From Nostoc sp. HK-01 (GTDB lineage: Bacteria; Cyanobacteriota; Cyanobacteriia; Cyanobacteriales; Nostocaceae): a stretch of 64,000 nucleotides of DNA. Every line of letters starts with the position of its first letter. Positions within the stretch are counted from its first letter, which is position 1. Below the pieces are notes generated by a model, which was given only the letters and a program-made list of their open reading frames with translations, was not told where the DNA came from and searched no databases. Position numbers and translations under genes: made by a program. The DNA is taken from contig AP018318.1 in assembly GCA_003990705.1 (NCBI GenBank), positions 4,095,501 through 4,159,500 of the forward strand. The letters are read 5' to 3'. Positions 1 to 64,000 of this stretch are shown in pieces.

Positions 1-279
1 GAAACCGCTTTCTACCATCCCTTCGACAAAATCGATCACGATTCCTTCTAACAAGGGCGCACTTTTGGCATCCACATAAACCAGCACACTACCTTGCTGA
101 ATTACCAAATCATCTGGTTGGGGTTGGCTAGTGACATCCATGCCATATTCATAGCCATTGCAACCACCACCTTTGACAGAGATGCGGATACCTTTAGTTG
201 CACTATTCTCATCGGAACCGGAACCTCGCAGGAAAGCCCGCAAACGAAATTCTGCTTTTTCTGTTAAAGTAACAGTCAT
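1..279 (-). CDS. hesB: HesB/IscA-type Fe-S assembly protein (3' part beyond window)
   Basis: This is an A-type iron-sulfur carrier of the HesB/IscA family, which holds or transfers Fe-S clusters to client proteins. The reading frame starts at the ATG complementary to 277-279 (MTVTLTEKAEFRLRAFLRG) and stays open to base 1, about 93 residues; the family is usually 110-125. The segment VKGGGCNGYEYGM carries the first conserved cysteine region. The C-terminal Cys-x-Cys pair would lie beyond the window. It follows hesA on the same strand, the usual order at the end of a heterocyst nif cluster, so it is probably the nif-linked copy. The family call is firm; the nif-specific role is inferred from position. 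Confidence 0.85.
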   Translation of the reverse strand, partial: MTVTLTEKAEFRLRAFLRGSGSDENSATKGIRISVKGGGCNGYEYGMDVTSQPQPDDLVIQQGSVLVYVDAKSAPLLEGIVIDFVEGMVESGF

Positions 280-340
280 TCAATCTCCTGATCTGTAGCG
301 ATTGATTGTTCTAATCTAGAATTTGAGTTTTTTGTCATAA

Positions 341-410
341 TTGTCCTTTGTCATTAGTCATTAGTTATTTGTAAATACAAAGGACAAAGGACGAATGACC
401 AAGGACAAAA
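341..410. repeat. Short repeat with hairpin between hesA and hesB
   Basis: An 11-base inverted repeat (ttgtcctttgt at 341-351, acaaaggacaa at 377-387) is followed by more copies of the aaggac/aatgac words up to about 410. Similar words recur at 1745-1775 and 11283-11315, so this is a dispersed short-repeat family. It could fold in the hesA-hesB transcript. No U-run follows, so I do not call it a terminator. Confidence 0.5.
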
Positions 411-416
411 TACTTA

Positions 417-1217
417 TTAAGTTGTAAAATTACTGGTGGTTTCCATTGATGGAGATTGCGAGTATCTCCAAGGCGCATTATTACCGCATACATGACAAGA
501 GCGATCGCGGTATGAACGACGCTTGGCAAATTCCATCCGGTTTAAGTCTATTGTCAGCAATTGCGACAATAAAGGCTGACTAAACCCAGTAATCAGCTTG
601 ATTGCTTCCAATGCTGTTAAACAAGCCAATGTCCCAGAAACAGCACCTAGCACCGAGAAACCACGCCGATCCCAATCAGGCTTTTCGGGAAACAGACAAG
701 ATAAACAAGGCGTGACACCGGGAATAATCGTTGTCAGGTAAGCCTCCATCCCGTCCATCGCAGCTTCTACCATTGGTTTGCGCCAGCGCACACAAGCCGC
801 ATTCAACAAATCGCGTTCTGTAAAATTGTGGGCGCAGTCTAACGCCATATCTGCGGATTGTACTAAAGAATCCACATTCTCTGCGGTAATGTAATCATGA
901 ACCGCCTCGATTTCGATATCAGGATTGATAGCTTGCAAAGTTTCTTTAGCCTTAAATACTCTTGGCTTACCTACCCAATCATCCGTCATCAGAATCTGAC
1001 GATTCATATCATCAAGGCGCAAATCGCCACCCCGGACTAGAATTAGCTTGCCAACGCCTGCTACTGCTAAATAAAGCGCGGCTGTACCGCCTAATCCCCC
1101 CACACCTGTCACCAATACTGTCGCTGACTTCAGGCGCTTCTGAGCCGCTTCGCCAAAATTAGGCAGCATCATTTGGCGACTATAACGTTCTAACTCGGTA
1201 GGAGTTAGGTTAACCAC
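417..1217 (-). CDS. hesA: HesA, ThiF/MoeB-like E1 adenylyltransferase of the nif cluster
   Basis: A 266-residue member of the ThiF/MoeB/HesA family, which adenylates the C-terminus of a small carrier protein or binds ATP in cofactor assembly. The nucleotide-binding loop GVGGLGG lies near residue 38, with the RQMMLPNFGE start typical of the family. Two CxxC pairs (CLSC in the middle, CHVC near the C-terminus) fit a structural zinc. It starts ten bases downstream of nifW and precedes hesB, the standard Nostoc order. It probably helps Mo/Fe-S cofactor maturation for nitrogenase. The exact substrate of HesA is not established, and the sequence does not reveal it. Confidence 0.9.
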   Translation of the reverse strand: MVNLTPTELERYSRQMMLPNFGEAAQKRLKSATVLVTGVGGLGGTAALYLAVAGVGKLILVRGGDLRLDDMNRQILMTDDWVGKPRVFKAKETLQAINPDIEIEAVHDYITAENVDSLVQSADMALDCAHNFTERDLLNAACVRWRKPMVEAAMDGMEAYLTTIIPGVTPCLSCLFPEKPDWDRRGFSVLGAVSGTLACLTALEAIKLITGFSQPLLSQLLTIDLNRMEFAKRRSYRDRSCHVCGNNAPWRYSQSPSMETTSNFTT

Positions 1218-1227
1218 TATTTACCTC

Positions 1228-1545
1228 CTAATCAGAAGAGAGTTCTGTCAGCGTAATTACATTTTTTGGCTTGTCTTTAAAGACTTTGAACACCTTTTGT
1301 TCTTGTGGTGTTGATTCGAGAAATACTTGATATGCTTTTTGCAAAGCCAAGCAATATTGATTAAGCTTTTCTTCTGCACTTAAAGCAGCAGAATTATCAT
1401 CAATCTCTTGGATATATTGGGAGAATTTTTTCAATATATGGAGACGATTTATATTGACAATTTTTTGGTCATAATCTAGCTCAAAGAATTGAAAATATTC
1501 TTCGGCATCACTTATTTTTTTGAATTCATCAATAGTTTTACTCAT
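1228..1545 (-). CDS. nifW: NifW nitrogenase stabilising/protective protein
   Basis: A 105-residue protein with the NifW pattern: an N-terminal SDAEEYFQFFELDYD segment, then helices with LHILKKFSQYI, and a C-terminal VFKVFKDKP motif. NifW interacts with the MoFe protein and is linked to its maturation or oxygen protection. Its ATG overlaps the stop of the upstream DUF683-like gene by four bases, so the two are translationally coupled. hesA follows ten bases after its stop. Length and position match heterocyst nif clusters. Soluble, with no cofactor-binding residues visible. Confidence 0.9.
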   Translation of the reverse strand: MSKTIDEFKKISDAEEYFQFFELDYDQKIVNINRLHILKKFSQYIQEIDDNSAALSAEEKLNQYCLALQKAYQVFLESTPQEQKVFKVFKDKPKNVITLTELSSD

Positions 1546-1739
1546 TTAGCCTCCAATTCTGTTAGCTGCTGCTTTAACTCATCAAGTTGACGATATATTT
1601 CATAAGTTGCCGCCGCAACATCCATAAGTGTTTTGTAATCGGTTGGTAGACCTTCTGCTAAATCGTGCAGATCCATTTTCATTTGACCTGCTTTACTGTT
1701 GAGGCGTTTAATTTGAGTTTTCAATTCCTCGATTGTCAT
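1542..1739 (-). CDS. Small helical nif-associated protein (DUF683/CCE_0567 type)
   Basis: A 65-residue protein, almost all helix-forming, with heptad-like Leu/Ile spacing (IEELKTQIKRLNSKAGQMKM, then LDELKQQLTELEAK) and the central segment DLAEGLPTDYKTLMDVA. This matches the DUF683 family, short two-helix proteins that sit beside nifX/nifW in diazotrophs; the related Cyanothece protein CCE_0567 is a metal-binding helical dimer. It is coupled to nifW by a four-base overlap. Function is unproven; a role in cofactor biosynthesis is inferred from genomic position only. Confidence 0.85.
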   Translation of the reverse strand: MTIEELKTQIKRLNSKAGQMKMDLHDLAEGLPTDYKTLMDVAAATYEIYRQLDELKQQLTELEAK

Positions 1740-1790
1740 TGGTTATTTGTCCTTTGTCATTTGTCATTTGTAAATAAACGTGACTTTGAT

Positions 1791-1911
1791 AAACCTCTCC
1801 CCAACCCCTCTCCGACGCGGAGAGGGGCAAAAATATTCTGTGTTTTTAACAAAAAATTCAGAGTTTCAAAGCCTCTCTCCCTTTGGGGGAGAGGTTTGGA
1901 GAGGGGTTAAA
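1791..1911. repeat. Dispersed palindromic repeat, copy 1
   Basis: A 121-bp intergenic block made of two hairpins: cctctccgacgcggagagg near 1806-1827 and cctctccctttgggggagagg near 1872-1893, joined by an A/T-rich spacer. A second copy with the same layout lies at 44484-44608. This is a non-autonomous repeat of a kind common in Nostoc genomes. Here it separates the DUF269-type gene from the DUF683-type gene and could fold in the nif transcript. Confidence 0.8.
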
Positions 1912-1943
1912 ATAACGAACAACTAATGACTAATGACGCAAAG

Positions 1944-2420
1944 TTATAGCTTGCCTACTTCTGGGAAGCGATTAACTAAATCCAATCCTTTTTGGACAAA
2001 AGTTTCACCTTCTTCTGCTAACTTTTCTAGAGATTCAAAACCGAAGCGATGAGCATCTCTTAAGGTTTTGACTGTTAGCAAAAGCCGTCCAGAAAAAACT
2101 AATGCCCAGCCGAAGCCTTCATGGTTGATGTTAACTACAACCTGAGATATCAGATTTGTCTCTTGTTCGATTCTGGCAGCAATAGCTCGGAAAAATACTA
2201 AAATCCGGGCTTGCGTTGCGGCATCAACTTCACCTTCAATAGGAATTTCGCGTTTCTTTTTTTTGGGAACGACGAAAGCTTTGAGGATTAATTCATCTGA
2301 CCAATTACGGTAAAATCCGTAACTATCTTGACCCCGAATTTGTAGGACTAAAGCCTTAATGAAGGGAGAGTTTAAGGCTGCAATACTGGTGGTTCCGTTA
2401 ACAGAATTATCTGCGGTCAT
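1944..2420 (-). CDS. NifX-associated nitrogen fixation protein (DUF269)
   Basis: A 158-residue protein of the NifX-associated (DUF269) family. Diagnostic stretches are LVLQIRGQDSYGFYRNWSD near residue 25, the basic KKKKREIPIEGEVD segment in the middle, and FPEVGKL at the C-terminus. Its start overlaps the nifX stop by four bases, so it is co-translated with nifX. Members are almost always beside nifX and are thought to take part in FeMo-cofactor handling; the molecular activity is not known. Length is normal for the family. Confidence 0.9.
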   Translation of the reverse strand: MTADNSVNGTTSIAALNSPFIKALVLQIRGQDSYGFYRNWSDELILKAFVVPKKKKREIPIEGEVDAATQARILVFFRAIAARIEQETNLISQVVVNINHEGFGWALVFSGRLLLTVKTLRDAHRFGFESLEKLAEEGETFVQKGLDLVNRFPEVGKL

Positions 2421-2830
2421 ACAGTTGCTTCGTTCTCAATATCATCTGTAAAGGTTTTGGTTTTTGGCTGGAGAGCTTTCCGCAACCAAGGTGGAGGATT
2501 ACCTTTGAGAGTTTGGACTAATTTAGTGAGTAACTCTTCAATTTTTTCTTCTTCGGTGCGGGCTTTAACTGGGGTAACACCCTTTTTTATTAACTTGGCA
2601 GCAGCAGTCCCGCCAATTGCTGTTACATAAACAATTGCACAGTCAACCAGTGCGTCAAGTTTGGGTGTGATTTTATCTTCGTTACCATCTTCTTTTAACT
2701 CACCCTCAAAGTTGAGAGTTTGTAAAAATTGATATCCTTCTGCATCGATTTCGTAGACATCAATTTCTCTCGCCCAGCCAAAGTGAGCATTGACATGAAT
2801 GTGGTCACTGGTTGTAAAGGCAATTTTCAT
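2417..2830 (-). CDS. nifX: NifX, FeMo-cofactor precursor carrier
   Basis: A 137-residue NifX/NafY-type protein that binds the NifB-co or VK-cluster intermediate during FeMo-cofactor synthesis and shuttles it to the NifEN scaffold. Visible features are the N-terminal MKIAFTTSDHIHVNAHFGWA segment, conserved for the family with cofactor-region histidines, and VYVTAIGGTAAAKLIKKGV in the centre. It lies 48 bp downstream of nifN and overlaps the DUF269-type gene. Start and length are standard. Confidence 0.92.
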   Translation of the reverse strand: MKIAFTTSDHIHVNAHFGWAREIDVYEIDAEGYQFLQTLNFEGELKEDGNEDKITPKLDALVDCAIVYVTAIGGTAAAKLIKKGVTPVKARTEEEKIEELLTKLVQTLKGNPPPWLRKALQPKTKTFTDDIENEATV

Positions 2831-2878
2831 TTTATTTTCCTACTTTAACGAACCACAAAGGGCGCAAAGAGCGCAAAG

Positions 2879-4198
2879 TTAAACATCACCAAAAAAGTGT
2901 TTTACTCTCTCTTCTTCAGCTTCTAAAAAGAGGTTGCCGATGCCAAACAAAAGCTCCATCGTGCCGCGATAGCCAACTTTTGTAAACAGACCATTACCTA
3001 AACGGTCGTAAATGGGTAAGCCTAAACGATAAAGAGGAATAGACAAACGTTTGGCGATCGCTCCCACGTTAGAATTACCAATCAATAGGTCAGAACCTAC
3101 TGCTAGTTCTTCAAAGTCTTCTAAATCACCGATAGTAACACTCTTGATGGGGAGCTTTTCGAGTAAAGGCGATCGCGTTGTGGTCACAGCAGCATGAATT
3201 TGTGTTCCCATCGATTGCAAGAAGCGCACTGTACCCCACAACAAATCAGGCTCTAGAGCTAAAGATACTCGTTTTGCACCAAAATAAAAGTGCGTATCAA
3301 GCATTGCATCTTGCAATTGCCGACGTTGCCGACGGTATTTTTCGGGTACTGGATTGCTGCTCAAAATCGATAATGCTTGCAAAAACTCATCTACGGCTTC
3401 CAAGCCAGTTAGTTCACCAAACACTTCGTAGGGAATGTTAAACCGTTCATCCAATATTTTGGCAGCACCCCGCATACTTTCACCCAAAGCGATGGTGAAA
3501 GCAGAACAACCTACTTGTCGTAGTTGTTTCACACTAGTACCGCTACCTGTCACCGGGGTATAGTTATCTTCTAAGTGACCATCTAAAGAAGCACCGAGGT
3601 CAGGTACGAAGATAGGTTCTAATCCAAAAGCGGTAACAATCTCTTTGATTTCTTGCAAATCGCCTGGAGTAAAGGCTGAACCAGCCAAAATCGTGACTTG
3701 TTCGCTTCTAATTCCGCCTGCTTGGGGAATTTCCTTAACGATGCTTTCCACAGCAGTAGCAAAACCATCTTGTAATGCACCTTTAAAATCTGGTGTTGGT
3801 GCAAAGATAACTGGGATGTGGTCTAATTCACGATGGCGATCGCGGATATCCTTCAAGAAGCGTTCAATATCATCGCCTCTGGTTTCTGTCAACCCAGTGG
3901 TACACAAACCGATAATTTCTGGCTTCGCCTTCTCAACCAACGTGAGAAGAGCCTGTTCCACATTCTCTTCGCCACCCAAAATCGTAGTTACTTCAGTCAT
4001 GGCTGTAGTGGCTAGGGGAATAGCTTCCCGAAAATGCCGTACAAGCACAACTTTGGCAAAGGCGGTACACCCTTGAGAACCGTGGAATAGAGGTATCATT
4101 CCCTTTAATCCCAAAAAGGCGAGGGATGCACCTAAAGCTTGGCTTTGTTTGAGGGGATTAACTGCAACTGATTTTTCGGGGACAGTAACGATCGCCAT
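2879..4198 (-). CDS. nifN: NifN, beta subunit of the NifEN FeMo-cofactor scaffold
   Basis: NifN pairs with NifE in an alpha2-beta2 complex on which the FeMo-cofactor precursor matures. The 439-residue protein has the oxidoreductase/nitrogenase component 1 fold. GMIPLFHGSQGCTAF near residue 35 holds the conserved cluster cysteine, and GLCTTGLTETRGDD follows. It starts at the base directly after the nifE stop codon (no gap), which implies coupled translation and equal stoichiometry. Length is normal for a stand-alone cyanobacterial NifN. Confidence 0.95.
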   Translation of the reverse strand: MAIVTVPEKSVAVNPLKQSQALGASLAFLGLKGMIPLFHGSQGCTAFAKVVLVRHFREAIPLATTAMTEVTTILGGEENVEQALLTLVEKAKPEIIGLCTTGLTETRGDDIERFLKDIRDRHRELDHIPVIFAPTPDFKGALQDGFATAVESIVKEIPQAGGIRSEQVTILAGSAFTPGDLQEIKEIVTAFGLEPIFVPDLGASLDGHLEDNYTPVTGSGTSVKQLRQVGCSAFTIALGESMRGAAKILDERFNIPYEVFGELTGLEAVDEFLQALSILSSNPVPEKYRRQRRQLQDAMLDTHFYFGAKRVSLALEPDLLWGTVRFLQSMGTQIHAAVTTTRSPLLEKLPIKSVTIGDLEDFEELAVGSDLLIGNSNVGAIAKRLSIPLYRLGLPIYDRLGNGLFTKVGYRGTMELLFGIGNLFLEAEEERVKHFFGDV

Positions 4199-5659
4199 CT
4201 AAAATACCTCTTCTATTGACGCAGAGAACATCTCATCTGCTGACATAAAATTATTTAAAGTCCCGGCTTCTTCATCCCAAGGCGCAGGCTTCCGAATTTG
4301 ATCCCAAATGGGGCTGTAGAGGGCTTCGTATAACTCTCGTGCCATCTCTAACATTCCCACATACCCAGCATACGGATGATGGCGTTCTTGGTTGATGTCG
4401 AGGAAAGGAATCCGCGCTTTCAGGGCTGTGTATTGGTTCCGACCACCCGCAATCAACATATCAGCGTTTGTATCTTTGACCAATCGCAACAACTCCTGAG
4501 CATTGCCTTTTTCTAGCATCATCCCTTCTGTACCGAGCAAGCGTTTGATTTTCGCCTTATCTTCCTCCGTACTCTTGCGGGTGCTAGTAGCCACAACTTC
4601 TATCCCCAAATCCTTAGCGGCGGAGATAATAGACCAACTCTTCACACCGCCAGTATACAGAACCACACGCTTACCCTTGAGTCGGGCGCGATAAGGAGCT
4701 AAAGCGATATCCAAAGCGGCTGTTTCTTCTGCAATCAGCTTTTCCGTGCGCTCTTGCAAATCGCGTGAAGCGGAGCTATCCCGAAGGGACTCGCCCAACT
4801 TAGCAGCCACATTCCGCAAACAACGATTTATATCATCAATCCCATAAAAAGACTCTTCAATGTAGGGAATCCCATATTGCTCCTCCATCTTTCTCGCCAT
4901 ATTGAGCAAAGCCCGCGAACAAATCATCACGTTCAACTTGGCACGGTGAGCGTAACGAATTTCTTCATAACGAGCATCACCCGTGATTTTGGATAGTACG
5001 CGGATGCCTAATTTTTCAAATAAAGGCAGGACTCCCCACATTTCCCCGGCGATATTGTATTCGCCGATCAAGTTTATATCATAGGGGGTTGTGAACTCCG
5101 GTTCTGCTGTCCCGACAACATAATCTAATAAAGCTTCACCGCCAAAACGGTTCCCCAAATTCTTACTACCAATAAATCCCGGCGCAATCACCGGGACAAC
5201 AGGAGTCCCGATTTTTTCAGCCGCCGCCTTGCAAACAGCATTGATATCATCGCCAATCAAAGCCGTCACACAAGTAGCATAAACAAATACAGCCGTGGGA
5301 TTATAACGCTGATGAATTTCTAAAATTGCCTTGTAGAGCTTCTTTTCACCACCGAAAATCACATCATTTTCAGTCATGTCGGTAGTGAAACCCATCTTGT
5401 AAAGCTGAGGCCCAGAAGATAGACTACCACGACTACCCCAAGAATTACCAGCACAGGCGATCGGGCCATGAACCAAATGCGCCGCATCAGTAATTGGAAC
5501 CAGAGCAATCATCGCCCCATCAAAAGCACAACCACCTTGAGCCGCCCCAGGTTGCGCTTGTTGTGTACAAGACTTATTCTTCTTCTCGCCCTTCTTCTGC
5601 TGATTATGTTCGCATCCCGACTCATTCAGCAGTTCATTAACCTTCTTTTGCGTATTCAT
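4199..5659 (-). CDS. nifE: NifE, alpha subunit of the NifEN FeMo-cofactor scaffold
   Basis: NifE is the partner of NifN and a paralogue of NifD. I start it at the ATG at 5657-5659 ([11 protein letters not shown]), because the open frame upstream to 5716 is not family-like. The N-terminal region has Cys-rich SGCEHN and [13 protein letters not shown], then [20 protein letters not shown] and [12 protein letters not shown], which hold the cluster-ligand cysteines. About 486 residues, usual for cyanobacteria. An MITE-like repeat lies about 120 bp upstream. Confidence 0.93.
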
Positions 5660-5780
5660 CTCTCTTCCTCTGTGTTCTCCGCGCGGCAGTTGCTTCAAGT
5701 CGGCAGAGCCGCCCAACGCACTGCCTTGCCTCTGTGGTTCGATAAAAATCAGTCTTCTTTGATTAGGACTGAACTAAAAA

Positions 5781-5905
5781 AGGATGTCTGAAAAATCTTG
5801 ATCCCCCCTAGCCCCCCTTCAAAAGGGGGGAAAATATCTCAAAGTCCCCCTTTTTAAGGGGGATTTAGGGGGATCTATAAATCTTAAAAAGCTTTCAGAC
5901 ATCCT
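5781..5905. repeat. MITE-like inverted repeat upstream of nifE
   Basis: A 125-bp block bounded by 13-base inverted repeats (aggatgtctgaaa at 5781-5793, tttcagacatcct at 5893-5905). Inside are long C/G runs (ccccccttcaaaagggggg and cccccttttt aaggggga) that form strong hairpins. No coding capacity. It looks like a miniature inverted-repeat element or a Nostoc palindromic repeat. It lies between the small Mo-nitrogenase-associated gene and nifE, where it may affect RNA processing or stability. Confidence 0.75.
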
Positions 5906-6319
5906 CTTAATTCCTTCGTGTCCTTAGCGTCCTTTGCGGTTCGTTAATTCTTATTTGAGAAAAAACAGTTAACAATAATCACTAATCAATTCACTAGACC
6001 TCTTTGCGCCTTTGCGCGAGACAAAAAAATATTTATGCTAGAAGTCTACCGATTACTGTTAACTGTTACAAAAACTTCCTGCAAAAATCTTTTCCATACC
6101 CGACACACAATTCCCCATGTGCATCAGTAATTCATTTCTATAACATCGACTTTTACAAGAAACTTAAAAGTATCGTTCACTACGAAGGATAAAAAATTTT
6201 TACCTGATTTTGGGGTGAGACATTTATATAACTACACAAATATATTTTTAGAAATAGCCCCAAACCCCTATTATCAGGTGAGATTTAATCAGTAATGAGT
6301 AATCTTGATCTGCTAATTA

Positions 6320-6637
6320 TTAGCAAATGTACCTTGTCACATCCTCACCACATTCATCAGCGAGGTAAGACAAAGCCCGAAAACGCAAACCAACAAACTC
6401 ATCATAGAGAGGATTCAGCTTACATAAAGGTGGAATATGGAAACTCCGACCAAATAAACTAATATTTCGCTCAAAAGGACAACAGCAAGGAATTACCTGG
6501 CATATTAGATGAGCGAAGCGATTATTTTTAACTTGAATTCCGTCCACCAAACGACGTAAGGGATTAAGTACAGGAGACTTTTTATAGTTAGGTGGATGGT
6601 AATTAACGTGAGAGTGAGTGTGATTGATGCTGTCCAT
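6320..6637 (-). CDS. Mo-dependent nitrogenase-associated small protein (Mo-nitro_C family)
   Basis: A 105-residue protein between nifK and nifE. Motifs include LNPLRRLVDGIQVKNNRFAH, the Cys cluster CQVIPCCCPFER, and FHIPPLCKLNPLYDEFVGLRFRAL followed by LADECGEDV. This matches the short cyanobacterial family annotated as Mo-dependent nitrogenase C-terminus. The Cys-rich centre suggests metal or cluster binding, but no activity is known. The position between nifK and nifE is the same in Anabaena. The poly-His-like N-terminus (INHTHSHVNYH) may be unstructured. Confidence 0.85.
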   Translation of the reverse strand: MDSINHTHSHVNYHPPNYKKSPVLNPLRRLVDGIQVKNNRFAHLICQVIPCCCPFERNISLFGRSFHIPPLCKLNPLYDEFVGLRFRALSYLADECGEDVTRYIC

Positions 6638-6776
6638 AATAGAGATGCTGAATCAAGAGATAGGTAGGTTGAAAGTTGAGTATCTTTTATAGGAATTGGG
6701 GATGGGGAATTAAATATTCCCTAGTCCCCAGTTCCTAATCTTTAGCTGTTTTTAACAAACAAGCTTGTAGCAATTT

Positions 6777-8315
6777 CTAGCGAATCAAGTCGAAGGAGAT
6801 ATCGGTCTTACCAGTGATGTTGGTGTTACGATCCATTTCATCCAACAGAGTGTTAACAACCCAGTTGAGGATATTTAGACCACCTTGGTAGCCGAGGGTA
6901 GCATAGCGGTGTAAGTGGTGGCGATCGAACAGAGGATAACCAATCCGCACCATTGGGATTTTGGTATCGCGCCACAGGTACTTACCGTAGGAGTTACCGA
7001 TGAAGAAGTCTACAGGCTCGGTGAACAACAAAGAGCGTAAGTGCCACAAGTCTTTTTGAATCCAAACGGTAGCTTCTTTACCGAAGGGGCTAGCAGCGAG
7101 AATAGCTTCCATTTCTTTCTTGAAAGTTTCGTCGCCGTTGTTGCAGAGGATGTGTACAGGCTCTGCACCCATTTCTAACAAGAAGCTGGTGATGGAGATG
7201 ATCAAATCAGGATCGCCGTAGATAGCGAACTTCTTACCATGAATCCAAGCGTAGGAGTCAGTGATAGCATCAACTAAACGACCGCGATCAATTTCCAACT
7301 CTTCAGGAATCGCTTTACCAGTCAATTCAGCGATCGCAGTCAAGAATTCGTCAGTACCTTTAACACCAAAAGGACGTAGAACTTTTGTTTCTTGCTTCCA
7401 TTGAGTAGAGATATACTCACGGGTTTTGGGTGTGGTATAAGCTTGGAGAGCTACTGTTGCCTTAGCGTTGATAGAATCAGCAGCATCTTCCAGCTTTGTA
7501 CCACCTGGGTACATATCAAATTCACCAGTATTGGGTGAATCAAAGTAGTCGCTGCTGTCAGACAGAATGGTGTAGTCAACACCCATTGCATTCAACATCC
7601 GCTTAACTTCGCGGTTGTTACCAACATATGTATCAAAACCAGGGATGATGTTGATTTTGCCGTTGCTGGTAGCTGTCTTTTTGCCTTCTGTCAGGTTCAA
7701 CAGAATTCCCTTCATCATGTTGTCGTAACCAGTGATGTGGGAACCAACGAAGCTGGGGGTGTGAGCGAAAGGTACTGGGAAGTCTTGAGGAATAGAACCA
7801 GCATTCTTAGAGTTGGTGATGAACGCACCCAAGTCATCACCGATAACTTCAGCCATACAGGTGGTGCAAACAGCAATCATCTTAGGCTTGTACAGTTGGT
7901 ATGAAACTTGCATACCTTCAATCATGTTGTTCAAGCCACCGAATACTGCTGCGTCTTCTGTCATGGAAGAAGAAACTGCGGAGCAAGGCTCTTTATAGTG
8001 ACGGCTGAGGTGTGTACGGAAGTAAGCCACACAACCTTGAGAACCTTGAACGAAGGGAAGAGTACCTTCAAAACCTAAAGCAGCAAACATTGCGCCTACA
8101 GGTTGACAACCTTTAGCAGGGTTAATGGTTAAAGCTTCACGAGCGAAGTTCTTTTCCCGGTAATCCCAAGATTTTGTCCATTCAGAAACTCTTTCAACTT
8201 CTTCAGGAGGATGTGCACCTTCAAAGTTCTTTCTCTTGTTTTCAAATAGCTCGGTGTATTCTGGCTGTTTGAATAGATCAACGTGGTCTACAATTCTGTC
8301 AGGATTCTGTGGCAT
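6777..8315 (-). CDS. nifK: Nitrogenase MoFe protein beta chain NifK
   Basis: Beta subunit of the molybdenum-iron protein, which with NifD reduces N2 to ammonia in heterocysts. The 512-residue length is normal for cyanobacteria. P-cluster ligand cysteines are visible at residues 70 (AKGCQPVGAM), 95 (GSQGCVAYF) and 153 (CTTCMAEVIGDD). The SSSMTEDAAVFGG segment is strongly conserved. It lies 208 bp downstream of nifD; the intergenic hairpin there may set relative mRNA levels. Start chosen at MPQNPDRIVDH, the family start. Confidence 0.97.
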   Translation of the reverse strand: MPQNPDRIVDHVDLFKQPEYTELFENKRKNFEGAHPPEEVERVSEWTKSWDYREKNFAREALTINPAKGCQPVGAMFAALGFEGTLPFVQGSQGCVAYFRTHLSRHYKEPCSAVSSSMTEDAAVFGGLNNMIEGMQVSYQLYKPKMIAVCTTCMAEVIGDDLGAFITNSKNAGSIPQDFPVPFAHTPSFVGSHITGYDNMMKGILLNLTEGKKTATSNGKINIIPGFDTYVGNNREVKRMLNAMGVDYTILSDSSDYFDSPNTGEFDMYPGGTKLEDAADSINAKATVALQAYTTPKTREYISTQWKQETKVLRPFGVKGTDEFLTAIAELTGKAIPEELEIDRGRLVDAITDSYAWIHGKKFAIYGDPDLIISITSFLLEMGAEPVHILCNNGDETFKKEMEAILAASPFGKEATVWIQKDLWHLRSLLFTEPVDFFIGNSYGKYLWRDTKIPMVRIGYPLFDRHHLHRYATLGYQGGLNILNWVVNTLLDEMDRNTNITGKTDISFDLIR

Positions 8316-8369
8316 TTGTCTGTCTCTCTACGCTTGCTGGTTGGTGTAGTAATTAAAGTGTTGGGAGAG

Positions 8370-8500
8370 CCTGGGGGGTTCCGCTCCTTCCCTGGGGAGT
8401 CACGAGTGATGAATCATGAATAATGAATAAAAGTCTTCATCCAGCATTCAGCATTCACCATTCTTCCCTCGGTTCCTGGGGCTAAAAACCCCAGGCTATC
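8370..8500 (-). repeat. Intergenic hairpins between nifD and nifK
   Basis: The word agcctgggg near 8370 is complementary to ccccaggct at 8489-8497. A tight local hairpin, cctgggg-7 nt-ccccagg, is at 8475-8495. Between them are the heptad-like words catgaataatgaat and cagcattcagcattcacc. No U-tract follows on the nif strand, so this looks like a processing or stability element (or repeat insertion) rather than a terminator. Confidence 0.6.
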
Positions 8501-8523
8501 CGTTTGATTCTTGGGGGGATGAA

Positions 8524-10017
8524 TTAAGCAGCAGCCTTAGCTTTAGTAGCAGCTTTCTTCCAAGGTGCGCCAATCAAGCTCCAAGTTGGGCTGTTGAGTG
8601 CTAAATCCATATCACGAGCGAAGATAGCGAATCCGTCATAACCGTGATAAGGGCCGGAGTAATCCCAAGAGTGCATTTGACGGAAGGGAAGACCCATCTT
8701 TTGGAAGGCGTACTTCTCTTTAATACCGGAAGCGATTAGATCAGGCTTCTTAGCTTTAACGAATTCCTCGAATTCGTAAGCGGTAACGTCATCGTAAATG
8801 ATGGTGGCGTTATCGATATAGTGGGTGGTACGTTTGTAGTCGTCGTTGTGAGCGAATTCGTAGCCTGTACCGACAACCTTGATACCCAAATCTTCAAAGG
8901 CGGGAACAACGTGACGAGGACGTAGACCACCTACGTACAACATAACGGTGTTACCTTCCAAGCGAGGACGATACTTTTCAAGTACCGCATTCATCACTGG
9001 TGTGTACTTAGCGATGACTTTCTCAGCGTTTTCTTGAATCTTAGAGTCAAATTTAGCGGCGATTTCGCGTAAAGATGCAGCAATCTTGGTGGGGCCGAAG
9101 AAGTTGAATTCCATCCAAGGCATACCGTATTGTTCTTCCAAACTACGGCAGATGTAGTTCATAGAACGGTAGCAGTGGATCAGAACTAACTTAGCAGCAG
9201 GGCCTTGAATCAACTCGTTCAGTGTACCGTCACCAGACCACTGAGCTACAACACGTAAGCCCATTTCTTCTAATAACATCCGGCTGGCCCAAGCATCACC
9301 ACCGATGTTGTAGTCACCGATTAATGCTACGTCGTAGGGGCTTGGCTCGAAGTCGATTGTGTTGTTTTTCTTAGCCTTGTCAAATTCAGGGAAAATCCAG
9401 TCACGGATAGCATCGTTAGCAATGTGGTGTCCTAAAGACTGAGATACACCACGGAAACCTTCGCAACGTAGGGGTACAACTGGTTTACCATATTGCTTAG
9501 AAGCTTTTTTAGCTACAGCTTCGATGTCATCCCCAATTAGACCGATGGGACATTCAGATTGAATGGAAACACCACGGTTTAGAGGGAAGAGAATTTCTAG
9601 TTCGTCGATGATTTTGGTGAGTTTTTTGTCACCACCGAATACGATGTCGCGTTCTTGGAAGTCGGAGGTGAAGTGCATGGTACCAAAGGAGTTGATACCT
9701 GTAATACCTACATAGTAGTTACGACGACCAGACCAAGACCAATAACCGCAACCTACTGGGCCGTGGCTGATGTGGATCATGTCCTTAATAGGGCCCCAAA
9801 CCACACCTTTAGAACCTGCATAAGCACAACCACGAGCGGTCATTACACCAGGAATAGATTTGATGTTAGACTTAACGCCGCAATCGGACTTGCTTTCTTC
9901 GTGGACGTTGAGGTGTTTTTCGCGTTTTTTGCGAGCTTTTTCGGGGTAAGCTTGCAGAACTTCTTTAATAAGTTCCTTATTTTCATCTACAAGATTTTGG
10001 TTTTCTGGAGGTGTCAT
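8524..10017 (-). CDS. nifD: Nitrogenase MoFe protein alpha chain NifD
   Basis: Alpha subunit of the MoFe protein; it holds FeMo-cofactor and shares the P-cluster with NifK. 497 residues, full length. P-cluster cysteines are at 64 (TARGCAYAG), 90 (HGPVGCGYW) and 156 ([12 protein letters not shown]). The FeMo-co cysteine is at about 282 ([11 protein letters not shown]), and the FeMo-co histidine lies in [14 protein letters not shown] near the C-terminus. The gene is uninterrupted, so this genome lacks the xisA-type nifD element found in Anabaena PCC 7120. The C-terminal Ala/Lys tail ([11 protein letters not shown]) is typical. Confidence 0.97.
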
Positions 10018-10147
10018 AGTCTGCCTCGGTTACTGTTAAGGATGGGGAAATTTAGGGAAAAAAGGGAGAGGAGAAGGATGAAGGTTGAAGGCTAAAGGAT
10101 CAAAGCTGAAGGTTAAAAGATGAAATATTTGAGATTTCAGACTTTAC

Positions 10148-10178
10148 ACTTCATACTTCACACTTCATACTTCATACT
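10148..10178. repeat. Heptanucleotide tandem repeat (STRR) between nifH and nifD
   Basis: Four tandem heptamers (acttcat, acttcac, acttcat, acttcat) plus a partial unit. The flank 10070-10140 has degenerate gaaggtt/aaagctg repeats on the same pattern. Short tandemly repeated repetitive sequences of 7 bp are characteristic of heterocystous cyanobacteria. The element sits in the nifH-nifD spacer, inside the transcribed operon. Confidence 0.75.
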
Positions 10179-10205
10179 TTCCTTGTCTCCCAATTAGGGA
10201 ATTAC

Positions 10206-11105
<900 letters not shown>

Positions 11106-11282
11106 CTACAATTGGTTGGTTTAGTGGGTATGAGCCTTTGTTTGAGAATCTCACGCCTGTTGAGCTATGGCTGTGAGGGGTTTGTAGAACGGTCGTTTAG
11201 GCACACGCCGGGGGCGATCGCTCTACAGCAAAATCAGTGGGTGTTGGTGTCATAATGATTCGGGGTTAAAATTTTTTTTAGT

Positions 11283-11315
11283 CTTTGTCATTTGTGTTTT
11301 ATACAAATGACAAAG
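11283..11315. repeat. Strong hairpin upstream of nifH
   Basis: A perfect 13-bp inverted repeat (ctttgtcatttgt at 11283-11295 and acaaatgacaaag at 11303-11315) with a 7-nt loop, in the 321-bp glbN-nifH spacer. It belongs to the same word family as the repeats at 341-410 and 1745-1775. In the nif transcript it lies about 190 nt before the nifH start, where it could stop 3' exonucleases or mark a processed 5' end. Function is inferred from structure and position. Confidence 0.7.
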
Positions 11316-11414
11316 GAATTACACACTTTACAAATACGCCATAATCTGGAGAAACTGGGAACGCTAGGTAAGACTTGACTTAGCTATTAGTCAACAATCA
11401 ATGCGTCAGTCTCA

Positions 11415-11774
11415 TTACTTGTTCAAAATAGCTCCCTTCAAGCTGGAAACGCGATCTAATGCCGCCTTGGTATCTTCTGCTGATGCTCCACCTACAGCCA
11501 TAGCCTCAGTTAGGTGCTTGGCGATCGCATCAAAGTGTGGTTCCTGTAGACTCATACCTGTGTGGGTTTTGTCCATTGGGCGACCAGTGTATTGCTTTGG
11601 CCCTTCAAAAATTAGAGAGAAGAAAGCAACTTGATGCGCCCGTTGTTTCGCCATATCTGTGTTAGCGAAAAATGGTTTGAGGGTGTTGTCTGCCAAGATG
11701 CGTTTGTGTAAGTCATCAACTATTTTCTCAATAGTTGGTTGGCCGCCAAGTTTGTCATACAATGTTGCACTCAT
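11415..11774 (-). CDS. glbN: Cyanoglobin, group I truncated haemoglobin GlbN
   Basis: Small haem protein of 119 residues that binds O2 (and NO). I start it at the ATG at 11772-11774 (MSATLYDKLGGQ); the open frame upstream to 11891 is not family-like. Visible are the LYDKLGG start of TrHb1, distal-side His47 (KQRAHQVAF), proximal His71 (MDKTHTGM) and the FFSLIFEGP helix. Its place between nifU and nifH matches Nostoc commune, where cyanoglobin is made under microaerobic nitrogen starvation. A role in O2 scavenging or NO detoxification near nitrogenase is the usual proposal; it is not shown by sequence. Confidence 0.95.
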   Translation of the reverse strand: MSATLYDKLGGQPTIEKIVDDLHKRILADNTLKPFFANTDMAKQRAHQVAFFSLIFEGPKQYTGRPMDKTHTGMSLQEPHFDAIAKHLTEAMAVGGASAEDTKAALDRVSSLKGAILNK

Positions 11775-11969
11775 ATCCTTTTCCTTTGAAGCGTGTTGGA
11801 TATTGAAATTGCAGGTAGGCGTTAAATACTTTTGCCTATGTACTGTTAGCTGTTTATTGTCAGTAGGAATAAAACATTGATGAGAAAACAATCGTATCGG
11901 TCAAATCCTACTTTCTGTTCTTGGCTGTTGCACATTAGGGTGTATTTGTGTTGTGGGTAAAACTTAGAG

Positions 11970-12890
11970 CTATGGCTCAACTGCTTGTACTACTATGTCT
12001 TTACTGATGCGATCGCGCAGTCTCGATTCAATCGCTATCTTTAAGGTGGCAGTGCTGCTGGGACAAGAATCACAAGCACCTTTGAGGATGACTTTAACTG
12101 TATTTCCTTCTATGTCGTACAGTTCTACATCTCCACCGTCAGCAATGAGGACGGGTCTTACTTCTTCGTCGAGAACTTTTTGAATTAAGGCAATCTTTTG
12201 GACGTTGGTCAGTGGTCTTGTGGCTGTGGCTATTTGACCAGAATTGAGAATTTCTGTAGTTTTTATGCCGTTATTTGCGTTTTTACTGGTTGTGGCAACT
12301 TCCTGCTCTACATCTTTAATAATATCATCAATTTTTGTTAAACAGGAACCGCATCCGCCACCAGCTTTGACATAATTTGTTACCTGCTCCGCAGTAGTAA
12401 GGTTATTTTCTTTCACTACGCGGCGAATTTTTGTATCAGTAATACCAAAGCAGGAGCAAATTAAAACGCCTTCGTCATCATCGTCATGGGCAGCCAGTGG
12501 AATGCCACGATAGTTATAGATTGCGGCTTCTAGGGCTTCTTGACCCATAACTGAGCAGTGCATTTTGGCTTCGGGTAAACCGCCGAGGTAATTGGCAATA
12601 TCTTTGTTAGATACCTTCAGAGCTTCATCTAAAGTCAAACCCTTAACCATTTCGGTCAATGCACTAGAAGAAGCGATCGCACTGGTACAGCCAAAGGTTT
12701 GAAAGCGTGCATCGAGAATCTTATCAGATTCCACTTCTACTTTCAGGTGGAGTCTCAGAGCATCTCCGCAAGAAATGCTTCCGACTTCTCCCGTTGCAAC
12801 CTTAACTCCAGATTCGCCCGTTTCTTCAATCGTTCCCTGATTCTTGGGATCGTAAAACAGTTCTAATACTTTATCTGTGTAGTCCCACAT
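11970..12890 (-). CDS. nifU: NifU, Fe-S cluster scaffold for nitrogenase
   Basis: Three-domain scaffold that builds [2Fe-2S]/[4Fe-4S] clusters with NifS sulfur and passes them to NifH and cofactor proteins. I start at the ATG at 12888-12890 (MWDYTDKVLELFYDPKNQG), giving 306 residues; the open frame upstream runs through repeat sequence. Domains: IscU-like (about 1-125, with GCTSAIASSSA and MHCSVMGQEAL), a central ferredoxin-like BFD domain (ICSCFGITD ... GGGCGSC), and a C-terminal Nfu domain with CDSCPSS. All scaffold cysteines look present. It lies downstream of nifS. Confidence 0.95.
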   Translation of the reverse strand: MWDYTDKVLELFYDPKNQGTIEETGESGVKVATGEVGSISCGDALRLHLKVEVESDKILDARFQTFGCTSAIASSSALTEMVKGLTLDEALKVSNKDIANYLGGLPEAKMHCSVMGQEALEAAIYNYRGIPLAAHDDDDEGVLICSCFGITDTKIRRVVKENNLTTAEQVTNYVKAGGGCGSCLTKIDDIIKDVEQEVATTSKNANNGIKTTEILNSGQIATATRPLTNVQKIALIQKVLDEEVRPVLIADGGDVELYDIEGNTVKVILKGACDSCPSSTATLKIAIESRLRDRISKDIVVQAVEP

Positions 12891-12914
12891 ATTAAATTCC
12901 GAGTGCTGAGTGGA

Positions 12915-13078
12915 GAGAGGTGACAGGTGAGCCACTGCGGTGGACGGGTTTCCCGGCATAAAGCAAGTGGCGTTAGCGAAGCGGTAGCGACGCAGGAGCG
13001 TCACCCGAAGGGTGATAGGTGACAGGTGACAGGCTATAGAAACTATCTGTAACCTGTTCCCTGTAACCTGTAACCTAT
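12915..13078. repeat. Repeat cluster in the nifS-nifU spacer
   Basis: The spacer consists mostly of low-complexity Nostoc repeats: ggtgacaggtgagcc and gataggtgacaggtgacagg heptads on either side of a GC-rich palindromic block (gcgttagcgaagcggtagcg, then gcaggagcgtcacccgaaggg), followed by tandem ctgtaacctg words near 13048-13077. It is partly read through as an open frame ahead of nifU, which explains a spurious upstream start. Confidence 0.65.
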
Positions 13079-14281
13079 TTATCGATGTGCCAGTGTTTGT
13101 TCTTGGGATTGCAACCAACCTGCGTCGTCGTTTTTGAATGGCGACAGAGCGCGCAGACGTTCTACAATTTCGGGCATAACTTCAATGACGCGATCAATTT
13201 CAGCGTCGGTGGTGTAGCGACAAAGACTGAAGCGAATGGAACCATGTAAGGTGGTGTATGGTAAACCCATTGCCCGGAGAACGTGGGATGGTTCGAGTGA
13301 ACCGGAGGTGCAAGCGGAACCAGATGAGGCACAGATACCGTATTTATTTAACAAAAGCAGGATTGCTTCACCTTCAATATATTTAAAACCGATGTTGGTG
13401 GTGTTGGGCAATCTATTTTTGGGATCGCCGTTAACTTCACAATCAGGGATTTTTGCGAGGAGAGTTTGTTCCAGGCGATCGCGCAACTTTCTTTCTCTGG
13501 TGGTTGCTTCTTCTAAATGCAGCAATTCTAATTCGGCTGCTTTCCCTAAACCAACGATACCAGGAACATTCTCTGTACCCGCGCGGCGACCGCGTTCTTG
13601 ATGTCCACCTATCAACAGGGGACGGAATCTCACGCCCCGGCGCACATACAACGCGCCAATACCTTTGGGTGCGTGAATTTTATGACCAGACATAGTTAAC
13701 ATATCTATTGTGCTGGTCTTCATGTTCAGGGGAATCTTACCCACTGCTTGCACTGCATCTACGTGGAACAGTGCGCCACGTTCTTTGACGCGTAATCCAA
13801 TCTGCTCAATCGGGAAAATCGTACCTGTCTCGTTGTTAGCATACATGATGCTTACCAAGGCAGTGTTCCCAGTCAGTGAGGCTTCTAGCTCATCTAGATC
13901 CAACTGCCCCTGACTATTTACCGAAAGATAAGTAACACTGTAACCTTGGGTTTCTAGTTGTTTGCAGACATTCAGTACCGCCGGATGTTCTACTTGGGTA
14001 GTGATGATGTGGCGTTTTTCTGGCTGGGCTAACAAAGCGGCGCGAATGGCTGCGTTATCTCCCTCGGTTCCACAACTAGTAAAAACAATTTCTGATTCAT
14101 CTGCACCTAAGAGGGCGGCTAGTTGTTCCCTGGCTGTTTTCACTGCTTTAGCCAGTTGCCCGCCAAAGGTGTGCATACTTGAGGGGTTGGCGTAATATTC
14201 GGTTAAGTAGGGCATCATTGCCTCTAAAACCTGTGGGTCTACCTTAGTAGTCGCATTATTATCTAGATAAATGACGCTCAT
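13079..14281 (-). CDS. nifS: NifS cysteine desulfurase
   Basis: PLP-dependent enzyme that takes sulfur from cysteine for NifU-based cluster assembly. 400 residues. The PLP lysine is K201 in MSGHKIHAPKG, and the persulfide cysteine is C324 in SSGSACTSGS. The start YLDNNATTKVDPQV is typical of class I desulfurases (IscS/NifS). The ATG begins three bases after the fdxN stop codon, so the two genes are tightly coupled once fdxN is intact. In this DNA the upstream part of the operon (nifB-fdxN) is cut off by the element beginning near 14341. Confidence 0.96.
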   Translation of the reverse strand: MSVIYLDNNATTKVDPQVLEAMMPYLTEYYANPSSMHTFGGQLAKAVKTAREQLAALLGADESEIVFTSCGTEGDNAAIRAALLAQPEKRHIITTQVEHPAVLNVCKQLETQGYSVTYLSVNSQGQLDLDELEASLTGNTALVSIMYANNETGTIFPIEQIGLRVKERGALFHVDAVQAVGKIPLNMKTSTIDMLTMSGHKIHAPKGIGALYVRRGVRFRPLLIGGHQERGRRAGTENVPGIVGLGKAAELELLHLEEATTRERKLRDRLEQTLLAKIPDCEVNGDPKNRLPNTTNIGFKYIEGEAILLLLNKYGICASSGSACTSGSLEPSHVLRAMGLPYTTLHGSIRFSLCRYTTDAEIDRVIEVMPEIVERLRALSPFKNDDAGWLQSQEQTLAHR

Positions 14282-14283
14282 TC

Positions 14284-14340
14284 TTATACCCCTAATATTT
14301 CACCCTGATGCTTTTCCATTTGTTCAGAGAACTTCTTTGA
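14284..14340 (-). pseudogene. fdxN: 3' end of fdxN, separated from its 5' part by the element
   Basis: Reading toward nifS, the codons before the TAA stop at 14284-14286 give SKKFSEQMEKHQGEILGV, which I recognise as the conserved C-terminus of the heterocyst bacterial-type ferredoxin FdxN. The next upstream codon is TAG (14341-14343), so homology stops there. In Anabaena PCC 7120 the fdxN element interrupts fdxN at this point and is removed in heterocysts. The 5' part with the Cys ligands is not in the window. The match is from memory of the family and needs alignment. Confidence 0.7.
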
Positions 14341-14391
14341 CTAGAAGTATTTGCTATCTAATATAATTGAAAGTCGTATCTATACGTTGTT

Positions 14392-15936
14392 ATGGAAAGT
14401 TGGGGTTATGCCAGAGTCAGTGGTGAAGAACAGCAAACAGATAAAGGTGCGTTGCGTAAACAAATAGAACGCTTGCGTGGTGCAGGATGTTCCAAAGTAT
14501 ATTGGGATATTCAGTCACGGACAACGGAAGTCAGGGAAGGTCTGCAACAATTAATTAATGATTTGAAGACATCGCCCAAGGGTAAAGTTAAATCTCTGCA
14601 ATTTACCCGAATTGACCGGATTGGTTCATCATCGCGGTTGTTTTATTCATTGTTGGAGGTGTTGCGTTCTAAGGGAATTAAACTGATAGCCTTAGACCAA
14701 GGAGTAGACCCTGACAGCCTTGGCGGAGAATTAACCATAGATATGTTGTTGGCGGCTGCCAAATTTGAGGTACGAATGGTGACAGAGAGATTAAAAAGTG
14801 AACGTCGTCATCGGGTGAACCAAGGCAAAAGTCACCGAGTTGCCCCATTAGGATATAGTATAAACAAAGATAAATATATCTGCGATCGCTCTCCATGCGT
14901 TTGCTTATTGGAAGGACGCAAAGAATTAACTGTATCTGATGTGGCAAAGTATATTTTCAATACTTTTTTTGAGTGTGGTTCAGTGGCGGCGACTGTGCGG
15001 AAGTTGCACGCAGATTTCGGTATAGAAACAAAAGCTTTTGATTTGCACAAGCCAGAAACATCTTCACGCATTGTTGGTGATGATGACTTAGATAAAATTG
15101 TATTTACACCACATAAAACGAACCATCCCTTGCGTTATCCCTGGTCTGGGTTAAGATGGTCGATCGCAGGTTTAAAAGCATTATTAGTAAACCCTGTTTA
15201 CGCTGGTGGTTTGCCTTATGATACTTACGTTAAGTCAAAGGGAAAACGCAAAAACTTTGACGAGTGGAAGGTCAAATGGGGAACTCATGATGATGAGGCA
15301 ATCATCACCTACAAAGAACACGAACAAGTAAAACAGATTATCAGAGAAAATCGCAATAACCGATGGGCTTCTGGAGAAGATAACGAAGTAAACCCATTTT
15401 CTAATTTAATTAAGTGCGCTCATTGCGGTGGTTCGATGACGCGCCATGCAAAACGGGTAAATAAGAATGGGGAAGCTATCTATTATTTTCAGTGCCGTCT
15501 GTATAAAGCTGGTAACTGTAGCAATAAAAATATGATTTCATCCAAAATATTAGATATCCAAGTAGTGGATTTTTTAGCTAAAGAAGCCGAAAGGTTAGCG
15601 AACTTGGTTGATACAGATGAGCAAGTTCCTGTAGAGGAACCCCCAGAAGTAAAAACGCTGCGTGCATCTTTGAATACATTGGAAACCTTACCACCAAGTT
15701 CAGCAATTGAACAAATCAAAAATGACCTCAAAGAACAAATTGCGATCGCGCTTGGAACAACACATAATGTAGCCAAAGAATCCCTAATTGCTAAGGAACG
15801 AATTATACAGGCTTTTTCTAATAAAAGTTATTGGTTAGGATTGCAAGCTCAAGATAAACGATTAATACTCAATGGCTGTGTAAAAAAAATATTTGTAGAT
15901 GGCCACTTCATTACAGCCATTGAGTATCGTTATTAA
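14392..15936 (+). CDS. xisF: XisF-type large serine site-specific recombinase
   Basis: A 514-residue large serine recombinase of the XisF type, expected to recombine the direct repeats at the element ends and rejoin fdxN in differentiating heterocysts. The resolvase catalytic domain (about 1-145) has the nucleophile Ser10 in GYARVSGEEQ and the RIDRIG motif. A recombinase domain follows, with a zinc-ribbon pair LIKCAHCGGSM and YYFQCRLYKAGNCSNK around 345-380, then a coiled-coil-like C-terminus. The start lies 50 bp inside the element. The frame is intact. A 3'-end paralogue, broken by IS elements, lies at 33012-38362. Confidence 0.9.
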   Translation: MESWGYARVSGEEQQTDKGALRKQIERLRGAGCSKVYWDIQSRTTEVREGLQQLINDLKTSPKGKVKSLQFTRIDRIGSSSRLFYSLLEVLRSKGIKLIALDQGVDPDSLGGELTIDMLLAAAKFEVRMVTERLKSERRHRVNQGKSHRVAPLGYSINKDKYICDRSPCVCLLEGRKELTVSDVAKYIFNTFFECGSVAATVRKLHADFGIETKAFDLHKPETSSRIVGDDDLDKIVFTPHKTNHPLRYPWSGLRWSIAGLKALLVNPVYAGGLPYDTYVKSKGKRKNFDEWKVKWGTHDDEAIITYKEHEQVKQIIRENRNNRWASGEDNEVNPFSNLIKCAHCGGSMTRHAKRVNKNGEAIYYFQCRLYKAGNCSNKNMISSKILDIQVVDFLAKEAERLANLVDTDEQVPVEEPPEVKTLRASLNTLETLPPSSAIEQIKNDLKEQIAIALGTTHNVAKESLIAKERIIQAFSNKSYWLGLQAQDKRLILNGCVKKIFVDGHFITAIEYRY

Positions 15937-16149
15937 GCAGTTTTGTGTTTGGACTTTGTTTTTTGTTCTGGAGTGGCCGAGGTAGATTGTAGCTCGGCTT
16001 TACTTACAAGATTGCGATCGCAAATTTCGGTGTAGTAACAGGTCAAACACATCTAAGTATAGTATATAAATACTAAACAAGTGATAATCGTGCGTGATAT
16101 GTGTGTAAGCAATTAAACTTTGAGGCTAAAATGTTTCATAAATTTTCAC

Positions 16150-16962
16150 TTAAATAAAATTAGCTGACAATAAAATTTGATAAAGGTTTACATCCTTTTC
16201 AACTAAGCAGGCATGACCGCTATGAGGTAGAGTTATTATTTGAGAGTTAAGAAAAATATAACCCAAACGGTGTACCTCAGCTTCTGAAAGTAAAAGTCGG
16301 TCATTTTTACCAGCAATGAGTAAAACAGGTTGAGTAATTTGAGATAATTTTTTTTCGTCAATATCAAATTTTTTCATCAAATCTAGTCGTTGACTAGCAG
16401 TTTGTTTTGGTGCAGAAGTTGTTGATTTTAACAGAGCTTGTTTAGCCGTAGGTGAAATTCGATTTAAATTAGCTAGAAAAGGCAAAGATATAAATGAAGA
16501 AATTTTATAAAATAAATTAGGTGTGTAAGGAAATAACAGAGAGCCTAAAGTTAACCAAGATACTCGATGAAATGAAGAAGCAGAGTTAATTAAAATAATT
16601 TTTGTAAACAGTTGAGGAAATTTTTCTAACACTTTGAGTGCTAAACAACAGCCGAATGATTCACCACACAGATAAACAGGCGATATCTCACGACAGGCCA
16701 CTTCGTGTCTACGCAGTAATTTTTCAAGTTCTATCTCAACTAAATTTACTAATTCTTTTGTCATTTCATCCCAACTTGTTAAATCATCAGGGGGAATAAC
16801 AAAACAACGTACATTAAAAGCAGCTTCTAAACCTGCTGTTTGAATATACATGAGTTCTTTTCCTGTCTCATCCATTCCTGGTAAAAATACAAAAATTGGA
16901 TAACTAGAGTTAGATGGTTGAGTAGTTAAAAAATAAGGATGACTGCGTATTTTATCTGGCAT
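16150..16962 (-). CDS. Alpha/beta hydrolase, esterase or acyltransferase-like
   Basis: A 270-residue alpha/beta hydrolase. The catalytic triad is readable: Ser102 in the nucleophile elbow CGESFGCCLA, the acid in LIAGKNDRLLL, and His in PHSGHACLVEKD. The YPIFVFLPGMDETGKEL segment supplies the oxyanion region. The GESFGG elbow and the C-terminal layout resemble the hydrolase part of phytyl-ester/diacylglycerol acyltransferase-like proteins of plastids and cyanobacteria, but I cannot fix the substrate. No signal peptide or membrane segment. It stands alone, convergent with xisF. Confidence 0.75.
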   Translation of the reverse strand: MPDKIRSHPYFLTTQPSNSSYPIFVFLPGMDETGKELMYIQTAGLEAAFNVRCFVIPPDDLTSWDEMTKELVNLVEIELEKLLRRHEVACREISPVYLCGESFGCCLALKVLEKFPQLFTKIILINSASSFHRVSWLTLGSLLFPYTPNLFYKISSFISLPFLANLNRISPTAKQALLKSTTSAPKQTASQRLDLMKKFDIDEKKLSQITQPVLLIAGKNDRLLLSEAEVHRLGYIFLNSQIITLPHSGHACLVEKDVNLYQILLSANFI

Positions 16963-17046
16963 AATTAACTATTATCGATAATAATGTTATACGTCTTATA
17001 AGCTCTTAAAAATAATAGCTATCTAACCTGCTACTAGTCCCAATAA

Positions 17047-17235
17047 TTACGCACAAATATTGTCTGTAGAGGCTGAATGTAGGGGTGAAATTGTATATAG
17101 TGTAAAGGTTTTGGATAAAGACAGAATTGCATCGATAGGATCAATGAGAATACTTTCTCCTTCTAAAAGAGTTGATATTTTGTTCTCTATACTAATTTGT
17201 TTAAGTAAAATAGTACTTTGCAAAGATTCTTCCAT
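17047..17235 (-). CDS. Possible small hypothetical protein (62 aa)
   Basis: A 62-residue frame (MEESLQSTILLKQ ... SASTDNICA) upstream of the hydrolase on the same strand. It is Ser/Leu/Ile-rich with no motif I recognise and ends in Cys-Ala. A strong aaggaggg lies about 30 bases before the ATG, too far for a standard ribosome site. It is next to an IS1 copy and could be a remnant of a longer gene. Confidence 0.25.
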   Translation of the reverse strand: MEESLQSTILLKQISIENKISTLLEGESILIDPIDAILSLSKTFTLYTISPLHSASTDNICA

Positions 17236-17299
17236 AAGAAAACTTCAGTCGTGCTGTATAACCCTCCTTAATCAAAAGCAAAAACTATCAGCAAGTCGG

Positions 17300-18054
17300 T
17301 TAACTTGCTGATATAAAGTTTTCAGGCTTTGCTGAATTGGGGGATGAATTCATTAATGCAGGTACAGTTTGATACTTCAAATAGTGAAGTAATAATTTAA
17401 TTGAGTACCTCAGCATTTTTTCTGATTTAGAATAACATAAAGTTTTTCGGTGAAGTCGTGCAAGATAATGTCGTAATCGGGTATTCTCATTTTCAACTCT
17501 TGTCATGTATGTTTTGCTAATAATTTGATCTTCATTGGGAATAAAAATAGGGTAAACTTTCCAGCCATCTGTTACATAAAAATAGCTTTCCCATTGTTTT
17601 ACTGTTTCCCACAATGGCTCAAATGCTTTAGCACTACGATCTCCTAAAACCCAGGCTAAAATTCCTTGGGTAAAGTGATTTACTGCCGTCCATAGCCAAA
17701 TTTTGTTTTTTTTGAACCTATAAATGTTTCCAACTCATCTAATTCTCCAACTTCTGGAATCGCCTCTTCCTTCGGTACATCTGGGAGCTTTTCTCCTAAT
17801 TGTTTAACCTAATAAATTATCGTCGTATGATGTACACCTTTCACCCGTTCTATTCCACGAAAACCCATACCATTCAGGTACATTTTTAAGCATTCATGTT
17901 TCAGTTCCTCTGAGTATCCTTTGGGCGGATCATACACGTCGATAAATTGGCGATCGCACTTTGTACAAATGTGATTTTGTTTACCTCGGCGTTTGCCATT
18001 CTTTCTAATTTTCGTAGACCCACAGTATGGACATTGCACAGTATACGACCTCAA
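17300..18054 (-). pseudogene. IS1 transposase with in-frame nonsense codon
   Basis: The first part (18054 to 17809) is the InsA-like zinc-ribbon/HTH half: CPYCGSTKIRKNGKRRGKQ, then ICTKCDRQFIDVY and HHTTIIY. The frame then meets TAG (17809-17811) and continues open in the same frame, giving VKQLGEKLPDVPKEEA and then the DDE half (WTAVNHFTQGILAWVLGDRS, FYVTDGWKVYPIF, then YMTRVENENTRLRHY). So this is a continuous InsAB-type transposase inactivated by one codon, probably TGG (Trp) to TAG. The last residues read through the IS end into flanking DNA. Probably immobile unless served in trans. Confidence 0.85.
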
Positions 18055-18078
18055 TTCATCCCTCTATTATGCAACGCC
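17325..18078 (-). mobile_element. IS1-family insertion sequence with 8-bp target duplication
   Basis: 754-bp element. The ends are imperfect inverted repeats (ggctttgctgaattgggg at the left; the right end read inward is ggcgttgcataatagagg). It is flanked by an 8-base target duplication, agttttca, at 17317-17324 and 18079-18086. It carries one transposase frame with an internal stop. The clean duplication shows a single insertion event with no later rearrangement. Confidence 0.9.
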
Positions 18079-18113
18079 AGTTTTCAGTTTATAAGTCTGT
18101 ATTGCCAAAGACT

Positions 18114-19343
18114 CTAGACGTTAGCTAATGCTGCTCCTGGCACTAATTCTACTTTCACCCAACCTGGTTGCCTTTGGTCAAATGCCTTATACGCATCAAT
18201 AACGGACATTAGCGGTTCGACTTGGGTTAAAACTTTTGTCGGGTCTACTGTGCCATTACGAACTAAATCTACTAACGTTGGAATATATTTGCGGTGATTA
18301 CAATTTCCCATATTGATAGTCAAATTCTTATTCATCGCCATACCGATGGGAAAGAAATTGTGGCTTGGGGGATATACTCCAATAATCGAGAGTGTACCAG
18401 CTTTAGCTAATGCCTGAACTGCCCACTCTAAAACTTGAGAAGGCGCATTCCCTGGATGCCAATTGCCATTTTGTGGATTGGTTTGCGGAGCAATTTGCTG
18501 TAACTGCTGTTGAAATTGTTGTGCTTCTTGTCGTGCTTTTTCTGCGGCTGGGCCACTATCAGGAGCATTAGCATCTACACCAACAGCATCAATGACTCGG
18601 TCTACGCCAACTCCTCCAGTGAGTTCACGAATCACCTCGATTGGATCTTCGGCATTGTAATCGATGACTTCTGCACCCAAATCACGCGCCATCTCTAAGC
18701 GTGATGGGATTGTATCTACTGCAATAATGCGTCCTGCACCAAACAGTCTGGCACTAACAATGGCAAACTGACCAACCGGGCCACAACCAAAAATGGCAAC
18801 TGTATCTCCTGGTGTGATCTCTGCAATATCGGCTCCAAAGTATGCTGTAGGAAAGATGTCAGACAGCAAAATTGCTTGGTCGTCTGTGACTTCTTTTGGT
18901 AGCTTAACTAACCCTGCATTGGCATAAGGAATTCGCGCATATTCTGCTTGCAAGCCATCGAAGGGGCCTGCTGCTTCTGGGCCTCCGAAAAAGGCTGTCC
19001 CAGCGTTGTGTCCGTGGGGATTGGCGTTATCACATTGAGCATGGTATCCGCTCCGACAATAAGAACAGTAACCACAGGCAATTGTTGAGGGAATAACGAC
19101 GCGATCGCCTACCTTAAAATTCCGTACATTAGAACCAATCTCTTCAATAATTCCAACACCTTCATGCCCTAGAATTGTGCCGGGTTTCATGCCTGTGAAT
19201 GTTCCCCGAATCATGTGTAAATCTGTGCCGCAAATAGCACTAGAAGTCAGTTTAATAATGGCATCAGTGGGGTCTTTAATTTTCGGTTCTGGTACGTTAT
19301 CTAGTCTAATGTCTCCAATTCCGTGAAAAACTACTGCTTTCAT
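18114..19343 (-). CDS. Zinc-dependent alcohol/aldehyde dehydrogenase (MDR family)
   Basis: A 409-residue medium-chain dehydrogenase. Catalytic zinc ligands are Cys38 (AICGTDLHMIRG) and the His60-Glu61 pair (ILGHEGVG). The structural zinc lobe is Cys90, 93, 96 and 104 (CGYCSYCRSG ... AQC). The NAD-binding Rossmann motif is GCGPVG at 186-191, with the acid of VDTIPSR for NAD. The long form with FGGPEAAG and a large insertion resembles glutathione-independent formaldehyde dehydrogenases, but the substrate is not readable. A Gln-rich insertion lies at about 260-300. It is a single gene, immediately beside the IS1 copy. Confidence 0.88.
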   Translation of the reverse strand: MKAVVFHGIGDIRLDNVPEPKIKDPTDAIIKLTSSAICGTDLHMIRGTFTGMKPGTILGHEGVGIIEEIGSNVRNFKVGDRVVIPSTIACGYCSYCRSGYHAQCDNANPHGHNAGTAFFGGPEAAGPFDGLQAEYARIPYANAGLVKLPKEVTDDQAILLSDIFPTAYFGADIAEITPGDTVAIFGCGPVGQFAIVSARLFGAGRIIAVDTIPSRLEMARDLGAEVIDYNAEDPIEVIRELTGGVGVDRVIDAVGVDANAPDSGPAAEKARQEAQQFQQQLQQIAPQTNPQNGNWHPGNAPSQVLEWAVQALAKAGTLSIIGVYPPSHNFFPIGMAMNKNLTINMGNCNHRKYIPTLVDLVRNGTVDPTKVLTQVEPLMSVIDAYKAFDQRQPGWVKVELVPGAALANV

Positions 19344-19987
19344 GGTGAATGCTCCTAACTTATAAAGTTTGCTTCTTAAAAAAACTAAAAAATCTAGTAA
19401 CTGTGATGTTGAGTTACTACAAAATAAAACTGAATATTTAATAAAGTTAGAAACATCTTATCCAAATTAAAATTTTTGATGGATAAATTAGAAAAGTATT
19501 GAGTTGATTTTGAGCTAGATGACATACGCACTTAGAAACTATAGTATCGATATCACCATAGTTTCTTATCGTCCTCTAGAAGGATATAAGTTATAAAACA
19601 CACGGATAGTTATCTCAATTAAACTTTTGTGTAAGAGGATTCACTAAAGCTTTATTGGTGACTATCACTACTTTCTCTAATTGTCTTCTCAAACACAACC
19701 TATTAAATGAAATTTATCTAATTTAACTCTATCTTTAGTATTGTTTTATTTAAAATGTAATATGTACATCACAATTATATATGTGAATAACAAAATTAAT
19801 TGAAATCACTTTTGTTATCTCAATGCCCCAATAGTTTTATGTTTTTATAAAAGCTAATTTTAAATTAGGAAGACTACAACATTTATGTTATATAAATAAA
19901 AAATAGAACAAGTTAATTTTAAATAATATTTTTCCTCAAACCTCCACTTCAAAAAATTTGTTTTCTTACTACGGTGGAGAATTAGTA
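19344..19987. other. AT-rich intergenic region, nothing recognised
   Basis: A 644-bp very AT-rich stretch between the dehydrogenase start and the IS5 copy. I see no coding frame, tRNA or clear hairpin. It presumably contains the dehydrogenase promoter, but no motif is distinct enough to call. Confidence 0.5.
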
Positions 19988-21057
19988 GGCTTTGTTGCAT
20001 GAAAGGAAAAAAGGACACTCCAATCCGAATTCAGGATAGGAATTAGCCTTCGACTTTATAAGAGTCAGGCTTACCTAACTGGATCATGCGATTCAGGGCA
20101 GCACATTGTAAAAATAACTCGACAGCTTGATTGTCAAAAAAGCGTCGTCTTAACTTGCCACCAAAGATGATCTTGAGCCGAAATATAGCAGTCTCAGACA
20201 AAGAGCGGCGATGATACCTGCTTTCAAGTTTCCATTGCTTGCGTCCAACTTGATGTATTCGACGCAGATTCTCATCCCTAGGATACGGCGGTGCTTGAGT
20301 GTTTGAGGGAAGTTGAATTTTGGCGTTACTGCGTGGTGGAATTATCGCCCTCGCCCCATGTTGTGAAATGGTGTCATAACAACCTTTTGTGTCATAGCCA
20401 CCATCACCGGATACTTGCTCTATCGGTTGATCAATCTGCTCCAATATGTCAGGCAGTACCTCGCAATCAGCCATATCATTAGTCGTCACCACTGCACCCA
20501 GGATTTCGCCACTGCCCTCATCAACTCCTAAATGCAACTTCCGCCACGTCCGTCTTTTACCTACTCCATGTGTGCGGACTTTCCATTCACCTTCACCGTA
20601 CACTTTCACACCAGTTGAATCCACTACTACATGGACAGCCTCATCTTTTGGCACTACAGGTAGTTTCACCAACAACTTGCTTAAACGACGAGATAGCGTT
20701 GAATGGTCTGGTACTTCTAGCTCAATTCCCATGAGCGTGAACAGCGATTCTAAAAACCCCTCTGCTTGTCGCCCTGGTAAATGAAACACCGATTGAATTG
20801 TTCCCATAGTGGCGATCGCCACGTCACTATAATAATTCGATGCTCCTTTTTTCCCAGTTTTCTGCTGGTTGCGCCACTGCTCTATTATCTCTTCGTTTAC
20901 CCAGAAAGTTATACTGCCTCGAAGCTTTAATGCTGCATCGTAAGCGTTCCAATTCTTAACTTTGTACTGAGCTTTCGTCTTCATCGTTGGACTAGGCAGT
21001 GAGAGAACATAGGCGATAAATAAAATTTACCATTTTGCCTATTCACGCAACAACGCC
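19988..21057 (-). mobile_element. IS5-family (IS903-like) insertion sequence
   Basis: 1070-bp element with terminal inverted repeats ggctttgttgcatgaa (left) and ggcgttgttgcgtgaa (right end read inward), close to the IS903 end ggctttgttg. It is flanked by a 9-base target duplication, gaattagta, at 19979-19987 and 21058-21066; 9 bp is the IS903-subgroup length. It carries one intact transposase gene, so it may be active. Confidence 0.93.
20043..20984 (-). CDS. IS5-family transposase
   Basis: A 313-residue DDE transposase filling the IS. The N-terminal part has a DUF772-like helical region (NAYDAALKLRGSITFWVNE). The first Asp is in HVVVDSTGVKVYGEGEW, the second in QVSGDGGYDTKGCYDTI, and the catalytic Glu region is RYHRRSLSETAIFRLK. 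The frame is intact with both IS ends present, which suggests competence for transposition. Confidence 0.92.
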   Translation of the reverse strand: MKTKAQYKVKNWNAYDAALKLRGSITFWVNEEIIEQWRNQQKTGKKGASNYYSDVAIATMGTIQSVFHLPGRQAEGFLESLFTLMGIELEVPDHSTLSRRLSKLLVKLPVVPKDEAVHVVVDSTGVKVYGEGEWKVRTHGVGKRRTWRKLHLGVDEGSGEILGAVVTTNDMADCEVLPDILEQIDQPIEQVSGDGGYDTKGCYDTISQHGARAIIPPRSNAKIQLPSNTQAPPYPRDENLRRIHQVGRKQWKLESRYHRRSLSETAIFRLKIIFGGKLRRRFFDNQAVELFLQCAALNRMIQLGKPDSYKVEG

Positions 21058-21141
21058 GAATTAGTATATAAATACGGTGTGTACAGCAAGCCTCCTGCAT
21101 AAATAAAGGCAGAAGGCAGAAGAAATGAAATATTAGTAGGA

Positions 21142-21582
21142 CTATTCCATATTTGGTTTCTCGTCAAATTGCACCATCATCAAAACAGCTGGCGCATCAC
21201 CTACTGTTCCAGATAGGTGGCCTTTATGGCCTTGTGCGTCTTCTTTTGTTTCCTGGTCTCCTCCAAAGGAAATTTCACCAGCCCCCATCTCTACTCGTTG
21301 ACCATCCATAGTCTCGACAAACCAGCGTCCTGACAGCGGAACAATCCACTGCGGCTTCGGATTTTCATGCCATTTTCCTACCCATCCTACTGGTAAAACA
21401 GTATACGTAATTGTAGCTCCATACTGTTTTAATTTAGACATCCATTGAGGAGCCGTATCTGGTGCTATACCTTTTTGAGTAAAGTCCTCAATTTTATGAC
21501 GGGACTGGTGGCTTACACCATCATTATCAGTCCAGACATGCCAGTATTCAAGTGTTGGTTTTTGCGATTGATTATTCTGCAT
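21142..21582 (-). CDS. Cupin-domain protein
   Basis: A 146-residue protein. The cupin fold is indicated by GWVGKWHENPKPQWIVPLSG, then GAGEISFGGDQETKED and GHKGHLSGTVGDAPAVLMMV. The single barrel has likely metal ligands at the WHENP histidine and the GHKGH histidines. It could be a small metal-dependent enzyme or sugar/small-molecule binding protein; the substrate is unknown. The remains of an SDR gene and a permease gene follow upstream. Moderately confident in the fold only. Confidence 0.65.
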   Translation of the reverse strand: MQNNQSQKPTLEYWHVWTDNDGVSHQSRHKIEDFTQKGIAPDTAPQWMSKLKQYGATITYTVLPVGWVGKWHENPKPQWIVPLSGRWFVETMDGQRVEMGAGEISFGGDQETKEDAQGHKGHLSGTVGDAPAVLMMVQFDEKPNME

Positions 21583-21604
21583 AGAAATTGTTCTCCGTAG
21601 TTGG

Positions 21605-22023
21605 TAGTACTAATGTTTTAGCGCCAGCGTTCTCAACTTTTTAACGTGCACCTTCTAGTCCATCTCGGCTACGTGCGACTAATGCTATGTGCGCCCCTCG
21701 CTTAGCAAATGCTCGGACTGTGATTTTTCCTATCCCGGCAGAGGCTCCGGTAATCTACAAAAGATGGAACAAGCAAGGGCAACAGAAGTGTAAGAACATG
21801 ATGATGAAGCTGCATCTAAACCACAGGTGATCGCGATCGACTTTGGTGACGCATCCGGTAGTAGCCGACTCATCTCCCCTTTGGAAACCACTGCTTGCAC
21901 AATACCTGATAGGGTAAAACCCAGAATCAGCGCCCAAATAATCTCCCAAAACATAGAGAATGTCATGCTGAGTGCGTGAAGAATTCCATTAATTGGCTCG
22001 GTAAAAGGGTTAATAGCCTGCAT
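21605..22023 (-). pseudogene. Chimeric remnant: permease 5' end joined to SDR fragment
   Basis: From 22023 the frame reads MQAINPFTEPINGILHALSM, then WALILGFTLSGIVQAVVSKG and GLDAASSSCSYTSVALA. This is the N-terminus of a DUF318/UPF0718-type permease with one or two membrane helices, normally over 300 residues. At about 21757 homology switches in another frame to ITGASAGIGKITVRAFAKRG and then HIALVARSRDGLEGAR, the NAD-binding start of a short-chain dehydrogenase. That frame then hits a stop, with VENAGAKTLVL beyond. Two truncated genes are thus fused by a deletion. Neither can be functional. Confidence 0.75.
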
Positions 22024-24086
22024 TTTGATTTCTATCTTTAGTTGTAACTTTTTCTAGCAATTAATTCTCAATTCGTAGCCGAAACTTCTAATTCACCGTC
22101 TTGATGAGTAATTTCCCAGTGAGTTTGTTCTCCTTCGCGCCAAAAACGCAATGACACTTTTGCATCTCCCACACTCAAATTTGTCAGTTTCAAGTCTGGC
22201 AGGCACTCTGGGAGGCTTGGTTGTACTTTTAACTTTCGTTGTGGTGCATCAGCGTCGAGTCCTAAAATGCTGCGAATGAGTAAGAAAATGGAACCAGCTG
22301 CCCAAGCTTGGGGTATATTCGCATCTGGATAGGGAACTGGAAAGTTATCGTCTCGGCGTTCAATTCCGCCAAATAATTCGGGCATTCGTCCAGCTTGAAA
22401 ATAACTAGCAGCAGCAAAAATCCCCTCAGCAATTTGATTGGCTTCTTTGTCGTAGCCATATCGTTTCAACCCAGATGCAATAATAGAGTTATCGTGCGGC
22501 CAAACACTTCCTCTTTGATAACTAATGGGGTTATATCCTTGATTTTGCGATGAAAGAGTCCGTATACCCCAACCACACCACATATCTGGTTGGAAAAGTC
22601 GCTCTGCAACTTTTTTCGCCCTTTCTTGCGGTACAATCCCAGACCAGAGCAATTGTCCGGGATTTGAGGCGATCGACTTAATTTGTTGCTTGTTGTTATC
22701 TAAGCCAAGACAGTAAAAGCCTTCATCTTCCATCCAAAAGCGATCGTTAAAACGTTGATATAGTTCTTCTGCTTTTTGACGTAACTTGTTCGCTTGTGCT
22801 TGTTCTCCCCAGACCTCATAAATGAAAGCAGCCTTGAGCCAAGCATCGTAGACATAACCTTGTACCTCGCACAAAGCAATCGGTGGCTCTACTAATTTGC
22901 CATTGGGATAAACCATTGATTCACCCGAATCTTTCCAGCCTTGATTGCGTAATCCATGACTAGAACGAGTCATATACTCAACAAACCCATCATTATCAAA
23001 ATCGCCGTACTTATCAATCCACTTTAGGGCTTTTTCTAGAGGCGATCGACATTCATTCAACATGACTAGATCGGCGTTCCAGCTATAAGTTTCAGCTAGG
23101 GTAATAATCCAGAGAATAGTAGTATCTACCGTGCCGTAATAGGGATTGTAGGGTAGTTGATTGAGTTTAGTTAATTCGTCACGCCGCAATTCATGTAGCA
23201 TTTTACCGGGTTGAGCATCGTGCCAGTCATCCGATTCGGTGGCTTGTAACTGAGCTAACCGAATAAGCGTACCACGGGCAAATTCGTGGTAGACTGCCAT
23301 TGTTTGTAAGCTAGTAATTACAGAGTCACGCCCAAAAACAGCCATAAACCAAGGAATACCAGCAGCAGGCATCCAAAACTGATGCCCATTGTCTTCTACC
23401 TGAATTCGTAAAGCTCCCATATCAACGAGCGCCTGCTGATAAAATCCTTGAATTTCAGCATTAGAAGACTGCAACTTTGTCGCGTTACTCAGAAATTCAT
23501 CGCTGACTTTTCCGGCTTCTGTATTATGAGATGTATTACAGGTTTGTTGGGGTTGAAGGACATCTCCATTGGCTAAGGCTGTAAAATTAATACAGGTGTG
23601 CCATGTTTTGCTAGGAAGAATCACCACATTAAACATTAAACGACCATTGGCGTAGTTCGCTTCTGAAGTAGAACAAACTGGCTCAGTCACGATGCCTCGA
23701 ACAAAAGAACGACTACGATACTGAGTAGTGAGTACACCGTCTTTCCATACTGTTTCAGTATTACCCCGCATGACGATGTTCTTGGCTTTCACTTCAAAAA
23801 TATCGGCAAAGTCAGAACGAATCGCCAACATCAATTGAAACTCAACAGCTTCTGAGTGGTAGTTGGTGATATCGATATCTTCGTGCATTCCTCCTACAAT
23901 GTCGCGTCGAATGGTTACGAGCAAACTACCAGAAGCTAAGTTGCCGTTAACAGTGGGGATTTGCGGATTAGTAAATTGATAAAGAGCAGTGTGATGATTG
24001 ATGTTACTAGCGGCTAGAAGTACCTGACTTTTCACGGGATGTGGAAAAGGAGAAGTGGTTCGCGGAGAATTTACGCGAACTAACTT

Positions 24087-24497
24087 TTATGGTTGGCGAT
24101 ATTTAGAAGTTTCTTCGATTAAATCTTTCAGCCCAAGGTTGAGGGACTCAATTGATCGATCTAAAGCTTGAATTTTGGCACGGCGGGTAATTTGTTCAAG
24201 AGCATCTATGTAAGCTTGACTACCAGATTTACCTAAATGCTGATATCGAGACAATTTACCATCAGTCTTTGTAGGAAAAATTGGTGAAGATGCCTGTAGT
24301 TTGTAATACCAATAATTATCAGTCCGCCCCTTAGCTTGGTAACGAACAATCCAACAGGAAGCGGGAGCGACCTTACCCGAAGCGAGTATTGAATGAATTT
24401 CTTGCTCAAGACGTTGTTTGGTTTTGGCTACTGCGTCTATACGTTTGGCTAAATCATCTTGAATTGAAGATTTTGGCGACAGGGGCATATAACACAC
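24087..24497 (-). CDS. IS passenger protein of unknown function (136 aa)
   Basis: A 136-residue protein in the IS downstream of the transposase. It has two helical segments (LAKRIDAVAKTKQRLEQEIH; LEQITRRAKIQALDRSIESL) around a conserved-looking core, CWIVRYQAKGRTDNYWYYKL and KLSRYQHLGKSGSQAY. The aromatic, basic core could bind nucleic acid, but I recognise no named domain with certainty. A palindrome lies 9 bases upstream of the start. It is probably a regulator or target-related accessory of the IS; that is inference. Confidence 0.6.
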   Translation of the reverse strand: MCYMPLSPKSSIQDDLAKRIDAVAKTKQRLEQEIHSILASGKVAPASCWIVRYQAKGRTDNYWYYKLQASSPIFPTKTDGKLSRYQHLGKSGSQAYIDALEQITRRAKIQALDRSIESLNLGLKDLIEETSKYRQP

Positions 24498-24505
24498 TCC
24501 GATTT

Positions 24506-24528
24506 GGTTCGCGTATAATATCCGCGAA
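24506..24528. promoter_or_regulatory. Palindrome before the IS passenger gene (one of three copies)
   Basis: ggttcgcg at 24506-24513 pairs with cgcgaa at 24523-24528. Related palindromes are at 24057-24081 and 26058-26082, just inside each IS end. The central copy covers the position expected for the passenger promoter or leader. Three spaced copies suggest a protein-binding site; no binding data exist. Confidence 0.45.
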
Positions 24529-24573
24529 TTATTTTCTGATGGAATCAGGCAGGTGTTTAGCTTTTGGAACGCA

Positions 24574-25995
24574 TTATTTAAGATTTTGGTGTAGTAGCCA
24601 ACCTTGGCACAAGGTTTCTAACTCTAACCAACCTCTCCATAAAACTTGTATACCGATGGCACTGTTTTTCCGATGTTCTAGGTATCCTCCCAGGCGGGCG
24701 ATAGCGCGGATTGCCCAGTCAACAGTAAATTCGATATCTTTTTTCAGTTTAGGTGGGCTACTAGCTATCAATACATCCATTTGTTCTTTTGTTAACACCA
24801 CACTAGCGTCAAGATGCGGACAGTTACGGTACAAATATGTCATTCGTAATAACTGCGCGGCAATCACAGTTAAAAATCCCAACATTGTTGACATACTTTC
24901 ACCAGCTAATCGATAGCTTTCAGCTTGGCAACCAGATTTTAGAATCTTATGATACTCTTCAACCCGCCAACGGTACGTATACCAACGGAGAATTTGAGTT
25001 GCTGATTGCTCCGAATCAACTAGCTCAGTAGTTAGTAGCATCCACTCTACTGGTTCACCATTTTCTGGACAATTAATTTCTCTGGCATAGACTGCATAAA
25101 CATGAAAACTGCCTTGATTTTTTAGCCGTGCGGGAGGACTAATTGATACTGGACAATATCTAACTTCTAAGGTGGCAGTTCTGGCATGACGTTTTTTGGT
25201 TTCGACTAGTTCAACGTCTTTAACAAACTGGACGGGAGTGGAATTTACGTATGACCATAGATGACCATTTTCGCCTTCTAAACAACGGTTGTGTGCCGCC
25301 CTGACTACTACACCTGCATTTTTAGTTTGACTGATTTGAGCGAATACTTCTGCAATATCGCCTTCTCTATCAAAAACATGAATTATCTTCGATGATAATC
25401 CCCCTACTGGAATTTCTAACTCAGAAAATTGTTTTTCTATCTTTGAGAAAGCTTCAACCCATCGATAAGATTCTTTTTCTTTAAATTCTTTATTTCTCTT
25501 AGCTTTTCGCTCTTTTTTTAGACGATCTTCTTTAAGTTCTTGAGTTTCATTACTCGGTTGTGGTGCTTTATGCTCTCTATGCCACAGCTTCTCCCACAAT
25601 AGCCCTAAAGGTTGTCCAAAATCAGGCTCTAAAGCTAAACAACTGTGTAGAATTAATCCATTTCCGCCATTACCTATTGGGCCGTATTCTTCTCTTTTAT
25701 CTAATATTTTTTTGTAATCTAAAAAAGTTGTATCTCCTACAGCTAACACTACAGGAGTGCCGTTTATTTCTTGGGCTGTTTGTTTAAAATAAGGTTGAGT
25801 CAACTTTTCAAAACTGGTTTTTGGATTCGAGAAAAATTCGTAACCACGCTTGAGGTCACTGGCAGTTTTAAATATTTTTGATAAAGGCTGACCATATTTT
25901 ACCGATAAAAGTTCACCTATTGATGCTGCTCGTTGAGTTAAACGTTTGTCTCCAAAGTTACACTCCCCATACAGGTTCTTTTCTAATATTTTCAT
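24574..25995 (-). CDS. IS4-family (Tn5-like) transposase
   Basis: A 473-residue transposase with the Tn5/IS4 layout. The N-terminal DNA-binding part is KNLYGECNFGDKRLTQRAAS. The first catalytic Asp is in VVLAVGDTTFLDYKK, the second in KIIHVFDREGDIAEVFA. The YREK signature is in WYTYRWRVEEYHKILKSGCQ, with the catalytic Glu and Lys. The frame is full length, so the element may still move. It uses minus-strand orientation, the same as the debranching gene it interrupts. Confidence 0.92.
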   Translation of the reverse strand: MKILEKNLYGECNFGDKRLTQRAASIGELLSVKYGQPLSKIFKTASDLKRGYEFFSNPKTSFEKLTQPYFKQTAQEINGTPVVLAVGDTTFLDYKKILDKREEYGPIGNGGNGLILHSCLALEPDFGQPLGLLWEKLWHREHKAPQPSNETQELKEDRLKKERKAKRNKEFKEKESYRWVEAFSKIEKQFSELEIPVGGLSSKIIHVFDREGDIAEVFAQISQTKNAGVVVRAAHNRCLEGENGHLWSYVNSTPVQFVKDVELVETKKRHARTATLEVRYCPVSISPPARLKNQGSFHVYAVYAREINCPENGEPVEWMLLTTELVDSEQSATQILRWYTYRWRVEEYHKILKSGCQAESYRLAGESMSTMLGFLTVIAAQLLRMTYLYRNCPHLDASVVLTKEQMDVLIASSPPKLKKDIEFTVDWAIRAIARLGGYLEHRKNSAIGIQVLWRGWLELETLCQGWLLHQNLK

Positions 25996-26296
25996 TTGCG
26001 CTCATTTACACACCTACCACGACAATATCTAAAATCACAAGTTAATTCTCTAGCATTGGTTCGCGTAAGTCTTACGCGAACCACCTTCCCTTTTCCACAT
26101 CCCGTGAAAAGTCAGCTAGAAGTACAAGTCGGTAGCGATTGAGAGAAATTTCGTAGTAAGAAATCAGGCGTGTGTCACGCACAAAAAAACCTTGCGCTTG
26201 ATTATCGTCGATGTAACCATCACTAGCAGTTACCAGAAATGAGGAACCATCATTAATTGTGATTACACCAGGGTTGACAGTGACTTGTGTGGGCAT

Positions 26297-26823
26297 AGGG
26301 CAAACAATAAGTGTGGGAGGATGGGGAAGATAGGGGGGGAGGAGAGAAGTATGGGAATTGTGGTTCGTTTCTTCCTACACTCCCCCATCTCCTCTGCTTC
26401 CTTGTCCGTTTTATAGAATTCAATATTGAATAACAGAGTTAAAATATTGAGTAGATTTCCTACTTAAAGTATTGCTAGACCAGTAACAAAAATTACAAAA
26501 TTACGTATTTAATTTATTGATAGGTATTGCTTTAATTCTGGCATTAATTTATAAGTTTGCAATGGCGATCGCCTCCAGCTAGTGGAGGAATCAACAGTTA
26601 TTTCCAAAGACAGAGAAGAAGTTCACTGAATTTTTATAATTGTATGAAATCTTTAAAACATCAAGTTAGCAGTACTTGTTTTATAAGCAAATGGAACATT
26701 GATTACATGAAAAGAAAATTGTTAAAGATATTGGGTGGTGACTATAAACAGGATGAGGTAATAGAGAGTTAATTTCAATACTATTGAAGAAAACATTAAT
26801 TACAAGTACAGAGGCGATTGAAT
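26297..26823. other. Intergenic region between debranching remnant and VOC gene
   Basis: About 527 bp between two divergently read genes. A 71-codon plus-strand frame from 26557 exists but has no family-like feature and no good ribosome site. The stretch 26310-26400 is a C/G-skewed low-complexity run. I see no RNA gene or terminator. Promoters for both sides should be here. Confidence 0.5.
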
Positions 26824-27783
26824 ATGTCTAGTCAAACCAATGTACAGATACAAAGAATTCGAGCCATTGGCTTAACAGTAAACGATGCCCATCACTCTTT
26901 GGGTTTTTATACACAGGCTCTTGGTTTTGAATTCGTTAACGATATTACTTTTGAGAATAAGAATTACAGTGAACTGGAAGGTGTACCTGGAGCAAAAACT
27001 CGCATTGTCACCTTGCAGCTAGGTGATGAACTTATGGAGTTAATGGAATATATCAACATTCACTCTCAACCTATCCCTATTGATTCTCAAAGTAATGATA
27101 TCTGGTTTCAACATTTAGCAATTGTGGTGAGTGATATGGATCGGGCTTATGCTCATTTATCTTCATTTCCCATTCAACCTATATCTCCCGCACCACAAAC
27201 AATACCATCTGATAATGAAGCGTCTGGTGGTGTCCGTGCTTTCAAATTTAAAGACCCTGATGGACACGATTTAGAGTTAATTTGGTTTCCACCTGATAAG
27301 GGACAAGATAAATGGCATCAGAACACGAATCGCTTATTTTTGGGAATCGATCATAGTGCGATCGCAATTTCCAACACCGAACAAAGTCTACACTTTTACC
27401 GCGACCTCTTTGGAATGCAAGTTGATAGTCGCGGTCTCAACTGGCGTGCTACTCAAGCTCGTATGGATAATTTACCAGGAGCCGAAGTCAAAATTACAGC
27501 ACTACGCCCAGTTCAAGGCGGTGAAGGAATTGAACTGCTAGACTATCTTGTACCTGGCAAAGGTCGTCCTATGCCAAGTGACTGGAAAAGTTGTGATATT
27601 GGGACGGTGCAAATTCAGCTAATAGTAAATAATCTTGAGCAGCTAGTAGATAAACTTCGGCAGAATAGGGTTGAGTTTATATCACCAAGCATTGTAAAAT
27701 TTAGCAATCACTTATTTCCTTACCAGCAAGCTTGTCTAGTTAAAGACCCTGACGGACACACAATATTACTGATAGAGAATTGA
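26824..27783 (+). CDS. Two-domain VOC (glyoxalase/dioxygenase-fold) protein
   Basis: A 319-residue protein with two vicinal-oxygen-chelate domains. Domain 1 (about 5-155) starts RIRAIGLTVNDAHHSLGFYT and ends FKDPDGHDLELIWFP. Domain 2 (about 170-318) starts LGIDHSAIAISNTEQSLHFY and ends VKDPDGHTILLIEN. DPDGH..EL/LLI is the usual C-terminal metal-ligand motif. It could be a lactoylglutathione lyase, dioxygenase or resistance-type protein; the substrate is not determined. Start chosen at the ATG at 26824 (MSSQTNVQIQ); the TTG six bases upstream is less likely. Confidence 0.85.
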   Translation: MSSQTNVQIQRIRAIGLTVNDAHHSLGFYTQALGFEFVNDITFENKNYSELEGVPGAKTRIVTLQLGDELMELMEYINIHSQPIPIDSQSNDIWFQHLAIVVSDMDRAYAHLSSFPIQPISPAPQTIPSDNEASGGVRAFKFKDPDGHDLELIWFPPDKGQDKWHQNTNRLFLGIDHSAIAISNTEQSLHFYRDLFGMQVDSRGLNWRATQARMDNLPGAEVKITALRPVQGGEGIELLDYLVPGKGRPMPSDWKSCDIGTVQIQLIVNNLEQLVDKLRQNRVEFISPSIVKFSNHLFPYQQACLVKDPDGHTILLIEN

Positions 27784-27891
27784 TGGTATCTGACTTAGCT
27801 TTTTGTTCCTGTTAATGCCATTGCCATGATTTTAACTGGTTTCAATATCTTCAAATAAGTTTATTTTAATATATATAAGTAATTGTCAAAA

Positions 27892-28938
27892 ATGGCAAAT
27901 TTTAGGGATAAAGACAATGAGCCCTCTTGGTTAACTAGTGGCGCACCTTTGGCAGTAATTCTGGCAGCGGGACTCTACATCTTATATCAACTTTTACCAG
28001 TATTAGAACTAATAGCTATTGCAGCATTAATTGCTTTAGTTTTACGAACCCTATTACGCTTTTTACAGAAGCTGGTTAAATCACAGGATGTTGCTGTTCT
28101 GTTATTAATTGGATTGATAATTGGCTTTGGTGTATTGCTGACTACTGTAGTCATCCCTAATGTTACATTTCAGGTTCAAAATCTACTAACTACACTGCCA
28201 GCTTATCTCAATACATTGACAGGAGATGTTGAGCAATTGCGTCGCAGATTTACCTTTATTCCTGACATCTCCCTATCACTAATACAATTGCGGAACTTTA
28301 TCAATCAATTACTAAGCGGAGTACCAATTTTTTTGGGTCAAGCCTTCAACTTTACTCTGGAATTGGTAGCTACACTAATTTTAGCTCTGTATATGGCTTA
28401 CGACCCCAAATCTTTAGTAAATGGTATTTTACGGTTAATTCCTCGCCGACATCACCAAAGGTTTACACGAGTCCTCAAGGCTTGCCAAGTCAGACTCCGT
28501 GGTTGGATTTTTGGCACAGGAATTGCCATGATATTCCTCGGCGTAGGAGCCGCCTTAGGATTGTGGATTTTGGGAATTCCGTCAGCATTTGCCTTTGGCA
28601 TTATTGCAGGCTTATTCGAGATTATTCCTTATTTTGGTTCCATTGTTGGTACTTTTTTACCAGCCTTAGTAGCATTAAGCATTTCACCGATAAAGTTAGT
28701 ATTTGTTCTCATACTATTTTTAGTTATGAATCAGATAGATGCTCATATTGTTCAACCTTTAGTGATGGGGCAGCAAGTTAATATACATCCTGTGATGGTA
28801 ATTGTGACGTTTCTCGCTATGGGTAAGCTATTTGGACTTATTGGTGTATTGCTTGCAGTTCCAGCTGCCGCTGTCATTGTGACACTCATCGATGAGTTTG
28901 CGCTTAAGGAATCTGAACCGGAAGTACCTCCGGTATAA
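27892..28938 (+). CDS. AI-2E family membrane transporter (UPF0118)
   Basis: A 348-residue inner-membrane protein with about eight hydrophobic segments: APLAVILAAGLYILYQLLP and LELIAIAALIALVLRTLL at the N-terminus, then VAVLLLIGLIIGFGVLL, and a C-terminal bundle with GIIAGLFEIIPYFGSIVGTF, the conserved P-Y-F-G-S/P region of AI-2E permeases. The family exports varied small molecules or acts as Na+(Li+)/H+ antiporters; the AI-2 role applies to few members. Start taken at the ATG at 27892; a TTG at 27883 in frame is an alternative. Confidence 0.88.
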   Translation: MANFRDKDNEPSWLTSGAPLAVILAAGLYILYQLLPVLELIAIAALIALVLRTLLRFLQKLVKSQDVAVLLLIGLIIGFGVLLTTVVIPNVTFQVQNLLTTLPAYLNTLTGDVEQLRRRFTFIPDISLSLIQLRNFINQLLSGVPIFLGQAFNFTLELVATLILALYMAYDPKSLVNGILRLIPRRHHQRFTRVLKACQVRLRGWIFGTGIAMIFLGVGAALGLWILGIPSAFAFGIIAGLFEIIPYFGSIVGTFLPALVALSISPIKLVFVLILFLVMNQIDAHIVQPLVMGQQVNIHPVMVIVTFLAMGKLFGLIGVLLAVPAAAVIVTLIDEFALKESEPEVPPV

Positions 28939-28963
28939 GTCAAAATTAAACTTTATCTTTGAT

Positions 28964-29527
28964 TTATCGTCCAAAAATCGCCGCATCTATTGAATAAGCA
29001 CCAGGGCCTAAAACTGCGATCGCAATCAGCATGACGCAGTACATAAATGCTTTTTCCCAACTTGGCGGCTCACCTTTTCCTAAAGGGCCTTTATACTGAT
29101 CTTCGGGAATTAAATAAGGATCTGTAGCTACAAAAGGCTTACCTTGAATCAGATGTAACAATGTCGCAAACAACATCGAAGCCAGAATCGGCAAAGTTGC
29201 TAAAAGTGTGAGAAATCCCAGAATCAGGAAAAGCCCACCACCCAACATCGTCCATGCAGATATAAAGCAAAGAAATACGGGTGTACTGATAGACTCAGCC
29301 CATCGGCGAAGATGCAGTACTTTGGGGTAGCCGTGAATCAAAAACAAACCGCCAACGCTTACTCTCAGCAATAAAAGTGCTAATCCTAAGATTCCCCCAG
29401 GATAAGCATGAGCAACAGAACTCAAAAGATACGGGCCGAAAAATGGATAATTAACTAATCCAAAAGTAACTACTTTCGGTAGTATCCATACAGCAATCGC
29501 TACACCTAGCATGAATTGATAAATCAT
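28964..29527 (-). CDS. DoxX-like membrane protein
   Basis: A 187-residue protein with four predicted membrane segments, including FMLGVAIAVWILPKVVTFGL, LGLALLLLRVSVGGLFLIHG, AWTMLGGGLFLILGFLTLLA and YCVMLIAIAVLGPGAYSI. The LRVSVGGLFLIHGYPKVLH segment matches the DoxX/DoxD core. Family members take part in redox and sulfur or oxidative-stress processes in the membrane. It overlaps the upstream SMP-30 gene by four bases, so both are one transcription unit. Confidence 0.8.
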   Translation of the reverse strand: MIYQFMLGVAIAVWILPKVVTFGLVNYPFFGPYLLSSVAHAYPGGILGLALLLLRVSVGGLFLIHGYPKVLHLRRWAESISTPVFLCFISAWTMLGGGLFLILGFLTLLATLPILASMLFATLLHLIQGKPFVATDPYLIPEDQYKGPLGKGEPPSWEKAFMYCVMLIAIAVLGPGAYSIDAAIFGR

Positions 29528-30429
29528 AACTGCACACCACGGGTTTTCAGGTCGATAGCGTATAAAGATTTGCCTGCTGTGATAAATAAGCGATCGCGTT
29601 CCTTACCGCCAAAAGTTAGATTCGCACATACTTCCGGTACGAGAATTTTCCCTAAGCGAGTTCCATCGGCAGCGTATACCTGTACGCTATCTTCTGAACT
29701 GATAAAAACGTTGCCATATTCATCAACCCGAAATCCATCAGGTTGTCCTGGCTCAATGACTGCAAACACCCGCCCATTTTTCGCCCATCGGCCATCTACT
29801 ACATCATAGACGCGAATATGATGCGGCCCGTCAGGAATATTAAATGCAGCTGTATCTGAAACATACAGTAAACTTTCATCAGGACTAAACGCCAGCCCGT
29901 TAGGACGCACCATATCTGCCACTACAGGATAAATCTCACCTGTTGCTGGGTCGAAGCGATACACGTAACTTCCGGGTTGTTCTTGTTCGCCACCATACCC
30001 TTGATTTGGCTCGGTGATTCCATAAGGCGGATCGGTAAACCAAATTGTGCCGTCGCTTTTGACAACCAAATCATTGGGACTGTTGAGGCGTTTACCTTGG
30101 TAGCGATCGACTAAAACCTTCCATTCACCATTGTGTTCTTGTCGGATGATGGCACGCAGACCAGAAGAACACGCAACTATACGACCTTCCAAGTCTCGGT
30201 AATTACCACTCTGGTAATCAGATGGGGCGCGGAGAACGCTGATGTTCTCAGTCGGACTCCACCGCAGCAGACGATTACCATGAGCATCGCTCCATACAAC
30301 ACTATCGTTTTCATGGATATAAACAGGGCCTTCGCTGTGAACTGCACCGTTAGCCAGCTTTTGCACTGAAGCTTCTGAAGATACAATAACACGCAGGCGA
30401 TCGTCATAAATTTCAATGTCTTCAGCCAT
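29524..30429 (-). CDS. SMP-30/gluconolactonase family protein
   Basis: A 301-residue six-bladed beta-propeller lactonase-like protein. Features are the early metal-binding Glu in VHSEGPVYIHEND, LNSPNDLVVKSDGTIWFTDP (conserved Asn and Asp), MVRPNGLAFSPDESLLYVSD, and QPDGFRVDEYGNVFISS. The metal ligands Glu, Asn and Asp expected for gluconolactonases are present. Cytosolic, no signal peptide. Paired with the DoxX-like gene downstream and divergent from the GMC oxidoreductase; a sugar-acid oxidation/lactone hydrolysis route is plausible but unproven. Confidence 0.88.
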   Translation of the reverse strand: MAEDIEIYDDRLRVIVSSEASVQKLANGAVHSEGPVYIHENDSVVWSDAHGNRLLRWSPTENISVLRAPSDYQSGNYRDLEGRIVACSSGLRAIIRQEHNGEWKVLVDRYQGKRLNSPNDLVVKSDGTIWFTDPPYGITEPNQGYGGEQEQPGSYVYRFDPATGEIYPVVADMVRPNGLAFSPDESLLYVSDTAAFNIPDGPHHIRVYDVVDGRWAKNGRVFAVIEPGQPDGFRVDEYGNVFISSEDSVQVYAADGTRLGKILVPEVCANLTFGGKERDRLFITAGKSLYAIDLKTRGVQL

Positions 30430-30961
30430 ATAAATCTCCTGTTATCTAACTTGGTGGCTGGCAATAAATAGCAGGTTCAAGTAATTATTTTTTTAAAAAA
30501 TTATAATTTATCTAAATTTAATTATTATTTTATTGATTTCTCATTTCTTCAAACCATAGATATAGATTAGATTTTTATTTTAAAATTATACCGATTTAAA
30601 AAAAATAATGCAGCAAATACTTCATTTGTAGAGACGCGATTTATCGCGTCTTATGCAATTATTAATATAATAATTGGTGTGATAAATTATTTTATTTTTT
30701 ATATTTACATTCATTAGTTGCGTTCGTCGTATCGATAAAAAATGAAATTAAAATGAAAATTTTCCCTCTCTTCAGATAGAAACAAAGGCTAACCCATTAG
30801 GTCGAAGTAATATTGTAATTAAAGTTTTACCCTAAGTAGAGGAATCTATCTTTAGAGCTAGATAGCATTTCAAAAACTTAAAAACTAGCTCAAACTATTA
30901 CCAAATTACTTTGCAAAAAGAGTCAGAGTGAGATTTTTTCACTCATAATAACTATGAAATT
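30430..30961. promoter_or_regulatory. Divergent promoter region with small palindromic repeat
   Basis: 532 bp between two divergent genes, AT-rich. It contains the hairpin gacgcgat-tt-atcgcgtc at 30633-30650 within tagagacgcg, a sequence seen as a common small Nostoc repeat. No gene is visible. Both flanking genes presumably start transcription here, but I cannot place -10/-35 boxes with confidence. Confidence 0.45.
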
Positions 30962-32536
30962 ATGACGAACATTAGAGAACATTACGACATAATTATCATC
31001 GGTACAGGAGCAGGTGGTGGGACACTAGCTCACCGCCTTGCACCCACAGGCAAGAAGATTTTAGTTTTAGAAAGAGGCGACTTTTTGCCGAGAGAGAAAG
31101 CGAATTGGAATCCACAAGAAGTTTATCAAAAACATCGCTATCACACTGATGAAGAATGGTATGACAAAGAAGGCAAAGCCTTTAAACCCCAAACAGGTTA
31201 TTGGGTCGGCGGCAATACTAAACTTTACGGTGCAGCCTTAGTGCGATTGCGGGAGCGAGATTTTGAAAAGGTAATTCATAAAGACGGGATTTCTCCAGAA
31301 TGGCCTTTGAAATATCAAGATTTTGAGCCGTACTACACCCAGGCAGAAAAGTTGTATGATGTGCATGGTCAGGCAGGAGAAGACCCCACCGAACCGCCTC
31401 GTAATGAAGCATATCCTTATCCGCCAGTGAGCCATGAGCCGGATATGCAGGCTCTTGTTGATGGTATCCGCGAACTGGGATATTATCCATTTCACCTACC
31501 ACTAGCATTAAAGCTCAATGAAAGCGATCGCACCAAGAGTCCCTGCATTCGCTGCGATACCTTTGACGGATATCCTTGCCTAGTTCACGCAAAAGCTGAT
31601 GCTGATGTCAACGCCATTCGTCCTACGCGCGAAAAGTACGCTAATTTCACCCTCAAAACTCATGCCAAAGTCTTGCGGCTGCATACTAACGAGTCTGGAC
31701 GAGAGGTAACGAAGGTAGAAACTGAAATTGCTGGAGAAAAGCATTGGTTTACAGGCGATATTGTGGTGGTTGCCTGTGGTTCTGTCAACTCAGCGGCTTT
31801 ACTATTACGCTCTGCTAACGATAAACATCCTAATGGATTGGCAAACAGTTCCGACCAAGTAGGGCGGAATTTCATGAGACAGTCGGAAACCGCGATCGTT
31901 TCCATACATTTAGACGTAAATCACGCCAACTTTCAAAAAACCATCGCCGTCAACGATTTTTATTGGGGAGAACCTGATTTTCCTTATCCGATGGGTATGG
32001 TGCAGAATACGGGCAATGTTCTAGCCGATATGATTCCCGCAGAAGCACCGCCATTAATGGCTCCATTTGTGAAACTGATTCCTCATTATGAGCGACATTT
32101 GTTAGCCGAAAGGTCAGTAGGTTGGTGGTTGCAAACAGAAGATTTACCAGACCCGAATAATCGGATTCGCGTAGTAGGTGACAAGATTCACGTTGACTAT
32201 ACACCTAATAATATTGAAGCAAGCGATCACTTAATCCACCGTTGGACATCTGTACTTAAATCAATTCCGCGTTCTGCTAAACACGTCCTACCATTTAGCA
32301 TTTATCCCCGCACTCACATACCAGAGCAAGCAGTAGCCCATCAATGCGGTAGTTGTCGATTTGGCACAGATCCCAAAACCTCAGTCCTCGATCTCAATTG
32401 CCGTACCCATGATGTAGATAATCTTTATGTTGTAGATAGTAGTTTCTTTCCTTCAAATTCTGGTGTTAACCCGACATTAACGATTATGGCTAATGCCTTA
32501 CGCGTAGGCGATCGCATCGCTGAACAATTGAAGTAA
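30962..32536 (+). CDS. GMC-family FAD oxidoreductase
   Basis: A 524-residue flavoprotein. The FAD-binding Rossmann motif GTGAGGGTLAHRLAPTGK is near residues 14-31, with the acidic end VLERGDFL. The substrate domain has GYWVGGNTKLYGAALVRLR. The C-terminal catalytic region has HQCGSCRFGTDP and LYVVDSSFFPSNSGVNPTLT, the GMC/choline-dehydrogenase signature. It oxidises an alcohol, sugar or polyol to aldehyde, ketone or lactone. With the SMP-30 gene divergent next to it, a sugar oxidase-lactonase pair is conceivable. No signal peptide. The glycine-zipper gene follows 48 bp downstream. Confidence 0.9.
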   Translation: MTNIREHYDIIIIGTGAGGGTLAHRLAPTGKKILVLERGDFLPREKANWNPQEVYQKHRYHTDEEWYDKEGKAFKPQTGYWVGGNTKLYGAALVRLRERDFEKVIHKDGISPEWPLKYQDFEPYYTQAEKLYDVHGQAGEDPTEPPRNEAYPYPPVSHEPDMQALVDGIRELGYYPFHLPLALKLNESDRTKSPCIRCDTFDGYPCLVHAKADADVNAIRPTREKYANFTLKTHAKVLRLHTNESGREVTKVETEIAGEKHWFTGDIVVVACGSVNSAALLLRSANDKHPNGLANSSDQVGRNFMRQSETAIVSIHLDVNHANFQKTIAVNDFYWGEPDFPYPMGMVQNTGNVLADMIPAEAPPLMAPFVKLIPHYERHLLAERSVGWWLQTEDLPDPNNRIRVVGDKIHVDYTPNNIEASDHLIHRWTSVLKSIPRSAKHVLPFSIYPRTHIPEQAVAHQCGSCRFGTDPKTSVLDLNCRTHDVDNLYVVDSSFFPSNSGVNPTLTIMANALRVGDRIAEQLK

Positions 32537-32584
32537 AAGCATCAGATAAAACTTTTACAACTTAATTTTGAGTATAGAAAAATT

Positions 32585-32947
32585 ATGAATGATAAACAGA
32601 CTAATTTAGAAACACAAAATCAAACCGCCTCTGAAACATCCTCTAATACTCATCCTGTTGCAACAGGATTGGGAGCAGCAGGAGGCGGGATTGCTGGAGC
32701 AGCACTAGGTCGCTCAATTGGTGGTAAGGTAGGTGCTGCGATTGGTAGCGTTGCAGGAGCAATTACTGGAGGAGTTGTAGGCAATAAGTTAGCAGAGTAC
32801 GCCGGAGAATTTGTTGAGGAACTTCAGCCAAGTATTAGCTTAGGATTAGGAGCTGATCACAAACCAATTGAATTACCTCGTCATTACAATTGGGAAGAAT
32901 TACAAGCACTATCAAAGCCCCAAACTGGAGAAATTCAACAGCTATGA
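32585..32947 (+). CDS. Glycine-zipper small protein
   Basis: A 120-residue protein with a Gly/Ala-rich central zipper (GLGAAGGGIAGAALGRSIGG, then KVGAAIGSVAGAITGGVVGN) and a polar Gln/Thr-rich N-terminus. The zipper predicts membrane-associated helices, as in stress-induced glycine-zipper proteins. The C-terminal LPRHYNWEELQALSKPQTGE is a soluble tail. It follows the GMC gene by 48 bp and may be co-transcribed. Function unknown. Confidence 0.75.
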   Translation: MNDKQTNLETQNQTASETSSNTHPVATGLGAAGGGIAGAALGRSIGGKVGAAIGSVAGAITGGVVGNKLAEYAGEFVEELQPSISLGLGADHKPIELPRHYNWEELQALSKPQTGEIQQL

Positions 32948-33135
32948 TTTATGGTTCATTGATTCGTCTGATGAGCAAGCGAATGGTATCTTAATATTTT
33001 GTTGACGAATTAGCTATAAGGCTGATAACTGTAGTACTAAAAATATGATTTCATCAAGAATATTAGATATCCAAGTCATAGATTTATTAGCACAAGAAGT
33101 TGAATGTTTAGGGAGCTTGGTTGACACAGATGAGC

Positions 33136-34564
33136 CAGGGTAAACTCATCTAATTCGGTATAATTTAAGCTTGAAAAATTAATTAAGATAAGAGTAAACA
33201 AAGATGTAAAAAACGCACTTGACTCAAGAGCAAGATCAATGAGATGACTTCAATGCTGTTGTGGAAAATTGCAGGAGTCAAGTTGATGTCACAAGGCTTT
33301 GAAAGTAAATCGGCTGATGCACTTCAAAATTCGCGTGGTCAGCGAAAGTCCAAAGAAATAGCAGACATCGGCAGTATTCAACAAAGTCTAGTGGAGCATT
33401 TTGGGGATATCAAAGATCCGAGAGTAGAGAGAACCAAAAAACATCAACTCCAAGACATCTTAGTAATTGCAGTTCTGGCAATCATTGCCGGAGCGCAAGG
33501 GTGGGAAGACATCGAAAATTATGGCATCAGCAAGCAACAATGGTTAGAAGAGTTTTTGGCGTTACCAAACGGTATTCCATCGGATGACACCTTTCGACGG
33601 GTATTTGAATTCATCGACCCAGAAGCATTAAATCGATGTTTTCTGCAATGGGTGGAAACCCTGGTGGGTTCGATGGGAGGAGAGATTATCCCCATAGATG
33701 GAAAGACAATTAGGGGTTCCTATGACCGCAATCAGGGTCAATCAGCACTTCACGTCATTAGTGCCTGGGCAAGTGAACAACGTTTGGTATTGGCACAAGT
33801 GAAAGTCGAAGATAAATCCAATGAAATTACGGCGATTCCGGCATTATTGGAATTACTAGATATCACAGGCGCTATCATTACTATTGATGCAATGGGGACA
33901 CAAACCGAAATTGCCAAACAGATTGTTGCTAAGAAAGCTGATTATGTCCTAGCACTCAAAGCTAATCATCCCACTCTCCACTCTCAAGTCCAACAATGGT
34001 TTGAAACACACAAAGCCAACAATTTCCGAGGCGTTGATGTTAGTTATGACAAACGGATTGAGAAAGCTCATCATCGTCGGGAAATTCGTGAAGTTTGGAG
34101 TGTACCCGTAAGTGCGATTGGTCAGCTTTATCAACCCAAGGTTTGGGCAGGGTTGCAAAGCCTAGTAATGGTTGTGCGCGTCCGTCATCTTTGGAACCAG
34201 ACTACTCGTGAAGTTCAGTTTTATCTGACTTCTTTACACAGCGATGCTCAATTCATTGGTCGAGCTATCCGCAAACACTGGGGCATTGAAAACGAGGCTC
34301 ACTGGACTCTCGACTGTACTTTTTCCGAAGATGCTTGTCGTATTCGTTCTTTTCACAGTCCCGAGAATTTTGCTCTTTTAAGACGCTTTGCTCTCAATGC
34401 CCTTAACTGCGAAAAAACCTACAAACGTAGTCTTCGTCAAAAAATGAAACGCACCGCTATGGATAACAATTATATGATTCGGGTGCTCAGTTGTTGTTTC
34501 ATTGACAATACATTAGGTTCTTCTAATTGCTTGTGTCAAGCCTAATTGAGACGCTCTTACCCTG
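33136..34564 (+). mobile_element. ISAs1-family insertion sequence
   Basis: 1429 bp. Ends are cagggtaa... (left) and ...ttaccctg (right), matching inverted repeats of the ISAs1 type. It is flanked by the 10-base duplication acagatgagc at 33126-33135 and 34565-34574. It carries one intact transposase gene in the xisF direction. The IS is complete. Confidence 0.92.
33244..34545 (+). CDS. ISAs1-family transposase
   Basis: A 433-residue DDE transposase. The N-terminal associated domain reads SLVEHFGDIKDPRVERTKKH and ILVIAVLAIIAGAQGWEDIE. Catalytic Asp regions are IIPIDGKTIRGSYD and IITIDAMGTQTEIAKQI; the Glu region is HWGIENEAHWTLDCTFSEDA. The start may be a later Met (MSQGFESKSA), giving about 419 residues. 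Full length with good ends; likely functional. Confidence 0.92.
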   Translation: MTSMLLWKIAGVKLMSQGFESKSADALQNSRGQRKSKEIADIGSIQQSLVEHFGDIKDPRVERTKKHQLQDILVIAVLAIIAGAQGWEDIENYGISKQQWLEEFLALPNGIPSDDTFRRVFEFIDPEALNRCFLQWVETLVGSMGGEIIPIDGKTIRGSYDRNQGQSALHVISAWASEQRLVLAQVKVEDKSNEITAIPALLELLDITGAIITIDAMGTQTEIAKQIVAKKADYVLALKANHPTLHSQVQQWFETHKANNFRGVDVSYDKRIEKAHHRREIREVWSVPVSAIGQLYQPKVWAGLQSLVMVVRVRHLWNQTTREVQFYLTSLHSDAQFIGRAIRKHWGIENEAHWTLDCTFSEDACRIRSFHSPENFALLRRFALNALNCEKTYKRSLRQKMKRTAMDNNYMIRVLSCCFIDNTLGSSNCLCQA

Positions 34565-35049
34565 ACAGATGAGCCAGTTCTGGTAGAAAAATCTCCAGAA
34601 GTAAAAAGATTGCTTGCATCGCTGAATACATTGGAAAAATTACCACCAAATTCAACAATCGAACAAATACAAAATGACCTCAAAGAACAAATTGCGATCG
34701 CGCTTGGAACACAAAATAATGCAGCTAAAGAATCACTAATTGCTAAGGAACGAATTATACAAGTTTTTTCTAATAAAAGTTACTGGCAAGGGTTGAAAGG
34801 TCAAGATAAACGATTATAGCTGTAGCCAAATTAGTTAGGACGCGGCTTGTTTGAGAACAGTTTCCATTGCATCACGTAAATTATCAGATTGAGGTAACAG
34901 CTAATACCAATTCACGAAAAAAATGATAAAGATAGTAAAGGAAGAAATATGAGCAGAAGTTCATGGCAGGAGTCAGCAAAGTAAAAATAAAAGAGTCAGC
35001 CGAGGAATTACATAAGCTGTTGAGAAAACAGAAAACAGCATTACTCATA

Positions 35050-36405
35050 TCTTGCACCAAACGTAGATCCCCGTAAAAAACTAATAATCAGTCCAAAACT
35101 ATAACAACAGTCAAATCAAAATGGATAAGTATATCCAGTTATAAATAAAACTGTTTTACCGTAATATTACATAACTAGCAGATTACTACGTCGGCGGTTA
35201 TTTTTTCACCCAAAACATGGAGATGTTTGCATTTGAATCTCAAAACATGAGAGAAAAGGCGTGAAATGTCGAAATGTTATAACGCACTCGTCAATGCTTG
35301 CCCACGCCCAAGAACTAGTTTACAGCCTCAAAGAATTGATGCCGACGCAGTACCAAAAAGATAACCTAGAAGCGATGCTGGGGTTATTTTTAGAGGCACA
35401 AGGACATCCATTGCCCGAACACAGTCAAACAAAATCCCCAAGTGCAATCAGCCGATTTTTAAATATCAATCCTTGGTCAACTAGGGAGATGATTCGTATT
35501 ATTCGCTCCGCCTCATTACAAACAGTTCTCAATGTATTAGCATCATCTGGTAAAGGAAGAAAACCATTTTTACAAGTAATAATTGACCTCACAACTTTGG
35601 AGAAACGAGGCAAATTTAAAGAGTTTGGTGATTTAATCAGAGTCTACAATGGTAAACGTGGTTTGCATTTGGTCGTAGTTTATTTAGTAATTGGAAAATG
35701 CCGTATTCCTTGGAATTTTCGGGTTTGGAGAGGTAAGGGAACGCCTTCCCCAGCCCAGCTTGGATTGAAACTTGTTAAACGTTTACCAAAACTCTTAACC
35801 CAACGCTTTGAAACTATTATTTTAGCTGATACAGCCTTTGGCAGTATAGAATTTCTTGAGGGTGTACGTCGTCTGAAATATCATGCTATTACTGGTGTAG
35901 CTATTAGCCGCAAGTTAGCTGATGGGAGACTTTTAAGACATTTACATAAAACTTGGGCAACAGGTTTATCTATTTGGTTTAAAGTTTCCTGTTACTGTTT
36001 CTTGGTATTACTTGAAACGTGATAACGGCAAACTAGAAAAACGTTTTGTTTTGTCTACTCGTCCAATTAAAGCTTCTACTCTTAAGTGGTGGGGGAAGCG
36101 TCGATGGCAGATTGAGGGATGGTTCAAAACTGCAAAGCATCGTTTTGGCTTACATCGCTTTGGGCAAGGAACTCTTCTTGGAATGTATCGCTGGCTGATT
36201 CTTTCTCTGACTGCCTTCCTGATTGCTCACTGGACTCATCTCTATATTCAACCTGGATCACCACCTGACTGGGGACAAGCTGCACAAACTGCTCTCGAAT
36301 CTATTTTCCCACATATAGTTGTGTATCTTCTTTTACTTGACATTGAACGCCTTGCTCATCTTGCACTTAGTTGTGGTTTTGACATTCAGATTTCCAGGTG
36401 CAAGA
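35050..36405 (+). mobile_element. IS4-like insertion sequence (innermost)
   Basis: Short inverted ends tcttgcacc (35050-35058) and ggtgcaaga (36397-36405). About 1356 bp. I could not fix a target duplication, so the exact ends may be off by a few bases. It carries a transposase with a frameshift. It interrupts the inner IS630 gene 30 codons from its start. Confidence 0.7.
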
Positions 36406-36410
36406 AGTGA
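35261..36410 (+). pseudogene. IS4-like transposase with frameshift
   Basis: Two overlapping frames make one transposase. The first (35261-36022) has SRFLNINPWSTREMIRIIRS, FLQVIIDLTTLEKRGKFKEF (first Asp) and FETIILADTAFGSIEFLEG (second Asp). After a one-base shift near 35985 the protein should continue KFPVTVSWYYLKRDNGKLE and then RRWQIEGWFKTAKHRFGL, with the R-x3-E-x6-K signature. The shift removes the catalytic Glu from the first frame, so the copy is probably inactive. Confidence 0.85.
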
Positions 36411-37392
36411 GATTAGGTAAAGAACGGATTCAAGCTTTGTATTTACTGAAGATAGGGCAGGTAAAGACAATACAAGATTTGGCGGTGGTGTTGGGAAGAG
36501 GGAGTGCGACAGTACAAAGGTGGTTAAAGGCTTATGCAGAGTCGGGAATCACCAGTCTGGTATCAAGAAAAAAGGGTTCAGGGCGGCCACCAATCATTAA
36601 CACGGAGGTAAAAGAGGAACTTTTAAAAGAACTGGATGACCCGCAGGGATTTAAAAGTTATGAAGAAATCCGAACATGGTTAAAAGCGGTAGAGGGTATA
36701 GAAGCTTTATACAAGGTAGTACATGACACGGTGCGTTATCGAATGAAAGCGAAGCTAAAAGTGCCGCGAGCAGTAGGGATAAAACACAACCCCCAAGCAG
36801 AATCAGAGTTTAAAAAAAACTCCCCCAATACTTAGAAGTAATTAAAAAACACATTATTGCACCGATAGATAAAAACAGAAGAATTAGGTACTGGTGTGAG
36901 GATGAAAGCCGTGTGGGGTTGAAAACTGAAGCCGGCAGATTAATTACCACAAAAGGTACCAAGCCTATTGGCATCATGCAATGGAAGCGAGATAATTTTT
37001 ATTTATATGGATTAGTAGAACCATTAACTGGAGATTACTTTATCTGGGAATTCTCTCATTTAAACGCAGCTTGTTTTCAGATTTTTTTAGAAAAGTTTTC
37101 TGCAACTTATCCCCAAGATATACACATTATTCAGTTAGACAATGGTGCTTTTCATTTTAGCCAACATCTTCAGATACCAGAGAATATAATTTTATTATTC
37201 CAACCTCCACATACGCCTCAAGTTAATCCAATTGAGCGATTATGGGAGGAAGTTAAAAGACATTTAGCATGGGAGAGCTTTGGAGCGTTAGATGAATTAA
37301 GGGAATTTATCTGGAAGCGTTTGGAAAAATTAAACACATCAATTGTTGCTTCTATTACAGGTTGGGATTTTATTCTTGATGCTTTATTTGCA

Positions 37393-38227
37393 TCAAATTT
37401 TTCGTGAATTGGTATTACGAACCTTACTCTTCAAAGTTGCCCAACACTTTTCAATACGATTGAGGTCTGGCGAGTAGGGTGGCAGATAGATTAACTGACA
37501 GCCTGCGGCTTCAATTAATTGAGCAATCCGACCGCCACGATGAAAAGTGGCATTATCGACAATCACCCACTGGCCTGAACACAACACCGGAATCAAGCAA
37601 TTTTCTAACCAAGTCTCAAATACATTACGGTTACAAGCCCCCTCCACAGTAAATGGCGCAATCAGTTTTCCTTGTCGATACCCAGCAATCATATTAATTC
37701 GACCCTGCCGTCGACCTGATTTGAGGTCATAGAATCGCTCCCCCATTGGAGAGTATCCGTAACCGTAGTTGTCGCGTTCATCCATGCCAGACTCATCAAC
37801 ATAGACTAGATGCGATGCTTTTGGGTTTTCCAATTGTGCTAAGAACGCTGCCTGTTTGGCTTCGTCTCGTTGACTATATCCGTAAGTTTTTTTTTACGCG
37901 AATGCCCTATCTTTCCTAATGCCCTGGAAATCGTGCGTTGGCTAATCTCCCCACCCCACAACTGTGCCATTTCACTCTGGGTTTTATCCTATACTGTTTC
38001 ACAAAGGTACGAAACTTTTCCCAATCCTTGATTTTGCCGCTCTGCTGAGATGCTTTTCTCTGTTTGGATTTGACATCACCTGTTTCGGCTTTACGCTGAA
38101 ACCACAAGTTAATTGTGTTGCGACTGATATTGAACAGAAGGCTTGCCTCACACTTTTTGAGTCCATCTAATTCAATCGCTTGCATAACTTTTTGCCGGAA
38201 ATCGTCACTATAAGCTTTTGCCATTGG
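37393..38227 (-). pseudogene. Outer IS630 transposase, frameshifted and truncated
   Basis: The HTH half (from 38227) reads MAKAYSDDFRQKVMQAIELD and ISRNTINLWFQRKAETGDV. It is followed by a shifted frame and a T/A-rich run near 37890, then the DDE half: ASHLVYVDESGMDERDNYGY, GQWVIVDNATFHRG, and YLPPYSPDLNRIEKCWATLK. The inner IS cuts the C-terminus; its tail (DNLRDAMETVLKQAAS and stop) is still readable near 34848-34895. Inactive. Confidence 0.85.
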
Positions 38228-38358
38228 CATGAGGTAGATGCAATGCTAACTCTTATAGTCTACGTCCTAATCTTTCTGGCTATGGCTATAATACTCAATG
38301 GCTGCGTCAAAAAAATATTTGTAGATGGCTACTTCGTTACAGCCATTGAGTATCGTTA

Positions 38359-38487
38359 CTAAGCAGTTTTACTTTTGGACTTTGTTTTTTGTTCTGGAAT
38401 AGCCGAGGTAGATTGTAGCTCGGCTTTACGTTTTTCCCATTCCAGAACTGTGCGAATTACAACTTGTGACCAAGATTCGTAAGCCAT
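38359..38487 (-). CDS. Possible 42-aa protein convergent with the xisF-like stop
   Basis: A 42-residue frame (MAYESWSQVVIRTVLEWEKR, Lys/Ser/Thr-rich C-terminus, KTKSKSKTA) whose stop overlaps the stop of the xisF-like remnant by two bases. The same frame persists after the intact xisF (15933 to about 16003: KAELQSTSATPEQKTKSKHK) but has lost its start there. The protein frame is kept in both copies, despite substitutions, which argues for a real small gene linked to XisF genes. No domain recognised; too short for confident calling. Confidence 0.4.
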   Translation of the reverse strand: MAYESWSQVVIRTVLEWEKRKAELQSTSAIPEQKTKSKSKTA

Positions 38488-38958
38488 AAGTACCATTATT
38501 CGTTAATTTGAGAATAGCGAAAGTTGAATTTTTTTTTGTTCATTGCAAGCAATCGCGGGAAATCAAAATGTTTTGAGAGAACAAAATGTCAAAAGTAGTG
38601 TAAATGCTGGAAATGAAGGGGTGACAAAGGAATTATCTATTGTTTTCAGTTAAGACGAGTATTCCAAGTTTTGAAATACACAGAGGTGAGACAATTGCTT
38701 TGTAATTTTTTTACAAAATATGCTTTTTAAACTTGCAATTTGTCCCCCTCTTATTAATATGCAGTAATATTTAGCAAACAAGATGGAGGAAATATTCATC
38801 CTAGTTACTAGTTATGCTCGCGCGTGCTAATTCATGCAGATGTCACTTAAAAGATTGCGATCGCAGCTCCTGGGGTAGAACTGAGTAACTAAAGGAATTA
38901 AGCCAACTATGAGAACGAACAACTAACTATCAAACCTATAACTCCTATAAGTTCTACG
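38488..38958. other. Intergenic region, nothing recognised
   Basis: 470 bp between the small convergent frame and the zinc-ribbon gene stop. AT-rich, with one GCGATCGC (HIP1) octamer near 38867. No coding frame, RNA gene or clear hairpin is seen. It might contain the junction between the xisF-like remnant region and the second recombinase region. Confidence 0.45.
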
Positions 38959-39366
38959 TCAATCAAATGGAAGTAAATGACAGGAGCCACTAACTTCTGA
39001 TGACTGTTGTTGGCTTAAACTCTGTAGTTCTTCTATACTAAGTCCTCGTAACTCGTCAATATATTGACGCATAGTTTCTAGAAACTGCTGAAACCGAGGA
39101 CATTTGTGGCATATTGTACTTTTCCCTGGTGTTATACAGTTACATTCAAAATGTGGTCTTTCATTAAATCGACGTTTGCAATCCTTACATATATACCGTT
39201 GCTTACCTTGTTCAAAGCTATATTTTTTAAAGTTCAATGAGTAGCAGTGTGGACAACCGATACCAAAAACTTTAGGTTCTGATTGCCAAAGCTTGATTGC
39301 TTTTTGGAAAGCAATTTCACTCCTAATTTGATTAAGTTCAAATACATTCTTAAAATTCATGATCAT
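38959..39366 (-). CDS. Zinc-ribbon DNA-binding-like protein
   Basis: A 135-residue protein. The core zinc ribbon CPHCYSLNFKKYSFEQGKQ ... YICKDCKRRFNERPHF is like the InsA half of IS1 transposases. A second Cys set follows (CNCITPGKSTICHKCPRF). The C-terminus is Gln/Ser-rich. There is no DDE domain or IS ends around it, so it is not simply an IS1 piece. It lies 63 bp downstream of the second serine recombinase on the same strand and may be an accessory (directionality or regulatory) factor; that is inference. Start at 39366 or Met 39360. Confidence 0.6.
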   Translation of the reverse strand: MIMNFKNVFELNQIRSEIAFQKAIKLWQSEPKVFGIGCPHCYSLNFKKYSFEQGKQRYICKDCKRRFNERPHFECNCITPGKSTICHKCPRFQQFLETMRQYIDELRGLSIEELQSLSQQQSSEVSGSCHLLPFD

Positions 39367-39429
39367 TTCCTTTCGAAATTTAGGTAGAGTAGTCTTTAAA
39401 AGAACAGCAAAGTCAACAAGCTAATAAAA

Positions 39430-41034
39430 CTAGCGAGAAGTATTAAGTATTATTGATTCCACATAACCATTCCGAACAGTGATTTTTTCAACTAACCTTG
39501 AATAAATAGCAACCTTGTCGTCATGGGTAAGGGTGTACCAAATGAAGAGATTATTTCCAGCTTGAATAATTTCTTCAACAGTTTTGGTATCAATTGCATT
39601 AGTAGAGAAAGGATTGATTTCTTCTTGAATCTCGCGCAAAGTTTTCTGTTTGAGTGCTTCTAGTTCTGGATCAAAATCTGGAATTTCTTCTAACTTTGCT
39701 AACCGAGCTTCTAATTTTGTAAGTTTTGAAGATTTAGTTGGTAATTCTGGAGAGGGACTATTTGTGTGTAAAGCTCTAGCTTGGAGTACAAATGATTGTT
39801 GCAATAAGTGACTAATCAAGGCCTTTTCAATCGCATCCTTTCTAGTAGCTTTCCGGTTTTTACATCCTTGACTAGCATGGCGACAAGCATAATAGTGATA
39901 CCTGATTTTGCCCCCATAAGTTTTGGTGATGCATTTACAATTACATTCGGCACAATAGACAAGACCTCGTTGGTAAGCGAATTCTCCATAACCATCAGGC
40001 TTAGAGGAATCATAGTTATAAAGAAAAGCTCCGCATCTAGATGAATTAAATTCAAGAATATTTTCAATCTCAGTTGCTTCCTCATCAGAGATTAGCCGAT
40101 CATTAGGGTGGGTGTCGTAAATAATTTGCCAATCCTTTGGATCAACATTTTTACGTTGACCTGTACTGGTCTTGATTCGCTTGTTGTAGACTGTATGTCC
40201 GCGCAGTACTGGATTAGTTAACCAACGCCTCAGCCCTTGTGGACTCCAGTGAAAAATCTTGTCATTTCCATTTTTCTTACTATGAGTGTGCTGTATCCCA
40301 TATTTATTGCAAATTTCACGGCAGGCTCTACTCACTCCCTTCGTTTTGAAAAAGATATCAATACAGTCCCTTGCAAGTTGAGCACTCCTGAGTCCAGGGA
40401 GCTTGTCAATATCTTCTTCATGATACATATCTGCATAGTTGTTAGGTCTTTCTAGAAGCAGACATAGGAAGGGAGTTTGATCTAGTTGATAACGTAGCTT
40501 TTCAGCCTTATATCCAAACGGTACACATTCACATACTGCATGTTGGTTACGACGATGCTGTTTACCGTGTTTAACTCGTTCTGAGAGTTGATCGACCTCC
40601 ATTTCAGCAAGGCTGGCTAGTAGGTTGATCATAAACATGCCTTGTGCTGTTTTTAGGTCAATTAATTGATCAAGTACTCGTAAATTAATCCCAGTCTCTT
40701 GAAAAACCAAAATATTTTTTCGTATTAAAGGAACACTTCGACCGAGACGATCTAACCGAGTGATAATAACTTCAGCAATTTGGTTTTCTTTGACAAGTTG
40801 CATGAGTTTAATTAACCCTGGGCGATTATCTTTCTTACCAGTCTGCACATCAACAATTATTAAATAAGCTCCACTATCTTTTAATCTTTGAATTTGCTGA
40901 TCTAATGCATGAGAATTTACTGCTTGTTCTCTGCTCGATACCCGTGCATAGCCGACTTTTATCTCCAAATCAAGCTCAACTGTATTTGTAATAAGATAAT
41001 TGATGCCTGTTAATATTTTTTCTATTTGTTTCAT
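39430..41034 (-). CDS. Large serine recombinase, second (XisF-like)
   Basis: A 534-residue large serine recombinase. The nucleophile Ser33 is in KVGYARVSSREQAVNSHALD, and EVIITRLDRLGRS is the resolvase signature. The recombinase domain is followed by a zinc ribbon (VYCAECNCKCITKTYGG ... YYACRHASQGCKNRK) and a coiled-coil C-terminus (KLEARLAKLEEIPDFDPELE). Same architecture as XisF but clearly diverged from it; for example the catalytic domain has an uncharacterised 25-residue N-terminal extension. Neighbours on the same strand are a zinc-ribbon gene (downstream) and a 290-residue gene of unknown function (upstream). It probably belongs to another element. Confidence 0.9.
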   Translation of the reverse strand: MKQIEKILTGINYLITNTVELDLEIKVGYARVSSREQAVNSHALDQQIQRLKDSGAYLIIVDVQTGKKDNRPGLIKLMQLVKENQIAEVIITRLDRLGRSVPLIRKNILVFQETGINLRVLDQLIDLKTAQGMFMINLLASLAEMEVDQLSERVKHGKQHRRNQHAVCECVPFGYKAEKLRYQLDQTPFLCLLLERPNNYADMYHEEDIDKLPGLRSAQLARDCIDIFFKTKGVSRACREICNKYGIQHTHSKKNGNDKIFHWSPQGLRRWLTNPVLRGHTVYNKRIKTSTGQRKNVDPKDWQIIYDTHPNDRLISDEEATEIENILEFNSSRCGAFLYNYDSSKPDGYGEFAYQRGLVYCAECNCKCITKTYGGKIRYHYYACRHASQGCKNRKATRKDAIEKALISHLLQQSFVLQARALHTNSPSPELPTKSSKLTKLEARLAKLEEIPDFDPELEALKQKTLREIQEEINPFSTNAIDTKTVEEIIQAGNNLFIWYTLTHDDKVAIYSRLVEKITVRNGYVESIILNTSR

Positions 41035-41243
41035 ACTTTAGCTCCATAAATCAAAAACTTAGTTTTTCTAAAGCTATCATAATTTGTGCGTACCCGTTTG
41101 GAGTAGGCTACGCACAAAAAATAGCCAAATCATTGGATTATTTAAATAGTGAAACTGCTCCTATAGAATCCATTTAGTTTGCAATCACTAATAAAAATAA
41201 AAAAGAAGAATAAAAATTTATTCTGTTATTTCATCTCCTAAAA

Positions 41244-41281
41244 AAATTCTGCTCTGAAACAAGTTTCTCAAAGCAGAATTT
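41244..41281 (-). terminator. Rho-independent terminator after the unknown gene
   Basis: 10-bp stem (aaattctgct at 41244-41253 and agcagaattt at 41272-41281), loop 18 nt with further pairing, followed on the minus strand by a run of T's (the A-run at 41241-41246 on the plus strand). It ends transcription of the gene at 41317-42192 and insulates it from the recombinase downstream. Confidence 0.75.
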
Positions 41282-41316
41282 GAATTTCATCTTCTGTGCA
41301 TCTTTTTGGCTATTTG

Positions 41317-42192
41317 TTACTTTTCTTTACAAAAACCTTTTTTATATTTAGAGCGTTTTTGACTTTTTCCTCGCTTACCCTTTCCACCAACAAATAGGGA
41401 GCCGTCTGTTTCTAGAGCAGCAAACTGTAGATTGGGATTATTACGAATACTTCTGAGAATCTGTTTCCGAATCTTGATGTATCTGGAGTAGATAAAACTA
41501 AATTGAATGTCTTGTTGTGCAATTTTTTCAGCATGTACTCTGATAGCTTCTTCTGTAGAGTCCCAACTTTGAATTTGATTTGGTGAAAAGCAACAAGCTT
41601 CTTCAAATCGCCGTGAAGGAAGAGTATCAAAGTCTTCAGTGATTCTGTTTAACATTGCATCACACTCAGAATGTTTTCCTTTTCGAGTAGTTGTTCCTAA
41701 AATTCCTGTTGTTTTAAAAGTATTTTCTAATCGCTCAAATTCATAGCTAAACCAAAGTTCAGCAGCAGAAAGAGATTCCATTGACGCTTTCCATCCAAAT
41801 TGGTCGCGTTTTAGAATTTCTTTGCAGAGATTTAGCAAAGCCCAAGACTGATTAGCATGAGGTTTATAATCGAATTCCCAGCTAAAACGTAGCTCTGGTG
41901 GATCAACACAAAAGCTATTATCGATATTGCTATCATAGTGAACTATCCACTTATGTATAGCTTTAAAAGCGTCACGATGAGATGAAAGTAATAGTCCTAG
42001 TTTCCCTTCGTTTAGCTCGGAGCTTAAAATTCCATTAGCCTTAAGAACAACATCTGGTAAGATCCCAAAACTTTCGATATAGTCGTTTCGGGAAGGCTTT
42101 TTTTTATTTTTTACATTCAACTTTCTGATTATTAGATTATAGTTACCTAGGGTCATTTCGTTTGTCTGCAAGAAGGTTGTTGTTTGATTCAT
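41317..42192 (-). CDS. Hypothetical protein upstream of second recombinase
   Basis: About 291 residues if started at MNQTTTFLQTNEM (42192); a GTG at 42216 in frame is an alternative. No recognised domain. The N-terminus is polar. The centre is rich in Trp/Phe (RFSWEFDYKPHANQSWALLN), and the C-terminus is very basic (KGKRGKSQKRSKYKKGFCKE), which suggests nucleic-acid binding. It has its own terminator. No neighbour gives a function. It may belong to the same mobile unit as the recombinase. Confidence 0.6.
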   Translation of the reverse strand: MNQTTTFLQTNEMTLGNYNLIIRKLNVKNKKKPSRNDYIESFGILPDVVLKANGILSSELNEGKLGLLLSSHRDAFKAIHKWIVHYDSNIDNSFCVDPPELRFSWEFDYKPHANQSWALLNLCKEILKRDQFGWKASMESLSAAELWFSYEFERLENTFKTTGILGTTTRKGKHSECDAMLNRITEDFDTLPSRRFEEACCFSPNQIQSWDSTEEAIRVHAEKIAQQDIQFSFIYSRYIKIRKQILRSIRNNPNLQFAALETDGSLFVGGKGKRGKSQKRSKYKKGFCKEK

Positions 42193-42383
42193 TTCATTAA
42201 CTCTGAAAATCTCCACTTTTATTTATCAGATTTTTACCAATTGAAAAACAATCAGCTTTGTAGTAATTACCAAATGTAAATGCTTACTTTATGATGTTAT
42301 ATAACATTTTATTACAAATTTATCTAACGATAAATTACTCAATAAATCCACATTCATTCGGATTCCTCTTGACTGACTAAAAA

Positions 42384-42404
42384 GCCAGGAATACATATCC
42401 CTGG
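42384..42404 (-). terminator. Hairpin with T-run, candidate terminator
   Basis: Stem gccagg at 42384-42389 paired with cctggc at 42399-42404 (extended imperfectly), 9-nt loop. On the minus strand it is followed by a short T-run (ttttt). It lies 320 bp beyond the stop of the secreted hydrolase and upstream of the unknown gene, so it could stop read-through from the hydrolase. The rest of 42193-42726 is AT-rich and holds nothing else I can call. Confidence 0.55.
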
Positions 42405-42726
42405 CTTAGGTTGGTTATTTAGCTTTGTTTTTTTTGATTGTGATTTCATCTACTAATTATATCTTTATAAGAAGGTGAGATGTCAAGGCTAACTTCACAA
42501 AAATCGTAAAGTATGCGCCAAGTTAAGAAAGTTAATATTATTAGATTCGTCAAATAGGGTAAATCCAATTAATCCAATAACTTTTCTTTTAACAACCATT
42601 GTGTAAAGTGATTGTGGAGAGCCAGCGATCGCCCACTCAATAAGTTGCTACTATGCACAGATATAGATAGCGATCGCATTCTCCTTGCGGACTTAAGTTT
42701 TGGGAAATATACTGGTAAGTTGTGCT

Positions 42727-44370
42727 TTACTTGAATGCCTGAATTTGAGCCACAATATCAGGGGGAATTTGAGTAACTAAACAAATTGGGAATGCCTGAG
42801 TCGAAGCAAAACGGGCATACTCTGGAGTGAGAAATATAGCATATTTTTTAGCCTCTGGAGTCATTTGGGCAGCAAAGGCTAAAGCAATAGCTTTCATATA
42901 TTTGCGAATATCCGCAGCTTGTTCACCAACTACTTCGCCACCACCAAAAACAGAATTCTGTTTTTTATCTTCTCGCTCCATAGTAGTGTTAGGGTCTTTG
43001 ACACTTGCATGGGTGGCTCCAATGATGCCGACAAGCCATTTTGGTGAGGGAATTTGGTTAAAACCAATAACCTGTTCGGTGAGGGCTGGGGCAGTTTTAT
43101 CTTCTGATGATGCCAGGACTAAGGTAGGGATTTGCACCTTTTGTAAACCAGTTTTGCCAAACATTAGCGAACTGGTGGGATTTAGAGCCATGACTTGTTT
43201 TACACGCCGATCTCGGAGTTGGTAGCTATTTTCTGGTAGTTCTGCGGCTTTACACTGCAAACCTTCGGCAAAATTCACACTTGTTAAATCTTTTTGACAG
43301 CGTTGTTTTAAGTAATCAATTTGCAATTCGGCTCCAGCTATGGATAAGGCTGTTCCACCCCCAAAGGAATGACCAATGACTATAGCGCGGTCAGTTGCAA
43401 GTTTATTTTGAAGTGGACTATTGGCTTGTTGATTAAGCTTTGCAAGTTCATCTAAAACAAAACTAATATCTTGAGGACGTTCCAAAAACTCTTTTGGGTT
43501 CATTAGTGGTGGTGCAATGCCGGGTTTTTGCAAATCTATTTGATAAGCTTGATTACTACCGAGATGTTCTATTGCCGCTACAACATAACCATGAGATGCT
43601 AAATGTTCTGCTAAGTAGCGCATATCTTTGCGCCCAGATGTATAACCGTGCGACAAAATAATTACTGGTTTAGCTGAAGTTGCAGTGTTTGACCAATAAA
43701 GGTCAACGGGAACTTGACGTTGGCGTTTTTGATCATTCCAGTTAAATTCTTCCGACTGGACTTTACCGCTTCCTAGTTGGCTGGGATCTAAAGGTAAATT
43801 TAACTTTGGTTTTTGACCAGACAATTGGGGCGAAATCGCTTTGACAAACTGTTGAGTTTGTTGATAAGACTTATTGAGATTACCTAATACTTCAAAAGCC
43901 TGCTTGATATCAATGCGGATATTTTCGCTAGGATAGGCTTGAATAAATTTGATAATGGAAAGGTCGCCATTTTTAGAGCCGATTACTAAAGCCGCTCTTA
44001 AAGCTTTCAATCCTTCAGCATCTTTCCGTATAGTTACTTTAGATAAGTCTTGAAGAATTTTGCTACCAATATTGGTGTTAAGTAATTTACTTAAGGTAAC
44101 AAAATTTACTTTTGTTGATTGCCTGAGTGCTTCTATAATTAGTTTGCGTTGGTCTGGAGGCAATTGCTTGAGGTACTTCTGATAATTATCAGGGATTTTT
44201 CCTGTATCTGCGATAGTTTGTAACTCTTTAACTGAGATGAATTCTTCTGAAATACCGTAATTAAAATATACAGTATTTGCTGCTTTTGCTGGAGTGAATT
44301 GGGTGGTGGCAACAGCACAAAATAAACTTAGAGCTAGTCTGGAAATTAGGCTTTCATGCAGGTTTTTCAT
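42727..44370 (-). CDS. Secreted alpha/beta hydrolase with DUF1400 domain
   Basis: 547 residues from Met 44370 (MKNLHESLISRLALSLFCAV), which gives a signal peptide ending near PAKAANT. The N-terminal DUF1400-type helical domain runs about 40-200 (FNYGISEEFISVKELQTIAD ...). The alpha/beta hydrolase part follows: PVIILSHGYTSGRKDMRYLA, the nucleophile elbow AIVIGHSFGGGTALSIAGAE, acid near VLASSEDKTAPALT, and His in IGATHASVKD. This combination is common in cyanobacteria and related to PAF acetylhydrolase-like esterases; the substrate is unknown. Likely periplasmic. Confidence 0.85.
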   Translation of the reverse strand: MKNLHESLISRLALSLFCAVATTQFTPAKAANTVYFNYGISEEFISVKELQTIADTGKIPDNYQKYLKQLPPDQRKLIIEALRQSTKVNFVTLSKLLNTNIGSKILQDLSKVTIRKDAEGLKALRAALVIGSKNGDLSIIKFIQAYPSENIRIDIKQAFEVLGNLNKSYQQTQQFVKAISPQLSGQKPKLNLPLDPSQLGSGKVQSEEFNWNDQKRQRQVPVDLYWSNTATSAKPVIILSHGYTSGRKDMRYLAEHLASHGYVVAAIEHLGSNQAYQIDLQKPGIAPPLMNPKEFLERPQDISFVLDELAKLNQQANSPLQNKLATDRAIVIGHSFGGGTALSIAGAELQIDYLKQRCQKDLTSVNFAEGLQCKAAELPENSYQLRDRRVKQVMALNPTSSLMFGKTGLQKVQIPTLVLASSEDKTAPALTEQVIGFNQIPSPKWLVGIIGATHASVKDPNTTMEREDKKQNSVFGGGEVVGEQAADIRKYMKAIALAFAAQMTPEAKKYAIFLTPEYARFASTQAFPICLVTQIPPDIVAQIQAFK

Positions 44371-44483
44371 AGCTATAAAAGCGTGGGTTTTGATGTTTGA
44401 ATTTTGGTGCATAAGTCATTAATGTGTAGTTGATTAATATTGTGATAATGTCAATATTTTGTTTGAAATTAACGTGAGTTCGA

Positions 44484-44608
44484 TGAACCTCTACCCAACC
44501 CCTCTCCGACGCGGAGAGGGGCTAAAATACCCTTAATTACTAACGAAAAATTAAGTTTTTAAAGCCTCTCTCCTTATAGGGGAAAGGTTTGGAGAGGGGT
44601 TTTAAAAT
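44484..44608. repeat. Dispersed palindromic repeat, copy 2
   Basis: Second copy of the repeat at 1791-1911: hairpins cctctccgacgcggagagg and cctctccttataggggaaagg with an A/T-rich spacer. It lies between the CHAT-WD40 gene stop and the hydrolase. Same orientation and layout as copy 1, with scattered substitutions. Confidence 0.8.
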
Positions 44609-44725
44609 CCGCCGAACTCGCGTTAAAATTACAGGGAATTAATATTAGAAGCAGATGATTAAAGGCTTATTTGCTATGGGGTGATTGAGATATGTTTGTA
44701 CTCAATCACTGTTGAAGAGAAAGCA

Positions 44726-47700
44726 TTATTGCTGGAGATGCCAATATTGTTCACAAGTGGCTTTAGCTTCTTTGGCGACGGCATCTTTAGGTGTGGCAAG
44801 AATAACGTGATAGCGTAATTTTTCACAGGCACTTTTCATCCAATGGTCAAAATTAATATCCCACAACCTGACTGTGCCATCATCTCCACCACTGATAATA
44901 GTTTTGCCATCACTGCTGATTGCTACTGACTTGACACCATCCTGATCAGCTTTGAATGGTTCAGCCAGGGGCTGACCATTGCGATCCCACAACCTGAGTG
45001 TGTCATCCTCTCCACCACTGACAATAGTTTTGCCATCACTGCTGATTGCTACTGGAAGGATAAAACCCTGATGAGCTTTGAATGGTTCAGCCAGGGGCTG
45101 ACCATTGCGGTCCCACAACCTGAGTGTGCCATCAGATCCACCACTGACAATAGTTTTGCCATCACTGCTGATTGCTACTGAAAAGACATAACCCTGATGA
45201 GCTTTGAATGGTTCAGCCAGGGGCTGACCATTGCGGTCCCACAACCTGAGTGTGCCATCAGATCCACCACTGACAATAGTTTTGCCATCACTGCTGATTG
45301 CTACTGACAAGACAGTATCCTGATCACTTTTGAATGGTTCAGCCAAGGGCTGAGCATTGCTGCCCCACAACCTGAGTGTGCCATCAAATCCACCACTGAC
45401 AATAGTTTTGCCATCACTGCTGATTGCTACTGAACTGACTCTACCCTGATGACCTTTGAACGGTTCAGCCAGGGGCTGAGCATTACTGCCCCACAACCTG
45501 AGTGTGCCATCCTCTCGACTACTGACAATAGTTTTGCCATCACTGCTGATTGCTACTGAACGGACACTACCCTGATAACCTTTGAATGGTTCAGCCAAGG
45601 GCTGAGCATTGCTGCCCCACAACCTGAGTGTGCCATCCTCTTCACCAATGACAATAGTTTTGCCATCACTGCTGATTGCTACTGAATCGACACTACCCTG
45701 ATCAGCTTTGAATGGTTCAGCCAAGGGCTGACCATTGCGGTCCCACAACCGGACTGTGCCATCATCTCCACCACTGACAATAGTTTTGCCATCACTGCTG
45801 ATTGCTACTGAAAAGACACTACCCTGATCAGCTTTGAATGGTTCAGCCAGGGGCTGACCATTGCGGTCCCACAACCTGAGTGTGCCATCATCTCCACCAC
45901 TGACAATAGTTTTGCCATCACTGCTGATTGCTACTGAACGGACAAAACCCTGATGACCTTTGAATGGTTCAGCCAGGGGCTGACCATTGCGGTCCCACAA
46001 CCGGACTGTGCCATCTTGTCCTCCACTGACAATAGTTTTGCCATCACTGCTGATTGCTACTGAACGGACAAAACTCTGATCAGCTTTGAATGGTTCAGCC
46101 AGGGGCTGACCATTGCGGTCCCACAACCGGACTGTGCCATCTTGTCCTCCACTGACAATAGTTTTGCCATCACTGCTGATTGCTACTGAAAAGACAACAC
46201 CCTGATGACCTTTGAATGGTTCAGCCAGGGGCTGACCATTGATGCCCCACAACCGGACTGTGCCATCATCTCCACCACTGACAATAGTTTTGCCATCACT
46301 GCTGATTGCTACTGAATCGACAACACCCTGATGACCTTTGAATGGTTCAGCCAGGGGCTGACCATTGATGCCCCACAACCGGACTGTGCCATCTTTTCCA
46401 CCACTGACAATAGTTTTACTATCACTGCTGATTGCTACTGAATCGACAACACCCTGATCAACTTGAAAAATATTGATCTCATGACTAATTTGAACAGCAC
46501 TAAACAAACTTCTTTCAACTGAAGCTGGCATCGTATAGTTAGGAAATTTTACCAAAGGTGAGCGAGTTAATCCGACAGATGCAATGGCATTAACTAACCC
46601 TTCTGTTGGATTAGTCGCCAGCAATGCTTTTCCTGTTTGAGCATAGGCTTCTGCCTGTTGTCGCTTTGACTGCTGCCAAGCATAGCCAGCCAAACTTGCT
46701 AACACTATCGTGATTGCAGCAGCTACAGTTGAGCCAATAGCTATTCTTCGCGCTTGCTTTAACTCTCGCTGGCGGCGTTCTTCTTCTTGCTTAATTAAGC
46801 GTAGGCGCAATTCCCAACAAGCTTTGACATATTCAGCTTCCGATTCGTTTAAAAAGTCAGGTTTTTGCAATAACACCTGGGCATTTTCTAATTGAATACC
46901 CCGCAGTTCTAGGTAGTCTTCGTTGCGTTGATGCTGATTCCAATCAAATGCTTCTTGCCGAATTTTCTCGCGCAAGAGTAAGCTGCTGCGGTCTTCTTCT
47001 AACCAGTTTTGCAACTTTGGCCAGTGACGGATTAAAGCTTCATGGGCAACTTCTACCTCTTGTTTACCAGTTGCTTGGTGATAACTGGTGACTACTAGCC
47101 GCGCTCCTTCACCTGCCAAATACTGTACCAGTTTCTTGGTTACTGCTAAATCGCCATTTTTTGAGACTAAATCTTTTAGCTCTTCTCGCCGCCTTGTATC
47201 TCGGCGATTCTCTACCTGTGCGGTAGTTGCATCCAAGCGGGTTAAGCGTAAAAATATATTTTTGACTTGCTGTTGCTCTTGGGGTGATAACTTGTTGTAA
47301 ACAGCATCGGCAGTTTGCGCGATCGCTTGCTGCACTCTACCAATTGCTTGGTATTCTTCATCACATAACCACCGCCCATGTCGCCGCTTCCAGAGTTCCT
47401 GCAAAGCATATTGCAGCAGTGGCATTGCCCCTGGCTCTTCTTTGACATCATTAAATATAGAATTGCTCAAGCCAGCTTCAAAGCGTAACCCTGCCCGATC
47501 TGCCTGCATTTTCATCGCTGTAATCAGTTCTGCCGCTTCCATTGGCAAAACTATTTCGTTTTGGGATTCTATCCGCTTTTTCAAATCGGGGTAGGCAGCA
47601 TACTCAGCTAAAAAGTCCGCCCGGATAGTAATTACAACTTGCTGCTTTTCGGCACGGTTTAACAATTCTGTAATAAATTTTTGGCGAGCGGTTTTATCTT

Positions 47701-49405
47701 CGCACAGAGTAAACAGTTCTTCAAATTGGTCTACTATCAATATGGAATTTTGCTTTAATATCTGTGATAAATTTTCTAATTGTTGAATTGGCTCTTTACC
47801 CGGTTTAATATAAGCCAACTGGAGATTTGGCTGTTGTTTTTGCAACTGCGGAATTAGCCCAGCTAACACCACCGATGACTTACCACTACCGGAAGGGCCG
47901 ATAACAGCTAAGAAATTATCTTGACTTAGTTTTTTTTGTAACTTTTTAATTAATTCATCGCGCTCAAAGAAGAATTTGTGGTAATTTTCTTCAGCAAAGG
48001 AAGATAATCCAGGGAAAGGACACTCAGCCTCATATTTTGGTGGATTTTTATCTAAAGCAGCCAGGGCATCAAAGCTAAGGTCAAGCACTTGGTCGCAGAG
48101 ATTGTTCAGTTCCGCTAATGCCTGTTTGCGTTCATCACTAGCGCGGCGTGAGTCTGCGCCTTGGGTGTTTTTGAGTATCTGCGTTTGGGTTGCAAACTTC
48201 TGTTGCAGTACAGACGCATGAGGTGCTCGTTCAACCAGTAACTTTTGCAGTTTGTTGATCCCATACTCAACTTCTACATCAGTTAAGTCTCGATTGTCGA
48301 GGCGATCGCTAAATAAAGGTCGTCCACCCAAGCGGCTAAATAAGGCTGGAACTGTAATATCATAGCGGTTCCCTAGTCCTGCTGTCGCCTGCTGTAGTGC
48401 AACGTCAACCTCTCCCGAATCTTTCAGTCGGCGGTAAAAACTCCCAGACAATGTTAAGGCTGTCTCTACGCTTACCTTCCGAGTCATGGCGACGACAGCA
48501 GGCATACCTAAATCTCTCACCAAGCGTTGCGCTAATCCGCCTAATGCGCCTTCTGCTCTGGGGTCGGCACTTTCGCAAGTGCAGAGAAAGGTAAAATGAG
48601 GTAAACCTGTGCGATCGCTTATGTAGCTGAGTTCATCTAGTAGTTCTTTGCCTGTGACTGGCAGAACTTGATTGTTAGCCTCTGCCCAGTAAAGAACAGT
48701 TTCTCCGCCATCAATCAATTTACCATGACAAACAAAATGCAGTATGGTGTAGGGCTTTTCGGCGTTGGTTAGTTGCTGAGATAATTTTTGTAGGGTTGGG
48801 GGTGCGATCGCGTTTTCAACATCATTTGCTAACACATCATAATGAATATCCCCGAATGCTTCCTGTAGCCCAGCTAGTACAGCTTTCACATCAAAGGGTT
48901 CTAATTGATACTTTCCTAAGTTAGATGGACTAGCAATTAACACTAATGCCCGCAAATCCCGCCGCCCTATGAGCGGAAAACGACGATCTATAGGAGTAGG
49001 AATGTAACGCGAGAATGGTAGACGCTGGTCACGCGCTAAAAGATTCCAGCCTTCGTTATTATCTACAGGGGCGCACAACCTTTCCCAATGTAAAGTTCTA
49101 ATTTCATCGCGATCGGCAGCTTCAATAGAAAGTAAAATCCGTAAAGGGCAATCATGGCTACTCTTTGGCAAAACCCGTAAAAATGTGTCTCGCACATTGT
49201 CTCGAAAAAGATGTTTGCCCAGTAAAATACCATATTCTTTTTCGTTTTCTTGTTTTTCTGTCAGCTTGTAAAAGTCTTCCTCACCTAGCTGAAGAATTCC
49301 CCTGGAATGAATAGTCAAGCCATCTGGTTGCTTACACCTGATAACAATCGGCCAGCCATTACTCGACTTGCTTTGAATAGTAATTTCAAACTCAAAGCTA
49401 TTCAT
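44726..49405 (-). CDS. CHAT protease-ATPase (STAND)-WD40 repeat protein
   Basis: A 1559-residue multidomain protein. CHAT caspase-like protease: about 150-365, with the His227-Cys277 dyad (ILHFVCHG; FLCTCESADPRAEG). STAND/NACHT-type ATPase: Walker A GPSGSGKSS at 503-511, Walker B ILIVDQFEELF at 555-565, with the RIESQNEIVL and PGAMPLLQYALQELW motifs of WD40-linked ATPases. A membrane helix lies at about 888-910 (IAIGSTVAAAITIVLASLAG). Then 13 WD40 repeats of 42 residues, about 985-1530. The design predicts a sensor (WD40), a switch (ATPase) and an effector protease, as in NLR-like conflict or antiphage proteins. The trigger and protease target are not readable. It stands alone on its strand, divergent from the VMAP-like gene. 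Confidence 0.88.
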   Translation of the reverse strand: MNSFEFEITIQSKSSNGWPIVIRCKQPDGLTIHSRGILQLGEEDFYKLTEKQENEKEYGILLGKHLFRDNVRDTFLRVLPKSSHDCPLRILLSIEAADRDEIRTLHWERLCAPVDNNEGWNLLARDQRLPFSRYIPTPIDRRFPLIGRRDLRALVLIASPSNLGKYQLEPFDVKAVLAGLQEAFGDIHYDVLANDVENAIAPPTLQKLSQQLTNAEKPYTILHFVCHGKLIDGGETVLYWAEANNQVLPVTGKELLDELSYISDRTGLPHFTFLCTCESADPRAEGALGGLAQRLVRDLGMPAVVAMTRKVSVETALTLSGSFYRRLKDSGEVDVALQQATAGLGNRYDITVPALFSRLGGRPLFSDRLDNRDLTDVEVEYGINKLQKLLVERAPHASVLQQKFATQTQILKNTQGADSRRASDERKQALAELNNLCDQVLDLSFDALAALDKNPPKYEAECPFPGLSSFAEENYHKFFFERDELIKKLQKKLSQDNFLAVIGPSGSGKSSVVLAGLIPQLQKQQPNLQLAYIKPGKEPIQQLENLSQILKQNSILIVDQFEELFTLCEDKTARQKFITELLNRAEKQQVVITIRADFLAEYAAYPDLKKRIESQNEIVLPMEAAELITAMKMQADRAGLRFEAGLSNSIFNDVKEEPGAMPLLQYALQELWKRRHGRWLCDEEYQAIGRVQQAIAQTADAVYNKLSPQEQQQVKNIFLRLTRLDATTAQVENRRDTRRREELKDLVSKNGDLAVTKKLVQYLAGEGARLVVTSYHQATGKQEVEVAHEALIRHWPKLQNWLEEDRSSLLLREKIRQEAFDWNQHQRNEDYLELRGIQLENAQVLLQKPDFLNESEAEYVKACWELRLRLIKQEEERRQRELKQARRIAIGSTVAAAITIVLASLAGYAWQQSKRQQAEAYAQTGKALLATNPTEGLVNAIASVGLTRSPLVKFPNYTMPASVERSLFSAVQISHEINIFQVDQGVVDSVAISSDSKTIVSGGKDGTVRLWGINGQPLAEPFKGHQGVVDSVAISSDGKTIVSGGDDGTVRLWGINGQPLAEPFKGHQGVVFSVAISSDGKTIVSGGQDGTVRLWDRNGQPLAEPFKADQSFVRSVAISSDGKTIVSGGQDGTVRLWDRNGQPLAEPFKGHQGFVRSVAISSDGKTIVSGGDDGTLRLWDRNGQPLAEPFKADQGSVFSVAISSDGKTIVSGGDDGTVRLWDRNGQPLAEPFKADQGSVDSVAISSDGKTIVIGEEDGTLRLWGSNAQPLAEPFKGYQGSVRSVAISSDGKTIVSSREDGTLRLWGSNAQPLAEPFKGHQGRVSSVAISSDGKTIVSGGFDGTLRLWGSNAQPLAEPFKSDQDTVLSVAISSDGKTIVSGGSDGTLRLWDRNGQPLAEPFKAHQGYVFSVAISSDGKTIVSGGSDGTLRLWDRNGQPLAEPFKAHQGFILPVAISSDGKTIVSGGEDDTLRLWDRNGQPLAEPFKADQDGVKSVAISSDGKTIISGGDDGTVRLWDINFDHWMKSACEKLRYHVILATPKDAVAKEAKATCEQYWHLQQ
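44816..46453 (-). repeat. 13 tandem 126-bp repeats encoding WD40 blades
   Basis: Thirteen in-register repeats of 126 bp (42 residues), with the constant core SVAISSDGKTIVSGG and DGT(L/V)RLW and the constant linker QPLAEPFK. Several units are near identical in DNA. Differences gather at a few codons: x in G-x-V-x-SV, the residue before DGT, the two or three residues after RLW, and the (A/G/S)(D/H/Y)Q end. This indicates unequal crossover or gene conversion. Confidence 0.92.
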
Positions 49406-49983
49406 ACATTCTCTCCTCCTTCAATTTTTGGTTCTGTGCCGAGAATGGATTTGTGGGCAGATTAAATTTAAACAAGAAACAGGTAGGTCTACTCTACCAT
49501 CTTGTTCAGCTACATTAATACCAAGCATAATAACCTTCTAGTTTCTCAGAAATTAACTTTTTATTTAACAAGGTAGAAAATGCAGATACAAGAGTTTATT
49601 TCTTCTCTAATTATCTGAAATTTATAGAAAACCGGATAAAAATAATGTGTTCAGGTAGACGTTAAAACTATCCGAACTAAACCTTATATCCTCTGTTTGC
49701 TACCTTCTTAAAAAATGACAAAATTTACTTTCCCTATTTTTATATTAGATAGATTGTATTAAATATGAAATCTATAAAACTCATATAATTTAATCAATAT
49801 GAGTTTAATACCTCATGGAAATACTAATTTCTACACTAAGAGAAATTTATTCAATCCACAGCAAGGTGTGTTTTTTTGATTCAGACAATAAAGCCTGATG
49901 AATATCTCCGCCATTTTATGCCAAAAAACGCTAATTTGATTATGGACACGTCAATCTATAAACAAGATTAGCTTTGAGCCTTT
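49406..49983. promoter_or_regulatory. Divergent intergenic region
   Basis: 578 bp between the divergent CHAT-WD40 and VMAP-like genes. AT-rich; no coding frame or clear operator seen. It must contain both promoters. Confidence 0.45.
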
Positions 49984-51342
49984 ATGAATCTTGATTCTTT
50001 AATTGAAATAGTTAACCGTAAGTTGGTGGAGAGCCAAAATCGTCCCCTCAGTTCCACAGAGGTTTTGATTCTTCGCGGCATCTGGGAATATCAAACTTAT
50101 AACAAGATTGCTGAGTACGGTGGCTATAGTGCTGGCTACTTAACTAACGTGGTAGCCCCAGAGTTATGTCAACGGCTTTCTAATTTAATTGGACAACGGG
50201 TTACTAAAAAAAACTGTCGGATGCTATTGGAGGCTTATGTTGCTTCTCAAACAGCTTCAGACTTAAAAACTCAAAAATCACAGTTTAAAGCATTTGCTGG
50301 CGAAATTGGTCAAGAGTTTTCTCATCGCTACCCTAATGGTGCAGTTCCCCTTGATTCTTCCATTTACATTGAACGTATTTTAATTGAAGAACAGGTTTAT
50401 GCAGAAATTAGCAAGCCAGGAGCATTAGTGCGAATTAAAGCTCCCAAAGAAATGGGTAAAACTTCACTTATGCTCAGGACTTTAAAATATGGAGAAAGTT
50501 TAGGCTACTGTACCGTCAGCTTAAATCTAGAGCAAACTGACCAAGCAATATTAAGTGATTTGAATCGTTTTCTACGCTGGCTATGTGTCAATATAACTAG
50601 TCAGCTTAATTTAGAACCCAAACTAGACGATTACTGGTATGAAGATATGGGCAGCAAAGTTAGCTGTAGTTTGTATATTAGAAACTATTTATTAGAGAAC
50701 ATTAATGCTCCTTTAGTTTTGGCATTGGATGAGGTCAACCAGATTTTTGAATATCCCCAGGTAGCTAAAGATTTTTTACCCTTGCTACGTTCTTGGTATG
50801 AAGAAGCTAAAAGACTACCTATCTGGCAAAAGCTACGCTTGATCATAGTTCATTCAACTGAAATTTATGTTCCTCTCCAAATTCAACAGTCTCCTTTCAA
50901 TGTCGGCTTACCAATTCAATTAACTAGCTTTAATTTAGAACAGGTGCAGCAGTTAGCCCAGCAATATGGAATTGACTGGACTGATGGAGATGAAGCTAGA
51001 CAACTTATGGATATGGTTGGGGGACATCCCGCATTAGTGAACATAGCACTCTATCATCTTAATCGTGGGGAGGTAAATCTTCCTGAATTGCTAGAAACTG
51101 CTCCTACCTCGACTGGGGTTTATTTTCACCACTTACAACGTCATTGGGTAAGTTTACAACAACAACCTGAATTAGCGATCGCACTTACTACTGTCCTCAA
51201 TTCTACTCAACCAATACAGTTAGAGCCTATCATTGCTTACAAGTTAAGCAGTATGGGGCTGATCAAGTTAGATAATAACCAAGCCATACCTAGTTGTCGA
51301 TTATATCAACAGTATTTTCAGTCAAGGCTTCTTATTCAATAG
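49984..51342 (+). CDS. VMAP-type HTH plus AAA-like (AAA_35) ATPase
   Basis: A 452-residue protein. The N-terminal domain (about 1-85: LSSTEVLILRGIWEYQTYNK, GYSAGYLTNVVAPELCQRLS, TKKNCRMLLE) matches the HTH domain found at the N-terminus of vWA-MoxR associated proteins of ternary conflict systems. The ATPase (about 117-390) has Walker A PKEMGKTSLM (GKT 158-160) and Walker B LVLALDEVNQIF. The C-terminal winged-helix-like part ends YQQYFQSRLLIQ. The same ATPase type occurs at 62466-64000. It begins the plus-strand run that leads to the YcaO genes. Role: signal-coupled ATPase; target unknown. Confidence 0.82.
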   Translation: MNLDSLIEIVNRKLVESQNRPLSSTEVLILRGIWEYQTYNKIAEYGGYSAGYLTNVVAPELCQRLSNLIGQRVTKKNCRMLLEAYVASQTASDLKTQKSQFKAFAGEIGQEFSHRYPNGAVPLDSSIYIERILIEEQVYAEISKPGALVRIKAPKEMGKTSLMLRTLKYGESLGYCTVSLNLEQTDQAILSDLNRFLRWLCVNITSQLNLEPKLDDYWYEDMGSKVSCSLYIRNYLLENINAPLVLALDEVNQIFEYPQVAKDFLPLLRSWYEEAKRLPIWQKLRLIIVHSTEIYVPLQIQQSPFNVGLPIQLTSFNLEQVQQLAQQYGIDWTDGDEARQLMDMVGGHPALVNIALYHLNRGEVNLPELLETAPTSTGVYFHHLQRHWVSLQQQPELAIALTTVLNSTQPIQLEPIIAYKLSSMGLIKLDNNQAIPSCRLYQQYFQSRLLIQ

Positions 51343-51662
51343 CATCAAATATCAATATTGAATATTACAAATAATTGTTCGTATAACATTTATTCTCAAA
51401 ATAGCAACATATTTTTCTCATACAAAAACTCATATTTATAATATAAAAAGCTTGTAAAACTCATAAAAATTACAATTATAAAAAAATGTATCTTTATTAA
51501 TATTTTGTGAGCAAAAATTATTACCAAAGATATGATTAATTGTAGTTAAGCAAATATATTTTTAATGAGTAATTTCTTTTGAGGCGGTTATAAATTTCGC
51601 TAAATCAGACTCATCTTTCTATTTGCTAAAGAAGATTTTTCAATTTTGAGGATGTATAATCT
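51343..51662. other. AT-rich intergenic region, nothing recognised
   Basis: 320 bp, very AT-rich, between the ATPase gene and the double-domain gene. No frame, hairpin with T-run, or RNA gene is seen. It probably contains the promoter of the downstream gene. Confidence 0.45.
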
Positions 51663-52556
51663 ATGAGTTTACCGAATGCTTATAATATCCTTATTCCCCA
51701 AAAAAGGCTCTCCCAACTAATTGCTCAGTCATGGTTAGATGGTAAGAGTATTCCTTTAGAAAATAAAAGCTTTTTGATTGAACAGAAAATTTTGTCTCCA
51801 GAAGAAGCTGAAGTTTTCCGTATAATTTTAGTAGAAACACATCAAGTTGAAATAGATGAGGTAGATAAGAAAATTGTCATGCCTGCTTATCGACCAGACC
51901 CAGAAGTACTAGAAGATCTAGATATCAGAGAGTGGCTTTATAATTGGGTTACAAGTAATCCGAAACAATCCCCTTGGATAGCACCACCACCACCAAAACC
52001 AGAAGTGAATATAGAAAAGCCAGGAAAAGTCATAGTTTTTGATTCACCTAATGAACAGAGTCTGCTGAATGAAAATGCCAGCGAAATCAAAACTTTGCAA
52101 ATTCCTTTACTACCAAGTGTAAAAGTTTTCCAAGGGGCTGATATCAACATATCATCATATGAGCAAGAAGCTAGAGATGACCAAAAAACAGTAGAAATAG
52201 AAATAGAACCTTTTAATACTCTGATTCCCAATAAAAAACTTTCTCAACTGATTGCCAAATCATGGTTAGACAATAAAGAAGTTAATATCGATAAAGAATT
52301 TCTGGTTAATAATGGCATTATCTCTGAATTTGAGGCTCAATTTAAGATTGATATTCATGTTGAGCGGAATCAGCCACCGCGTGAATATAAAGGAGGAATA
52401 ACACCACAGCAATATGGTTACAAGATAAATGTACCTTATCCTCCAAAACCTAGCAGTGAAAATTTACCAGAAGATGTTTTAAGAGAATGGGTAGAAAATG
52501 ACTCAAATTCTGCTCCTTGGACACCAAGCAATGAATGGATTCCTTACACTTGCTGA
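51663..52556 (+). CDS. Double NHLP-like domain protein beside TOMM cyclodehydratase
   Basis: A 297-residue protein made of two similar halves (about 9-110 and 185-288). Each half has LIPxK(R/K)LSQLIA(Q/K)SWLD(G/N)K, a middle helix, a beta stretch (IILVETHQVEI / IDIHVERNQPP), a KIVMPAYRPDP / KINVPYPPKPS segment and REW(L/V). This order (LIAKSW, then V-E-x, then MP-RP) recalls nitrile-hydratase-leader-like (NHLP) peptides. The C-terminal tail NDSNSAPWTPSNEWIPYTC has Ser, Thr and Cys that a YcaO enzyme could cyclise. It could be a precursor with two leader units, or an immunity or partner protein. The gene start is supported by gaggatgtataatctatg. Confidence 0.6.
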   Translation: MSLPNAYNILIPQKRLSQLIAQSWLDGKSIPLENKSFLIEQKILSPEEAEVFRIILVETHQVEIDEVDKKIVMPAYRPDPEVLEDLDIREWLYNWVTSNPKQSPWIAPPPPKPEVNIEKPGKVIVFDSPNEQSLLNENASEIKTLQIPLLPSVKVFQGADINISSYEQEARDDQKTVEIEIEPFNTLIPNKKLSQLIAKSWLDNKEVNIDKEFLVNNGIISEFEAQFKIDIHVERNQPPREYKGGITPQQYGYKINVPYPPKPSSENLPEDVLREWVENDSNSAPWTPSNEWIPYTC

Positions 52557-52851
52557 TGGTTGATAAATATAGAATTTTTCAGTTGAGCGCAGTACACGTA
52601 GATAGGGGACAGAGGCTAGGGACTAGAGCCTAGAGGCTAGAGAAATGTACCTCACTGAAATGAAAACCACTATATTATTTTTAGGATTTATTACCCTAAA
52701 AATATTGAAGTCAAACATTTAGTCCTGTTAAAAATAATGGTGAGGGAATAGTTATTTATTCTCTCATCTTCAGATAGATGCTTAAATTTCAAAAAAATAA
52801 TTAATTAGCTTATCAAATAGTGTTCAATTTAACGAATTGAGGTTAATAAAT

Positions 52852-55122
52852 ATGTTGACTCGTCCAAAGTTAAAAACCAGCTTTAAATATTTTAAATTTC
52901 TTAACAAAAATAATGAGCATACGTTATTACTGTCTGAAAGAAAGGCTAATTTTCTCAATGGTTATGTATATCAAATGTTAATTCCATTAATTAATGGCAA
53001 GTATACAGTTGATGAAATTGTTGACTTACTTATGCAAAAAAGTATAACTGCTAGTGAAATTTATTATGCTCTGATGGCAATGGAAAAAATGGGATATATT
53101 ATTGACAGCAATGAATGTTTACCATCCCATCTAGAAATTTTTTGTGAAAATTTAAATATTAATACATACACTGCTTATCAAAGATTACAAACAACTAAAG
53201 TAGCAATTAAATCTTTTAGCTCTTATCTTCCTGTTGATGAATTCAAAAATACTCTTGAATCCTTACATATTGAAGTAACATCCGAATTAGGAGATATAGA
53301 GATAGTTTTAACTGATGATTATTTGCATGATGAGTTAAAAAGTTTTAACGAGGAATCCTTAAAATTAAATAAGCCTTGGATGTTAGTAAAACCTGTAGGC
53401 ACAATAGTTTGGATAGGGCCTATATTTATTCCTGGTAAAACAGGTTGTTGGCATTGTCTAGCCCAACGCTTGCGAAATAATAAACCTGTAGAAAGATTTA
53501 TCGAAAGACATCAAGGAATTTCCACATCTTTAACTCCTCCTCTGGGTTCGTTAGCTACCACTTATCAAACTGCGTTGGGAATGGCTGCTACTGAAATTTT
53601 TAAATGGATAGTTCAAGGTGAAAATAAACGTTTGGAGGGAATGCTAGTTACCCATGATTCTATTAATTTAGAAATGCAAAACCATGTTTTAGTAAAGCGT
53701 CCTCAATGCCCATACTGTGGTAATAGCAATGGATTTAATGCTGAACCATATCCAATAGTTTTAGGACATCGGCAGAAAACATTTACATTAGATGGAGGAC
53801 ACCGTTGTATTTCTCCAGAGGAAACATTCAAGAAATATCAACACCATATTAGTCCTTTAACAGGAGTAGTGAGAGGACTAGGTAAAATAGATCAAAATTC
53901 CCACACTTTAATTCATATTTATGTAGCTAGGCATCACTTTGCTACGATATTTGATGATTTAGATGCTTTACGGCAAAATATTAGCGGTAGAAGCGCAGGA
54001 AAAGGAAAAACTGACCAGCAAGCAAAAGTTAGTGCTTTGTGCGAAGCTATTGAAAGGTATTCTGGGGTATTTCAAGGAAATGAGAATAGGCAAACAGGAA
54101 GTTATCAACAACTTATAGATAAAGCGATTCATCCTAATGCTTGTATGAATTTTAGTGAAGCACAATATAGCGATCGCCACAACTGTAATGCAAATTGTTC
54201 TGGCTGGGTTCAAAAAATTCCCGAACCTTTTGATGAAGAGAAAGAAATTGAGTGGACACCAGTTTGGTCTTTAACTTATCAGGAATTTAAGTATTTACCA
54301 ACAGCCTACTGCTATTACGGTTATCCTAACTTGTTAATGCCTGATTGTTGGGCTGACTCTAATGGTTGTGCTGCTGGTAATACTATAGAAGAAGCAATCC
54401 TTCAAGGTTTCATGGAATTAGTAGAGCGTGATTGTGTGGCTTTGTGGTGGTATAATCGTCTCAAAAAACCGCAGGTAGATTTAGAAAGTTTTGACAATCC
54501 TTATTTTATAGCTCTCAAGAAATATTACCAAACAATTCATCGGGAACTGTGGGTTTTAGATATTACTAACGATTTAAACATCCCAACTTTTGCTGCTATC
54601 AGTCGCAGAACAGATCGAACCGTAGAAGATATCATTCTTGGTTTTGGCACTCATTTTGATCCGCAGATTGCTATGAGCAGAGCTTTAAGTGAAATAAACC
54701 AAATTCTGCCTAATGTCTTATCTGCCAATGCTGATGGTAGTACGAAATATCCTGCTTCTTCAGATCCTCTTGCTCTTAAATGGTGGCAAACAGCAACAGT
54801 AGAAAATCAATCTTATATGCTTGCCGATAAGAATATTACACCCAAATTATCTATGAATTATCATCATAATTGGAGTGAAGATTTACTGGAAGATATCATA
54901 CGCTGTCAGCAATTAGTTGAAAAGAATGGTATGGAAATGCTGGTTTTGGATCAAACTCGTGCAGACGTTAAACTGAGGGTAGTTAAAGTGATTGTTCCGG
55001 GAATGCGTCATTGGTGGAGACGTTTAGGTTCAGGAAGATTGTATGATGTTCCTGTAAACATGGGTTGCTTGAAGCAGCCACTAACTGAGAATCAACTTAA
55101 TCCTTTTCCCATGTGGATGTAA
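52852..55122 (+). CDS. Fused TOMM cyclodehydratase (RRE/E1-like + YcaO)
   Basis: A 756-residue RiPP enzyme. N-terminal winged-helix leader-binding (RRE-like) part at about 20-85 (LLLSERKANFLNGYVYQMLI, NGKYTVDEIVDLLM). An E1-like domain carries a zinc tetrad, Cys199/202 and Cys286/289 (TGCWHCLAQRL; PQCPYCGNS). The YcaO domain, about 330-756, has SGRSAGKGKTDQQAKVSALC and EAIERYSG, then NGCAAGNTIEEAILQGFMEL and VERDCVALWW. It would use ATP to cyclise Cys/Ser/Thr to azolines or attack another amide. Start chosen at ATG 52852, with gagg nine bases before it; the upstream TTG frame (52837) is weaker. It ends NPFPMWM, a proline-containing tail as in TOMM YcaOs. Confidence 0.9.
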   Translation: MLTRPKLKTSFKYFKFLNKNNEHTLLLSERKANFLNGYVYQMLIPLINGKYTVDEIVDLLMQKSITASEIYYALMAMEKMGYIIDSNECLPSHLEIFCENLNINTYTAYQRLQTTKVAIKSFSSYLPVDEFKNTLESLHIEVTSELGDIEIVLTDDYLHDELKSFNEESLKLNKPWMLVKPVGTIVWIGPIFIPGKTGCWHCLAQRLRNNKPVERFIERHQGISTSLTPPLGSLATTYQTALGMAATEIFKWIVQGENKRLEGMLVTHDSINLEMQNHVLVKRPQCPYCGNSNGFNAEPYPIVLGHRQKTFTLDGGHRCISPEETFKKYQHHISPLTGVVRGLGKIDQNSHTLIHIYVARHHFATIFDDLDALRQNISGRSAGKGKTDQQAKVSALCEAIERYSGVFQGNENRQTGSYQQLIDKAIHPNACMNFSEAQYSDRHNCNANCSGWVQKIPEPFDEEKEIEWTPVWSLTYQEFKYLPTAYCYYGYPNLLMPDCWADSNGCAAGNTIEEAILQGFMELVERDCVALWWYNRLKKPQVDLESFDNPYFIALKKYYQTIHRELWVLDITNDLNIPTFAAISRRTDRTVEDIILGFGTHFDPQIAMSRALSEINQILPNVLSANADGSTKYPASSDPLALKWWQTATVENQSYMLADKNITPKLSMNYHHNWSEDLLEDIIRCQQLVEKNGMEMLVLDQTRADVKLRVVKVIVPGMRHWWRRLGSGRLYDVPVNMGCLKQPLTENQLNPFPMWM

Positions 55123-55150
55123 TAGTTAATTGAAATTAAGTGATAGATTA

Positions 55151-56251
55151 ATGGTAAAAGAATATTCAATTATTGATGCAGATTCCCATGTATTTGAACC
55201 TTTTGATATGTGGGAAAAGTATTTAGAACCTGCTTATAAGAACTTTGCACCATCACCGGATATGAAAATTCAAGGTGAAGATATTTATTATAAAGCTTCT
55301 GGTGAAGTTGTCGCTCAATGGAATAAGCAGATTATGCAAGCTCATCCAATGGCTCGACTTAATGGCTTCACTAATGAGCTTCATGTTTTAGAAACAAAAA
55401 GAATGGGGGCTGATATTTCTTTTATTTACCCAACATTGGGAATGTCAATCATAGCAATTGATACGATGGAACCTAATTTAGCAGGTGCGTTTACTCGCGC
55501 TTACAACAACTGGTTGTACCAAGATTTTTGCAGTTATGACCCAAAAATTCTTAAAGGAGTAGGTATGATTAATCTTCATACGCCTGAAGAAATGGTGTCA
55601 GAGTTGTATCGCATTGCAGAATTTGATTGCAAAGCAGTCTGTTTACGCCCCAACCCAGTTAAGGGAAGGTTATTGAGCGACTCTGCTTATGAACCTTTTT
55701 GGACAGAATGTGAAAAACTGGGAATAGCCATCAGCATTCACGAAGGAACTCATAGCCGCTTGCCTACAGTTGGTGCAGATAGGTTCAATACTCGGTTTGC
55801 CTTGCGTTCTTGCTCCCATCCTATGGAGCAGATGATGGCCATGCTTGCTTTAATTGAAGGAGGAGTCTTAGAACGTCATCCTCAGTTAAGAGTAGGTTTT
55901 CTAGAGTCTGGTTGTGGTTGGTTAGTTTACTGGCTATGGCGTTTGGATGAAGAGTATGAATGTCATTACTGGGAAGTTAAGGATAATGTCAAGCTTAAAC
56001 CTTCAGAATACTTTAAACGCCAATGTTTTATCGGATATGAACTAGGAGAACCTGGCGTTGAGTCGGTAATTAAGTATATTGGTGCAGATCAGTTAATTTT
56101 TGGTTCTGATTACCCTCATGTTCATTGGAGTCAAACAGAAGGAGAAACTGGATGTTTCCATATTCAAAAAACTCTTCACGAACTACTACCAAAAGAAACT
56201 GTGAAAAAAATTCTTTGGGATAATCCTGCCCGTTTTTATGGTTTACAATAA
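55151..56251 (+). CDS. Amidohydrolase-2 (ACMSD-like) family protein
   Basis: A 366-residue TIM-barrel metal hydrolase. The DADSHVFEPFDMW start gives the first metal histidine, CKAVCLRPNPVKGRLLSD and ISIHEGTHSRLPT supply the central part with His, and LIFGSDYPHVHWSQTEG holds the catalytic Asp. Start chosen at the ATG at 55151 (MVKEYSIIDADSH), 28 bp after the YcaO stop, so both are one operon. Family members hydrolyse or decarboxylate ring and amide compounds. In bottromycin-type RiPP clusters an amidohydrolase acts after the YcaO, so a tailoring role is plausible; that is analogy, not proof. Confidence 0.88.
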   Translation: MVKEYSIIDADSHVFEPFDMWEKYLEPAYKNFAPSPDMKIQGEDIYYKASGEVVAQWNKQIMQAHPMARLNGFTNELHVLETKRMGADISFIYPTLGMSIIAIDTMEPNLAGAFTRAYNNWLYQDFCSYDPKILKGVGMINLHTPEEMVSELYRIAEFDCKAVCLRPNPVKGRLLSDSAYEPFWTECEKLGIAISIHEGTHSRLPTVGADRFNTRFALRSCSHPMEQMMAMLALIEGGVLERHPQLRVGFLESGCGWLVYWLWRLDEEYECHYWEVKDNVKLKPSEYFKRQCFIGYELGEPGVESVIKYIGADQLIFGSDYPHVHWSQTEGETGCFHIQKTLHELLPKETVKKILWDNPARFYGLQ

Positions 56252-56342
56252 CTTTTTTTGCTTTTACTCAATAGAATATAATTAAGTTATGATTTTATCA
56301 AATGTTTATAACTGAGTTTAATAAATACTTTAGATAGGAATT

Positions 56343-59300
56343 ATGAATACCATTACTGGCTGCCAAGTTATAGCCAAAATCTATGAAAGTTCTAACTCTT
56401 TAGTCTATAGAGCTATACGTAGTCAGAATGGTCAGCCTGTAATTTTGAAAATTCTTAAAGAAGATTATCCTACTCCATCAGAATTGATTAGGTATAAACA
56501 AGAATATGAAATTGCCCATTCTTTAAATTTGGATGGTGTAATCCGAGCTTATGAATTACACAGATATAAAAATAGTTTAGTCATAGTTTTGGAGGATTTT
56601 GGTGGAGAATCTTTAAAAGTATTAACGCAAAGGCAAGAGTTTACATTAAAAGATTTCTTGACACTTGCTATCAAAATTACCGAAAGCTTGAATGCAATTC
56701 ATACTGCTAATATTATACATAAAGATATCAACCCATCTAATATCGTTTTTAACCCAAAAACTGGACAACTTAAAATTATTGACTTCGGCATTTCTAGCAT
56801 TTTATCGAGAGAAAATCCGAGAATTAGCAATCCTGAACACCTCGAAGGAACCTTAGCTTATATTTCACCAGAACAAACTGGCAGAATGAATCGGGTAATA
56901 GACTATAGGACTGACTTTTATTCTTTAGGGGTGACTTTTTATGAGTTACTTACTAAGCAATTACCTTTTGTAACTACCGAACCTATGGAGTTGGTACATT
57001 GTCATATAGCTCAATTACCTATACCACCCCATATTGTAGTAGGAGAAGAAGTTTGCCCTAAAATTATCTCAAATATTGTCATTAAATTAATGGCAAAAAC
57101 TTCAGAAGTAAGATATCAAAGTACTGGGGGAATAATAGCAGATTTAAAAACTTGTTTCACTCAATTAGAAAACTTTGGTAAATGTTCTAATTTTAGTTTA
57201 AGAAGCAAAGATATTTCAGATAATTTTAAAATATCACAAAAACTCTATGGTAGAGTAACCGAAGTAGAGCAGCTATTAACAGCTTTTGAGAGAGTGAGCC
57301 TTGGCTCTACAGAAATGGTAGTTGTAACTGGTTATTCTGGTAGCGGTAAATCAGCTTTAGTTCAGGAAATTCATAAAGAAATTGTTCAGAAACAGGGTTA
57401 TTTTATTTCCGGCAAATTTGATCAATTGCAGCGTGATATTCCCTATGCTTGCCTGATACAAGCATTTCAAGAATTGATTCGACAGTTGCTTACAGAAAGC
57501 CAGACGCAACTTTATACATGGAAACAGAAATTATTAGCAGCACTTGGAGCAAATGGTCAAGTTCTTATCGATGTTATTCCTGAAGTAGAATTAATTATTG
57601 GCAAACAACCTTCAGTACCACAGTTAAGCTCAACTGCATCTCGAAATCGTTTCAACTTAGTTTTGCAAAAATTCCTGGATGTATTTACAAAAAAAGAACA
57701 CCCTTTAGTTATTTTTTTAGATGATTTACAGTGGGTAGATTCTGGTTCTGTAAAGTTGATTGAACTATTCATGGCTAACATCGATAGCCAATGCCTTTTA
57801 ATGATTGGAGCGTATCGAGATAATGAAGTCAGCCCTACTCATGCTTTGATGCAAACTTTAGATAAAATTCAAAGTGCTGGAATTAATATAAATAAAATTA
57901 TTGTCCAGCCTTTGAAGTTAGAGAATGTAGAAGAATTAATTGCTGATACACTGGACTGCTCAATCGAAGATTCCAAATCTTTAGCTGAACTAGTATTTAA
58001 TAAAACTGATGGCAATCCTTTCTTTTTGACTCAGCTACTTCAAGCTTTGTATACGCAAAAATTGTTGTTATTTGATTATAGTAATCGTTGTTGGCGATGG
58101 AAAATTGCAGAGATTCAACGGATAGAGATAACTGATAACATAATTGATTTAATGGTGACTAAAATTGAGAGGCTAGATAAAAGTGTTCAAGATTCTTTAA
58201 AATTAGCTGCTTGCATTGGTAATGAATTTGATTTAGATGTACTTGCTATAGTCAATGAAAAGTCTCTTAGAGATACTGCTATTGAACTTTTACCAGCTAT
58301 TCAAGAAGGCTTAATTATACCTCTGAGTGAGGCGTATAAAATTCCAATTCTTTGGCGGGAGCAAAAGAGCGATCGCACAGCAACATCTTCTGCTACTATA
58401 CCTGATGTTCCAGCTTCTATATCATACAAATTTTTACACGACCGAGTTCAGCAAGCTGCGTATACTTTAATTCCAGATGAGCAAAAGCAAGAAGCTCATT
58501 TCAAAGTTGGTCAACTTTTATTAGAAAATATTACACAAGATAAATTAGAAGAAAACATATTTAATATTGTCAATCATTTAAATATCAGTTTATTTTTAAT
58601 TACTAATCAAACAGAAAAAGATAATCTGGCTCGTCTAAATTTAATTGCAGGTAGAAAAGCTAAGAATGCAGCCGCCTACGAAACAGCTATTAGATATATC
58701 AAAATTGGCTTAGAATTACTTTCAGCAGACACTTGGAATGTTCAGTATGAATTGGCCTTGGCTCTTCATGTAGAAGCTGTAGAATTAGAGTATATGAATA
58801 CTAATTTCGAGGAAGCTGAAAATTTATCTAATATTGTTTTAACCGAAGCCAAGTCTCTGCTTGATCAAGTCAGAATTTATGAACTAAAAATTCAATCTTA
58901 TATTGCTAAAATTCAAATGCAATTAGCTATAAATACTGCATACAAAGTTTTAGCGCAACTAGGAATTAATCTACCTACACTACCAGAAATCAATCATATT
59001 AATCAAGAGCAAGAAACTGTAGAATTACTTTTGCGAGACAAGCGAATTGAGGATTTGTCTAATTTACCAACAATGACAGAGCCATATAAGCTTGCAGCAG
59101 TCAGAATCTTAATGATTGTTACTACTGCGACAATTATTAGTAATCCTCTTTTATATTCTTTAGTAACATTAACTGCGGTCAAGCTTTGCATTAAGTATGG
59201 TAATCCACCACAAGCTACTAGTGTTTATACTTTTTATGCCAAACTGTTGTGTGGAATGATGCAAGATATTGAAACTGGCTATCGATTTGGTCAATTAGCT

Positions 59301-61805
59301 TTAAATTTACTAGAAAAATTTGATCTTAAAGAAGCTAAACCACTCGTATTTCACTATACAAGCGGTTTTATTAGACACTGGAAAGAACCAATTCGTGAGG
59401 CGAGCATAATTGGAACATTACAAGAAGCTATTAATATAGGTCTTGATACAGGACATATAGAATACACTTCTTATGCAGCTTCAGCATATTGTTTATTTTT
59501 AATGTTTAGTGGATATAATCTGGGAGAATTAAATCATAAGTATCAAGAGTATATTAATTTAAATATTGAGTTGAAACAACAATATACAATTTTCTACATG
59601 AAAAACTGTAGAACTATTGTTTTCAATTTAATAAATAAATCTCAAGATGAAAATTTTGCGATAATTGGAAATTCTCTAGCAGAAGAGCAGAAACTTTTAG
59701 AACAATGGACTCAAAAGCAGGCTGTATGGTTATTATTTAGTGCTTATTTAGCTAAAACAATATTATATTATCTATTTCATGACTACCGCCAAGCTATTAA
59801 TTATGCTATTCAAGCAAAAAACAATTCAGACAGTTCTGCTTCTTATATAGTTGCAGTACAACATAATTTCTACTATTCCCTGGCTCTGCTTGCTTGTTGC
59901 TTTGATGGAGAAAATCATTTTCGAGATGAATTTTTAGAGAAAGTAGCATTTAATCAAGAGAAAATGAAAATATGGGCTACTCATTGCCCAGAAAATTGCC
60001 AACACAAATATGAATTGATAGAAGCCGAGAAAGCACGAGTATTAGGACAAAATTGGGAAGCCCAAGATTTTTACGAAAAAGCTATTCAAGGAGCAAAGAA
60101 ACAAGGCTTTATTAATGAAGAAGCTCTAACTTATGAACGTGCGGCAGAATTTTACCTCTCTCTTGCCAGAGAAGAGATAGGACAGTTATACATGAAGAAT
60201 GCACACCATTGTTATGCTTACTGGGGAGCAACAGCTAAAGTTAAAGATTTAGAATCCAAATACTCACATTTTTTTGTGGGAGTAACAAAACGAACGGGTG
60301 CTGAAACTATAAATACTACTTCCTCTACTACTAACAGTAATACAGAAGTGTTAGATCTAACAACAGTCATTAAAGCATCCCAAACTTTAGCTGATGAAAT
60401 AATTCTCAGCAAGCTACTCAAAAAATTGATGAACATCATCATTGAAAATGCAGGTGCTCAAAAAGGTTTATTAATCCTCGATCAAAATGGTAGTTTAGTT
60501 ATTGAAGCAGAAGGTGTAGTTGATGCTGAAGCAGTTACTACACTACAATCAATTCCCGTAGATGCTTTTGATGCTGACAAACAAAGATATCTTTTATCAA
60601 CTACTATTATTAACTATGTATTTAACACACATAAAAATGTCGTTTTAGATGACGCTGCTAATCAAGGTCAATTTATTCATGATCCATATATTATTACTAC
60701 TCAACCTAAATCTATCCTTTGTACACCCTTACTTTATCAAGGTAAACTCAGCGGTATTGTATATTTAGAGAATAATTTAACCACTGGTGCATTTACTGCT
60801 GAGCGTGTCGAAGTTTTAAAAATTCTCTCGGCTCAGGCGGCTATTTCTATAGAAAATTCTCGTCTTTACGAACAATTAGAAGACTATAACCGTACTCTCG
60901 AACAAAAAGTTAAGGTAAGGACTCAAGAATTAGAAGAGAAAAATGAAGAGTTAGCAAGTATATTGCAGACATTAAAAGCTACACAAGCTCAGATTATTGC
61001 CCAAGAGAAGTTAGCTTCATTAGGAGCTTTAGCAGCTGGTATTGCTCACGAAATCAAAAATCCTTTAAATTTCGTGAATAATTTTGCTGAACTATCCATA
61101 GAATTAGCTCAGGAACTAGCAGAAGAAATTGAAAATCAAAAAGACTCTTTAGACTCGACAAGCAAAAAATATATAGAAGAAATTTTAAATGATATTAAAC
61201 AAAATGCCCAAAAAATATATGAGCATGGCAAAAGGTCAGATAATATTGTAAGTGGAATGCTTATGCACTCGCGGGGGCAAACTGGTGAGCGTCAACTAGT
61301 AGAAATTAACGTTTTGTTGGCAGATGCTATCGACTTAGCCTATCACGGAATGCGTGCCAAGGATGCGGCTTTCAAGATAACTATAAAAACAGACTATGAT
61401 CATAGTCTTGGTCAAATAAATGTCGTACCCGAAAATATTAATCGCGCTTTAATAAATATCATTAATAATGCTTGCTACGCAGCACATCAAAAAAAAATGC
61501 GTTTGCAAGAAAAAACAGAGTTTATCTCTGAAGAATTTGCACCTATGCTCTCAGTGAGTACAAAAAATTTAGGTGAGGAAGTAGAAATTTGCATTCATGA
61601 TAATGGTGAAGGTATTTCGCCAGAGATAATAGATAAAATTTTTAATCCTTTTTTTACTACGAAGCCTACTGGTGAAGGCACAGGTTTAGGACTTTCCATC
61701 ACTCATGATATTATTGTCCAGCAGCATCAGGGAAAAATTAAAGTCAATAGTGAAGTAAATAATTATACTGAATTTATTGTTAATTTGCCGAAGATGATTG
61801 GCTAA
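56343..61805 (+). CDS. Ser/Thr kinase-AAA ATPase-GAF-histidine kinase fusion
   Basis: An 1820-residue signalling protein of the multi-domain type common in Nostoc. The Hanks-type kinase (about 1-275) has Lys36 (PVILKILK), catalytic loop HKDINPSNIV at 126-135 and DFG at 147-149. The AAA ATPase (about 300-640) has P-loop GYSGSGKSALV at 330-340 and a FLDDLQWVDSGS Walker B-like region. A long helical region follows, then GAF (about 1370-1530), coiled coil, and histidine kinase: H-box LAAGIAHEIKNPLNFVNN near 1563 and ATPase GEGTGLGLSITHD. Cytosolic; no membrane segment. It follows the amidohydrolase by 91 bp and precedes two response-regulator genes, its likely partners. Confidence 0.92.
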   Translation: MNTITGCQVIAKIYESSNSLVYRAIRSQNGQPVILKILKEDYPTPSELIRYKQEYEIAHSLNLDGVIRAYELHRYKNSLVIVLEDFGGESLKVLTQRQEFTLKDFLTLAIKITESLNAIHTANIIHKDINPSNIVFNPKTGQLKIIDFGISSILSRENPRISNPEHLEGTLAYISPEQTGRMNRVIDYRTDFYSLGVTFYELLTKQLPFVTTEPMELVHCHIAQLPIPPHIVVGEEVCPKIISNIVIKLMAKTSEVRYQSTGGIIADLKTCFTQLENFGKCSNFSLRSKDISDNFKISQKLYGRVTEVEQLLTAFERVSLGSTEMVVVTGYSGSGKSALVQEIHKEIVQKQGYFISGKFDQLQRDIPYACLIQAFQELIRQLLTESQTQLYTWKQKLLAALGANGQVLIDVIPEVELIIGKQPSVPQLSSTASRNRFNLVLQKFLDVFTKKEHPLVIFLDDLQWVDSGSVKLIELFMANIDSQCLLMIGAYRDNEVSPTHALMQTLDKIQSAGININKIIVQPLKLENVEELIADTLDCSIEDSKSLAELVFNKTDGNPFFLTQLLQALYTQKLLLFDYSNRCWRWKIAEIQRIEITDNIIDLMVTKIERLDKSVQDSLKLAACIGNEFDLDVLAIVNEKSLRDTAIELLPAIQEGLIIPLSEAYKIPILWREQKSDRTATSSATIPDVPASISYKFLHDRVQQAAYTLIPDEQKQEAHFKVGQLLLENITQDKLEENIFNIVNHLNISLFLITNQTEKDNLARLNLIAGRKAKNAAAYETAIRYIKIGLELLSADTWNVQYELALALHVEAVELEYMNTNFEEAENLSNIVLTEAKSLLDQVRIYELKIQSYIAKIQMQLAINTAYKVLAQLGINLPTLPEINHINQEQETVELLLRDKRIEDLSNLPTMTEPYKLAAVRILMIVTTATIISNPLLYSLVTLTAVKLCIKYGNPPQATSVYTFYAKLLCGMMQDIETGYRFGQLALNLLEKFDLKEAKPLVFHYTSGFIRHWKEPIREASIIGTLQEAINIGLDTGHIEYTSYAASAYCLFLMFSGYNLGELNHKYQEYINLNIELKQQYTIFYMKNCRTIVFNLINKSQDENFAIIGNSLAEEQKLLEQWTQKQAVWLLFSAYLAKTILYYLFHDYRQAINYAIQAKNNSDSSASYIVAVQHNFYYSLALLACCFDGENHFRDEFLEKVAFNQEKMKIWATHCPENCQHKYELIEAEKARVLGQNWEAQDFYEKAIQGAKKQGFINEEALTYERAAEFYLSLAREEIGQLYMKNAHHCYAYWGATAKVKDLESKYSHFFVGVTKRTGAETINTTSSTTNSNTEVLDLTTVIKASQTLADEIILSKLLKKLMNIIIENAGAQKGLLILDQNGSLVIEAEGVVDAEAVTTLQSIPVDAFDADKQRYLLSTTIINYVFNTHKNVVLDDAANQGQFIHDPYIITTQPKSILCTPLLYQGKLSGIVYLENNLTTGAFTAERVEVLKILSAQAAISIENSRLYEQLEDYNRTLEQKVKVRTQELEEKNEELASILQTLKATQAQIIAQEKLASLGALAAGIAHEIKNPLNFVNNFAELSIELAQELAEEIENQKDSLDSTSKKYIEEILNDIKQNAQKIYEHGKRSDNIVSGMLMHSRGQTGERQLVEINVLLADAIDLAYHGMRAKDAAFKITIKTDYDHSLGQINVVPENINRALINIINNACYAAHQKKMRLQEKTEFISEEFAPMLSVSTKNLGEEVEICIHDNGEGISPEIIDKIFNPFFTTKPTGEGTGLGLSITHDIIVQQHQGKIKVNSEVNNYTEFIVNLPKMIG

Positions 61806-62072
61806 AAGAGGTGGTCTTGGTTAATTCTGAAGCGATCACTTACAAGCTACAAACTCAATTAAACTTACGTTTATTTACTTTACAGTATTACATTTTTCTA
61901 AATAAATTTTAGCAATAAAAATATTATAGCTGTAAGACGTTACCTTGATTAATATTAGCCTCATTTTTGCATAATATACTCTAGTTTTAACGATAATATT
62001 CTATAAACACTGTATTTTAATAGCTCTTTTAAATACATATTTTATTCAATTTGTCAAATAAAATTTTATTAA

Positions 62073-62441
62073 ATGAAGATCATGGTTGTAGATGACGAAC
62101 AAGATGTCCAATTCTTGTTTAAACAAAAATTTAGAAAAGAACTTAAAGGAAATCAAATTAAATTATATTTTGCTTTTTCAGCAGAAGAAGCACTGGAATA
62201 TTTACAAAGTAAGCTAACTAGTTGTCTAAACCTAATTGTCACGGATATTAATATGCGTGGAATGAATGGTTTAGAAATGCTCAAACTAATTAAAGAAAAA
62301 TATCCAGCTTTGAAAGTATTCATTATTACTGCTTATGATGATGAAGAGAATTATTTGACGGCAAAACAATATGGTGCTGATGGCTATATTACTAAGCCCA
62401 TTGAATTTAATCAACTCAAGCAAAAAATCTTAAATTTATAA
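62073..62441 (+). CDS. Single-domain response regulator
   Basis: A 122-residue receiver domain. The acidic pocket is MKIMVVDDEQDVQ at the N-terminus; the phospho-acceptor Asp is near residue 58 in LIVTDINMRGMNG. The Thr/Lys pair lies in FIITAYDDEE and GYITKPIEFNQL. There is no output domain, so it may relay phosphate. It lies 267 bp after the hybrid kinase gene and 24 bp before the next response-regulator gene. It probably receives phosphate from the histidine kinase upstream. Confidence 0.92.
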   Translation: MKIMVVDDEQDVQFLFKQKFRKELKGNQIKLYFAFSAEEALEYLQSKLTSCLNLIVTDINMRGMNGLEMLKLIKEKYPALKVFIITAYDDEENYLTAKQYGADGYITKPIEFNQLKQKILNL

Positions 62442-62465
62442 ATTAGCTTAATCAGGTAATAAACT

Positions 62466-64000
62466 ATGCCAGCTAACATACTGGTTGTGGATGATGAGCC
62501 TGACTTAGAAATCTTGCTCCGCCAAAAATTTAGAAAAGAAATTCGACAACAGCAATTTAATTTATTTTTTGCGCGTAATGGTGTTGAAGCATTAGAAATA
62601 ATTCAAATAGAACCAGATATAGATATAGTATTAACTGATATCTATATGCCGCAAATGGATGGGTTAACTTTAATAACTCAACTTAATGAGTTATATCCCA
62701 TGATTAAAGCGGTAATTATTTCCGCTTATAGTGATATTGATAATATTAGATCTGCGATGAATCGCGGTGCTTTTGACTTTTTAACTAAACCAATTAACTT
62801 TCAAGATTTAGAAATTACTACTTACAAAACTCTGCAATATGTCCAGAGAATGAAAGGTATTAAAAAACAGGAACTAATAGCACAACAAGCTCAAGCAGAG
62901 TTATTAATTCGTTTACAAGAAGAAGTTAAGGTTCGTCAACAAACAGAAGCCGCATTACGCACCAGCGAAGCCAAGTTAGCTCAATTTTTAGAAGCTGTCC
63001 CAGTAGGCGTTTTTGTAGTTAACAGCAATGGTGAACCTTTCTATGCAAATCAGACAGCGCAACAAATACTCGGTAAAGGAATTGTACCAGAAACTACACC
63101 ACCCCAATTGAGTGAGTTTTATCAAGTTTACATATCAGAAAAAGAACAGTTATATCCTACAGAAAAGCACCCAATTGTACAAGCATTGAACGGTGAGAGC
63201 ATCACTGTTGAAGATATGGAAGTTCGCAAAGGCGACAATATTATTCCTTTGGAGGTCTCAGCTACACCAATTTTTGATGAACAGGGAAAGATTATTTATG
63301 CTATAGCCGCTTTTCAGGATATCACACAACGCAAACGCTCAGAAGCGGAGCGATCGCAATTAATTTGGGAATTAGGAATTAAAAATCTAGCTTTGCAAAA
63401 TACAAAAGAAGAATTAGCCCAATCTAACCAAAATTTAGAACAAAAAGTAAATGAACGCACGCAAGAATTAACACAAACTTTGGCAATTCTCAAAGCTACG
63501 CAAGCAGAACTGATATTTGAAAATGCACTGCTGAGAAGTGCCGAACAAGCTTCAACCTTTGATTATCACGTTGGCGGAAGCTTACCTATGGATGCACCGA
63601 CTTACGTGGTGCGTTCCGCAGACCGTTACCTTTATAAAGCATTGAAAAATGGGGAATTTTGTTATATCCTAAATGCCCGACAAATGGGTAAATCAAGCTT
63701 AATGGTACGCATGATACACCATATTCAACAAGAAGGATTTAGTTGTGCAGCAATTGATATTACTCGTTTGGGTAGTGAAAATATTACTCCTACTCAATGG
63801 TATAAAGGATTAATAGTGGAATTGTGGCAGAATTTTAATTTGTTGGGTAAGGTGAATTTTAAAAAATGGTGGGATGAACAAAAAGATTTATCACTTATTC
63901 AATGTTTAGCTCGGTTTATTGAAGATATATTACTCAAGCAAGTTGATAGCGAAAATATTTTTATTTTTATTGATGAGATTGATAGTGTTTTAGCGTTAAA
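62466..64000 (+). CDS. Response regulator-PAS-AAA-like ATPase (3' end beyond window)
   Basis: Open from ATG 62466 ([20 protein letters not shown]) to the window end, over 511 residues. Receiver (about 1-125) with [11 protein letters not shown] and FLTKPINF, a coiled coil, then PAS (about 170-300: [17 protein letters not shown] ... [13 protein letters not shown]), a second coiled coil, then an AAA-like domain (from about 355: [38 protein letters not shown] as Walker [17 protein letters not shown] as Walker B). The same ATPase family as the VMAP-like protein at 49984. It seems to be the output arm of the kinase pathway. The C-terminus is not visible. Confidence 0.88.

Follow-up and report, generated by a model that had tools for sequence, protein, structure and literature searches.

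Gene content of the locus

The window, by which we mean the whole stretch of 64,000 nucleotides from Nostoc sp. HK-01 analysed here, contains neighbouring genes for a precursor-like protein, a YcaO protein and a PF04909 family member annotated as an amidohydrolase (hereafter AH), with a giant kinase and a response regulator to their right (Table 1). The first three genes lie at the positions given in the first-pass annotation, and the gap of 28 bp that it reported between the YcaO and AH genes is correct with the AH start taken as 55151, a start that we adopted because 59/59 AH homologues have the residue corresponding to Met8 of the TTG frame. For the YcaO gene we chose the ATG at 52852, where the homologue from Nostoc sp. 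FACHB-280 starts as well. The YcaO protein scores 175.6 bits on TIGR03882 (cut-off 36.9) and 262.9 bits on TIGR03604 (cut-off 219.25) and also matches PF02624, which confirms the proposed fusion of an E1-like domain to a YcaO cyclodehydratase and, with scores above the cut-offs of TOMM cyclodehydratase models, supports the assignment of the locus as a TOMM/RiPP-type gene set. Among solved proteins, the YcaO protein is closest to the cyanobactin heterocyclases MusD, LynD and TruD, but unlike in cyanobactin loci no PatA/PatG-type protease or cyanobactin precursor was noticed among the open reading frames (ORFs) of the window. The ORF lists likewise show no transporter or RiPP protease gene, in agreement with the earlier reading; a Pfam scan covered eleven of the window ORFs.

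Table 1. Features of the gene set and its surroundings, in window coordinates
Feature	Position	Strand	Basis
AAA_35 protein (PF14516), often upstream of the set; family in 32/60 fetched stretches; membership uncertain	49984..51342	+	
Precursor/scaffold protein, 297 aa, two fused NHLP-clan units, C-terminus EWIPYTC	51663..52556	+	internal repeat, profile links
First NHLP-like unit, residues 7-100, without core tail	51681..51962	+	internal repeat
Second NHLP-like unit, approximately residues 184-285, PYPPKP motif	52212..52517	+	internal repeat, profile comparison
Core EWIPYTC at the C-terminus; Thr296 and Cys297 predicted to form rings	52533..52553	+	tail statistics (for the tail)
E1-like leader-binding domain fused to YcaO cyclodehydratase, 756 aa	52852..55122	+	TIGR03882, TIGR03604, PF02624
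PF04909 'amidohydrolase' (AH), 366 aa, predicted diiron-type oxidative decarboxylase (PtmU3/LynB7 kind)	55151..56251	+	PDB match, ligand residues
Ser/Thr kinase - AAA_16 - GAF - histidine kinase, 1820 aa, set-linked lineage	56343..61805	+	Pfam, locus counts, tree
Response regulator; family in 13/60 fetched stretches, some of which end short of its place	62073..62441	+	Pfam, locus counts
Left 11-bp word, edge of the fdxN element that would contain the set; right copy at 77119, beyond the window	14330..14340	.	shared-word comparison

A double precursor with a conserved C-terminal tail

The precursor had been described as a tandem double leader-like protein. In a two-sequence BLASTP, residues from position 7 indeed align with those from position 184 (E 9e-14; 104 columns, 39% identical), and the 297-aa protein is thus an internal tandem duplication. 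The NHLP nature proposed for its two units fared less evenly. The window precursor matches no NCBIfam or Pfam model, including those for Nif11 and NHLP (TIGR03793, no match up to E 10) and TIGR03795 (best relative 22 bits, cut-off 41), and comparing the profile of its family directly with that of classic NHLPs gives a weak link (61.6%, 7.8e-5). Three relatives ending in IPACC (from loci L123, L149 and L167) bridge this distance, however: the window precursor family connects to them at 98.9% (1.4e-17), and they connect to NHLP at 97.2% (3.3e-11), compared with 0.2% for a reversed control. One of the three matches TIGR03793 at 9.2e-13, below the cut-off, and the best TIGR03793 score among relatives in the scanned set is 47.9 bits against a cut-off of 50.9. 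The precursor would therefore belong to the NHLP clan indirectly, its kinship running through the bridging sequences only. When the precursor alignment was searched as a profile against the PDB, it returned an NHLP chimera at E 0.022, along with proteasome matches that we took as chance. AlphaFold models computed from two-row alignments reached a pLDDT of 35.2 for the precursor and 36.5 for AH and were set aside. Three loci (L204, L208 and L214) have a pair of short, unfused genes in place of the single fused gene of the window, one member of each pair lacking the tail and the other ending in WIPYSC, PYIPYTC or WIPYSSC.

The 71 precursors that we collected range from 100 to 416 aa and are poorly alike overall, with a mean column identity of 16% in a 35-row alignment whose only invariant positions besides Met1 are one Trp and one Pro. 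While size and leader vary, tails like PYIPLSCS or EWIPYTC are retained in most precursors; further examples are IPLSCS, IPLSTT, IPTTCS, IPVSGS, IPLTAC and WIPYTC, and two additional precursors on named Gloeothece plasmids end in IPISAST and IPIAGT. Ser, Thr or Cys is the last residue in 66/71 precursors, a set partly chosen by tail (and from which a 93-aa ORF of L115 was left out), and in 52/55 members of two similarity clusters taken regardless of tail. A rule that the residue after IP-x is always Ser, Thr or Cys is ruled out by IPACC, IPIAGT and LPLACF.

We then ran profiles lacking the last 14 residues, built from the 71-protein set, on 40 newly fetched stretches whose loci are kin to that set (35/40 have an AH more than 45% identical), and obtained 40 matches in 29 loci. 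Against a background of 467 mechanical ORFs, as opposed to curated genes, the matches more often end in Ser, Thr or Cys (25/40 versus 72/467), have one of these residues in the last or penultimate position (35/40 versus 119/467) and carry an [ILMVF]-Pro pair within the last eight residues (28/40 versus 71/467). The binomial p of 2e-11 for tail enrichment is too small owing to relatedness, but the direction is clear. Among the 15 matches not ending in Ser, Thr or Cys, eight have Phe, Leu or Val after such a residue and one ends in Ser-Arg; the remaining ones look like tail-less pair members or pieces. A final Phe, Leu or Val after Ser, Thr or Cys constitutes a second tail type (IPLSCL, IPVTF, LPLACF; L069 ends in TFF), found in 5/71 collected precursors and 8/40 tail-masked matches, or approximately one precursor tail in eight.

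In 29 long precursors (the class of approximately 350 aa), the nine residues around the tail are 81% identical on average, compared with 43% for the whole proteins; the tail figure is anchored on Ile/Leu/Met-Pro, which can inflate it by at most two of the nine places. Because the core thus varies less than the leader, a physiological role is suggested. Other enzymes accompany particular tails: 7 loci contain DyP-type peroxidase relatives (with tails like GGIFLIGS), 13 contain CxxCH proteins (with tails like VYIPVSGS) and 12 contain radical SAM/SPASM proteins (with tails like NPYIPTTCS and IPFTT), whereas none of the three was found in L065, a near-copy of the window set. That accessory enzymes vary with tail class suggests that the C-terminal chemistries form a family of related reactions. 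In the genome of the window, the precursor profile finds this single gene only, and a single-protein scan of genome contigs returned one locus.

Recurrence of the gene set and linkage of the kinase

AH has matches of E 1e-60 or better in 48/192 Nostocaceae genomes, and YcaO, counting sister paralogues, occurs in 74/192; in a phylum sample searched at 1e-100, AH occurs in 18/367 genomes, spread over several families of the same order. From 60 stretches fetched around AH or YcaO genes, we compared 51 Nostocaceae loci with AH. YcaO is present in 47 of them, a precursor-like protein likewise in 47 and the giant kinase in 43; we found no precursor in four and no kinase in eight, some of them at contig ends. 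The usual order is precursor-YcaO-AH-kinase or YcaO-AH-precursor-kinase. The three genes thus co-occur in other genomes, and since the set recurs in many genera, chance is excluded and the set is real. The first-pass annotation had considered that the 297-residue protein might score to an unrelated family and never accompany the YcaO gene elsewhere; we examined this possibility and the set withstood it. The closest copy is found in Nostoc sp. FACHB-280 (92% in the precursor) and the next closest on a plasmid of Nostoc sp. MS1, where the genes are annotated as hypothetical protein, TOMM precursor leader peptide-binding protein, amidohydrolase family protein, ATP-binding sensor histidine kinase and response regulator. 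The literature searched, which omits most subscription journals, yielded no description of the gene set and 0 occurrences of the literal tail PYIPLS.

In a YcaO tree of 73 rows, AH lies alongside in 54, a SagB-type oxidase in 10 (six of the ten proteins checked by HMM, all ten by BLAST), neither in nine and both in none. AH accompanies 52/58 rows of the AH-bearing clade, with L117 and L118 carrying it on another contig, and the sister YcaO loci have a SagB/ThcOx oxidase in place of AH. Strict mutual exclusion of the two enzymes is ruled out by Gloeothece verrucosa PCC 7822 and locus L229, which have both, and SagB-family matches occur elsewhere in the window's own genome.

The kinase (protein kinase, AAA_16, GAF, HisKA and HATPase domains) is one of approximately 17 of its type in the 7.5-Mb genome of the window, a number that cannot explain its presence in 43/51 AH loci as a chance neighbour. 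When 52 cluster-linked kinases and 15 own-genome paralogues were placed in a FastTree phylogeny restricted to kinase ORFs longer than 1250 aa (L065 was left out of this tree and of the YcaO tree), 50/52 cluster kinases fell on one side with 1/15 paralogues, and the two outliers, both from SagB-type loci (L123 and L149), grouped among other paralogues. We conclude that the kinase travels with the gene set, and the signalling gene noted earlier to the right of the set is a recurring part of it.

We take the set to be a cyanobacterial counterpart of the NHLP-Burk kind of TOMM system (TIGR03795), distinguished by its conserved tail and its diiron-type enzyme. In the sections of Haft et al. (2010, PMC2887384) used here, NHLP-Burk systems comprise NHLP units in tandem pairs, which in Delftia and Acidovorax are fused and of which one member ends in Cys or Cys-Cys, and a large Ser/Thr kinase, with no GG motif and no matching transporter. 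Our set shares the fused TIGR03882 cyclodehydratase, the tandem units, fused or paired, with a C-terminal Cys on one of them, and the large Ser/Thr kinase next to them, and, as read here, it also has no GG motif or matching transporter. It differs in that most loci encode a PF04909 enzyme (the word 'amidohydrolase' occurs 0 times in the main text of PMC2887384), in that the kinase has a histidine kinase at its end and a TIGR03903 score of 126.2 bits, far under the cut-off of 705.75, and in its conserved tail. By family models the set lies outside NHLP-Burk, as neither TIGR03795 nor TIGR03793 is reached.

The AH enzyme and a predicted C-terminal azole

The pairing of AH with YcaO had been likened to that in bottromycin biosynthesis, an analogy that does not hold well for AH. 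Among solved proteins AH matches PtmU3 best (1.3e-39), ahead of further proteins of the PF04909 type and ACMSD-like decarboxylases; none of its 43 PDB matches is named a bottromycin enzyme, with several named only 'Amidohydrolase'. According to the parts of PMC10127204 that we draw on, PtmU3 acts as a diiron monooxygenase, and LynB7, which is PtmU3-like, converts 2-thiazoline-4-carboxylic acids to thiazoles by oxidative decarboxylation, requires a free carboxylate on the C-terminal 2-thiazoline-4-carboxylate, and shares with BarH the activity on C-terminal thiazolines. The published LynB7 ligands are D11, H13, H197, E252, D320, H323 and D325 (PMC10127204). The equivalents of the first four in AH (D18, H20, H204 and E259) are present in 59/59 rows, D327 in 58/58 and H330 in 57/58, the sole exception being L120, a locus without YcaO or precursor; a second set, of AH ORFs longer than 330 aa, has all six (D, H, H, E, D, H) in 42/42 rows. 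At the additional position after the last His, LynB7 and BarH have Asp and PtmU3 has Glu, whereas the window AH has His332; Asp occupies this position in 53/58 rows of the first set, and His in the window, L065, L066, L068 and L204-L208. Because the six ligands are also kept in AH relatives of just 29-32% identity, they mark a broad family, not a reaction.

With the PtmU3 match and the six LynB7/BarH diiron ligands, we demoted a bottromycin-type role for AH to a rival. The logic of bottromycin biosynthesis, as presented in the portion of PMC7136475 used here, is similar in that a C-terminal thiazole arises from a YcaO azoline by oxidative decarboxylation, but bottromycin has standalone YcaOs, a follower peptide, a cytochrome decarboxylase and a hydrolytic amidohydrolase. 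LynB7 and BarH, from the lyngbyapeptin and barbamide pathways, resemble AH by the published positions of the ligands and by the additional Asp that most AH relatives keep (PMC10127204); they differ in acting on NRPS products, whereas AH partners a YcaO protein and a ribosomal scaffold. Diiron ligands, a YcaO protein and a substrate that usually ends in Ser, Thr or Cys together suggest that AH oxidatively decarboxylates a C-terminal azoline.

From the observed gene set, conserved tail, ligand residues and kinase linkage, we infer a chemistry and function in which the E1-like/leader-binding domain of the fused protein would dock the NHLP-type scaffold and the YcaO domain would cyclodehydrate Ser, Thr or Cys at the extreme C-terminus (Thr296-Cys297 here), giving an azoline in which the ring carboxylate forms the end of the chain. 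A PtmU3/LynB7-type diiron enzyme could then oxidatively decarboxylate this terminal azoline to a C-terminal azole, an oxidising job that would resemble that of the SagB-type dehydrogenase in the sister clusters, and the Ser/Thr-kinase/histidine-kinase, here with a response regulator, may control or read the system. That the set is an NHLP-scaffold TOMM system building a conserved C-terminal azole through YcaO and AH is our best explanation, to which we give an even chance. The Phe/Leu/Val tails count against it because a terminal azoline there would have no free ring carboxylate, and so do the 12/40 tail-masked matches without an [ILMVF]-Pro pair in their last eight residues.

Those same tails, with one hydrophobic residue after Ser, Thr or Cys, would suit an enzyme that removes a one-residue follower, and AH may be a PurAH-like hydrolase that cuts the amide beside a thiazoline, trimming the end or releasing the product with no oxidation. 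Its PF04909 annotation agrees with this, and PurAH is a thiazoline-specific amidohydrolase in the parts of PMC10127204 and PMC7136475 used here. We nevertheless consider a hydrolase unlikely: PtmU3, to which AH is closest among solved proteins, is described as an oxygenase, the PtmU3-type LynB7 is given as 14% identical to PurAH (PMC10127204), and 66/71 collected and 25/40 tail-masked tails end in a ring-forming residue, with nothing to trim. Still less probable is an ordinary secreted toxin cluster of the NHLP-Burk kind, with AH an accessory of no chemical consequence. The overall layout is that of NHLP-Burk clusters (Haft et al., PMC2887384), but AH keeps company with 52/58 rows of its YcaO clade, L117 and L118 having it on another contig; the tails are conserved, not hypervariable, and the accessory oxidoreductases vary with tail class.

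A further possibility concerns the fate of the tail and is compatible with the C-terminal azole explanation. The tail might never be released, so that a protein of 100-416 aa with a permanent C-terminal heterocycle would be an intracellular signalling or redox product read by the kinase. The long scaffolds, the kinase lineage, the contrast between tail and whole-protein identity in the 350-aa class (inflated on the tail side by anchoring) and the lack of a GG motif in the tail region and of an exporter in the set as read favour retention. TOMM leaders are normally removed, though, and housekeeping proteases or distant exporters may act, and we hold retention only as a tentative reading, with the odds somewhat against it. 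In the boldest combination, which we regard as doubtful, a ribosomal NHLP-scaffold pathway with a near-constant core would use YcaO and a diiron oxidative decarboxylase to make a C-terminal azole, and the giant kinase of the set would read this azole as a signal or redox group inside the cell; the product would then be conserved and physiological and not a toxin. With the system as proposed here, many orphan fused YcaO proteins of cyanobacteria would gain substrates, a diiron oxidative decarboxylase would enter RiPP chemistry, and a modified peptide tail would be linked to the giant kinases of heterocystous cyanobacteria, for which we know of no signals.

The surroundings of the set bear on where it might act. 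The location in an fdxN element that the first-pass annotation had proposed is upheld by an fdxN gene that would be split between nifB and nifS, an edge repeat and a serine recombinase (14392-15936). Beyond the window, nifB (beginning at contig position 4173057) and a Fer4 protein that we read as FdxN lie at approximately 77.1-78.9 kb in window numbering. The Fer4 protein ends in SKKFMLSN, and a frame beside nifS at 14.3 kb continues SKKF to a stop; judging from this reading frame, the 14.3-kb segment is probably the missing FdxN C-terminus. An 11-bp word is common to 14330 and 77119, with other 10-bp words shared by chance, and the TOMM set would accordingly lie inside an fdxN element of approximately 62.8 kb. 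Elements of this type are excised in heterocysts, and the set would therefore act in vegetative cells. In a comparison of the left flank, FACHB-280 differs from the window past the esterase gene, so the fdxN position is not essential for the set.

Possible partners of the amidohydrolase

Among the genome stretches fetched around homologues of the window's amidohydrolase and YcaO genes, L117 and L118 carry the order precursor, amidohydrolase, kinase without an adjacent YcaO gene. The YcaO gene of both genomes is found on a different contig, beside another precursor. This arrangement suggests that the amidohydrolase partners the precursor. The amidohydrolase homologue of L120 (8001-9086) has lost both H330, a predicted metal ligand in window numbering, and the extra Asp, and its stretch lacks YcaO, precursor and kinase genes. 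It may be a copy that was orphaned, is decaying or has taken on another role.

Loci with other accessory proteins

Short NHLP-like precursors with the tail IPACC are encoded in L123, L149 and L167, and in L123 and L149 they adjoin genes for a giant kinase, YcaO and a SagB dehydrogenase. We consider it possible that such loci represent a SagB version of the window's system. L202, on a plasmid of Gloeothece verrucosa PCC 7822, combines two YcaO genes, an amidohydrolase and SagB in a single stretch, with the precursor tail NPYIPISAST.

A CxxCH-motif protein of ~500 aa, with a signal-like N-terminus in the members examined, occurs in L078, L079, L080, L082, L083, L104, L105, L145, L215, L221, L232, L233 and L240, and additionally in L202 and L203. 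Precursor tails in these loci read VYIPVSGS or similar, and none of the three CxxCH proteins scanned matched a family. A radical SAM/SPASM protein is present in L072, L075, L081, L090-L093, L140, L142, L144, L218 and L243, where precursors end in, for example, IPTTCS, IPTTSS or IPFTT; the fetched stretches of L081, L090 and L092 contain no amidohydrolase gene.

fdxN element and WD40 gene

Coordinates of additional features in the window
Feature	Position	Strand	Remarks
fdxN element, ~62.8 kb	14330-64000, extending past the window to ~77119		split fdxN; 11-bp word at each edge
Serine-recombinase gene	14392-15936		within fdxN element
Second large serine recombinase	39430-41034		
nSTAND1/WD40 protein, 1559 aa	44726-49405	minus	

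The numerous WD40 repeats of the window's nSTAND1 protein are near-identical to one another, and the corresponding region of Nostoc sp. FACHB-280 (L004) consists, as read, of two short ORFs.
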